Assembly: GCA_947479755.1 (NCBI GenBank)
Contig: CANKAM010000032.1
Span: forward strand, 1-40,880
Direction of reading: 5' to 3'
Length of the DNA: 40,880 bases
Source of the DNA: Bacteroidota bacterium
GTDB taxonomy: Bacteria > Bacteroidota > Bacteroidia > SXHM01
In this document: positions 1-40,880 of the stretch, in pieces
How positions within the stretch are numbered: the stretch's first letter is position 1
How the letters are laid out: every line of letters starts with the position of its first letter
Notes under the pieces: generated by a model
What the model was told of the DNA's origin: nothing
The model's input: the letters and a program-made list of their open reading frames with translations, nothing else
The model's database searches: none
Translations under genes and position numbers: made by a program

Positions 1-786
1 ATGATTGTGTTTTGCGGTGTGCGTTTTATGGCCGAAACGGCCAAGATCTTAAACCCGACAAAAAAAGTGGTGTTGCCCGATTTAGATGCCGGATGTTCAT
101 TGGAAATGTCTTGCCCAACCGAACCCTTCCGCAAGTTCAGAGCAGAGCATCCCGAACATGTTGTTATTTCTTACATTAATTGTTCGTCTGAGATAAAAAC
201 CCTGAGTGATATTATCTGCACATCGTCTAATGCCGAAGCCATCATCCGCTCGGTGCCTGCTGATAAGCCTATCATTTTTGCGCCCGACAAAAACCTTGGA
301 CGCTATCTGGCTAAAAAAACAGGACGCGATATGTTGCTGTGGGATGGCGCCTGCATGGTACACGAAGCATTCTCTATTGACAAGCTTCTGAAACTGCACA
401 GCCAGCACCCCAACGCAAAAATTATTGCTCATCCTGAAAGCGAAGAGCCGGTGCTGCGGGTAGCCAACTTCATAGGTTCAACAACAGGAATGATTAATTA
501 CGTGAAGAACGACCCGCACGATGAGTTTATTGTTGCCACCGAAGCGGGCATTATGCACGAGATGATGAAAACCGTTCCGCACAAAAAGATAATTGCGGCA
601 CCTGCAATGGAAGACAATACCTGCGCCTGCAGCGAATGTCATTTTATGAAGATGAATACTATGCAGAAATTATATCTCTGCATGAAAAACGAACAACCCG
701 AAATAGTGATTGATGAAGAACTGCGTTTGCAGGCTCTGAAACCAATCAAACGCATGCTCGAGATTTCAAAACAGGCGGGTTTATGA
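1..786 (+). CDS. nadA: Quinolinate synthase NadA, 5'-truncated by the window edge
   Basis: Condenses iminoaspartate with dihydroxyacetone phosphate to quinolinate in de novo NAD synthesis; a cytosolic [4Fe-4S] enzyme. The visible 261 residues begin inside the conserved [16 protein letters not shown] segment, so the first ATG is internal and roughly 60-70 N-terminal residues lie outside the window. Family landmarks are present: [13 protein letters not shown] (Cys32, Cys38 in the visible numbering), [11 protein letters not shown] (Cys118) and [14 protein letters not shown] (Cys208, 210, 213); one cysteine of each group corresponds to the three cluster ligands known in the family. The stop codon overlaps the nadB start as ATGA, indicating co-transcription and translational coupling. 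The call is very secure; only the true start is unknown. Confidence 0.96.
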
Positions 787-2345
787 TACAGACAGATTTT
801 CTGGTTATCGGTTCGGGTATTGCAGGCTTAACCTTTGCGCTGAAGACCGCGCAAAAAATGCCTGACGCAACCATTACCATTATTACCAAGGCCGATGAAG
901 GCGAATCAAATACCAAGTATGCGCAGGGCGGAATTGCTGTTGCGTTGGACAATGTTTTTGACTCGTACCAAAAGCACATTGATGATACATTGTTATGCGG
1001 TGATGGCTTGTGTAATCCAGCTATTGTAGAGCTAGTGGTAAAAGAAGGACCCGAGCGGCTGAAAGAATTTATTGAATGGGGTGCCAACTTTGACCGCAAC
1101 ACCAGCGGCAACTATGATTTAGGCCGTGAGGGCGGGCACAGTGTTAACCGCATTCTGCATCATAAAGATGTAACCGGTTTTGAGATGGAACGCACCCTGC
1201 TTGCACAAATTCATGCAGCAAAAAACATCACCGTTTTGCAACATCATTTTGCCATTGATTTAATTACCAATCATCATCGTCCGGGTAAAGCAAGCAAATG
1301 GCGCAGCTATAACCAGTGCTATGGTGTTTACTCACTGAACCGCGCAACGGGCGCTATTGAAAAAATTACTTCAAAAGTTACGCTGCTTGCTACCGGTGGG
1401 GCAGGGCAGGTATATCGCAATACCACCAATCCCATTATTGCTACTGGTGATGGAGTAGCAATGGCGCACCGGGCCAAGGCACTAATAACCAATATGGAGT
1501 TTATTCAGTTTCATCCAACTGCATTGTATAATCCGGGCGAAAGCCCTTCGTTCCTTATTTCGGAAGCGGTGCGCGGCTTTGGTGCTAAACTGAAAACAAA
1601 AGACGGGCAACCCTTTATGCACAAATATGATTCACGCGAGGAACTTGCCTCTCGAGATATTGTTGCGCGTTCAATAGATACGGAGTTGAAAACCCGAGGC
1701 GATGAGTTTGTGTACATTGATTGCCGCCACTTAGACCGCGATAAGTTTGTCGCACATTTCCCGAATATCTACAACAAATGCTTCTCGCTGGGCATTGATA
1801 TTACTGAAGACATGATACCCGTTGTGCCTGCTGCGCACTATATGTGCGGAGGTATTGATGTGGACGAATGGGGTCGCAGCAGTATTAAAAATCTGTATGC
1901 CTCTGGCGAATGCGCCAACACCGGTTTGCATGGCGCCAACCGCCTTGCTTCTAATTCGCTGTTGGAAGCTTTAGTTTTTGGTCACCGTTGTTTTTTAGAT
2001 GCCACCGAACAGGTAAATGAATCGGATTATGTTACGGATGTTCCTGAGTGGAATGCAGCCGGAACACAAGTGCCGAAGGAGCGAGTATTGATTACCCATA
2101 ACCGCAAAGAAGTGCAGAATCTGATGAGCGATCTTGTGGCCATTGTTCGCACCAACCAGCGCCTGAACTTAGCCATGAAACGCCTGGATGTTATTTACCA
2201 GGAAACGCAACAGCTTTATAATAACACTGTTCTCTCACCTCAACTCTGTGAGTTGAGAAATATAGTTGCTGTGGCTTATTTAATTATCAAGCAATCGGCA
2301 CAGCGCAGAGAGAACAAGGGAGCGTTTTTTAATGCGGATTTGTAA
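783..2345 (+). CDS. nadB: L-aspartate oxidase NadB
   Basis: FAD enzyme oxidising L-aspartate to iminoaspartate, the substrate of NadA encoded just upstream. The 520-aa length is normal for the family. Seen in order: an N-terminal dinucleotide-binding motif [14 protein letters not shown] (about residues 7-20), the [11 protein letters not shown] flavin loop (about 44-54), a second FAD segment [14 protein letters not shown] (about 201-214), the active-site region [13 protein letters not shown], and the C-terminal flavin segment [29 protein letters not shown] split across about 369-397. A helical C-terminal domain follows. The ATG lies within the nadA stop (4-nt overlap), which fixes the start. 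No nadC is adjacent. The related succinate dehydrogenase flavoprotein is less likely given the nadA partner and the length. Confidence 0.96.
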
Positions 2346-2367
2346 AACCAGATTCATTGATGGTTTT
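2344..2367 (+). terminator. Possible weak terminator after nadB
   Basis: A 7-bp inverted repeat (AAAACCA at 2344-2350, TGGTTTT at 2361-2367) around a 10-nt loop starts at the nadB stop codon. The stem is A/T-rich and the U-run lies mostly in the 3' arm, so it is only a weak intrinsic terminator candidate. Confidence 0.35.
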
Positions 2368-2401
2368 TAATCAAATCATTCTTTGCCTTTCATAAGCTCT
2401 C

Positions 2402-2453
2402 CTATATTAATAAACCGGCTAAACAATTTTTAGATTTAGCTGTTCAATTTATT
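2402..2453 (+). repeat. 52-bp upstream block, copy 1
   Basis: This block matches 8039-8090 at about 46 of 52 positions without gaps; the shared core reads TTAATAAACCG-CTAAACA and ends GCTGTTCAATT-ATT. Similarity continues more loosely to the left (CATAAGCTCT versus AATAAGCCCTT). It lies between nadB and the surface-protein block. The second copy abuts the start of the propeller gene at 8097, so the element may be a regulatory or leader sequence carried along in a duplication. Confidence 0.6.
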
Positions 2454-2528
2454 ATAACTAAACAATACACGGTTTGGAAACTTAATTATTTGAGAATCTT
2501 TGTATACATAGGATATTTCATAAAGATT

Positions 2529-2536
2529 TATCTTTG
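2529..2536 (+). promoter_or_regulatory. Bacteroidota -7 promoter element (TATCTTTG)
   Basis: TATCTTTG matches TAnnTTTG exactly, 24 nt before the ATG at 2561. No well-spaced -33 TTG is visible. A TTG at 2534 in frame with the next gene lies inside this element, which argues against it as a start codon. Confidence 0.6.
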
Positions 2537-2560
2537 TCTCGAATTAATAAGCACAATTTT

Positions 2561-3004
2561 ATGAAAAAGCAATTACTCCTCTTCCTTCTTGTAATCGCAT
2601 TTATTTTTTCCGTTTTTAATCCTGCAGTTATCGCGGACGAAATACCAACCCTCAATGGTAGTTGGAAGGTGACAAAAAACGAAGTAATCTCTAAAGAAGG
2701 AGAAGAAATCCCACGCACTATTTTCTCTGCTCAGGTTGAGAAAGATGTTCCACTTGAAATTAAAGATAATAGCACTGCTATGCTTTTCCGGCATGGGGAA
2801 GAATTTGAAATGCAAAATACGCGGTTTGAGTTTGAAGGTAGCATTGTAAGGGTTTATGTTGAAGGTGGCAAACCAAGCACAGGCGCTAAAGCAGAAGCGT
2901 ATACCGAATTTGAATATTCTATGGAAGGTAATACATTGGTTCTGAAAAAAGAAACGCCCAATTATTCAACGTTAATAGAACTTATCAAACAAACCCATGA
3001 TTAA
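2561..3004 (+). CDS. Secreted small protein, lipocalin-like
   Basis: A 147-aa protein that I cannot assign to a named family. Residues 1-25 form a signal peptide (MKKQ, a long hydrophobic run, then a cut near VIADE). The mature part opens with PTLNGSWKVTKNEV, the pattern seen at the start of lipocalin-like Bacteroidota proteins, then alternates short strands and charged turns (FEMQNTRFEFEGSIVRVYVEG, split at about 84-105; FEYSMEGNTLVLKKE). This suggests a small periplasmic beta-barrel. The ATG at 2561 is preferred over an in-frame TTG at 2534 because that TTG sits in a promoter element. The stop is 4 nt before the next gene's preferred ATG, so the two are probably one transcription unit. Function unknown. 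Confidence 0.75.
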   Translation: MKKQLLLFLLVIAFIFSVFNPAVIADEIPTLNGSWKVTKNEVISKEGEEIPRTIFSAQVEKDVPLEIKDNSTAMLFRHGEEFEMQNTRFEFEGSIVRVYVEGGKPSTGAKAEAYTEFEYSMEGNTLVLKKETPNYSTLIELIKQTHD

Positions 3005-3008
3005 TTTT

Positions 3009-6000
3009 ATGAAACTAAAAATAGGGCTGCTGTTTTTTTTGGTTTTTTACAGTTCTGTTGCTGTTGTTGGGCAGGCATTAAAGCTGGAAGTTCAAATCGT
3101 GAGAGCAGAAACAGATGGTTATGGTGATTGTTTTGCTTGCGGAAATGTGGATCCTGCCTGGAAAATTACAGGTTACCTGGGCGGTGTATTGCAGGGAACA
3201 AGTACAGTAACCTATGAAGAAATGCCGGGCAGCAGCTGGAATATTGGCTATAATGGCTGCAACGGTCCCGTTCCCTGTTATATTGTAAACAGCAACTCTA
3301 CCACACAAACCAATTTTGTGTTGGGGCTTGATGCCTGGGAAAACGATTGCGACCCGATGGACCAATACAATTCTTCCTGTAACCTTGGCTTTAATGGTGA
3401 TAATAAAAGGTGTACAAATGCAAGTCTCAATACTATTGCCTTTCGCACAGCAGGAGCATTCTGCATTGCTTCCAACAGCAGCGGCTGGACAGAAGCCTGG
3501 AGCACCTGGTGCGGTCATTTCAGGGTAAGATATGCTTACCGCTGGAGCTTTGCAGAAGCTCCCACTATCACCACACAGCCTGTTGCAAACACCTCGCTTT
3601 GCATTGGAGCTACAACCAATTTATCAGTTGCAGTAAACAGTGAAGCTACATCAGGAGTTACCTTAGGTCAATTTTATAAATGGCAGATATCAAATAACAC
3701 AGCTTGTAATGGAAGCAACTGGCTGGATATTACAGGTGCTAATTCATCTACTTACACTCCTAACCAGATTGCAGGTACACGCTTATACCGGTGTTTAATT
3801 ACTTCCAACTGCACTGCAGATTTCACTTCCAATACAACTACCAGTAATTGTGCACGGGTAAGCTATAACCCCATGAATTCCACTACTACTGCTCCAGGTG
3901 GTTTTCCCTATGGTACCGGTGACGGACCGCCTGCCATACAAGGAGCTTGCGGGCAAACAGTTCTTCCAGGTTCGGTAAACACAGTCACTATTCTATTTCC
4001 ACCGGCTGTAGGTGCATCCGCCAATATCACCACTTATGCCTGGACTACCAGTGGCGGTTCATTCTCATCGCCAACCGGTACTTCTACTAACTGGACAGCT
4101 CCAGGCACACCCGGAACTTATAATGTTATTTTAGAATACCAGGATGGTTGCCCTGCTGCAAACCAGTTTGCGCCAACCTGTGTTATTACCGTAGGAGCCC
4201 CTAATTGCGGAGCCACCTATGTTGCCACTACGGGCTCAAATGTTATTGCCTGTGGTGGTCCTAATAATCCCTGCGCTACCATTAGCTATGCTTTAACTCA
4301 AATGGGTTCCAACACTCACATTAAAGTTGCTAACGGAAATTATTCAGAAACTTCAATTGTAAACCTTGTTTCTTCTGTAATTATTGAAGGTGGATTTAAC
4401 ATAAGCAGCGGCATCTGGTCAAAAAGTTCTAACTCAACCACCAATATTACTTGTAGCGGAACCGGCAGCAGTGGTAATGATATTGCCCATGTAATGGGTT
4501 TTAGTTCAAATGGTACTAATAATTGGAAACTAATAGATTTAAATATTACAACAGGAGCTGCGTCAGGAACCTCTGTAAGCGGAAGAGGCAAATCAAATTA
4601 TGCCCTGCACTTAAATAATTCATCAGGTTATAAGGTACAACGATGCGCTATAACTGCAGGAGCAGCAAGTAATGGCACTGCCGGAGGAACCGGGGGAACA
4701 GGTCATACCGGTTCTGCAGGTAATGCAGGGGCCTCAACCGGCTCATGTAATAACGAGAGTTCTTATGCCGGAGGTACAGGGGGCTCAGCAAACACTAATA
4801 CATGGGGTGGTAATGGAGGTAATGGGGGCACTGGAGGGACTGCAAGTTCAAAGGGTACAAATGCGAATGGCGGTGGAGGAGCTGCTGGTGCAAATTCAGG
4901 TGGCGCTGGTGGTGGTGCAACAAACAATATTCATCAGCTTGGTTGTTGTGGTGGCGGAACAAGGGATGGTGCTAATGGCAATGGAGGTACAGCCGGTTCT
5001 GGAAATTCGTTAGATTGGGTTGCAGGAAATTTAGAACCGGCAAATCAAACCTACGGGCAATTTGTTACTCCCGGAGTTGGTTCTAATGGTGGCATTGGAA
5101 GAGGTGGTGGTGGCGGTGGTGGTGGCGCTTCCAGCACAGGTGAGCGATATTGTTGCTGTTGTTATTATAATGATAATACAGGCAATGGAGGTGGTGGTGG
5201 TGGACAAGGAGGAGGTGGTGGACAAGGTGGATTTGGTGGAAATCAGGGCGGTTTTAGTTATGGTGTTTATGTAAATGGTGGTACACTTGGAACATTTACT
5301 AATTTTACACTTGCAGGTGGAACAGTTGCTACAGGCGGTGCAGGTGGAGCAGGTGGAGGAGGTGGAGGAGGTGGAGGAGGTGGAAATGGACCAAGTGATT
5401 GCTCGGGAGATAGGGGTAATGCCGGTGATGGTGCTACAGGTGGAACAGGTTCAGCAGGTGGCAGAGGGCGAGATGCCGCAAATGGCTTATCAGGATCTCA
5501 ATACATTGTAGGAACCGGAGTATCAAACCCAAGTACATCAATACCCAATAGCCCCATCGTAGGCATCAACTACAACAACTCTAAACTGTGCAGAAATTCT
5601 GTGATAGATATTACTAAAAACTCAGGTACCTGGGCAGCATTCGCCAGTTTCGGAACTGCTTTTGCATTTGTAAACGATTTAACCGCTGGAACAACATCTT
5701 ATACAACTGCCAGCAGCCCGGCTAAAATTTATACCACTACAGCAAGTCAGTTTGGTAATCTTGCAACCACTACCCCCGTAACCTGGCCCGATTACCTGAA
5801 TATTTTAAGTGACGCACGTACAGTTCCTTCTCTTACAGCTACAGCAGCTACCATTTGTATAGGAGGGTCAAGTGTGTTATCTGCCACTACATGGGGAACT
5901 GAACAACAATATGACTGGAAAATTTTCCCCGTAAATCAGGTGAATGCTACTGCCGGAACAGAAGTATGGAGTTCTGCGGTGGCAAGCCCAACTGCTTCGG

Positions 6001-7919
6001 GCATATTTAATACAGCGGGTACTTATGTAGTAAAATACCAGGTTCGTGAGGAATGCTGCGGCTGGTCAATACCGGCTTATACAACTATCACAGTGGTGGC
6101 CGATCCTTCCATTACCTCACAGCCAACTGATCCGGTTGCTATTTGCGCGGGAGGCACCACAGCAAATATTCCGATTACGGCAAGTAATGGCACACCATCG
6201 CTCACCTATCAATGGCAATACAATAATGCTGGAACATGGGGAAGTGTAACAAACACAGTGCCTACAGGTGCTACCTATACCAACGGTACTTCAAGCACTA
6301 CCTTTAATATTACGCACACAACTGCGGGCAACTATCAGTATCGCTGTATTGTTTCTGCTTCGGGTAGTGGTTGTGACCCCGTAACCAGCAGTGTGATTAC
6401 AGTAACAGTAAACCCCGACCCGGCTATTACAGACCAACCAGTGGCAACGCAAACGCTTTGTATAGGTGCAACACCACAGGATGTGTCAGTAACTGCTACT
6501 GGTGGCACCCCTTCGCTTACCTACCAATGGCAATCATCCGCTACAGGCGGAGGTGCCGGTTTCGCGAACATTGGCGGAGCAACTTCACAGAATTATACAC
6601 CACCAACCACCTCTGCCGGCACTACTTATTACAGATGTAATGTAAGTGCTTCCGGTACCGGTTGTAATACTGCCACTTCTAATGAATCTGTGGTAATAGT
6701 TGTTGCTGACCCAACCCTGTCTGCTCCTGTTAATGCAACTGTTTGCAAAGGTGGTACAGCTAATTTTACATCTACAGCAAGTAACGGAACAGGTTCTTTT
6801 TCCTATCAATGGGAGTATTCTTCCAATGGTACATCAGGTTGGGCAAGTGTAGTAAATGCCACACCAACCGGACTTGTTTATTCTAATGCCACCACCACCA
6901 CCTTAACTATTGTGGGTGATGGCACAGAGACTGCAACTACTTATTATTACAGATTGGTGCTTACCTCAAACCCAAGTACGGTGGGTTGTAATGCAACTTC
7001 AGCCAATGCACAATATATTGTAGTGGCAGATCCGTCAGTAAGTGTACAGCCTGTGAGCCCTGCCTCAATTTGTGCAGGGGGTACAACTGTAAATATTCCG
7101 ATTACAGGAGCCAATGGCACACCGTCACTTACCTATCAATGGCAATATAACAATAGCGGTCCCTGGGTAAACGTGGTCAACGGAACACCTGCGGGCTCAA
7201 CTTATTCTGGAGGCACTTCTAATACAGTTTTTAATGTAACACATACAACTGCAGGAAGCTATCAATACCAGTGTATTGTTTCTGCTTCGGGCAGTGGTTG
7301 CGTCTCCGCAACAAGTAATTTAATCACAGTAACTGTAGTGCCCGACCCAACTGTAGGCACACAGCCAACCGGAACCACCATTTGCGCTGGGGCAACCTAT
7401 GGTATCAGTACCTCTATTAATAATGGCACAGGCTTAGGTTATCAATGGCAGTATTCAACAGATGGCACAAACTGGTTTAGCGTTGGAGCTAATTTGCCGG
7501 CAACGGGCTTTACGTATACCAATCCCACATCGGCTGCAATGACAATAAACACAACCACTTTAACACCTGCGGCAACTAATTACCAGTTCCGTTGCAGCGT
7601 TACCAGTGGCTCAGGTTGTAATCCAAATCCATTAATCACTAATGGGGTTACTGTTATTGTTATACCAGCGGTGTTAAATCCCACCTATCGCACCTGGACC
7701 GGAATGGTTTCAACCGCATGGGAAAATGATTTGAACTGGGACTGCGGTGGTGCACCTACTATTTCCATTGATGCATTAATCCCGGCAAGTGTAACTACTG
7801 GCTTCTATCCGCTGGTGGCAACCGGAATAACGGGATATTGTAATACGGTAACTATACAGGGGCCGCCAAGTACTGTTATTGTTCAAACAGGTGCAACTCT
7901 TAATGTTGACAGCCCTTAA
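3009..7919 (+). CDS. Giant secreted glycine-rich / Ig-like repeat protein (adhesin-like)
   Basis: 1636 aa. Signal peptide MKLKIGLLFFLVFYSS...GQA (1-25). Order of parts: a Cys-containing N-terminal domain (about 26-180), Ig-like segments, a short pectate-lyase-like segment (about 400-550, with ATISYALTQMGSNTHIKVA and VIIEGGFN), a glycine/asparagine-rich region (about 551-834) containing four consecutive cysteines, at least five Ig-like repeats (about 938-1556) of the form DPSITxQP..ICAGG..TYQWQYN..G, and a final NW-x-C-x(2)-P type domain (1561-1636). No T9SS type A tail is present. An upstream in-frame ATG at 2997 overlaps the preceding stop; 3009 gives the better signal peptide. Probably a surface or matrix protein; the ligand is unknown. 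Architecture resembles the C-terminal two thirds of the 18393 product. Confidence 0.85.
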   Translation: MKLKIGLLFFLVFYSSVAVVGQALKLEVQIVRAETDGYGDCFACGNVDPAWKITGYLGGVLQGTSTVTYEEMPGSSWNIGYNGCNGPVPCYIVNSNSTTQTNFVLGLDAWENDCDPMDQYNSSCNLGFNGDNKRCTNASLNTIAFRTAGAFCIASNSSGWTEAWSTWCGHFRVRYAYRWSFAEAPTITTQPVANTSLCIGATTNLSVAVNSEATSGVTLGQFYKWQISNNTACNGSNWLDITGANSSTYTPNQIAGTRLYRCLITSNCTADFTSNTTTSNCARVSYNPMNSTTTAPGGFPYGTGDGPPAIQGACGQTVLPGSVNTVTILFPPAVGASANITTYAWTTSGGSFSSPTGTSTNWTAPGTPGTYNVILEYQDGCPAANQFAPTCVITVGAPNCGATYVATTGSNVIACGGPNNPCATISYALTQMGSNTHIKVANGNYSETSIVNLVSSVIIEGGFNISSGIWSKSSNSTTNITCSGTGSSGNDIAHVMGFSSNGTNNWKLIDLNITTGAASGTSVSGRGKSNYALHLNNSSGYKVQRCAITAGAASNGTAGGTGGTGHTGSAGNAGASTGSCNNESSYAGGTGGSANTNTWGGNGGNGGTGGTASSKGTNANGGGGAAGANSGGAGGGATNNIHQLGCCGGGTRDGANGNGGTAGSGNSLDWVAGNLEPANQTYGQFVTPGVGSNGGIGRGGGGGGGGASSTGERYCCCCYYNDNTGNGGGGGGQGGGGGQGGFGGNQGGFSYGVYVNGGTLGTFTNFTLAGGTVATGGAGGAGGGGGGGGGGGNGPSDCSGDRGNAGDGATGGTGSAGGRGRDAANGLSGSQYIVGTGVSNPSTSIPNSPIVGINYNNSKLCRNSVIDITKNSGTWAAFASFGTAFAFVNDLTAGTTSYTTASSPAKIYTTTASQFGNLATTTPVTWPDYLNILSDARTVPSLTATAATICIGGSSVLSATTWGTEQQYDWKIFPVNQVNATAGTEVWSSAVASPTASGIFNTAGTYVVKYQVREECCGWSIPAYTTITVVADPSITSQPTDPVAICAGGTTANIPITASNGTPSLTYQWQYNNAGTWGSVTNTVPTGATYTNGTSSTTFNITHTTAGNYQYRCIVSASGSGCDPVTSSVITVTVNPDPAITDQPVATQTLCIGATPQDVSVTATGGTPSLTYQWQSSATGGGAGFANIGGATSQNYTPPTTSAGTTYYRCNVSASGTGCNTATSNESVVIVVADPTLSAPVNATVCKGGTANFTSTASNGTGSFSYQWEYSSNGTSGWASVVNATPTGLVYSNATTTTLTIVGDGTETATTYYYRLVLTSNPSTVGCNATSANAQYIVVADPSVSVQPVSPASICAGGTTVNIPITGANGTPSLTYQWQYNNSGPWVNVVNGTPAGSTYSGGTSNTVFNVTHTTAGSYQYQCIVSASGSGCVSATSNLITVTVVPDPTVGTQPTGTTICAGATYGISTSINNGTGLGYQWQYSTDGTNWFSVGANLPATGFTYTNPTSAAMTINTTTLTPAATNYQFRCSVTSGSGCNPNPLITNGVTVIVIPAVLNPTYRTWTGMVSTAWENDLNWDCGGAPTISIDALIPASVTTGFYPLVATGITGYCNTVTIQGPPSTVIVQTGATLNVDSP
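5352..5384 (+). repeat. 9-bp tandem repeat in glycine tract
   Basis: The unit GGTGGAGGA is repeated 3.7 times without interruption, in frame within the glycine-rich region of the 3009 gene. Copy changes would add or remove three glycines without shifting the frame. Confidence 0.7.
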
Positions 7920-7927
7920 AAAGCAGA

Positions 7928-7954
7928 AAGCTCCGCAGTTAAGACGCAGAGCTT
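7928..7954 (+). terminator. Hairpin after the 3009 gene, possible terminator
   Basis: AAGCTC-C-GC (7928-7936) pairs with GC-A-GAGCTT (7946-7954), giving 8 bp with one mismatch and a 9-nt loop, 9 nt after the stop. A short GGTTTTAT follows. The U-run is poor, so termination is uncertain. Confidence 0.4.
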
Positions 7955-8038
7955 GGTTTTATGCGTTATTTCATGGTTACACTGTTTTTAGTATAAATAT
8001 AGTTCAGTAAGAGAACTCGTTGCCATTAATAAGCCCTT

Positions 8039-8090
8039 CTATTTTAATAAACCGTCTAAACATTTTTTATATTAAGCTGTTCAATTCATT
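8039..8090 (+). repeat. 52-bp upstream block, copy 2
   Basis: Second copy of the block at 2402-2453 (about 46/52 identical). It ends 6 nt before the ATG at 8097, so here it forms the 5' leader or promoter region of the propeller gene. A weaker resemblance (TAAAC-AA-TTTA-TATTAAACTGTT) occurs near 27537-27562, upstream of the paralogous gene at 27619. No exact TAnnTTTG element is visible in it. Confidence 0.6.
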
Positions 8091-8096
8091 CTTATT

Positions 8097-11000
8097 ATGA
8101 TTTCGCACTGGTCTAAAATAATTGTTCTTGTATTGCTATCGTGCAGCAATGTTTTAGCCCAGCAATGGTATCTGTCACCGGTCTATCACGGTAGAAGTAT
8201 GTATTCAGTTGCGATACTTGACCGCACACATGTGATTGTAGGAGGAGGCAATGAATCAAATGATTCACTCCAAGATATTGTTCGTTCCACTGAAGGAGGA
8301 ATGCAATGGCTCTTTTCAAGCAATCAGGGAGGTGGTTATATCCGTTCCATGGCTTTTAATGATACCCTCAATGGAATGGCCGTTGGCTATGCAGGTAAAA
8401 TTCTGAAGACTGTAAACGGAGCAGAATCATGGGATCAGGTTTATGCTCCTTATCCCAACAGTGCACGGAATTTTAACAAGGTACTTTACCTCGATAATCA
8501 AAACCTTATTGCCTTTGGAGGCAGAAATTATGGCAACGACACCATACAAACTATTATAAAAAGTACAGATGGTGGTGATACCTGGAACACCATACGCGAT
8601 ATAGACGGCAGATGGCTAAAAGGCGCTTTTTTTATTAATCCAACAACAGGGTTTGCTGTGGGCGGTGCCGGTACTATTATAAAAACAACCGATGGAGGCA
8701 GCAACTGGACAACCGTAAATTCGCCTGTAAGCAACCGCGAATTAAATGCAGTTTATTTTATTAACGCAACAACAGGGTATATAGTAGGCGGAAATTTTGT
8801 TGAGTTTGATACCCTTTCCAGTATGCGCACCATTTTAAAAACCACCGATGGTGGAGCAACCTGGAATATAATAATGGATGAAGCAGGGGGATGGTTAACG
8901 GCATTGGATTTTCTTGATCAGAACAACGGGTATCTTACCGGTGATGGTGCACAGCTTTATAAAACCACAAACGGAGGCAGCAACTGGATACGCCAAACTA
9001 TACCGGGCAGTCAGTGGTATTCTGATTTTACCTCTGTGAAATTTTTAAATGAAAATTTCGGGGTTGTTACCGGCAGGTTTGGTGAAGTTTTTCTCTATTC
9101 AAATGAAGCTCTTCCTGAAGTTGTAACACTGCCTGCTACAGTCACAGCAGAAACAGATACCAATGCTACCGTTACCCTGCGTGCTGATATAAATACGCAG
9201 GGCCTGCCAATGAACTATAATTTCAAGTATTCAACTACTCCCGATTTTTCCAGCAATGTTGGCTATGCATTTATAGTTATTTATCCTACTTATTTCAACA
9301 GTAATTCGTTTTCAATTGTTGAAGCTTCAGTCAATAATTTTTTACCCCAAACTACCTATTATTATTTTGTAACCGGTACAAGTGCAAGTGGTACTGTTAA
9401 TGGTGATACCCTTAGTTTTTTTACCAATCTGCCGTTTACAGAGTTTAATACATTTTCGCCCAATTTATATTTGCCCGATTCAGTTGTTTTAAGAGGGCAG
9501 GTTAATGGTTTTACTTCACCTGTTACGCTTTCATTTGAATATGGAACCAGTCCGTTTTTTGGCAATGAAATTCAGGCAAACCCTGCAACGGTAAGTGACA
9601 ACTTACAGCACTCGGTTTCTGCTGCGCTTCAAAATCTTCCTGATGGGTATTATTATTACAGGCTGAAAGGGATTTACTCCAATGCCACTGTTTACGGAGA
9701 CACTTCTAACTTTCTTATTGGTCCTGCTTTTCAAACATTAGAAACAATGCCGGCCTCAACTGTTGATTTAAACAGTGGAACCCTGAATGGTTTTTTGTCA
9801 GGGTTTGTTTTGCCCGCTACCATCAGTTTTGAATATGGAAATACGCCTTCTCTTGGCTCTGAGTTGCCTGCTGTTCCTTCAGCAATAAATGATAATCAAG
9901 CTTACAGTGTTTCATTAAATTTATCGGGATTGCAAGCTACTGTGCCGGTTTATTACAGGGTGAAAGCCTCCACATCACTGGGTGTTTTTTTTGGTGAAAT
10001 CATGAATTTTGTACCCGGTTTTCAAGACCTGGTTTTCGAAACACAATTTGCTACCCGGGTAACAGCAACATCTGCAAGGGTTAATGCATACCTTGAAAAT
10101 CTGGGGATACCGGCAAATCTGTATTTCGAATATGGCACAACACCTGCTTTGGGTAGTTTTATTCCGGCTAACTTGTCCTCCGTAAATGATACACTTTTTC
10201 ATCAGGTGTATGCAGATTTAACAGGCCTGCAGTCCAATGCAATTTATTATTACCGGCTTAAAGCAGAATTTGACGGCACCTATAATTTAATCAGCCCCAT
10301 ACGTCAGGTTTTTACTGCCGAACCCGAAATACCTAACTGGGATTTTCAAAACTGGGAAACAACTACTTCCACAACACCTTTAACCTGGAATTTGCCAACC
10401 CCAAATTTTGAACAGGTGCCCGGTGTAGAGGGCAATGCCCTTAAGATTTTTGGTAAAAATGTTGCCCTGCTCGGATTGATAGCCGGTGCCGATAATAATG
10501 GTCTGGTTTTCTATGACGGATGTCCTGTAAATTACCGCCCCGATTCATTGGTAATGTATCTTAATTACGACATAGCCCCGCAAGATTCAGCAATCTTTAT
10601 TCTTCGTTTTTCAAATAATGGAGTTACCGTTTCCGATAACTTTTTCTTTATCAACGGAAGCTCAGCAGGTAATTATAATCGTTTTGCTTTTCCTATAACC
10701 TATCATAATCAGTTGGTGCCCGATACCTTTGGAATGGTGTTTGCGCCCTGGATATTTTTTAACAACATCCCCTCACCGCAGAGCCCCGATGCCTTTATTA
10801 GCATAGATAATATGGAGTTTTCTCCTTCTTCGAGTGCCATCTGCAATGGAGATTTTGAAGATTGGTTCACCTTTGACCACTTTGATTTGCAGGATTGGTC
10901 GTATCCAAAACATGCTGCAATTGATACTTCAGATATTACACTATCGCGCATTGTTCAGCAATCTGTATTTGAGCAACCCGGTGATTATGCTGCAAAAATC

Positions 11001-11675
11001 CGAAACATTGCAACCGCCAACAACAGATGGCTTACGGGTAACATCACAGCGCTTAAAGACAACTTTACACATAATGTTACCGGTCCTTCGTTTGCGGTAA
11101 GTAAGCGCTTCAAATATTTTAACGGATATTATAAATACGAACCACAAAATAATGACACAGCATTTTTTCACATTTCATTATTCAAAAATGGTCAACAGGT
11201 GGGCGATGGCCAATTTCGCCCTTCGCAAACCATGACTGACTATATGCCCTTGGATATAGAACTGAATTATATTAATGACACGATTATTCCCGATAGTGCC
11301 GATATTATTATTGTTAATTCCTATGAACCCCCGCCCGGTGGCTCGGTAATGTATGTTGATAAACTCAGCTTTGACGGTTTCTGGGGTAGCAACGGAGGCA
11401 TTATTCAAAGCGTGTCTGCAATACAGCAGCAAGCGGTTAAAGTGTATCCCAACCCGGCAAAAAACAATGTTACGGTTGAATTGCCGGCTGCAGCTTTAGA
11501 ACCCGCTTTTTTATTGCTGAGTGATATTAACGGACGAGCACTAACCCAAGCATTGCTGCCCGCAGGACAAACGCGCTGGAGCCTGGATGTTTCAGCTATT
11601 GATGCCGGACTTTATTTCTTAAAAATTCTGGCAGACAACAAAATCTCTAACTCTAAAATAGTAGTGGTAAAATAA
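8097..11675 (+). CDS. T9SS type A-sorted Ycf48-like propeller / FN3-like repeat surface protein
   Basis: 1192 aa with a signal peptide (MISHWSKIIVLVLLSC...AQ, about 1-22). Residues 22-345 form a Ycf48/BNR-type beta-propeller with recurring Asp-box motifs (STDGGDTWNT, TTDGGSNWTT, TTDGGATWNI, TTNGGSNWIR) and TGYIVGG/GFAVGG strands. Four FN3-like repeats follow (about 350-745), most marked by FEYGTxP..G and YYYRLK. Next come two jelly-roll-like domains that begin NWDFQNWE (about 748) and NGDFEDWF (about 917), and a C-terminal T9SS type A sorting domain (KVYPNPAKN near 1115, DINGR, DAGLYFLKI, ending KIVVVK). In this family the tail directs outer-membrane export and is normally removed. Paralogue of the 27619 product, which has one more FN3-like repeat. 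Ligand unknown. Confidence 0.9.
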   Translation: MISHWSKIIVLVLLSCSNVLAQQWYLSPVYHGRSMYSVAILDRTHVIVGGGNESNDSLQDIVRSTEGGMQWLFSSNQGGGYIRSMAFNDTLNGMAVGYAGKILKTVNGAESWDQVYAPYPNSARNFNKVLYLDNQNLIAFGGRNYGNDTIQTIIKSTDGGDTWNTIRDIDGRWLKGAFFINPTTGFAVGGAGTIIKTTDGGSNWTTVNSPVSNRELNAVYFINATTGYIVGGNFVEFDTLSSMRTILKTTDGGATWNIIMDEAGGWLTALDFLDQNNGYLTGDGAQLYKTTNGGSNWIRQTIPGSQWYSDFTSVKFLNENFGVVTGRFGEVFLYSNEALPEVVTLPATVTAETDTNATVTLRADINTQGLPMNYNFKYSTTPDFSSNVGYAFIVIYPTYFNSNSFSIVEASVNNFLPQTTYYYFVTGTSASGTVNGDTLSFFTNLPFTEFNTFSPNLYLPDSVVLRGQVNGFTSPVTLSFEYGTSPFFGNEIQANPATVSDNLQHSVSAALQNLPDGYYYYRLKGIYSNATVYGDTSNFLIGPAFQTLETMPASTVDLNSGTLNGFLSGFVLPATISFEYGNTPSLGSELPAVPSAINDNQAYSVSLNLSGLQATVPVYYRVKASTSLGVFFGEIMNFVPGFQDLVFETQFATRVTATSARVNAYLENLGIPANLYFEYGTTPALGSFIPANLSSVNDTLFHQVYADLTGLQSNAIYYYRLKAEFDGTYNLISPIRQVFTAEPEIPNWDFQNWETTTSTTPLTWNLPTPNFEQVPGVEGNALKIFGKNVALLGLIAGADNNGLVFYDGCPVNYRPDSLVMYLNYDIAPQDSAIFILRFSNNGVTVSDNFFFINGSSAGNYNRFAFPITYHNQLVPDTFGMVFAPWIFFNNIPSPQSPDAFISIDNMEFSPSSSAICNGDFEDWFTFDHFDLQDWSYPKHAAIDTSDITLSRIVQQSVFEQPGDYAAKIRNIATANNRWLTGNITALKDNFTHNVTGPSFAVSKRFKYFNGYYKYEPQNNDTAFFHISLFKNGQQVGDGQFRPSQTMTDYMPLDIELNYINDTIIPDSADIIIVNSYEPPPGGSVMYVDKLSFDGFWGSNGGIIQSVSAIQQQAVKVYPNPAKNNVTVELPAAALEPAFLLLSDINGRALTQALLPAGQTRWSLDVSAIDAGLYFLKILADNKISNSKIVVVK

Positions 11676-11677
11676 TA

Positions 11678-11707
11678 ACTAAAGCCCCCGTATTCAGAGG
11701 CTTTAGT
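11678..11707. terminator. Bidirectional terminator between convergent genes
   Basis: ACTAAAGCC (11678-11686) pairs perfectly with GGCTTTAGT (11699-11707) across a 12-nt loop, two bases after the 8097 gene stop. T-rich tracts lie on both outer sides. It sits between convergent genes (8097 plus, 11730 minus) and can serve both. Confidence 0.75.
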
Positions 11708-11729
11708 TTATTGAAGTATAGAAAACACT

Positions 11730-12482
11730 TTACCAGATAACCATCACGCTAACCGCAGCGCTCCACGGTCCTGATTTCTGACTTTCTTTTGAGTTTTTCC
11801 AGCGACACTCTATGGTAAACTCTTTGCCGGCATCGCCTTGTGCCAGTTGCAGAATAAACCGTGCTTTTCCTGTTTCGCCTAAAACCTGTTGGGCTGCTGC
11901 CGGGGTGCCGGGCATTGGCGGTGTAGGCGGGGCAGGCATACCCGGGTCGGGTATAGTTACAGGTGCAACCACCTTATAGCGGTATTCAATCACATCGCAG
12001 CTTATATGTTTGCTGGGGCGGTTGCTGTCTGCTATTACGCGGCATTCAATCTGCACCCGTCTGCCTTCCTTTGCCCGCAGCAATACCGAGGGTGAGGTAT
12101 CAATCACCGGCCGGCTGCTGGGGCTGCGGTCGCGCTCTTTTAGATTAAACGTTATGCGCTCATCAGCAGTTAGTGCGTTGCTGCCCGAAATACGGTTAAG
12201 CAGCGGCTCGGCAAATGCTATGAAATTTGTTTTAAGCGTATTTTTCTGATTAATAATACTCTGGGTGCGCTGCGCCTTGTCGGTGTATTTAGGATACACC
12301 ACTACCCATTGGTCTCGGAAACTTAACCATTGTGCAAACTCGGCAGCGGTAAGTAATAAACGCTGCCAGGCAGGTATTGGAGGTGGTGGGTTAGGAGGCA
12401 GCGGACCTTCCAGTGCTGTGGTGGTGTTGCGCAGATACTGATCAAATGCGCTGTCTTTTTTGTTAATTCTGTTTCCTGACAT
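11730..12482 (-). CDS. Conserved Bacteroidota-type hypothetical protein
   Basis: 250 aa starting MSGNRINKKDS; no signal peptide or membrane segment. After a proline linker (PNPPPPIPAW, 31-39) there is a probably helical domain (about 38-115) with regularly spaced W, Y and K (FAQWLSFRDQWVVVYPKY, LKTNFIAFAEPLLNRI) ending in ADERITFNLKERD. I recall this layout from unnamed Bacteroidota proteins. The second half (about 128-250) looks like two beta-rich pieces (LRAKEGRRVQIECRV and ARFILQLAQG..FTIECRWKN) separated by a Pro/Ala/Gly linker. The reading frame stays open upstream through the 21-bp tandem array to a TTG at 12986, but that period keeps several frames open. The ATG at 12482, behind an A-rich leader, is preferred. 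Function unknown. Confidence 0.7.
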   Translation of the reverse strand: MSGNRINKKDSAFDQYLRNTTTALEGPLPPNPPPPIPAWQRLLLTAAEFAQWLSFRDQWVVVYPKYTDKAQRTQSIINQKNTLKTNFIAFAEPLLNRISGSNALTADERITFNLKERDRSPSSRPVIDTSPSVLLRAKEGRRVQIECRVIADSNRPSKHISCDVIEYRYKVVAPVTIPDPGMPAPPTPPMPGTPAAAQQVLGETGKARFILQLAQGDAGKEFTIECRWKNSKESQKSGPWSAAVSVMVIW

Positions 12483-12542
12483 TTTTTTGTTTTTTAGGAT
12501 TAATAATTCGTTAGTATCATTTCTTTGAATAGTATATGCTTT

Positions 12543-12920
12543 GGTGATGGTGTTGCGCTCCGTGGTGATAGCATCACACTCTGTGGTGATAACATCAGGC
12601 ACTGTGGTGATAAAATCACGCTCTGTGGTGATAACATCAGGCACTTTGGTGATAGCATCGCACTCTGTGGTGATAACATCAAGCTCTGTGGTGATAACAT
12701 CAGGCACTTTGGTGATAACATCACGCATTGTGGTGATAACATCACACTCTGTGGCGATAACATCAGACACTGTGGTGATAACACCACACTCTGTGGTGAT
12801 AACATCAGGCACTTTGGTGATAACATCGCACACTATGGTGATAACATCACACTCTGTGGTGATAACATCACACTCTGTGGTGATAACATCACGCTCTGTG
12901 GTGATAACATCACGCACTGT
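12543..12920. repeat. 18-copy 21-bp tandem array with internal dyads
   Basis: Eighteen gap-free 21-bp units of the form GGTGATAACATCAnnnnnTGT, with a partial nineteenth at 12921-12928. Most units contain the dyad GTGAT-AAC-ATCAC. Variation is concentrated in unit positions 13-20; types ending CACTCTGT or CGCTCTGT alternate in part with GGCACTGT/GGCACTTT, hinting at a 42-bp higher-order unit. Unit 1 is the most degenerate. The array lies between the minus-strand HTH gene (13055-13309) and the minus-strand gene at 11730-12482, whose ATG is 60 nt from it. It is not CRISPR: there are no unique spacers. Confidence 0.9.
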
Positions 12921-13054
12921 GGTGATAAAGCATTTACATTCAAAGAACGATGCCGCAATAGTACTCCACCCCTGAGCGCTTGTCAAGGCAACGTTTAACG
13001 GGCTACATATAGCCTTCCCTTGCAGCTAAAGGGTTTCAGGGGTGTAAAAAATTT
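12921..13054. other. Gene-free stretch between the array and the HTH gene
   Basis: No convincing gene. It holds two inverted repeats: CACCCCTGA (12967-12975) with TCAGGGGTG (13036-13044) enclosing 60 nt, and a small hairpin GGCTA-CATA-TAGCC at 13001-13014. The outer pair could mark a structured transcript end for the HTH gene; no U-run supports a classic terminator. Confidence 0.45.
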
Positions 13055-13309
13055 TTACTCCAGCGGTTTTCCGTTGTAGTTCCCCTGTTTATCAAACCCG
13101 TTTTCACGGGCTTTTAAAATCAGCTGCAGGAAGTTGCCGGTTTCTGTTTTCAGATACAGGATGGTCAGCTGATGCCCCAGCGTGTTGACGCTGATTCCAA
13201 GATTGTCAGCTATCACTTTGCGGGTGTGCAGTTGCACCAAATGTGAGATGATTTTCATCTCGCGCAGGGTTAGTTCAACACCTGCAAATTCATGGTAATT
13301 TGTTTTCAT
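13055..13309 (-). CDS. LuxR/GerE-type HTH-only DNA-binding protein
   Basis: 84 aa consisting almost wholly of a GerE-like helix-turn-helix: LTLREMKIISHLVQLHTRKVIADNLGISVNTLGHQ split at about residues 13-47, matching the family pattern LTxRExxIL...IAxxLgiSxxTVxxH, then an LKTETGNFLQLILKARENGFD recognition-end helix. There is no receiver or sensor domain, so any signal must come from expression level or a partner. The ATG at 13309 is preferred over an in-frame start at 13351, because the extra 14 residues overlap the -7 element at 13337-13344. It is transcribed toward the tandem array and the 11730-12482 gene, so both are plausible targets. The HTH identity is firm; the role is inferred. Confidence 0.8.
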   Translation of the reverse strand: MKTNYHEFAGVELTLREMKIISHLVQLHTRKVIADNLGISVNTLGHQLTILYLKTETGNFLQLILKARENGFDKQGNYNGKPLE

Positions 13310-13336
13310 AGATGATAGATTTAAAAGTTTATTAAA

Positions 13337-13344
13337 CAAACATA
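13337..13344 (-). promoter_or_regulatory. -7 promoter element for the HTH gene
   Basis: On the minus strand this reads TATGTTTG, matching TAnnTTTG, 27 nt before the ATG at 13309. No TTG is seen at the expected -33 distance, so it is a partial match. Confidence 0.5.
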
Positions 13345-13383
13345 CAACCACCCCGGCAGAGAGTGTTTACCATCTTTTTCCGG

Positions 13384-13413
13384 AAATTAGCAAGTCCAAC
13401 GCACCTTTTTTTT
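13384..13413. repeat. 30-bp direct repeat, copy 1
   Basis: Matches 13451-13480 at 27 of 30 positions (core AAGTCCAA-GCACCTTTT). The copies are 67 bp apart in the divergent intergenic region between the HTH gene and the S74 protein gene, so they could be paired operator sites. Confidence 0.7.
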
Positions 13414-13450
13414 GCTGTTTTCCTTTATTTATGGGTATTACAGAGCTAAA

Positions 13451-13480
13451 AAATTAGGAAGTCCAAAGCACCTTTTATTT
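13451..13480. repeat. 30-bp direct repeat, copy 2
   Basis: Partner of the repeat at 13384-13413, with substitutions at three positions only. A separate 20-bp sequence at 13517-13536 also occurs exactly at 2474-2493. The whole stretch 13310-13627 otherwise holds no gene I can support. Confidence 0.7.
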
Positions 13481-13516
13481 TAGTTATGCCAGTTGATGCT
13501 TTGCCTCAATTAGGTA

Positions 13517-13536
13517 TTGGAAACTTAATTATTTGA
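13517..13536 (+). repeat. 20-bp exact repeat shared with 2474-2493
   Basis: TTGGAAACTTAA-TTATTTGA is identical at both sites. One lies upstream of the 2561 gene (first of its unit), the other upstream of the 13628 gene (first of its unit), which suggests a shared regulatory site. Neither fits the -33/-7 consensus well by itself. Confidence 0.5.
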
Positions 13537-13627
13537 AAAAATAGGCTCAAAAAAAATGAACAAATTGACTTTTTTACTTTTTTTTATCTACAGAATACTT
13601 AATATTACTCCGTTAAATACTACCACT

Positions 13628-15667
13628 ATGAAAAAATTACTACTCCTTTTGCTTGCTGCAGCAGCGTTTTCAGGTGCTCAGGCACAAACCGGAATAAGCG
13701 CAGCAGGCACCGCACCCGATGCAGCCGCCATGATGGATGTGATAGCAACCGACAAGGGATTCATGGTTCCCCGTGTTGCCCTTACAGCATTGAATGCCGC
13801 AGGTCCGGTAACAGGATTATCAGCAACCTCTACCTCCTTGCTGGTTTACAACACTGCATCTGCAGGCATAGTGCCCAACGATGTAACACCCGGTTTCTAT
13901 TACTGGAATAACGCCACCACATCATGGATACGGATATTATCAGGTGCTGCAAACTTAACTGCCGGTAATGACATTGATTTCGGAACCTCTGCTGCAAACA
14001 GTATAGACGTAGAACCTATTTTAAATTTTGTACACACTATAAGCGCACCGGCAGCAAACAATCTTAACCTAAATGCAGCTTCAGGAAATGCTATAATTGT
14101 CAATTTCAATAATGGAACTACAGGTGCCACCCAAACTTTTAGAATTGGTGACGGAGCAGGTGGTGCTGATGTATTTAATGTTGCAGCAAACGGAAATTTT
14201 TATGCAGCTAACAATGGTCAGGTAGTTGGTAATTTAAATTTAACGGGAACAACAAAAACCCTTTTTGTAGCCGGTATCAGAGGTGGTAATACATTTAACA
14301 CCGTTGCACCAACCATAGCAAATTCAAATATTATGTATGCAGATAATGCCAGCGGTGCTGTATATTCGTTACCTGCAGCCGCAGCCGTTTCAACATTGAC
14401 TTCCAATGCAACGGGGCAGCTTTCATGGGCATCATCAACCGGAACAGGAATACAGGGCTATTGGACCCGCACCTTGACAAACCTCTATAACACCAATCTG
14501 AGTGATAATGTGGGTATCGGTTCAACTGCCCCAGCCAGCACCCTGAAGATAGAAGGTAGTTTAGCACCAAAATATGTGAGCACTGCTGCTAATCCTTATA
14601 ATGTTGCACAAACAGATTATTATGTTAATTATAATACATCGGGTGGCGTAGTAAACTTACCTAACTCTGGAACAGGTATACCTGGAAGACTTTTGAACAT
14701 TAAAAACACCACTTCAGGAACGGTTACGGTAAACGCAGTTGGAGGTGAACTTATTGACGGATCCGCTTCTTATATTTTGAATGCGAATAACAGTTTACAG
14801 TTGATCAACAACGGAACTGCTACCGGTGCAGTTACTACCTGGAACGTAATGGAAGTAAGTTTAACAGGTGGTTTGCTGGCAAGCGGTTTTGCAGCACCTG
14901 CTGCCAACTCAGTAACCATTTCAGCACCTACAGCCGGTTCAGCCACTACAGCCATACGTTCAGATGCTACTTTGCAACTTTCACAAGCCATTGTGCCTAC
15001 CTGGACCGGAACTCATACTTTTTCCAATGCTGCTGCAATCCGTTCGTCTAACGGAACTGTAGCACTTCCTGCCATTGCCTTTACTGCAAGCACAGGCACC
15101 GGTTTGTCAAGCCCCGCTGTCAATGTGCTTGCATTCTCTACTGCAGGTGCCGAGCGTGCCCGTATTGATGCCACAGGAAATTTTGGTATTGGTGTTACTC
15201 CAAGCGGAACATACAAACTACAGGTTAGTGGTAAACTTCTTACTTCGGGTATTGACGAAAACTCAGATGTGCGCCTTAAACAAAACATCAACCCTATTTA
15301 CGATGCCTTAAGCAAAGTAACCCAAATGCGCGGAGTTACCTACAACTGGCGCACCGAAGAATTTCCGGAACGCAACTTTGAAAAAGACATGCAATTTGGT
15401 TTAATAGCACAGGAACTGGAAAAGGTAATACCTGAACTGGTAACTACCGATGGCGATGGCTACAAAGCCATTGAGTACAGCCACTTAGTGCCGGTATTAA
15501 TTGAAGCTATTAAAGAACTGAAAACCGAAAACAACATCTTAAAAACCGAAAACAGTACTACAAATTCTAAATTGTCAATTGTCAATCAACAATTATCAAT
15601 TTTAAATACCCGTATGAGTGCGTTGGAAAATAATGTGGAGGTTAAAACCAATAAAGCAGAGAAATAA
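13628..15667 (+). CDS. Secreted tail-fibre-like protein with C-terminal peptidase S74 (intramolecular chaperone) domain
   Basis: 679 aa. Signal peptide MKKLLLLLLAAAAFSGAQAQ (1-20). An N-terminal segment common to Bacteroidota secreted proteins follows (DKGFMVPRVALTALNAA, FYYWNNATTSWIRI), then a long low-complexity repeat-rich shaft. The S74/endosialidase-type chaperone domain starts at ENSDVRLKQNI (Ser546, Lys551) and includes YNWRTEEFPE, FGLIAQELEKVIPELV and YSHLVPVLIEAIKEL. In that family the domain trimerises, assists folding of the shaft and cleaves itself at the conserved Ser. A C-terminal coiled coil (about 635-679) contains a repeat-derived stretch. The start at 13628 gives a clean signal peptide; an in-frame ATG at 13556 adds 24 residues. 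It is followed 37 nt later by the 15705 gene. Confidence 0.88.
   Translation: MKKLLLLLLAAAAFSGAQAQTGISAAGTAPDAAAMMDVIATDKGFMVPRVALTALNAAGPVTGLSATSTSLLVYNTASAGIVPNDVTPGFYYWNNATTSWIRILSGAANLTAGNDIDFGTSAANSIDVEPILNFVHTISAPAANNLNLNAASGNAIIVNFNNGTTGATQTFRIGDGAGGADVFNVAANGNFYAANNGQVVGNLNLTGTTKTLFVAGIRGGNTFNTVAPTIANSNIMYADNASGAVYSLPAAAAVSTLTSNATGQLSWASSTGTGIQGYWTRTLTNLYNTNLSDNVGIGSTAPASTLKIEGSLAPKYVSTAANPYNVAQTDYYVNYNTSGGVVNLPNSGTGIPGRLLNIKNTTSGTVTVNAVGGELIDGSASYILNANNSLQLINNGTATGAVTTWNVMEVSLTGGLLASGFAAPAANSVTISAPTAGSATTAIRSDATLQLSQAIVPTWTGTHTFSNAAAIRSSNGTVALPAIAFTASTGTGLSSPAVNVLAFSTAGAERARIDATGNFGIGVTPSGTYKLQVSGKLLTSGIDENSDVRLKQNINPIYDALSKVTQMRGVTYNWRTEEFPERNFEKDMQFGLIAQELEKVIPELVTTDGDGYKAIEYSHLVPVLIEAIKELKTENNILKTENSTTNSKLSIVNQQLSILNTRMSALENNVEVKTNKAEK
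15569..15602. repeat. Inverted repeat inside the coiled-coil tail of the S74 gene
   Basis: AAATTGTCAATTGT (15569-15582) and ACAATTATCAATTT (15589-15602) are complementary at 12 of 14 positions around a 6-nt loop. It is translated as KLSIVNQQLSIL, a peptide I recall from AT-rich palindromic repeats in Bacteroidota genomes. It suggests a repeat captured within a coding region. Confidence 0.5.
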
Positions 15668-15704
15668 AATATAACAACAGCTTTTGAATGAGTAAATAAA
15701 GTTC

Positions 15705-18380
15705 GTGAATAAACTAATTACACTCTGTATGGCGACAGTTCTACTCTCATCAGTGCTTAAAGCCCAAACCGACTGGAGGTTAGGGATTACGCCACACGGA
15801 AGGGTTGTGAATGATGCTCTGATACTGGATCAAAACACCATTATCATGGTAGGAGGTAATCCCACCAATGATTCATTGCAGGGTGTTTTTAAATCAAATG
15901 ACGGAGGTAATACCTGGAATACTATTTTGGATGTTTGGGGTGAGTGGTTACAAACCGTTGACTTTATTGATAATCACAAAGGCTTTACCGCAGGCCACAA
16001 TGGCGTGTTTTTAAAAACAACAACAACCGGTGATACCTGGACAACTGATACATTGCCCGGTAATGCAGCACAACGCGATTACAACAGTATATTTTTTGTT
16101 GATACACTTACCGGCTACATGGCAGGAGGAAGCCGCAGTCTTAACCTGCGTACCATTTTAAAAACAAACGATGGAGGCGAAAACTGGGTCATTGTAAAGG
16201 ATGATGAAGGCTCCATGATTAAAAGTGTTTTCTTCTCAAGTACCGACACCGGTTATGCAGCAGGTGAAACAGGCACTATACTTAAAACAACCAACGGTGG
16301 AGTTAACTGGAATCCGCTATCACTGCCCGCACCTTTAAATCAGCGTAACTACAATTCTGTTTGTTTTACCAGCAACACTAACGGAATACTGGTTGGAGGG
16401 CTACCCGCTGCCGACTCAACACAAACCCTTTTGCGAACCACTGATGGCGGAAACAACTGGGATATAGTAAAGGATGAGACAGGTCCAATCCTAAGAGATG
16501 TTCATTTTTCAAATGCAAACGATGGTTTTGCGGTAGGCGAGTGGGCAACAGTCTGGCAAACACAGGATGGCGGGGCAACCTGGTATAATCCCCAGATACC
16601 TGATACTATTAACAATATCCGTTTCAATAACACGGTTTATTTTCTTCATCCCTATTTTGGATTGATTGCAGGCAACATGGGTAAAATAATGATTTATCAG
16701 CCGCCATCACCGCCCATTCCTGAAATTACCTTGTTTCAGCCGTCAAATATGAATGGCTTTCAGGCAATACTGAATGGAACGGTTAATCCTAATACCGATA
16801 ATATCGATTACTCATCTGAAGTGGAGTTTCAATATGGCACATCGGTATCGGTATCTAATCATATAGCACTTGAGCCGGATCAGTTTACCGGCACCGAAAC
16901 AGTTTCGGTATCAACACTGCTAAACGATCTGCAACCGCAAACAACTTACTACTACCGGCTTAAAGCTAGCAGTCTGCTGGGCGAATTTTACACCCCTGTT
17001 CAAAGCTTTAATACCGACCTTAATGTTATTAATAACTGGAATTTTGAAGAATGGGACACCATTGTATATGACCGTCCTGAGGGATGGAATTTTGCCCCCA
17101 ACGTAGAGAAAGTACCTTCTTTTGATGGCGGTTATGCAGTAAAATTAACATCAGGACAGGAAGGCGATAGAGTGAATACCGGAGTAGTATTACTGGCAAT
17201 TCCATCAGAACAGGAATCTATTCTGGGAGGTGTTCCTTTTACCGCTCGCCCCGATTCAGTAACGGCTTATTTTAACTACGATATTGTGCCAAACGACTCC
17301 GCAATAGTGCTCGTAACTTTAAAGAAAAACTCAGTCACTGTTTCGTTTGATGTTTTTTATATCACCGGTACTTCATCCGGGAATTTTGTTCCGCTCAGTT
17401 TCGCTCTAAACTACTTATCTCAGGAAACTCCCGACAGCATTATTGTAGGGGTTGCAAATACCAATCCCTTTACAGAAACCACACAGGAGTTAGACAGTTG
17501 GCTCATGGTAGATAAAATATCTTTTACGGGCACAAGTGAAAATGTTCCTAATAATGACTTTGAACAATGGACGGAATTTTTGGTTGAAGATTTAGTGGGC
17601 TGGTATGGCGAAACCAAGTTGGATAATATAGTGGGACCTCCTGCCAATTTCAGAAAAACAACAGACAGCTATTCGGGAAATTATGCCTTTGAGCTGGACT
17701 ATACTTCAGGATATTATAACAGAGGCGTAAGACTGATATCTAACAGCACAATTGATCAAGGATGGTTCCCGGCTTTTCCGGTTTATCATAAACCATCTAC
17801 ACTTAATGGTTTCTTTAAATATTTTCCTGAAAGCGGAGATTCTATGACTGTTTATGTAGCTCTTTATAAAAATGGCTTAGGCATAGGTAATGGAATCTTT
17901 GTGTGTGATACGGCTATAACGGAGTATACACCGTTTACGATACCTATAACATACACCATTGGATCAGATATTCCGGACAGCGCTTACCTTGAAATAAAAC
18001 CAACAGGTGACAGCCTCATAGATAACACCCGTTTTTTTATTGATGCAGTGAGTTTTGATGGCTTTGCAAGTACAGACACTGTTATTATTGATGCTGTAGA
18101 AACCATTGAAGAAGGATTATACCCTGTGTCAATAAAAGCTTATCCCAATCCGGCAACTGATGTTATGAATGCAGAAATATATAATGCAGAAAAAGGAGCT
18201 TTCTTTTCCGTGATCAACATGAACGGACAAACACTTTTTTCGCAAAAGTTGAGCGGGACTATTACCGGAAGCTGTGAAAAAATAACAGTTGACTTAAGTG
18301 CTTACAAAAGCGGAATTTATATTATCAATTATTCGGGCAGGCAAACAGCTGTTTCCGGAAAATTTATTGTAAAAAAATAA
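15705..18380 (+). CDS. T9SS type A-sorted Ycf48-like propeller surface protein (short form)
   Basis: 891 aa. A GTG start gives the signal peptide MNKLITLCMATVLLSSVLKAQ (split near 20); the internal ATG at 15729 would leave no basic n-region, so GTG is preferred. Residues 22-330 are a Ycf48/BNR-type propeller (SNDGGNTWNT, TNDGGENWVI, TTNGGVNWNP, TTDGGNNWDI, TQDGGATWYN). A single FN3-like repeat follows (FQYGTSVSVSN, YYYRLK; about 345-440), then two jelly-roll-like domains (NWNFEEWD near 445, NNDFEQWT near 618), and a T9SS type A tail (KAYPNPATD near 811, NMNGQTLFS, SGIYIINYSG, ending KFIVKK). The 12-nt gap to the next ATG indicates an operon with the 3030-aa protein. Third paralogue of the propeller set in this window. 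Confidence 0.87.
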   Translation: MNKLITLCMATVLLSSVLKAQTDWRLGITPHGRVVNDALILDQNTIIMVGGNPTNDSLQGVFKSNDGGNTWNTILDVWGEWLQTVDFIDNHKGFTAGHNGVFLKTTTTGDTWTTDTLPGNAAQRDYNSIFFVDTLTGYMAGGSRSLNLRTILKTNDGGENWVIVKDDEGSMIKSVFFSSTDTGYAAGETGTILKTTNGGVNWNPLSLPAPLNQRNYNSVCFTSNTNGILVGGLPAADSTQTLLRTTDGGNNWDIVKDETGPILRDVHFSNANDGFAVGEWATVWQTQDGGATWYNPQIPDTINNIRFNNTVYFLHPYFGLIAGNMGKIMIYQPPSPPIPEITLFQPSNMNGFQAILNGTVNPNTDNIDYSSEVEFQYGTSVSVSNHIALEPDQFTGTETVSVSTLLNDLQPQTTYYYRLKASSLLGEFYTPVQSFNTDLNVINNWNFEEWDTIVYDRPEGWNFAPNVEKVPSFDGGYAVKLTSGQEGDRVNTGVVLLAIPSEQESILGGVPFTARPDSVTAYFNYDIVPNDSAIVLVTLKKNSVTVSFDVFYITGTSSGNFVPLSFALNYLSQETPDSIIVGVANTNPFTETTQELDSWLMVDKISFTGTSENVPNNDFEQWTEFLVEDLVGWYGETKLDNIVGPPANFRKTTDSYSGNYAFELDYTSGYYNRGVRLISNSTIDQGWFPAFPVYHKPSTLNGFFKYFPESGDSMTVYVALYKNGLGIGNGIFVCDTAITEYTPFTIPITYTIGSDIPDSAYLEIKPTGDSLIDNTRFFIDAVSFDGFASTDTVIIDAVETIEEGLYPVSIKAYPNPATDVMNAEIYNAEKGAFFSVINMNGQTLFSQKLSGTITGSCEKITVDLSAYKSGIYIINYSGRQTAVSGKFIVKK

Positions 18381-18392
18381 AGAATTAACCCA

Positions 18393-21300
18393 ATGAAAAG
18401 TACTCGTATTGCAACATACTGTAAATGGATATTTTTCCTGATTACACTCATTACATTTACGCTGACCAACACCAAACAGGCAGCAGCGCAAACAGCCATT
18501 GCCAACCCTGCCGGAACAACCGTTACAACTCTCTGTACAGCAGATACAAGAGCAATTGGTTTCCCTAACGGAAACACGTTTTCGTATGCAAACACCGGTT
18601 GGCCTTCCTGCACAGCATGGGGGTTTCCTTCAACAACCGGAATTCCTGTTTGCCGGGCAAATATATTAGCTTCAAATGCCTGTGCATGGGATAATGTAAC
18701 TTACAATGCAGCAGCACCAACAAACCTTGCAGGTGGGGTAATGTGCTTCACCGGAACAACCAACTACAGAGCATCAAACGGAACTACCTATGCTGATAGA
18801 CCTACTAATATCAGAATGGTGGTTACTGTTACAGATAACAGTAATAATCCAATGCAACTGCAGGTTTCAAATAATTTTGTTTATGTAGTTATACCTGACC
18901 CTAGCTTTACATTTAAAGCAAAAGTTGAATTACAGGCTTTTGGACCAGCCAGTGTTGTTTATCAAACTACTGGAAATGGCACCACTGTGCCAATTGGTTG
19001 CACGGTAACACCAAATAATTCATACACATGCGGTAATTACCTGAATACATGGGTAGGAGCTATACAATTGTACAATTGTATTTCAACAGATGCAACCTAT
19101 AAAATCTGTACACAATTTACGGGATCTACATTTTTAAGTGCGGGTGTACCTGTTGCACCGGCAACACCTACAGGTGCAGCCACTATATGTGTTGGAGGCA
19201 GTACAACGCTGTCAAGGGTTGGTGCTCCCTTAACAGGAGTAACCTGGTATTGGCAAGCTGCAACAAACGGAACAGATGTTACCAACAGTGGTGCAACTTA
19301 TTCTCCTTCCCCGGCAACAACAACTACATATTATTTACGGCCCGGGGTGGGTACTTGCTGGGGAACAGCAAGCGGAGGAGTAACAGTTACTGTTGTTCCC
19401 GACCCCACAGTATCTATATCCGGCACGGCAACTACTTGTGCAGGAACTTCCATAACATTAACAGCAACCCCATCGGGCGGCCAGGGTTCTGTAGTTACAT
19501 ATAATTGGGAGCGAAGCCCTGCCGGGGCCGGAACTTGGGTATCTCAACAAAATACAGCTTCTGCTACTTATGCAACCGGCACTGGCCTCGCAACAGGAAA
19601 TTATGATTTTAGGGTAACCCTAACGCAAAGTGTTTCAGGATGTGTGAGTGTACCTTCAACTACGTTTCCTTTTACAGTTAATCCTTTACCCGCAGCTCCT
19701 ACTCCTGTCACAGCGACCCCAACAACTTTCTGTATAGCGAGTAATACGATACAATTAAATGCCACTGCAGCGGGTTCTACGATATACTGGTATACGGTAT
19801 CCACTGGGGGCAGCAATATAGGTACCTCAGCCAGCGGAGCAAACTTTGCAGTAAACCCGGTAGCTACTACAACCTATTATGCAGAAGCAAGAGTTATCGC
19901 AACCGGTTGCATAAGTGCCACCCGCACAGCGGTAACAGTAACCCTTATTCCAACCCCTGCAACACCCAATGCAATAACCGGAGCCACAACAGTATGTGTA
20001 GGCGCAACAACAACCTTAACCAGCCCTATAGCTACAGGAGGTAATGTAACATTTTCAGGCGGCTACCGCATCCATGCCTTTTATTCCAATGGCACCTTGA
20101 ATATTGCGCAAGCGGCCAACGTAGAGGTATTGGTAGTGGGTGGAGGCGGTGGCGGTGGGTCAGATATGGGTGGTGGCGGTGGCGGTGGCGGAGTAATTTC
20201 AAACGCTTCATTTGCAGTAACACCGGGTAGTTATGCCATCACAGTAGGTCAAGGCGGTGCAGGCGCACTTCCCGGTGTCTCGCAGGCGCGCGGTGTTAAC
20301 GGAGGTAATTCAGTGTTCAGCACATTAACCGCATTTGGCGGGGGTGGTGGCGGTTCAGAATACGCAACCAACGCATCCCCACCGGGTACAGGTAACGGTG
20401 TGGTTGGTTCAGGAGGCGGTGTTGCAGGGTGCAACCAAACCACCACAGGTGTTGGAACACCCGGACAGGGAAATAATGGTGGCGCAAGTGGCGGATGTTA
20501 TTATCCAGGCGGAGGCGGAGGCGCGGGAGGTGCAGGCTCTACCAACCCAGCCAATGGCGGAGCGGGAGTATCTAATTCAATTCTGGGAACTGCGTATTTC
20601 TGGGGTGGCGGTGGCGGTGGAGCAGGCTATTCAGGCATAGCAGGAAATGGCGGTAATGGCGGTGGCGGTGGTGGCGGACCAAGGGTTAGCGGAGGCGGAT
20701 TTGGCGGTACAGGGGGATTAAACCCCGGTTCAGATGCCCAGCCAGGAACACTGGTAGCACAAACAAATGTTCCTGCAGGTCAGGGCGGTGCCAACACAGG
20801 CGGAGGCGGTGGTGGTGGCGCGCACTACAATTCTAATAACCCCGGTGGAAGCGGGGGTGCAGGTATAGTAGTGGTAAGATATTTAGAAGGAGCTGGAATT
20901 GGTGTGTGGTCAAGCAGCGCTCCGGGAGTGGCAACCATAAATGCTTCAACAGGCGTTGTAACAGCTGTGGCAGCGGGAACAACAACCATCAGTTATAGTG
21001 TTACTCAGGGGATATGTACCTCTACTCCTGTAACCACAACGGTAACGGTGCTTGCTCTGCCGGCAGCACCTACAGCTGCTAATGCTTCAGTTTGTACAGG
21101 CGGAACAGTCAATATAAGCGCCACATCAGCCGGCAATCTTATTAAATGGTATAATGCTGCCTCAGGCGGCACGCTGGTAGGTGTAACCGCCAGCGGAGCT
21201 AACCTTGCTGTTACTCCTGGCAGCACTACAACTTATTATGCAGAAGCGGTAGCCAATAACCCTTATGCGACAGGAGGCACTGAAACAACATTCGGCTCGT

Positions 21301-24300
21301 ACCGCATTCACAGGTTTAACGCCAGCGGTACGCTAACAATGGTACAGGGCGGAAATACTGAAGTGCTGGTGGTAGCCGGAGGCGGAGGCGGAGGATCTGA
21401 CATGGGCGGAGGCGGAGGAGCAGGCGGAGTGATAATGAATAATTCCTTTGCGGTTGCAGCCGGTAGTTTTCCAATTACCGTTGGAATAGGAGGAGCAGGT
21501 GCCCCTGCGGGTATCGGACAGGTCAGCGGCACAAATGGTGGCAACTCCGTATTTAGTTCTTTAACAGCAATCGGAGGTGGTGGAGGTGGATCAGAATACA
21601 GTACTAATGCACAGCCGGGACGCAATGGAGGTTCAGGGGGCGGTTGTGCCAGTAGCGCTAATACTACATTTGGTCTTGGAACAGCGGGCCAAGGGTATAA
21701 TGGAGGTGCAAGCGGAGGTAGTTATTGGCCATCAGGTGGCGGAGGAGCTGGCGGACCAGGTATTAACAATCCCGGACGAGGAGGTCCAGGTCTGGCCAGT
21801 GCCATTTTGGGTACACTCTATTACTTTGGCGGTGGCGGTGGCGGCTCCGGTTATTCAAACCAGGGCGGTAATGGTGGTAAAGGCGGAGGCGGAGGCGGAG
21901 CTTGCAGTATTACATTAGGTGGTAATGGAGGTTTAAATAATGGGTTACCCGGTAGTTATGGGGTTACCGTTGCACAAACCAATGTTCCCGGAGGAGCGGC
22001 AGGAGCTAATACCGGGGGCGGAGGAGGAGGTGGATCTCACTATAACGCCAATAACTACGGTGGTGCAGGCGGTTCGGGTATAGTGGTTGTCCGTTACATT
22101 GATGCCGGATGTTCTTCAAGCACCCGAACACCAGTAACGGTAACGGTTAATCCACTTCCAACCAATATTACTCCTACAGCAGTATCTTCAACCATCTGTT
22201 ATAACACAAGTACTAATATCCAAATTGCAGGTTCTCAAATCGGAGTTAATTATCAATTAAGAAATAATACGGGTAACGTAAATATTGGCTCACCGGTTGC
22301 AGGAACTGGTGGTACAATAAGTTTACCAACCGGAAACCTCCTAGCAACTACAACTTTTAATGTTTTGGCAACAAATCCAACTACAACCTGCCAAACTCAA
22401 ATGACAGTTACAGTAACTGTAAGCACTATTACTGCTCCACCTTCAACACCTATTACCGGTGTGCCTACAGTATGTGTTGGAGGCACTACAACTTTAACAG
22501 GGTTATCTGCTTACGGGGCAACCCCTCCTACAGGCGGTACCATTACTTATGTAGGCGGAGATCGCATACATGCATTTACAGCTGTTGGAACAGTCAACTT
22601 CACGGCTACACAAGCCATAAATGCCCGAGTTTTGGTGGTTGCAGGTGGTGGTGGCGGTGGGTTTGATATGGGCGGAGGCGGAGGCGGAGGCGGAGTGCTC
22701 TATAATGCCTCATATGCTGTACCATCAGGTAATACTACTGTTACAGTTGGAGGCGGTGGCGCTGGAGCCCCTGCAGCAGGAACTGGTGGACAGCCAGCCG
22801 GACATCAATATACAATTCCGGCAAACAATGGTAATCCGTCTGTATTCGGAACAATGAATGCAGTAGGTGGCGGAAAAGGTGGAAGTTCATATCAGGGGTA
22901 TACACCGGGTATTGCAGGAGGTAATGGTGGCTCCGGAGGAGGAGCTGGCGGTTATAATGATAATGCCGGATTTAGATATGGGGGGACAGGTACAGTAGGA
23001 CAAGGCAACCGAGGAGGAAATTCATATAGTGCATATTATTCAGGTGGTGGCGGTGGTGCAGGCGGAGTAGGTACTGATGGAAACAACAGAGCAAACGGAG
23101 GCCCTGGTCTTTTAAACGATATTCTAGGAACTGCCTATTACTGGGGTGGCGGAGGCGGAGGTGCGGGCTACACAATTGGAGGTGGTGACGGAGGAATTGG
23201 TGGTGGTGGTGGTGGTGCAGTTGGTGTAACAACTGGCGGTGCCGGATATAACAACGGTTCTCCAGGAACAAATGGTTGCACAAGTTGCTGGGCAAACGTT
23301 CCCGGTGGTAATGCGGGAGCCAATACAGGTGGCGGTGGTGGAGCTGGTGCTCATTATAACGCAAATAACAAAGGCGGTGATGGTGGCTCAGGCATTGTGG
23401 TTGTTCGTTATCCAGATGTCGCAACAGGAGTTTGGTCAACCAATAATCCAGGAGTTGCAACTGTTTCAGCAACAGGTGTGGTATCTGGGCTTTCTGCAGG
23501 TACAGCTAGCATTAGTTATATCATGACTAATACAGCGGGTTGCTCTACAACGGTAACACAACTAGTTACTGTGAATTCCACTCCCACAATATCTGCATCT
23601 TCAGCTACTCCCCCATCAATTTGCAACAGTGGCAGTTCTAACTTAAATGCAACATCAGCAGGGAATATCATTAATTGGTATACAGTTGCTTCTGGGGGAA
23701 CTCCGGTTACTACCACAGCAAGTGGTGCAAACTATGCTGTAACCCCGGCAAGTACAACTACCTATTATGCAGAAGCAGTATCAGTATCAGCCGGAACCCT
23801 GACTCAAACATTTAATTTTACAGGTGCACTTCAAACCTTTACCGTTCCTACAGGAATAACAAGTCTTACGATTGATGCTTATGGAGCTCAGGGGGGGAAT
23901 AACCTATCTGCAGGTGGTTTGGGTGGAAGAGCACAGGGTACACTTACAGTTACGCCTGGGCAAGTCATTAATATATATGTTGGAGGTCAAAATGGTTATA
24001 ACGGGGGAGGTGCTCCCGGAACAGGGGGAGCTTACCCCGGTGCTTTCGGAGGTGGTGCCTCTGATATTCGTGTGGGAGGAACAGCTCTTGCAAACCGTGT
24101 GATTGTTGCTGGTGCTGGTGGCGGTGGTGGAAGCTCCGGCAGAGATTGGTCTACTGTTATGAGTGCAGGTACAGGAGGTGGCGCTAGCGGAGGTAATGCT
24201 TCGGTATGTTGCTGGACAGCTCCAACAGGAGGTACTCAAGTAGGCGGTGGTGTAACCGGAATAAGTTGTGGCAATTGCGGAAATACCGCAACCAATGGCT

Positions 24301-27300
24301 CTTTAGGTCAAGGCGGTAGAGGTGATGACCCATGCGATGTTTACGGAACAGGAAGCGGAGGTGGTGGTGGATATTATGGTGGTGCTGGTGGTGAAGCTTG
24401 CGGAAACGGTGAACCTGGAGCAGGAGGATCTTCCTATACTGGCGGAGTGTCAGGCGGAAGTACAACAGCAGGAACAAGATCAGGAAATGGTCAAATAACC
24501 CTTACTTGGTCGGGTGTTTGGGATTGCCCGTCAAACCCGCGTACACCGGTTACAGTAACAGTTAACCCCCTGCCAACCGACATTACACCAACAGTTGTTG
24601 CAGCTACAATTTGTAATGGTACTGGAACTAATATACAGATTGCAGGCTCTCAGGTTGGGGTTAATTATCAACTCAGAAATAATGTTGGTAATGTAAACGT
24701 TGGTTCAGCAGTTGCCGGAACCGGTGGTACTATTAATTTACCAACCGGAAATTTAACAGCCACAACCGTATTTAACGTGTTGGCTACTGATGCCACAACT
24801 ACCTGCTTCAGACAAATGACTGGTACGGTTACCGTAACTGTTTATAGCAACCTCGCCAACGGAACATTTATTTATACCAACCCTACATCGTGTACTACGG
24901 CTAATGGTACACTAACTGTATCAGGTGTTTCAGGCGGTTCTGGTTCTTATAATTACAGCACTAATAGTACAAATGGTTCAAACGGAACATGGACTAATAC
25001 AACTGGAACCTTTACGGGGATGGCTGCCGGTTCAGGCCAGGTATGGGTTAGAAATCAGGGTACGCCTACCTGCCCGGACAGGGTATTGCCTACTGAGATA
25101 TGGTCAACTGCTGTTCCTATTAATCCTATCACAGCTGCAACGGCTTCATCTGATATAAGCAGCCTTTGTGATGGTAATATTGTTGTGTTAACTGCTTCTA
25201 ACATGGCGCCTGGTAATGGGGGAAATGGCGGCAATACAGGAAGTTTGGTAGTACCTACACAGGGCGCATATTCGCTTACAGGGGCAAACTATCTGGCATG
25301 CAATACAACTGCTGCCGGGCTTGCCACGGGGAATCAGATTACAGCTGAGGCATGGGTTAAGTGTGATGCTACAGGTCAGGCTAATACTGACTGGAATGGT
25401 ATTGTTGCCTGGGGTAACAAAGCAACAGCAGGTCAAGCATTTCTCTTAGGTATAAAAAGTAATTTAAGGTTGCAGGTTGCTACATGGGGGCCTGATTATA
25501 TTCCTACTACAGGTGCGGCATTAACAGTTGGTGTATGGACGCATATTGCCGCAACGCTAAATGGCAATACAGTTACTACTTATATCAACGGAAATGTGGC
25601 ATCTACAGGCACTACTTTAGCAGGAGCTATTAACGTTACAGCTGCAGGCGGGCAATGGTTAACCATTGGTTGCACAGATAATCCGGGTAGATATTTCAAG
25701 GGTTTAATTGATAATGTTCGCATCTGGCAAGGAGTGCGCACACAAGCAGATATTCAGGCAGATATGTATAAAGACGTACCTGTAAGTAATATTGGTGGAG
25801 CTACCCTTAGAGCAAATTATCTGTTTAATCTTGCCGGCCTGGCAACTTCAGGGGGTACCGGTCCAACATTGAATGTTGCTGCTACAGCTGTTTACCCATC
25901 TTCCTATCTTTTTAGCTGGACTGGTGCTAATGATCCAATAGATAACCCTGCCCAATCAGCATATGAGCGAGTAACCGTTGGCCCACTTCAGGGTATTCAA
26001 AATTTTTCGGTTACTGCTACTACAAATCCGGCAAACGCTTGCACGGGCACCCCTAGTAATATCGTTGTTATCAGCGATTTCAGTACTACACCTTTTGCTT
26101 CCTCTTACGCTACATCAGGCTCTGCTCAGGGTATAACAATACCAGGGGCGCCAAGTGCAGGAACAATAATAGGGCGTCCGGGTGGTGTAACGTATACTTA
26201 TGTTCACGCATTAAATACAACAACAGGAGTAGGAGGTTGTACCAATTGGGGTCTTCCTACGAGGCTTAATGATGTAGTGGGGGTTGCCGCCACTATGCTT
26301 GGGGCAACTACGGATTTGGATTATGTTACAGGAGCGCCTACTGACCTTGCAAATGGAATAGTAGCTTACAGAGGTACAATGGCAGTTCCAATAAACTTCT
26401 TTTTTGCTAACGGTTATGGCAGTACACCTGCTTTTAATATCCCTGTACAATTAGTATTTACAGTAAGAACGAGTGGCGGGGCTATTATCAAAGGTGACTT
26501 TATTAGCTCTGGCGATATTATGTTCAGAATCGTGGGTAACTTTACTGTCAACGCAGTTCTTCAGGGAATTCCTCCCGGAGGTATGCAATATGACGGTGGT
26601 ATTTCGGGTGGTAATGGAGGTGGAGGAACTTCTTGTGCCACTATTTCAGGAGCAGCTGGTGGTACTACATATTATTCTCTTACTGATATTTATGACTGCC
26701 TGGCTACAACAGGCACTGCACCTTCATTGCAATCAACTTTCAATTTTGACAAATTTCCAAGGCTTGATTTTACTTGCCCTGGTTGCACAGCCCCCTCTGC
26801 AGGTTCACCTTTCAGCATCTGTTGGGGTGGTACTCCTGCATCAGCATTTACGTTGCAGGGTAATACAGGATCTATTCCTTTGGGCACAAGTAACTGTGGA
26901 GGCTTAAGTCATAGCTGGATAAATTTAACAGCAGGTGGTACTGCAGTTAATGGAACATGGAGTACTGCTACCGTAGCCCCAACAGCAGGGTTTGGTGTTT
27001 CAACTCCTCCGGCAATTGCTGCAGGCGCAACAACTGCTGCTGTAGCGCCAACAGGAACTACATATATGTATACTATTGGCAGTGGCAGTAGTAATACCTG
27101 CTATGGTTCCGGTACTGTTACTGTAACTAAAAATGTTCCTGTTGCAGATGCTACCAACTTTCCTATTGCTCCTAGTCTTACCACTAGTTGGAGAACTGGT
27201 GCTGTTCCGGCTGAGTGGGATCCTACTAATCGGGTTTCTGGTAATGACAACTGGTATGATAACCGGAATTGGACTTATTGTGTTCCTGATATTAACACCA

Positions 27301-27485
27301 ATGCTATGATTTATAGTAATACAACACCAGGCGGTGCTAATTACCAGCCTATAATTCATACATCTCCGCTTGGTGGTGTTTCCCCAGCTGCTAAGGCTAT
27401 AAAAATAGATGTACCTAACAGTGCTATACTAAAAATTAATACTGGTAACGTAGGTTTTACTCAAAAGCTTAATATAGCGCAGTAA
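18393..27485 (+). CDS. Giant (3030 aa) secreted multidomain glycine-rich protein with Ig-like, Big_2-like and LamG domains
   Basis: Signal peptide at about 1-33 (ending near AAAQT). N-terminal domain with FPNGNTFSYANTGWPSC, echoed late in the protein. Ig-like segments follow (ATICVGGSTTL, TTYYLRPGVG). Three related glycine-rich domains (about 570-830, 988-1237, 1412-1672) each start VLVVxGGGGGG and end GIVVVRY; Big_2-like segments follow the first and third (VWSSSAPGVATINASTGVV; VWSTNNPGVATVSATGVV). A fourth, different glycine-rich domain (about 1806-2039, LTIDAYGAQGGN) follows. A LamG/concanavalin-like domain lies at about 2289-2466 (AEAWVKCD, GVWTHIAATLNG, GLIDNVRIWQG). The C-terminus (about 2932-3030) is an NW-x2-C-x-P domain like that ending the 3009 product. 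No T9SS type A tail. Likely a surface adhesin or matrix protein; the ligand is unknown. Confidence 0.87.
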   Translation: MKSTRIATYCKWIFFLITLITFTLTNTKQAAAQTAIANPAGTTVTTLCTADTRAIGFPNGNTFSYANTGWPSCTAWGFPSTTGIPVCRANILASNACAWDNVTYNAAAPTNLAGGVMCFTGTTNYRASNGTTYADRPTNIRMVVTVTDNSNNPMQLQVSNNFVYVVIPDPSFTFKAKVELQAFGPASVVYQTTGNGTTVPIGCTVTPNNSYTCGNYLNTWVGAIQLYNCISTDATYKICTQFTGSTFLSAGVPVAPATPTGAATICVGGSTTLSRVGAPLTGVTWYWQAATNGTDVTNSGATYSPSPATTTTYYLRPGVGTCWGTASGGVTVTVVPDPTVSISGTATTCAGTSITLTATPSGGQGSVVTYNWERSPAGAGTWVSQQNTASATYATGTGLATGNYDFRVTLTQSVSGCVSVPSTTFPFTVNPLPAAPTPVTATPTTFCIASNTIQLNATAAGSTIYWYTVSTGGSNIGTSASGANFAVNPVATTTYYAEARVIATGCISATRTAVTVTLIPTPATPNAITGATTVCVGATTTLTSPIATGGNVTFSGGYRIHAFYSNGTLNIAQAANVEVLVVGGGGGGGSDMGGGGGGGGVISNASFAVTPGSYAITVGQGGAGALPGVSQARGVNGGNSVFSTLTAFGGGGGGSEYATNASPPGTGNGVVGSGGGVAGCNQTTTGVGTPGQGNNGGASGGCYYPGGGGGAGGAGSTNPANGGAGVSNSILGTAYFWGGGGGGAGYSGIAGNGGNGGGGGGGPRVSGGGFGGTGGLNPGSDAQPGTLVAQTNVPAGQGGANTGGGGGGGAHYNSNNPGGSGGAGIVVVRYLEGAGIGVWSSSAPGVATINASTGVVTAVAAGTTTISYSVTQGICTSTPVTTTVTVLALPAAPTAANASVCTGGTVNISATSAGNLIKWYNAASGGTLVGVTASGANLAVTPGSTTTYYAEAVANNPYATGGTETTFGSYRIHRFNASGTLTMVQGGNTEVLVVAGGGGGGSDMGGGGGAGGVIMNNSFAVAAGSFPITVGIGGAGAPAGIGQVSGTNGGNSVFSSLTAIGGGGGGSEYSTNAQPGRNGGSGGGCASSANTTFGLGTAGQGYNGGASGGSYWPSGGGGAGGPGINNPGRGGPGLASAILGTLYYFGGGGGGSGYSNQGGNGGKGGGGGGACSITLGGNGGLNNGLPGSYGVTVAQTNVPGGAAGANTGGGGGGGSHYNANNYGGAGGSGIVVVRYIDAGCSSSTRTPVTVTVNPLPTNITPTAVSSTICYNTSTNIQIAGSQIGVNYQLRNNTGNVNIGSPVAGTGGTISLPTGNLLATTTFNVLATNPTTTCQTQMTVTVTVSTITAPPSTPITGVPTVCVGGTTTLTGLSAYGATPPTGGTITYVGGDRIHAFTAVGTVNFTATQAINARVLVVAGGGGGGFDMGGGGGGGGVLYNASYAVPSGNTTVTVGGGGAGAPAAGTGGQPAGHQYTIPANNGNPSVFGTMNAVGGGKGGSSYQGYTPGIAGGNGGSGGGAGGYNDNAGFRYGGTGTVGQGNRGGNSYSAYYSGGGGGAGGVGTDGNNRANGGPGLLNDILGTAYYWGGGGGGAGYTIGGGDGGIGGGGGGAVGVTTGGAGYNNGSPGTNGCTSCWANVPGGNAGANTGGGGGAGAHYNANNKGGDGGSGIVVVRYPDVATGVWSTNNPGVATVSATGVVSGLSAGTASISYIMTNTAGCSTTVTQLVTVNSTPTISASSATPPSICNSGSSNLNATSAGNIINWYTVASGGTPVTTTASGANYAVTPASTTTYYAEAVSVSAGTLTQTFNFTGALQTFTVPTGITSLTIDAYGAQGGNNLSAGGLGGRAQGTLTVTPGQVINIYVGGQNGYNGGGAPGTGGAYPGAFGGGASDIRVGGTALANRVIVAGAGGGGGSSGRDWSTVMSAGTGGGASGGNASVCCWTAPTGGTQVGGGVTGISCGNCGNTATNGSLGQGGRGDDPCDVYGTGSGGGGGYYGGAGGEACGNGEPGAGGSSYTGGVSGGSTTAGTRSGNGQITLTWSGVWDCPSNPRTPVTVTVNPLPTDITPTVVAATICNGTGTNIQIAGSQVGVNYQLRNNVGNVNVGSAVAGTGGTINLPTGNLTATTVFNVLATDATTTCFRQMTGTVTVTVYSNLANGTFIYTNPTSCTTANGTLTVSGVSGGSGSYNYSTNSTNGSNGTWTNTTGTFTGMAAGSGQVWVRNQGTPTCPDRVLPTEIWSTAVPINPITAATASSDISSLCDGNIVVLTASNMAPGNGGNGGNTGSLVVPTQGAYSLTGANYLACNTTAAGLATGNQITAEAWVKCDATGQANTDWNGIVAWGNKATAGQAFLLGIKSNLRLQVATWGPDYIPTTGAALTVGVWTHIAATLNGNTVTTYINGNVASTGTTLAGAINVTAAGGQWLTIGCTDNPGRYFKGLIDNVRIWQGVRTQADIQADMYKDVPVSNIGGATLRANYLFNLAGLATSGGTGPTLNVAATAVYPSSYLFSWTGANDPIDNPAQSAYERVTVGPLQGIQNFSVTATTNPANACTGTPSNIVVISDFSTTPFASSYATSGSAQGITIPGAPSAGTIIGRPGGVTYTYVHALNTTTGVGGCTNWGLPTRLNDVVGVAATMLGATTDLDYVTGAPTDLANGIVAYRGTMAVPINFFFANGYGSTPAFNIPVQLVFTVRTSGGAIIKGDFISSGDIMFRIVGNFTVNAVLQGIPPGGMQYDGGISGGNGGGGTSCATISGAAGGTTYYSLTDIYDCLATTGTAPSLQSTFNFDKFPRLDFTCPGCTAPSAGSPFSICWGGTPASAFTLQGNTGSIPLGTSNCGGLSHSWINLTAGGTAVNGTWSTATVAPTAGFGVSTPPAIAAGATTAAVAPTGTTYMYTIGSGSSNTCYGSGTVTVTKNVPVADATNFPIAPSLTTSWRTGAVPAEWDPTNRVSGNDNWYDNRNWTYCVPDINTNAMIYSNTTPGGANYQPIIHTSPLGGVSPAAKAIKIDVPNSAILKINTGNVGFTQKLNIAQ

Positions 27486-27487
27486 AC

Positions 27488-27534
27488 CTCAACTATAAGT
27501 CCTCCTCCTTTTTTTAGGGGGATTTATAGTTGAG
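27488..27534. terminator. Strong hairpin after the 3030-aa gene
   Basis: A long stem (27488-27506 with 27516-27534; CTCAACTATAA and TTATAGTTGAG at the base, a C/G-rich upper part with two G-T pairs) closes a 9-nt loop that itself contains the T-run. It starts 3 nt after the stop. The usual trailing U-tract is missing, so it may act as a terminator or a transcript-end stabiliser. Confidence 0.6.
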
Positions 27535-27618
27535 ATTTAAACAAATTTATTATTAAACTGTTTTTTAGAATGGTTTGCATAATAAGTCTATTATTTTATC
27601 AATTAATTTCACTTGTTA

Positions 27619-30600
27619 ATGATTTTACGATTTCTAAAAATTGCTCTAATCTTCTTGCTTCTATCACTCAATTCATTTGCCCAGCAGTGGTATCTCTCCC
27701 CCGTTTATCATAGCAGAAATATCTACGATGTAGAAATACTTGACCGAGCCAACATACTTGCTGGTGGCGGTAACGAACAAAACGATTCATTGCAGGAAAT
27801 TTTTATTTCATATTCAGGCGGAATGGATTGGAACTTTGCTAATAACCAGGGTGGTGGCTATATCCGTTCAATGGATTTTATTGATGCGCAAAATGGTCTG
27901 GCCGTTGGTTATGCCGGCAAGATATTGAAAACAGAAAACGGTTCAGCATCCTGGGAGCAGGTCTATGGTCTGGCTCCAATAAGTCAGCGCAATTTTACTA
28001 CTGTTCACTACAAAGATGCACAAACCGTATTAGCCTTTGGTGGCCGCAGCTATGGCAATGATACTATACAGACTATTATTAAAAGTACAGATGGTGGCAG
28101 CACCTGGAACGCTATTCGTGATCAGGCCGGCCGTTGGCTCAAGGGCGCTTTTTTTAAAGACAATAATAACGGTTTTGCTGTAGGTGGTGCAGGAACTATT
28201 ATAAAAACAACTGATGGTGGCAACAACTGGACAAATGTTACATCACCACTAAATACCCGTGACTTTAACGCAGTTTATTTTAGTAGTCCTTCTACAGGAT
28301 ATATTGTGGGTGGAAATTTTGTAATGTTTGATACCCTTGCAAGTATGCGCACAATCCTTAAAACAATAGATGGCGGAGCCAACTGGAATGTGATAATGGA
28401 TGAGCCTGGTGGCTCGCTTACTGCCTTAGACTTTATTGACCAGAACAACGGATACCTGACCGGTGATGGTGCTCAGTTTTATACAACAACTAATGGCGGC
28501 AGCAACTGGATAAGGCAAACAGTACAGGGCAGCCAGTATTATTCAAATTTCACATCTGTTAAATTTCTTAATCAGGATTTTGGAGTAGTAGGTGGTATGT
28601 ATGGTGAAGTGTTTTTGTATTCTAATGAGCCGCTTCCCGAAGTTATAACAACAGTAGCTTCAGTTACTCAGGTAACAGATACAAATGCATCAGTAATATT
28701 GCGTGCAAATATTAACACCCACAATTCTCCCGTAACCTATAATTTCTTTTACTCAACAGTTTCTGATTTTTCTTCAGATGTTGATTTTGCATATATTCCT
28801 AGTTGGGCACCTGCTTTCAATAGCAGTTCACTATCACCCGTTGAGTTCTCAGGCAATAATTTTCTTCCGAATACTACTTATTATTATTACATAACTGCTA
28901 GATCACCCAGGGGAACAGCATATGGTGATACGCTGAGTTTTACCACCACTATTCCTTACTCAACACTACAGACTAATCAACCGATTTCTAATAACGACTA
29001 TACGGTATTTAGTGGTATTATTAATCAGGCTACTACACCTTTCAATCTGTATTTTGAATATGGAACTTCTACTTTGTTCGGAAACGAGGTGCAGGCTACC
29101 CCTTTCCTTGTAAATGATAACCAATCCTATTCGTTATATGATAACATTACTACGCTTTTACCCAACACTGTTTATTATTACAGGGTAAAAGGAATCTCAC
29201 TGTCTGAAACCTATTACGGAAACACTGTAAGTTTTTATTCAGGCTCCTTGTTCGATAGTTTTGATACGCAGGAGGCAACAGATATAACGCAAACATCGGC
29301 TACAATAAACGGGTTTGTTGATAATTTCAGGTTACCTCTCACTAATATTCATTTTGCATATGGCACTTCGCCATGGGAAATGAATACTACGGTTGCTGCA
29401 AATCCATCTTCAATAAATGATACGCTGTCTCATAACCTTAGTGTTTCGCTTACATCATTGCAACCGGAAAGCTATTATTATTTCAGGTTACAGGGTCAAT
29501 CAGCCTTTGGTTTTCATAGCAGTTCCACTCAAACATTTTATACCGGTGATCTTTACGATACTTTTACTGCTCTGCCACCCACCAACGTTAGTGAAACCAG
29601 TGCTCAGCTAAATGGTTTTGCAGAAGGCTTCATTAATCCCATTCAGGTAAGTTTTGAATACGGACCAACGCCTTCGCTGGGTTATGTTATGCAGGCCAAT
29701 CCCGGGTTTATTAATGATAACGGTGCTTACAGCTTAGTAACAGATGTAAATTATCTTTCACCTTCCACGCTATATTATTACAGGCTAGTAGCTAACATCT
29801 CAGGGAATTTAATTTACAGCAACACGGTAAGCTTTATCACAGGGCTGCCGTCCAGCGAACTTTCGGCATCGGCTGCTACTAATGTAACCGAATCATCTGC
29901 ACAACTCAATGGATGGGTTAACCGCCTGCCTTTTTCGGCTTCGTTTAGTTTTGAATATGGGCTTACCGAAACAGTGGGCAGTGAGGTTGCGGCTACTCCC
30001 GGAAGTATTAGCGATACGCTATATCACACCATTTCAGCTAACGTTATCGGCTTACTTGCCGATACGGTTTATTATTTCAGGATTAAAGCAAATGCAAACG
30101 GGCAGGACTTTACAAGCACTATGCGAAAGGTTTATACCGGTGTTCCGCAGGTACCTAACTGGAATTTTGAAAATTGGGATATTGACACATTACTCTTGCC
30201 TGAACAATGGAATATTGCCAATGACGAAAATTTTGAACGAGTAGCGGGTTATTCAGGCAGCTATGCGCTAAAAATATCGAAGGTAAATTTTGCAATACTC
30301 GGCTTTCCGGGTGATGGTGAAGGCAATAATGACGGACCTGCTTTTTATGGAGGATGTGCCTTTGGTTCACGCCCTGATTCTGTAGGTTTCTACATGAATT
30401 ATAATATCAATCCGCTCGACTCTGGAATATTTATCTCGCATTTATATTCAGGAGACAGTATTATTTCTTCGGGTATCAGATTTATCAGTGGCAATTCAGG
30501 CGGTAATTTTCAGCACTTTTCTTTTCCTTTAGAGTATAATTCAACGTTAACTCCCGATAGTATTGTTCTTGGGTTTGCCTCATTCAACCCTTTTTCCTCG

Positions 30601-31509
30601 GTTGTAAATGACCCAGCGAATAATTTTATGATTATCGATGAAATCAGTTTCTCGCCAGCAGCAACGCATAGTTGCAATATTGATTTTGAAGACTGGTTTG
30701 AATTTGTATTTGATGCTCCGCAGGATTGGTATTACTTTAAAACGCTTGCTATTGACCCCGATAACATTGAAGAATCGAGGATGGTAAAAAAAGTGCAGGG
30801 AATTAACGCTGATGAATACGCTGCTCAGATTCAAAATGTAAATATTTCAGGCTATATACTCAATGGTTCCCTTGCAACAATTAAGGGTAAAGATTTCTTT
30901 GGCCCCACTACCAGCGGAACTCCGGTAAGCAGAAGATACAGCAGGTTGAACGGATATTATAAATATTCATGCAGCGAGCAGGATACTGTTGTAATTGCAT
31001 TAGCAATGTTTAAAAACGGAACAAACGTTGGTTACGGAACATCTGAAGCATCAGGAGCATTGGATGACTTTCAGATTTTAGATATCCCCATCAGTTATTT
31101 TGATGAGGTTACAATTCCGGATAGTGTTGTTATTGATGTTAAGACTAATAACTATGGTTCTGCAACCGACCATGCAACTGTAACAATTGACCGCTTAAGT
31201 TTTGATGGTATTTGGGGCGAGGTTGTTACAGATACAACGGGAGTAGAAAACAGGATTGCTCCTGATGATTTGAAAATATACCCAAACCCGACAAAAAATA
31301 CTTTTGTTGCAGAGTTAAGTGATAGTAATTTCAAAGTGGGTGTTGGCTCGGTTATCGATATTAACGGAAGGGTACTTAGTCAAATTGTTTTTTCAGCAGG
31401 ACAGTCGCGCATTAGTTTTGATGTTTCTGATTTTGATGCGGGTATTTATTTTGTAAAAATAGCAACTGACGATAAAGTGTTTAATAAGAAAATCATTGTA
31501 TTGAAATAA
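27619..31509 (+). CDS. T9SS type A-sorted Ycf48-like propeller / FN3-like repeat surface protein (long form)
   Basis: 1296 aa. Signal peptide MILRFLKIALIFLLLSLNSF...AQ; the ATG at 27619 is preferred over an in-frame TTG at 27613. Clear paralogue of the 8097 product, sharing QQWYLSPVYH, GGGNExNDSLQ, NQGGGYIRSM, GYAGKILKT and FGGRxYGNDTIQTIIK. Layout: Ycf48/BNR-type propeller (about 20-345), five FN3-like repeats (FEYGTSTLFG, FAYGTSPWEM, FEYGPTPSLG, FEYGLTETVG and an N-terminal degenerate one), two jelly-roll-like domains (NWNFENWD, NIDFEDWF), and a T9SS type A tail (KIYPNPTKN, DINGR, DAGIYFVKI, ending KIIVLK). It is 104 residues longer than the 8097 product, about one FN3-like repeat. Surface protein; ligand unknown. 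Confidence 0.9.
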   Translation: MILRFLKIALIFLLLSLNSFAQQWYLSPVYHSRNIYDVEILDRANILAGGGNEQNDSLQEIFISYSGGMDWNFANNQGGGYIRSMDFIDAQNGLAVGYAGKILKTENGSASWEQVYGLAPISQRNFTTVHYKDAQTVLAFGGRSYGNDTIQTIIKSTDGGSTWNAIRDQAGRWLKGAFFKDNNNGFAVGGAGTIIKTTDGGNNWTNVTSPLNTRDFNAVYFSSPSTGYIVGGNFVMFDTLASMRTILKTIDGGANWNVIMDEPGGSLTALDFIDQNNGYLTGDGAQFYTTTNGGSNWIRQTVQGSQYYSNFTSVKFLNQDFGVVGGMYGEVFLYSNEPLPEVITTVASVTQVTDTNASVILRANINTHNSPVTYNFFYSTVSDFSSDVDFAYIPSWAPAFNSSSLSPVEFSGNNFLPNTTYYYYITARSPRGTAYGDTLSFTTTIPYSTLQTNQPISNNDYTVFSGIINQATTPFNLYFEYGTSTLFGNEVQATPFLVNDNQSYSLYDNITTLLPNTVYYYRVKGISLSETYYGNTVSFYSGSLFDSFDTQEATDITQTSATINGFVDNFRLPLTNIHFAYGTSPWEMNTTVAANPSSINDTLSHNLSVSLTSLQPESYYYFRLQGQSAFGFHSSSTQTFYTGDLYDTFTALPPTNVSETSAQLNGFAEGFINPIQVSFEYGPTPSLGYVMQANPGFINDNGAYSLVTDVNYLSPSTLYYYRLVANISGNLIYSNTVSFITGLPSSELSASAATNVTESSAQLNGWVNRLPFSASFSFEYGLTETVGSEVAATPGSISDTLYHTISANVIGLLADTVYYFRIKANANGQDFTSTMRKVYTGVPQVPNWNFENWDIDTLLLPEQWNIANDENFERVAGYSGSYALKISKVNFAILGFPGDGEGNNDGPAFYGGCAFGSRPDSVGFYMNYNINPLDSGIFISHLYSGDSIISSGIRFISGNSGGNFQHFSFPLEYNSTLTPDSIVLGFASFNPFSSVVNDPANNFMIIDEISFSPAATHSCNIDFEDWFEFVFDAPQDWYYFKTLAIDPDNIEESRMVKKVQGINADEYAAQIQNVNISGYILNGSLATIKGKDFFGPTTSGTPVSRRYSRLNGYYKYSCSEQDTVVIALAMFKNGTNVGYGTSEASGALDDFQILDIPISYFDEVTIPDSVVIDVKTNNYGSATDHATVTIDRLSFDGIWGEVVTDTTGVENRIAPDDLKIYPNPTKNTFVAELSDSNFKVGVGSVIDINGRVLSQIVFSAGQSRISFDVSDFDAGIYFVKIATDDKVFNKKIIVLK

Positions 31510-31532
31510 TCTGCAGATTAGACCTTAAACAA

Positions 31533-31561
31533 AAAACTCATCTTTTATCAGGGTGAGTTTT
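31533..31561 (+). terminator. Terminator-like hairpin after the 27619 gene
   Basis: AAAACTCATC (31533-31542) pairs with GGTGAGTTTT (31552-31561), 10 bp with one G-T pair and a 9-nt loop, 23 nt after the stop. The 3' arm ends in T's. It touches the -33 box of the next promoter. Confidence 0.6.
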
Positions 31562-31562
31562 A

Positions 31563-31595
31563 TTGTGCGAAAGCAACTCAAAAAAGATACTTTTG
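31563..31595 (+). promoter_or_regulatory. Promoter of the pyruvate carboxylase gene
   Basis: TTG at 31563-31565 and TACTTTTG at 31588-31595 match the Bacteroidota -33/-7 consensus with a 22-nt spacer. The -7 box ends 24 nt before the ATG, leaving a short leader. Confidence 0.6.
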
Positions 31596-31619
31596 CCCGA
31601 ATAAATCTCAAGAGAAATT

Positions 31620-34600
31620 ATGCAGATTAAGAAAGTTCTTGTAGCTAATCGTGGTGAGATTGCCATCCGCATTTTACGTGCGTTGGTGGAATTGAAAATG
31701 CGCACGGTTGCAATTTATACTTACGAAGACCGCTATTCTCAACACCGTTTTAAATCAGATGAGGCCTATCAGATTGGTGGAAATAACGACCCGCTTAAAC
31801 CCTATCTGGATATTGATGAGATCATTAACCTTGCAAAAGAAAAAAATGTAGATGCAATTCACCCGGGCTATGGGTTTCTGTCTGAGAATGCTGAATTTGC
31901 CCGTAAATGCGAAGAGAATGGAATAGTCTGGATTGGTCCCCGCCCCGAGGTGATGATGAAGCTGGGCGACAAAGTTTCTGCAAAAAAGGTGGCAGTTAAA
32001 GCTGAAATTCCGGTAATAGAAAGCAATAAAATTGATTTAACTGATTCTGCAGTTGCGCAAAGTGAAGCTAAACGCATCGGTTTTCCGTTAATGGTTAAAG
32101 CTGCTGCCGGTGGCGGTGGACGAGGAATGCGTGTAGTGCGTAATGCAGAGGAATTAGAAAAGGCATTTCCGGAAGCTAAGCGCGAAGCGAAAAACGCCTT
32201 TGGTGACGACACCATTTTTATTGAAAAATTTGTTGAAAATCCTCGCCATATAGAAATACAGATTGTTGCAGACAACGAAGGCAACACCATTCACATGTTT
32301 GAGCGCGATTGCTCGGTGCAGCGCAGGTTTCAAAAGGTTGTGGAGGTTGCTCCTTCATTCGGGTTAGCGCAAGCAGTAAAAACAAAACTCTACGAATATG
32401 CTATCCGCATTGCAAAAGCGGTGAAGTATAATAATGTGGGCACGGTTGAGTTTCTGGTGGATGAGAAAAACAACATCTATTTCATTGAAGTAAATCCGCG
32501 CATTCAGGTAGAGCATACCGTTACCGAAATGGTAACAGGTATTGATATTGTGAAATTGCAGGTACGTATTGCAATGGGCTATAAATTATATGAAGACGAA
32601 ATTGCAATCCCAGATCAAAGCGCTGTAACATTGAACGGTTACGCTATTCAATGCCGTATAACTGCTGAGGATCCAAGCAATGATTTTAAGCCTGACTACG
32701 GAACGGTGATTGCTTTCCGAACAGCATCCGGTTTTGGAATTCGTTTGGATGTAGGCAGCGTTTATCCCGGAGTGCAAATCAGTCCTTACTTTGATTCGTT
32801 GTTGGCAAAGGTCTGTGCTCACTCCAGAACATTGGACGGTGCAGCCCGCAAAATGACGCGATGTTTGCAGGAGTTCCGCATTCGTGGTGTTAAAACCAAT
32901 ATCCGTTTTCTTGAAAACATTATTAATCATCCTGATTTTACGAAAGGAAAAGTTAACGTTGATTTTATAAAAAATACGCCTGAACTTTTTAAGTTTAAAC
33001 GCGGGCAGGACAGAGGAACCAAACTGATGCGCTACCTCGGTGATGTAGTGGTAAACGGCCATCCTGATGTAAAATTCAAGGATACTAAAAAGATTTTTCC
33101 AACGCCTGTTGTTCCCGAGTTTAAGCGTTTTGAGCCGTATAAAAAAGGAACAAAAGATATTCTCACTGATTTAGGACCTGAGAAATTTGCTGCGTGGCTG
33201 AAAAACGAAAAAGTAATTCATTACACAGACACCACTTTCCGCGATGCCCACCAAAGTTTGCTGGCAACACGAATGCGCACGTATGATTTACTGAAAGTGG
33301 CTGAGAGTTATGCAAAAAATCATCCCGAGGTTTTTAGTATGGAAGTATGGGGTGGGGCAACATTTGATGTGAGCATGCGCTTTTTGTATGCCGACCCATG
33401 GGAGCGTTTATCGTTGTTGAGAAAAGCAATTCCAAATATTTTGTTGCAAATGTTGATTCGTGGCTCAAACGGTGTTGGCTATGCCGCTTATCCCGACAAC
33501 CTGATTGAGAAGTTTGTAGAAAAATCATGGGAAACAGGAGTAGATATTTTCCGCATTTTCGATTCGCTTAACTGGATGAAAAGCATGGCGCCCTGCATTG
33601 AGTATGTGCGCAAAAACACAGGCGGTATTGCAGAAGGTGCAATCTGTTATACAGGCGATATTCTGGATAAAAGCAAAACCAAATATACACTGGAATATTA
33701 TCTGCAATTAGCTAAGGATATTGAAAATGCAGGAGCCCACATTCTCGCTATCAAAGACATGGCGGGCTTGCTGAAACCTTATGCTGCAACTGAATTAATC
33801 ACCGCTTTAAAATCAACAGTGAAGTTGCCAATACACTTGCATACACACGATACTTCCTCACTGCAACCTGCAACCTATTTAAAAGCCATTGAAGCAGGAG
33901 TGGATGTTATTGATGTAGCGCTTGGCGGTTTGTCGGGATTGACTTCGCAACCTAACTTCAACTCCATAGTAGAGATGATGAAGTTTCATGAGCGCGAAAA
34001 TAAAATTGACATCAAGAAGCTGAATAAATTCTCAACCTATTTTGAGGATGTGCGTGAGTATTATTATCCGTTTGAAAGCGGACTGAAGGCAAGCACTGCT
34101 GAGGTATTTATTAATGAAATTCCGGGCGGACAATATTCTAATTTAAAGCCACAGGCAATTGCGTTGGGCTTGGGCGATAAGTTTGAAGAAATAAAAGATA
34201 TGTATGCCTCGGTGAACGAATTATTTGGTGATGTGATAAAAGTAACACCAAGTTCAAAAGTGGTGGGTGATATGGCGCAGTTCCTTGTCAGTAATGGGTT
34301 TTCGGTGGAAGATGTAATGACCAAAGGCGACCAGATTTCTTTCCCTGAATCAGTAAAATCTTATTTCCGTGGCGATATTGGTCAGCCACCCGGAGGCTTT
34401 CCGAAAGAGTTGCAACGAATTATTCTGAAAGACGAAAAGTCTTATGATGACCGTCCAAACGAGCATTTGACTCCCGTTGATTTTGAAAATGAGTTTGATC
34501 GTTTTCTGATAAAATTTGACGGTAGTTTAGATCTTACTGATTTTCTTTCGTGGAAATTTTACCCAAAAGTTTTTGAAGACTATTACAAGAAGAAACAGGA

Positions 34601-35060
34601 GTATGGTGATGTATCAAAAATACCGACCAAGAACTTTTTCTACGGTTTGGATTTGCGAGAAGAAACTGAAGTGGAGATAGGAGAGGGCAAGTCGGTAATT
34701 ATACGCCTGCTTTCGGTGGGTGCGCCTGACGAAAACGCTATGCGCACTGTGTTTTTCCGCATGAACGGACAAACCCGCAACATTGAAATATCGGACCGTT
34801 CGCTTAATATTACCAAGCACGAAAACTTCAAGGCCGACAAGCAAAATCCGAAACATATCGGAGCGCCTTTGCAAGGGCTACTAAGCAAAGTATTTGTAAA
34901 AGTGGGACAAACGGTGAAAAAGAACGAACCTCTGTTTGTAATAGAAGCCATGAAAATGGAAACTACCATTACAGCTCATGACGAGATAACGATTGACAAA
35001 ATTTTTCTTACAGGCGGCAGTTTGGTGAGCGCAGACGATTTGGTAATGAGTATAGGTTAA
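31620..35060 (+). CDS. pyc: Pyruvate carboxylase
   Basis: Biotin enzyme making oxaloacetate from pyruvate, bicarbonate and ATP, an anaplerotic step in the cytosol. At 1146 aa it is the full single-chain length. Biotin carboxylase domain (about 1-450): KVLVANRGEIAIRI, HPGYGFLSENAEF, ATP-grasp loop MVKAAAGGGGRGMRVV (about 158-173), FIEVNPRIQVEHTVTE. Carboxyltransferase domain: DTTFRDAHQSLLATR (about 537), EVWGGATFDVSMRF, LHTHDTSS (metal-binding His pair), GGLSGLTSQPN. A PYC tetramerisation-type region follows. The C-terminal biotinyl domain carries EAMKM with the lysine at residue 1112. The order BC-CT-biotin distinguishes it from acetyl- or propionyl-CoA carboxylase subunits. Own promoter; single-gene unit as far as visible. 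Confidence 0.97.
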   Translation: MQIKKVLVANRGEIAIRILRALVELKMRTVAIYTYEDRYSQHRFKSDEAYQIGGNNDPLKPYLDIDEIINLAKEKNVDAIHPGYGFLSENAEFARKCEENGIVWIGPRPEVMMKLGDKVSAKKVAVKAEIPVIESNKIDLTDSAVAQSEAKRIGFPLMVKAAAGGGGRGMRVVRNAEELEKAFPEAKREAKNAFGDDTIFIEKFVENPRHIEIQIVADNEGNTIHMFERDCSVQRRFQKVVEVAPSFGLAQAVKTKLYEYAIRIAKAVKYNNVGTVEFLVDEKNNIYFIEVNPRIQVEHTVTEMVTGIDIVKLQVRIAMGYKLYEDEIAIPDQSAVTLNGYAIQCRITAEDPSNDFKPDYGTVIAFRTASGFGIRLDVGSVYPGVQISPYFDSLLAKVCAHSRTLDGAARKMTRCLQEFRIRGVKTNIRFLENIINHPDFTKGKVNVDFIKNTPELFKFKRGQDRGTKLMRYLGDVVVNGHPDVKFKDTKKIFPTPVVPEFKRFEPYKKGTKDILTDLGPEKFAAWLKNEKVIHYTDTTFRDAHQSLLATRMRTYDLLKVAESYAKNHPEVFSMEVWGGATFDVSMRFLYADPWERLSLLRKAIPNILLQMLIRGSNGVGYAAYPDNLIEKFVEKSWETGVDIFRIFDSLNWMKSMAPCIEYVRKNTGGIAEGAICYTGDILDKSKTKYTLEYYLQLAKDIENAGAHILAIKDMAGLLKPYAATELITALKSTVKLPIHLHTHDTSSLQPATYLKAIEAGVDVIDVALGGLSGLTSQPNFNSIVEMMKFHERENKIDIKKLNKFSTYFEDVREYYYPFESGLKASTAEVFINEIPGGQYSNLKPQAIALGLGDKFEEIKDMYASVNELFGDVIKVTPSSKVVGDMAQFLVSNGFSVEDVMTKGDQISFPESVKSYFRGDIGQPPGGFPKELQRIILKDEKSYDDRPNEHLTPVDFENEFDRFLIKFDGSLDLTDFLSWKFYPKVFEDYYKKKQEYGDVSKIPTKNFFYGLDLREETEVEIGEGKSVIIRLLSVGAPDENAMRTVFFRMNGQTRNIEISDRSLNITKHENFKADKQNPKHIGAPLQGLLSKVFVKVGQTVKKNEPLFVIEAMKMETTITAHDEITIDKIFLTGGSLVSADDLVMSIG

Positions 35061-35117
35061 TTTCTTCAAAGGAGAAACGTCTGTTTTTCCCTTATTCCTC
35101 AAGTCCTAAAATACTTG

Positions 35118-35147
35118 TTTTGCGATAATTAAAAATTTGTACGTTTG
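35118..35147 (+). promoter_or_regulatory. Promoter of secDF
   Basis: TTTTG at 35118-35122 and TACGTTTG at 35140-35147 (exact TAnnTTTG) with a 17-nt spacer; another TTG at 35115-35117 would give 22 nt. The ATG at 35183 lies 36 nt downstream. Confidence 0.6.
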
Positions 35148-35182
35148 CACGCTCAAAAAAAACGGTAATACCTAAAGAAATT

Positions 35183-38100
35183 ATGCAGAACAAAGGCGCC
35201 ATTCAACTTTTTGCCATACTATTAGCTCTCGTTTGTCTATATCAGCTATCCTTCACGTGGGTGGCTCGCAGCATTGATAAAGATGCCGCAGAATACGCTG
35301 CCGGAGATGTAGTTAAAGAAAAAAACTACTTAGATTCAATTGCCAGCAAAGAGGTGTATAACCTTGGTATTATCCAATATACCTACCGCGAATGCAAAGA
35401 CCGTGAGATTAACCTGGGTCTTGACTTGAAAGGCGGTATGAACGTTACTCTTGAAGTATCGCTTTACGACCTTTTGAAAGCACTTTCCAACAACAGCATT
35501 GACCCTGAATTCAACAAAGCACTTGATTTAGCTAAGCAAAGACAAAGCACATCAACCAAAGATTTTGTTACTCTTTTTGGTGAGGCTTTTACAGAAGTTG
35601 CTCCCGGCAAACAATTGGCGTCACCTGAAATTTTCGGATTTACATTGAAAGAAAAAATTGGTGATAAGACTGCCAATGCTGATGTGCTGAAAGTGCTGAA
35701 CGAAGAAGCGCAAAGCGCCATCAACTCATCATTTGATGTATTGCGTTCACGTATTGACAAGTTTGGTGTAACACAACCTAACATCCAACGCCTTCAGAAT
35801 TCTGACCGCATATTGGTGGAACTTCCGGGTATTAAAGAACCTGACCGTGCACGTAAACTGTTGCAAAGTTCTGCCAAACTGGAGTTCTGGGAAACATACG
35901 AAAATGGTGAACTTGCTGAATCATTTGGTAAAGCCAACGAATACCTGCGCAGCATTTCCGGTGGAGCAACAGACTCATTATCATCATCACTTGACTCATT
36001 AAAAACCGACAGCGTTCTTAAAACTGCTGCAACTCCATCTGCTGACCCATTGGCTGCTTTGAAAGACAGCGCTGCTGACCCATTAGCCGGTTTGACAAAA
36101 GACACTGCAAAAGCGGATACATCAAAAGATGCACAGTTTCAGGAGTTTGCAAAAGAAAATCCTTTGTTCGCAAAACTGCGCCCTAATATTTATCAGAACG
36201 AGCAGCAACAATATATGAATGCTCCGGGTCCGGTTGTAGGTTATGCCGCAATCCGTGATACTGCTGAGGTAAATAAATTCTTAGCTATTCCACAAGTGAA
36301 AGGCTTGTTCCCGAACAACTCAAAATTTCTGTGGACTGTAAAAGCATTTGATGCTGAAGGAACAACTTTACAATTAGTTGCCATTAAAATCAACAGCCGC
36401 GACAACAAAGCACCTTTGGAAGGTGATGTAATTGTTAGCGCAAGCCAAGGGTTTGGGCAGTTTGGTGGTAAACCCGAAATCTCCATGACCATGAACAACG
36501 TGGGTGCTGCTGGCTGGAAAAAAATGACAGGCGCAAACATCGACCGTTCTATTGCTATTGTTCTGGATAACTACGTTTATTCTTTCCCAACCGTAAATGG
36601 CGAAATTGCTGGTGGTCGTTCTTCTATTACCGGAAATTTCACTATTAATGAGGCAAAAGATTTGGCTACCATTCTGCAAGCCGGTAAATTGCCTGCTCCT
36701 GCACGTATTGTTGAAGAGTCTATTGTTGGCCCTTCATTAGGAGCTGAAGCAATCAGCAACAGTTTGATTTCTTTTATCGTTGCCTTTATTGTTATTCTGC
36801 TTTTCATGGGACTATATTATATGAAAGCAGGTTGGGTTGCTAACGTAGCTCTGTTTGCCAACGTATTCTTTATAATGGGTGTGCTCGCCTCACTGGGTGC
36901 GGTATTAACGCTTCCTGGTATTGCGGGTATTATTCTTACTATCGGTCTTTCGGTAGATGCAAACATTCTGTTGTTTGAGCGTATCCGTGAGGAAATTCGT
37001 GCAGGTAAAGGAATGCGCCTTGCTATTGACGATGGTTTCAAACACGCCATGTCTTCTATTCTTGACTCGAATATTACGCTGCTTATTCTTGCTATTGTAT
37101 TGGGTATTTTCGGAAGTGGACCTATTCAGGGATTTGCGGTTACATTAGGAATTGGTATCATCACTTCATTGTTCTCGGCAGTGTTGATTACACGCATTAT
37201 TCTGGAAGCGCTGACTGCAAATGGCAAAACAGTTTCTTTCTCTAACGCTATTTCAGACAAAATTTACAGCGGCATTCACTTCGACTTTGTGAAAAACCGT
37301 AAATACTATTACATCTTTTCTTCACTTATTATTGCAGCTGGTTTGGTAGCTTTTGCAACCAAAGGCCTGCACTACGGTGTGGATTTCAAAGGTGGTCGCT
37401 CGTATGTGGTGCAAATGGACAAAACGCTTTCAAGCGATGATCTTATTAAGAGTTTGAGCAAATCGTTTGGCGATGCTCCTGAGGTAAAAACCGTTGGAAC
37501 CGACAACCGTTTCAAAATCACTACTACTTACCTGATTACTGACAGCGCTAAAAATGCCGATAACACGGTAGTTGAAAAACTGTACGAAGGTTTAAGTCCG
37601 CTTTACAGTGCAGCTCCTGACTTGGAAACATTTAAATCTACCAACCTGGTTTCTTCACAAAAAGTAGGACCAACCATTGCCAACGATATTAAAACAGGTG
37701 CTGTTTGGGCTGTTGTGATTTCATGTGCACTGATGTTCCTGTACATCTTTATCCGTTTCAAAAAATGGCAATATGGTTTGGGCGCAACAGTGGCATTGAT
37801 TCACGATGTGCTGATTGTTCTTTCGTTCTACGCTATTCTTAATGGTGTTATTCCGATTGCCTTGGAGATTGACCAGCATTTTATCGCGGCTATCCTAACG
37901 GTAATGGGTTACACTATGACTGAGTCGGTGGTAGTGTTTGACCGTATTCGTGAATATCTTGGTCAGCACAAAACCAAAATTGTAGATGATAAAGTGGTTA
38001 TCAACGATGCCTTGAATGCAACACTGAGCAGAACTATCAATACAACGTTAACGGTATTCTTCGTTTTGGTGGTTATCTTCATCTTTGGTGGTGAGGTTAT

Positions 38101-38221
38101 CCGCGGGTTTGTATTTGCGTTGTTGATTGGCCGTATCATCGGAACCTATTCTTCACTGTGCATTTCTACACCTATTGTAATTGACTTCCAGCGGAACAAG
38201 GCTGAAGTGAGTACTAAATAG
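35183..38221 (+). CDS. secDF: Protein translocase subunit SecDF (fused)
   Basis: 1012-aa fusion of SecD and SecF, inner-membrane partners of SecYEG that use the proton gradient to finish protein export. The N-terminal membrane helix (about 5-27) is followed by the SecD signature NLGLDLKGGMNVTLEV and the P1 region (RIDKFGVTQPNIQRL, ELPGIKEPDRARKLL). A low-complexity Ala/Asp/Ser/Lys linker (about 267-315, with two ADPLA repeats) sits in the periplasmic part. The SecD membrane block contains GLSVDANILLFERIREE (about 588-604, conserved Asp). The SecF half shows GVDFKGGRSYVVQM, and MGYTMTESVVVFDRIREYLG in its membrane block. Fused SecDF is usual in Bacteroidota. In this window it would help export the many Sec-signal surface proteins. 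Confidence 0.96.
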   Translation: MQNKGAIQLFAILLALVCLYQLSFTWVARSIDKDAAEYAAGDVVKEKNYLDSIASKEVYNLGIIQYTYRECKDREINLGLDLKGGMNVTLEVSLYDLLKALSNNSIDPEFNKALDLAKQRQSTSTKDFVTLFGEAFTEVAPGKQLASPEIFGFTLKEKIGDKTANADVLKVLNEEAQSAINSSFDVLRSRIDKFGVTQPNIQRLQNSDRILVELPGIKEPDRARKLLQSSAKLEFWETYENGELAESFGKANEYLRSISGGATDSLSSSLDSLKTDSVLKTAATPSADPLAALKDSAADPLAGLTKDTAKADTSKDAQFQEFAKENPLFAKLRPNIYQNEQQQYMNAPGPVVGYAAIRDTAEVNKFLAIPQVKGLFPNNSKFLWTVKAFDAEGTTLQLVAIKINSRDNKAPLEGDVIVSASQGFGQFGGKPEISMTMNNVGAAGWKKMTGANIDRSIAIVLDNYVYSFPTVNGEIAGGRSSITGNFTINEAKDLATILQAGKLPAPARIVEESIVGPSLGAEAISNSLISFIVAFIVILLFMGLYYMKAGWVANVALFANVFFIMGVLASLGAVLTLPGIAGIILTIGLSVDANILLFERIREEIRAGKGMRLAIDDGFKHAMSSILDSNITLLILAIVLGIFGSGPIQGFAVTLGIGIITSLFSAVLITRIILEALTANGKTVSFSNAISDKIYSGIHFDFVKNRKYYYIFSSLIIAAGLVAFATKGLHYGVDFKGGRSYVVQMDKTLSSDDLIKSLSKSFGDAPEVKTVGTDNRFKITTTYLITDSAKNADNTVVEKLYEGLSPLYSAAPDLETFKSTNLVSSQKVGPTIANDIKTGAVWAVVISCALMFLYIFIRFKKWQYGLGATVALIHDVLIVLSFYAILNGVIPIALEIDQHFIAAILTVMGYTMTESVVVFDRIREYLGQHKTKIVDDKVVINDALNATLSRTINTTLTVFFVLVVIFIFGGEVIRGFVFALLIGRIIGTYSSLCISTPIVIDFQRNKAEVSTK

Positions 38222-38222
38222 C

Positions 38223-38293
38223 AATTGTTGAATTGTTAAATTGCTAAATTGTTTATGAAACTGTAAGCAAAGCAATTTAACAATTCAGCAATT
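38223..38293. repeat. Long hairpin between secDF and the tatA gene
   Basis: 38223-38245 pairs with 38271-38293: 23 bp with a single G-T pair, including a perfect 15-bp core (GAATTGTTAAATTGC at 38230-38244). The loop is about 25 nt. It starts 2 nt after the secDF stop and ends 17 nt before the tatA start. No U-run follows, so it looks more like an intergenic palindromic repeat than a classic terminator. It might still attenuate or stabilise the transcript. Confidence 0.7.
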
Positions 38294-38310
38294 TAATAAT
38301 TCAAAATCAA

Positions 38311-38634
38311 ATGCTGTTATTCTTAGACATTGGCGGTGGTGAGTTAGTCCTCATTCTGCTGGTAATTGTCATGTTTTTCGGTGCCGATAAAATTCCTGAA
38401 ATGGCGCGCGGCTTAGGAAAAGGCATGCGCCAGTTTAAAGATGCCACCGGAAGCATACAGCGCGAGATTGAAAAAAGCATAACCGAAAGCGAGCGCAACA
38501 TTCGCGAGAACGAGCCCGCAAAATCTGTAGAAGATAAAAAAGCAGAAGAGCCTAAAACACCTGTGGCTAAGCCACCCGATTCCGCAGTACTGCGGAACTC
38601 GGTGGCGCAAAAGCCGGAAGAAGAAGGGAAGTAA
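38311..38634 (+). CDS. tatA: Sec-independent translocase TatA/TatE-family protein
   Basis: 107 aa. The N-terminal short membrane helix (LVLILLVIVMFFGADKIPEM, about 13-32) with the family FG motif and an amphipathic helix (ARGLGKGMRQFKDATG, about 33-48) identify a TatA/TatB-type component of the twin-arginine export pore, which moves folded proteins across the inner membrane. The charged tail (about 50-107) is longer than in minimal TatA and contains a repeat-derived segment (KPPDSAVLRNSVA) encoded by a palindrome at 38571-38606. No tatC is nearby. TatB cannot be excluded, but the helix and FG motif fit TatA better. The gene follows secDF by 89 nt and may share its transcript. Confidence 0.88.
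   Translation: MLLFLDIGGGELVLILLVIVMFFGADKIPEMARGLGKGMRQFKDATGSIQREIEKSITESERNIRENEPAKSVEDKKAEEPKTPVAKPPDSAVLRNSVAQKPEEEGK
38571..38606. repeat. Palindromic element inside the tatA coding tail
   Basis: A perfect 18-bp palindrome (TTCCGCAGT at 38580-38588, ACTGCGGAA at 38589-38597) is flanked by a further pair GCCACC (38571-38576) and GGTGGC (38601-38606), 15 of 18 bp in all. It is read in frame. Base composition is G/C-richer than the flanking Lys/Glu-rich tail. Confidence 0.7.
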
Positions 38635-38662
38635 CAGCTTTTTCTTTTACAATTTCTTTTTT

Positions 38663-38670
38663 TACATTTG
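38663..38670 (+). promoter_or_regulatory. -7 promoter element before the DUF4160/DUF2442 pair
   Basis: TACATTTG matches TAnnTTTG exactly and lies 18 nt before the ATG at 38689. The T-rich sequence before it lacks a clear -33 TTG. Confidence 0.5.
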
Positions 38671-38688
38671 CATTACAAATAACAGCTG

Positions 38689-38948
38689 ATGCCAGAACTA
38701 AGCAGGTTTTACGGAATAATAATCAGGATGTATTTTCAAGACCATAACCCGCCCCATTTTCATGCCGAGTATCAGGGAACAAGAGCTGAATATGACATAA
38801 AACATTAAATGTGATAGGGGGCAAGCTGCCTAAAAGAGCTCATGCAATGGTGTTGGAGTGGGCATCAGAACATAAAGAAGAATTATTGAAAAACTGGGAA
38901 AAAGCAATTGTGCCCGAACCATTAACTGAAATAGAACCATTAAACTAA
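38689..38948 (+). pseudogene. DUF4160-family gene broken by a frameshift
   Basis: The first frame reads MPELSRFYGIIIRMYFQDHN then PPHFHAEYQGTRAEYDIKH and stops at 38806-38808 after 39 codons. The matching second half (NVIGGKLPKRAHAMVLEW, ending PLTEIEPLN) continues in another frame to the stop at 38946-38948. Adding one A to the run at 38799-38802 would join them as YDIKTLNVIGGKLP and give a protein of about 86 residues, the usual DUF4160 size. So a single-base loss in a homopolymer explains the break; it may be a real mutation or a sequencing error. DUF4160 proteins often sit beside DUF2442 proteins, as here, and the pair is sometimes suggested to be toxin-antitoxin-like, which is not established. 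Confidence 0.8.
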
Positions 38949-38955
38949 AACACAC

Positions 38956-39207
38956 ATGGAAAAAATAGTGGAATTAAAAGTGTTAGACCATTATTATATT
39001 TGGCTTAAGTTTGAAGACGGAACCGAAAAGACAATCAACTTCCGTCCGTTTTTGGGTAAAGGGTTTACCAAAGAACTATTAGAATACGAGAACTTTAAAA
39101 AGGTAAATATAGAACCGGGTGGCGGAATTAGCTGGTATAACGGTTATGACTTTTGCCCTAACTACCTTAAACAATTAGCTCAGGAAGACCAAAGGTTAGT
39201 TGCCTGA
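38956..39207 (+). CDS. DUF2442 domain protein
   Basis: 83 aa and nearly all one DUF2442 domain: VLDHYYIWLKFEDGTEKTIN (about 9-28), then FRPFLGKGFTKELLEYENFK and the end motif ISWYNGYDFCPNYLKQLA. Small cytosolic protein with no signal peptide. It starts 7 nt after the end of the DUF4160 frame, so the two form a pair. Family function is unknown; the neighbourhood suggests a partner role with DUF4160. If the DUF4160 gene is truly broken, this copy would be an orphan. Confidence 0.85.
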   Translation: MEKIVELKVLDHYYIWLKFEDGTEKTINFRPFLGKGFTKELLEYENFKKVNIEPGGGISWYNGYDFCPNYLKQLAQEDQRLVA

Positions 39208-39212
39208 CCCTT

Positions 39213-39243
39213 TTTGCTTTACACCAAAATCTTTTTACTTTTG
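39213..39243 (+). promoter_or_regulatory. Consensus promoter upstream of the His-Thr leader
   Basis: TTTG (39213-39216) and TACTTTTG (39236-39243) with exactly 19 nt between TTG and the -7 box: the best consensus match in the window. The leader ATG at 39265 is 21 nt downstream. Confidence 0.7.
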
Positions 39244-39264
39244 CTGCCACTCAACCACATAGCC

Positions 39265-39357
<93 letters not shown>

Positions 39358-39380
39358 CTAATTTTTTAAACTTAATTTAC

Positions 39381-39424
39381 AAAAGGGCTGTTGCGCAGGG
39401 CGCAACAGCCCTTTTTGTTTTTAT
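39381..39424 (+). terminator. Strong intrinsic terminator / attenuator
   Basis: Perfect 16-bp stem (39381-39396 with 39400-39415; GGGCTGTTGCGC in the left arm), a 3-nt loop, then TTTTTGTTTTTAT. It lies after the His-Thr frame and 35 nt before the ATG at 39456. No promoter is visible between it and that gene, so expression of the gene would need read-through. Confidence 0.9.
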
Positions 39425-39455
39425 ACTTTTTCAATTAACCTAAACCAAAACCAAA

Positions 39456-40160
39456 ATGAAAAAAATTACAGCATCAAGAATGTCAGATGGAAATAAATTA
39501 TTTCCTGCATCAATTACAATCGAAGATACAGGTCTAAAAGTTAGATTACCTGGTCTTTGGAAGGACGAAGAAACATTCGTTTCTTATACGGATATATCAG
39601 GTGTTTCCGTTGACACTCCGTTAATGGGATTTTCAACTATAGAGTTTAACGTAATGGGTTCACGTGCAAAAGCTCATGGTTTCACTAAAGATGAAGTAAA
39701 AGAAATCAAACAAGCTATTGATAACGGCAAGCGAAGAGGTCCAGTGGTTTCAGAATCTGAAACTTCAATTAATCCGACTGGTGCAAATGCCTCTGGAGGG
39801 GAAAATATTACAGTTGTAAATAAAGAACCTGGGTTTGGTCATTTCATGGGCAAGGCTATAGGCGAAGGTATAAGTAAGTCATTTAGCCTTACAGATAAAT
39901 TTGATCAACAAGACAAAGATAAAGCAGCAAAGATTGAAGATTTGGCACAAATGAAATTATCAAGTGATAAAGAGGAGCTGCTTGAACAACTAAATTACTT
40001 GTCAAGTTTAGCAAGTTCCAAACCTGAAAAAGAAATTAAGAATGTAATTATTGAGAAAATGGAGTTTGGTATTATGAAGTTAAGAAGTGGTGGTTCAAGT
40101 AGTGAGGCTGATTATTTTGAAAAGAAACTTGAGCCACTTAAAAAGAAAGGTTGGTTTTAA
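39456..40160 (+). CDS. Hypothetical protein with PH-like N-terminal region
   Basis: 234 aa, not recognised as a named family. The N-terminal part (about 1-95) reads like a bacterial pleckstrin-homology-type barrel: FPASITIEDTGLKVRLPG, FVSYTDISGVSVDTPLMG, STIEFNVMG, then a helix FTKDEVKEIKQAIDNG. A polar linker (about 96-128) and a helical half follow, rich in Lys, Glu and Asp (KIEDLAQMKLSSDKEELLEQ), ending KKLEPLKKKGWF. A short LNYLSSLASSKPEK segment lies between. No signal peptide or membrane segment. It sits behind a strong terminator without its own visible promoter, and 29 nt ahead of the lipoprotein gene. Base composition is more A/T-rich than the neighbouring housekeeping genes. Function unknown. 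Confidence 0.7.
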   Translation: MKKITASRMSDGNKLFPASITIEDTGLKVRLPGLWKDEETFVSYTDISGVSVDTPLMGFSTIEFNVMGSRAKAHGFTKDEVKEIKQAIDNGKRRGPVVSESETSINPTGANASGGENITVVNKEPGFGHFMGKAIGEGISKSFSLTDKFDQQDKDKAAKIEDLAQMKLSSDKEELLEQLNYLSSLASSKPEKEIKNVIIEKMEFGIMKLRSGGSSSEADYFEKKLEPLKKKGWF

Positions 40161-40189
40161 TAATTGAAAATTTGATAACACCAATAACA

Positions 40190-40880
40190 ATGAAAAGATT
40201 TAGTCGCTTTGATGTTTTATGCTTCATTTTTATTTCACTTAATAGTTTGTTGTTTTTGGTTAGTTGTAGCAATCATTCTAATAAAACTGAAGCTGAAAAG
40301 GAACAAATTAATCGTCTTGATACAAGCATTGTTGTTAGTTCACTAATTACCGACTTTTTGCCAAACAATGTCAAAAAGCACAATGATGTCAGTCAGTTCT
40401 TAAATTCATATGTAGAAGTTGGGGATAAATTTTATTCCCACTTCTATGAGAACTTAAACAATCAGGCAAAATTGGAAGAAAATGTTTCTGATATGAATGA
40501 AGCCAATAATGAAGGTGACGATGTTGTAAAGATTTTTAAATCAACACGAAAATCATTTAAAGAACTTAAGAATACAACTAAGGGTGCTATAAAGTCTGTG
40601 TGGGCAGCAAAAGATTTACTCACTTTAGAAGAAAAAAGGTCTGAATTAATTAATAAATATTCAACTACAGTTGTTGATAGTTTCCAATTTGCAGAAAAGG
40701 CTGTTGATAAGTATCTGTATTATTCCTATGTAAACCCATATCAGGAAGAAATGAAAAAAATAAAGAGTTTTAATAGCATAAGATCAATGCCTACTACTTT
40801 TACAAGTGACCAAATCAAAGAGTTGAATATTGATAAAACATTGGAAAATTTTATTGAACTGCAAAAATCAGGTAATGAAA
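40190..40880 (+). CDS. Putative lipoprotein, 3'-truncated by the window edge
   Basis: An open frame of 230 complete codons runs from the ATG at 40190 to the window end without a stop. The first 26 residues give a lipoprotein signal: KRFSR n-region, hydrophobic core (VLCFIFISLNSLLFL) and lipobox LVSC with the modified cysteine at residue 26. The mature part is soluble, charged and mostly helical (FLNSYVEVGDKFYSHFYENL, then KSFKELKNTTKGAIKSVWAA), with no domain I can name. It would be anchored to a membrane, facing the periplasm or the cell exterior. The 29-nt gap to the preceding PH-like gene suggests a common transcript. C-terminal end and function unknown. Confidence 0.75.
   Translation, partial: MKRFSRFDVLCFIFISLNSLLFLVSCSNHSNKTEAEKEQINRLDTSIVVSSLITDFLPNNVKKHNDVSQFLNSYVEVGDKFYSHFYENLNNQAKLEENVSDMNEANNEGDDVVKIFKSTRKSFKELKNTTKGAIKSVWAAKDLLTLEEKRSELINKYSTTVVDSFQFAEKAVDKYLYYSYVNPYQEEMKKIKSFNSIRSMPTTFTSDQIKELNIDKTLENFIELQKSGNE

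Follow-up and report, generated by a model that had tools for sequence, protein, structure and literature searches.

A 21-bp tandem array between a small HTH gene and a 250-aa gene

The stretch of DNA analysed here (40,880 nt, referred to as the window in the rest of the text) contains a tandem array of 21-bp units between two genes of the minus strand. Along that strand the order is HTH gene, a conserved segment (TTGAC, 18 bp, TACTATTG), CGTTCTTTGA, array and 250-aa gene, and the features are as follows.

11730..12482, minus strand: gene for a 250-aa protein (family P250) with N-terminal helices and a C-terminal beta (Ig/Fn3-like) region; the array's downstream gene
12521..12542 (plus strand) and 12927-12947: arms of an imperfect inverted repeat on either side of the array, read from the sequence, the latter arm overlapping the boxA-like signal
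12542..12930, minus strand: 21-bp tandem array, sense unit CAGAGYGTGATGTTATCACCA, core dyad TGAT-GTT-ATCA (TRF, units, lags and column counts)
12940..12949, minus strand: boxA-like antitermination signal CGTTCTTTGA at the gene-strand 5′ end of the array, sharing a 9-mer with rRNA leaders of the genus
12956..12963, minus strand: candidate −7 element TACTATTG, one mismatch to TAnnTTTG, compared with G001, G003, other modules and rRNA leaders
12982..12986, minus strand: candidate −33 element TTGAC, 18 bp from the −7 element
13001..13014, no strand assigned: dyad GGCTA-CATA-TAGCC directly upstream of the candidate promoter, a candidate operator of the HTH protein judging from sequence
13055..13309, minus strand: gene for an 84-aa GerE/LuxR-type HTH-only protein (Pfam GerE, E 6e-4; homologs found)

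By direct reading, the array consists of 18 gap-free units at 12542-12919 followed by a partial unit at 12920-12930. TRF returned a period of 21 with 17.8 copies, 84% matches and no indels (12556-12928, score 501), and self-identity was 0.83 at lag 21 compared to 0.14 at lags 20 and 22, confirming the 18 gap-free units described in an earlier, sequence-only reading of the locus; the period does equal two helical turns, as stated there. The same reading had placed a GTGAT/ATCAC dyad in most units and the variation outside it. The exact GTGATAACATCAC occurs in 6 units and most of the remaining ones are one base off, but the full arms are found in only part of the units. According to column counts in the sense orientation, units vary mainly at positions 4, 6, 7 and 8. 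Of these, position 7 forms the outer end of one arm, the well-kept arms being TGAT/ATCA. Taken alone, the dyad of the window array is borderline beyond chance (P = 0.046, column-permutation test). The bracketing inverted repeat is also present in G001 and was not seen in G003; as RNA, the ends of the leader could pair through it.

The 84-aa protein scores 19.8 bits against Pfam GerE, under the cut-off of 23.5 bits, and its earlier label of LuxR-type HTH holds in the sense of a GerE/LuxR-like protein that falls below the family threshold. The reality of the 250-aa gene, also claimed from sequence alone, is supported by an ortholog that is 98% identical. P250, our own label for the family of its product, matched none of the curated families of Pfam, NCBIfam or PHROGs and lacks a convincing solved relative, and a weak AF2 model (pLDDT 55) suggests helices at the N-terminus and strands at the C-terminus. 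No P250 homologs were found in phage, plasmid or viral collections, viral contigs included, and we therefore dropped a phage, viral or plasmid origin. The product of the divergent gene at 13556-15667 has a Peptidase_S74 (tail-fibre chaperone) domain, and a gene of similar appearance adjoins the G003 module L150.

The layout recurs across Bacteroidia

The same layout, in which a small gene for a DNA-binding domain of the GerE, LytTR or Xre type is followed by a 21-bp array and by a gene whose helical product ends in an Ig/Fn3-like region, recurs across the class Bacteroidia, bearing out the view of the array as a conserved kind of element that usually lies near a small DNA-binding-domain gene. 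P250 is present in 22 of the 395 Bacteroidia genomes searched. Of the loci from that search, 20 were inspected, mostly from other genera, and the strongest upstream lag was 21, 42 or 63 in 19 of these 20, the repeat lying at the far edge of the stretch examined in 2 of the 19. Paralogs and orthologs of P250 carry their own arrays just upstream, with different unit sequences and a period of 21, 42 or 63. The P250 loci without a clear array are L116 and L131-L135, and where these were read a coding gene occupies the array's place. At L131-L135 the genes are P250-like, several lie behind a LytTR gene, and the gene in the array's place codes for a helical protein; L131 also contains a gene resembling REP-type (RAYT) transposases (2577-3245). 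Genes for XerC/D-like tyrosine recombinases stand beside two modules (L051 5137-6201 and L130 199-1293).

Arrays of the 21-bp type also lie upstream of 20 of the 22 members of a second family, P232, which likewise ends in an Fn3-like region, compared to lags of 21 or 42 at 4 of 172 control genes taken from 280 kb of the same genome. No convincing relation was detected between P232 and P250 (hhalign probability 43%). A third type of downstream gene, P403, whose product contains a CarboxypepD_reg domain, likewise comes after an HTH gene and an array. Roughly two thirds of the P250 modules have a small GerE, LytTR or Xre gene, from three unrelated families, as a neighbour, and several modules have no small DNA-binding-domain gene in the flank examined. 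A few 21/42-bp arrays were found outside the module, at G000:C4, C8 and C10.

The period is constant while the sequence varies

Across the arrays, lag 21, 42 or 63 dominates and lags 20 and 22 remain at background, whereas the consensus units of nearly all pairs from different modules match at shuffle level, L049 and L058 keeping 15 of 21 positions. Dyads occur more often than chance predicts: P was below 0.05 for 14 of 36 independent arrays (Fisher 1.6e-10), and a second set of 26 arrays contributed 6 (Fisher 1.1e-6). Many arrays show no significant dyad, and the strongly diverged array of L122 has kept AATnnATT in 21-bp phase. The best reading of these patterns is that selection keeps the 21-bp spacing of small dyads rather than their sequence. 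Intergenic short repeats with a period of 7 or 14 bp are common in these genomes (L042, L044, L047, L055 and L063) and are distinct from the 21-bp arrays.

Folded as RNA, the sense strand had no advantage over the antisense strand, which was lower in 26 of the 36 arrays. This favours a dyad acting at the DNA level over RNA hairpins, although base composition may contribute, and an array of RNA hairpins was rejected on this ground. Rfam covariance models gave no match up to E = 1 within 11000-14000.

Unit number differs between the arrays of G000 and G001 (17.8 and 13.7 copies). Such fast turnover is what would be expected of a non-functional minisatellite, generated by slippage with a preferred 21-bp step within a tolerant long untranslated leader whose boxA (see below) would serve gene expression only, and the arrays outside the module as well as the 42- and 63-bp higher-order repeats would fit the same explanation. 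However, arrays are near-universal before two protein families in different genera and rare before other genes, their period is exact, and the array of L122 keeps its dyad in phase despite its divergence. We consider a non-functional origin unlikely.

Most arrays are non-coding

Since 21 bp correspond to seven codons, an array could code for heptad repeats, either as a small protein of its own or as an N-terminal extension of the downstream protein. In the window, a 418-aa frame (11730-12986) is indeed open through the array into the 250-aa gene, and ATG-started heptad frames in L059 and L066 made the idea attractive. However, many arrays carry stops in all three sense frames (15/6/6 in L055, 37/16/12 in G000:C6 and 7/9/7 in G001:C2), synonymous changes are not in consistent excess in any one frame, and the open frame of the gene in G003 does not extend through its array. 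Because of these stops, and because most short units would have open frames by chance (a given frame is open about 70% of the time in a random 7-codon unit), the 418-aa frame is no evidence of coding. The arrays are mostly not coding, heptad coding was rejected as a general explanation, and we regard it as highly improbable. A separate 21/42-bp repeat that is coding (MATAETQMATIS...) was found at L074 7954-8549 (G000:C7), in a gene that follows a sigma-factor-like gene.

A candidate promoter and a boxA-like signal precede the array

The 9-mer GTTCTTTGA occurs on the gene strand within 700 bp upstream in 15 of 40 modules of the genus, that is, in fewer than half of them, compared to 0 of 40 in the antisense orientation and 0 of 168 control genes (Fisher P = 1.6e-11, computed assuming one control match). 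Within the modules its place is the distal end of the array. Members of the genus also have this 9-mer approximately 140 bp before the 16S rRNA gene and in the 16S-23S spacer, and for this reason it looks like the rRNA boxA of the genus; the comparison used genomes of the same genus, as the assembly containing the window yielded no 16S gene of its own. A sense-strand match to the rRNA boxA of same-genus genomes is found ahead of an untranslated region. At the arrays of most other genera no boxA was found. An array at L128 1139-1618 (G000:C25) is led by boxA and has a spacing averaging about 21.6 bp (22/43/65/108), the one clear departure from the strict 21.

Just before boxA, several arrays have a promoter-like TAnnTTTG, which we take to be the promoter consensus of Bacteroidota, and the rRNA leaders show the same arrangement. 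The candidate −33 element TTGAC of the window is kept in G003, and G001 has TTGGAC at that place. With this promoter, the boxA of the window would start almost at the predicted transcript start, which counts against reading the array as an antiterminated leader.

The strict 21-bp period combined with free sequence, together with RNA folding that gives the sense strand no advantage, could also be explained if the array were a sequence-tolerant DNA scaffold on which a protein encoded elsewhere polymerises at sites two helical turns apart, and Subirana and Messeguer have speculated in the same direction for constant-size satellites (PMC8161180). Such a scaffold leaves unexplained why boxA and a promoter are found at the array and why arrays hold a fixed place before two protein families; to us it seems improbable.

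The array and the adjacent regulator change independently

The sequence-only reading had proposed that the neighbouring 84-aa protein binds the array, which would serve as a cooperative operator or nucleoprotein array. Extended to the other loci, each module would have its own cognate dyad, recognised by the neighbouring DNA-binding-domain protein, and the presence of a small GerE, LytTR or Xre gene next to roughly two thirds of the arrays, the enrichment of dyads and a period of two helical turns would all suit this proposal. However, G000 and G001 have a 250-aa protein that is 98% identical and an identical array consensus (21/21), whereas their HTH proteins are only 58% identical. Conversely, the HTH proteins of G001 and G003 are 82% identical and share the same putative recognition helix, NTLGHQITILFIKT, whereas their arrays match at 12 of 21 positions, which is shuffle level. 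Site sequence did not follow the regulator in either comparison, and since array and HTH change independently, it is improbable that the array is read by its adjacent regulator.

Two further points weigh against the operator proposal. A second array in G000:C4 (L072 3834-3961) has nearly the unit of the window and lies between convergent gene ends with no HTH gene nearby, an occurrence that the sequence-only reading had itself named as contrary to its proposal, and the modules without a DNA-binding-domain gene in the flank examined lack an adjacent protein of this kind. Binding of the array by its neighbour appears unlikely. The LytTR pair L049/L058, whose proteins are 88% and 90% identical, was dropped as evidence of decoupling, as 15 of the 21 consensus positions match.

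The HTH gene lies within a block (12963-13440) that has diverged between G000 and G001; identity to G001 is about 67-85% over the block and mostly above 90% in its flanks, the pattern that a recombination event replacing the regulator would leave. For the dyad at 13001-13014, G001 and G003 share one variant that differs from that of G000, as do their HTH proteins. This correspondence among three sequences suggests that the dyad may be a better candidate operator for the HTH protein than the array.

A possible untranslated leader

The best explanation in our view, to which we give about an even chance, is that the array is a boxA-antiterminated untranslated leader made of tandem dyads. In the window this leader would belong to the 250-aa gene, and the locus would be one instance of a chromosomal module that recurs, consisting of a small DNA-binding-domain regulator, a promoter with boxA, an array of period 21 and a helical protein ending in an Ig/Fn3-like region. 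Judging from the elements that precede it, the array is probably transcribed; the transcript would begin just upstream of it on the minus strand, and boxA would recruit the Nus complex, so that RNA polymerase could escape Rho termination over about 400 nt of untranslated repeat and reach the protein gene. The HTH protein would more likely control the promoter, through the candidate dyad at 13001-13014, than the array. The dyads may serve as evenly spaced sites in DNA or RNA, and slippage or unequal exchange would make the array units turn over rapidly. Counting against this explanation are the genus modules and the other genera in which boxA was not found, the arrays outside the module, the five P250 loci L131-L135 with no array, the many arrays without a significant dyad and, as regards selected RNA hairpins, the folding of the sense strand.

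We put forward more tentatively, as a possibility short of an even chance, that these loci form a hitherto unrecognised class of chromosomal module in Bacteroidia. Selection would act on the exact 21-bp spacing of the dyads, and not on sequence, in a boxA-antiterminated untranslated array that works together with the downstream Ig/Fn3-ended protein. If true, this would give constant-length bacterial satellites their first functional context.

Comparison with known systems

Dyad sites near a LuxR-type HTH gene recall GerE/LuxR-type operators. The window array differs from these in having 18 tandem sites and a site sequence that is independent of the recognition helix of the regulator.

Long untranslated RNAs led by boxA are known, among them CRISPR arrays, for which the addition of a boxA increased the yield of transcript (PMC7862264). 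The likeness lies in a boxA placed before a long untranslated transcript, with a presumed block of Rho as related in PMC7862264, which cites Stringer et al. 2020. Unlike boxA-led CRISPR and rRNA transcripts, the arrays described here lack spacers and cas genes, are built of 21-nt units and are followed by a protein gene. A CRISPR array was rejected for the window, given its gap-free 21-bp units without spacers and the absence of a cas-like gene among the neighbours read.

The closest likeness is to tandem repeats of 20-21 nt reported from many bacterial groups, which have constant size and variable sequence, are mostly non-coding and have no known function (Subirana and Messeguer 2021, PMC8161180); that their length equals two helical turns was pointed out in the same study. 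The same authors found satellites of 52 nt in Bacillus coagulans to be transcribed (PMC8625621). The earlier statement that no element of this form had been described was too strong in view of the published satellites. As in those, length is here constant at 20-21 nt, sequence is conserved neither between species nor between arrays of the same genome (nearly all pairs), and many arrays are non-coding. The array type is known, and its surroundings, namely the gene context, boxA and the link to protein families that make up the module, were not found described in the open-licence literature. The satellites of PMC8161180 were described genome-wide, mainly in Bacillus and without gene context, whereas the present arrays belong to the class Bacteroidia, contain dyads in part and are tied to a promoter, boxA, DNA-binding-domain genes and particular protein families. 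Bacterial satellites of constant length and free sequence have been puzzling. The fixed gene context, likely promoter and rRNA-type antitermination signal that accompany them here make their transcription, their partners and the need for a 21-bp period directly testable, and two uncharacterised protein families, P250 and P232, gain a common genetic context.
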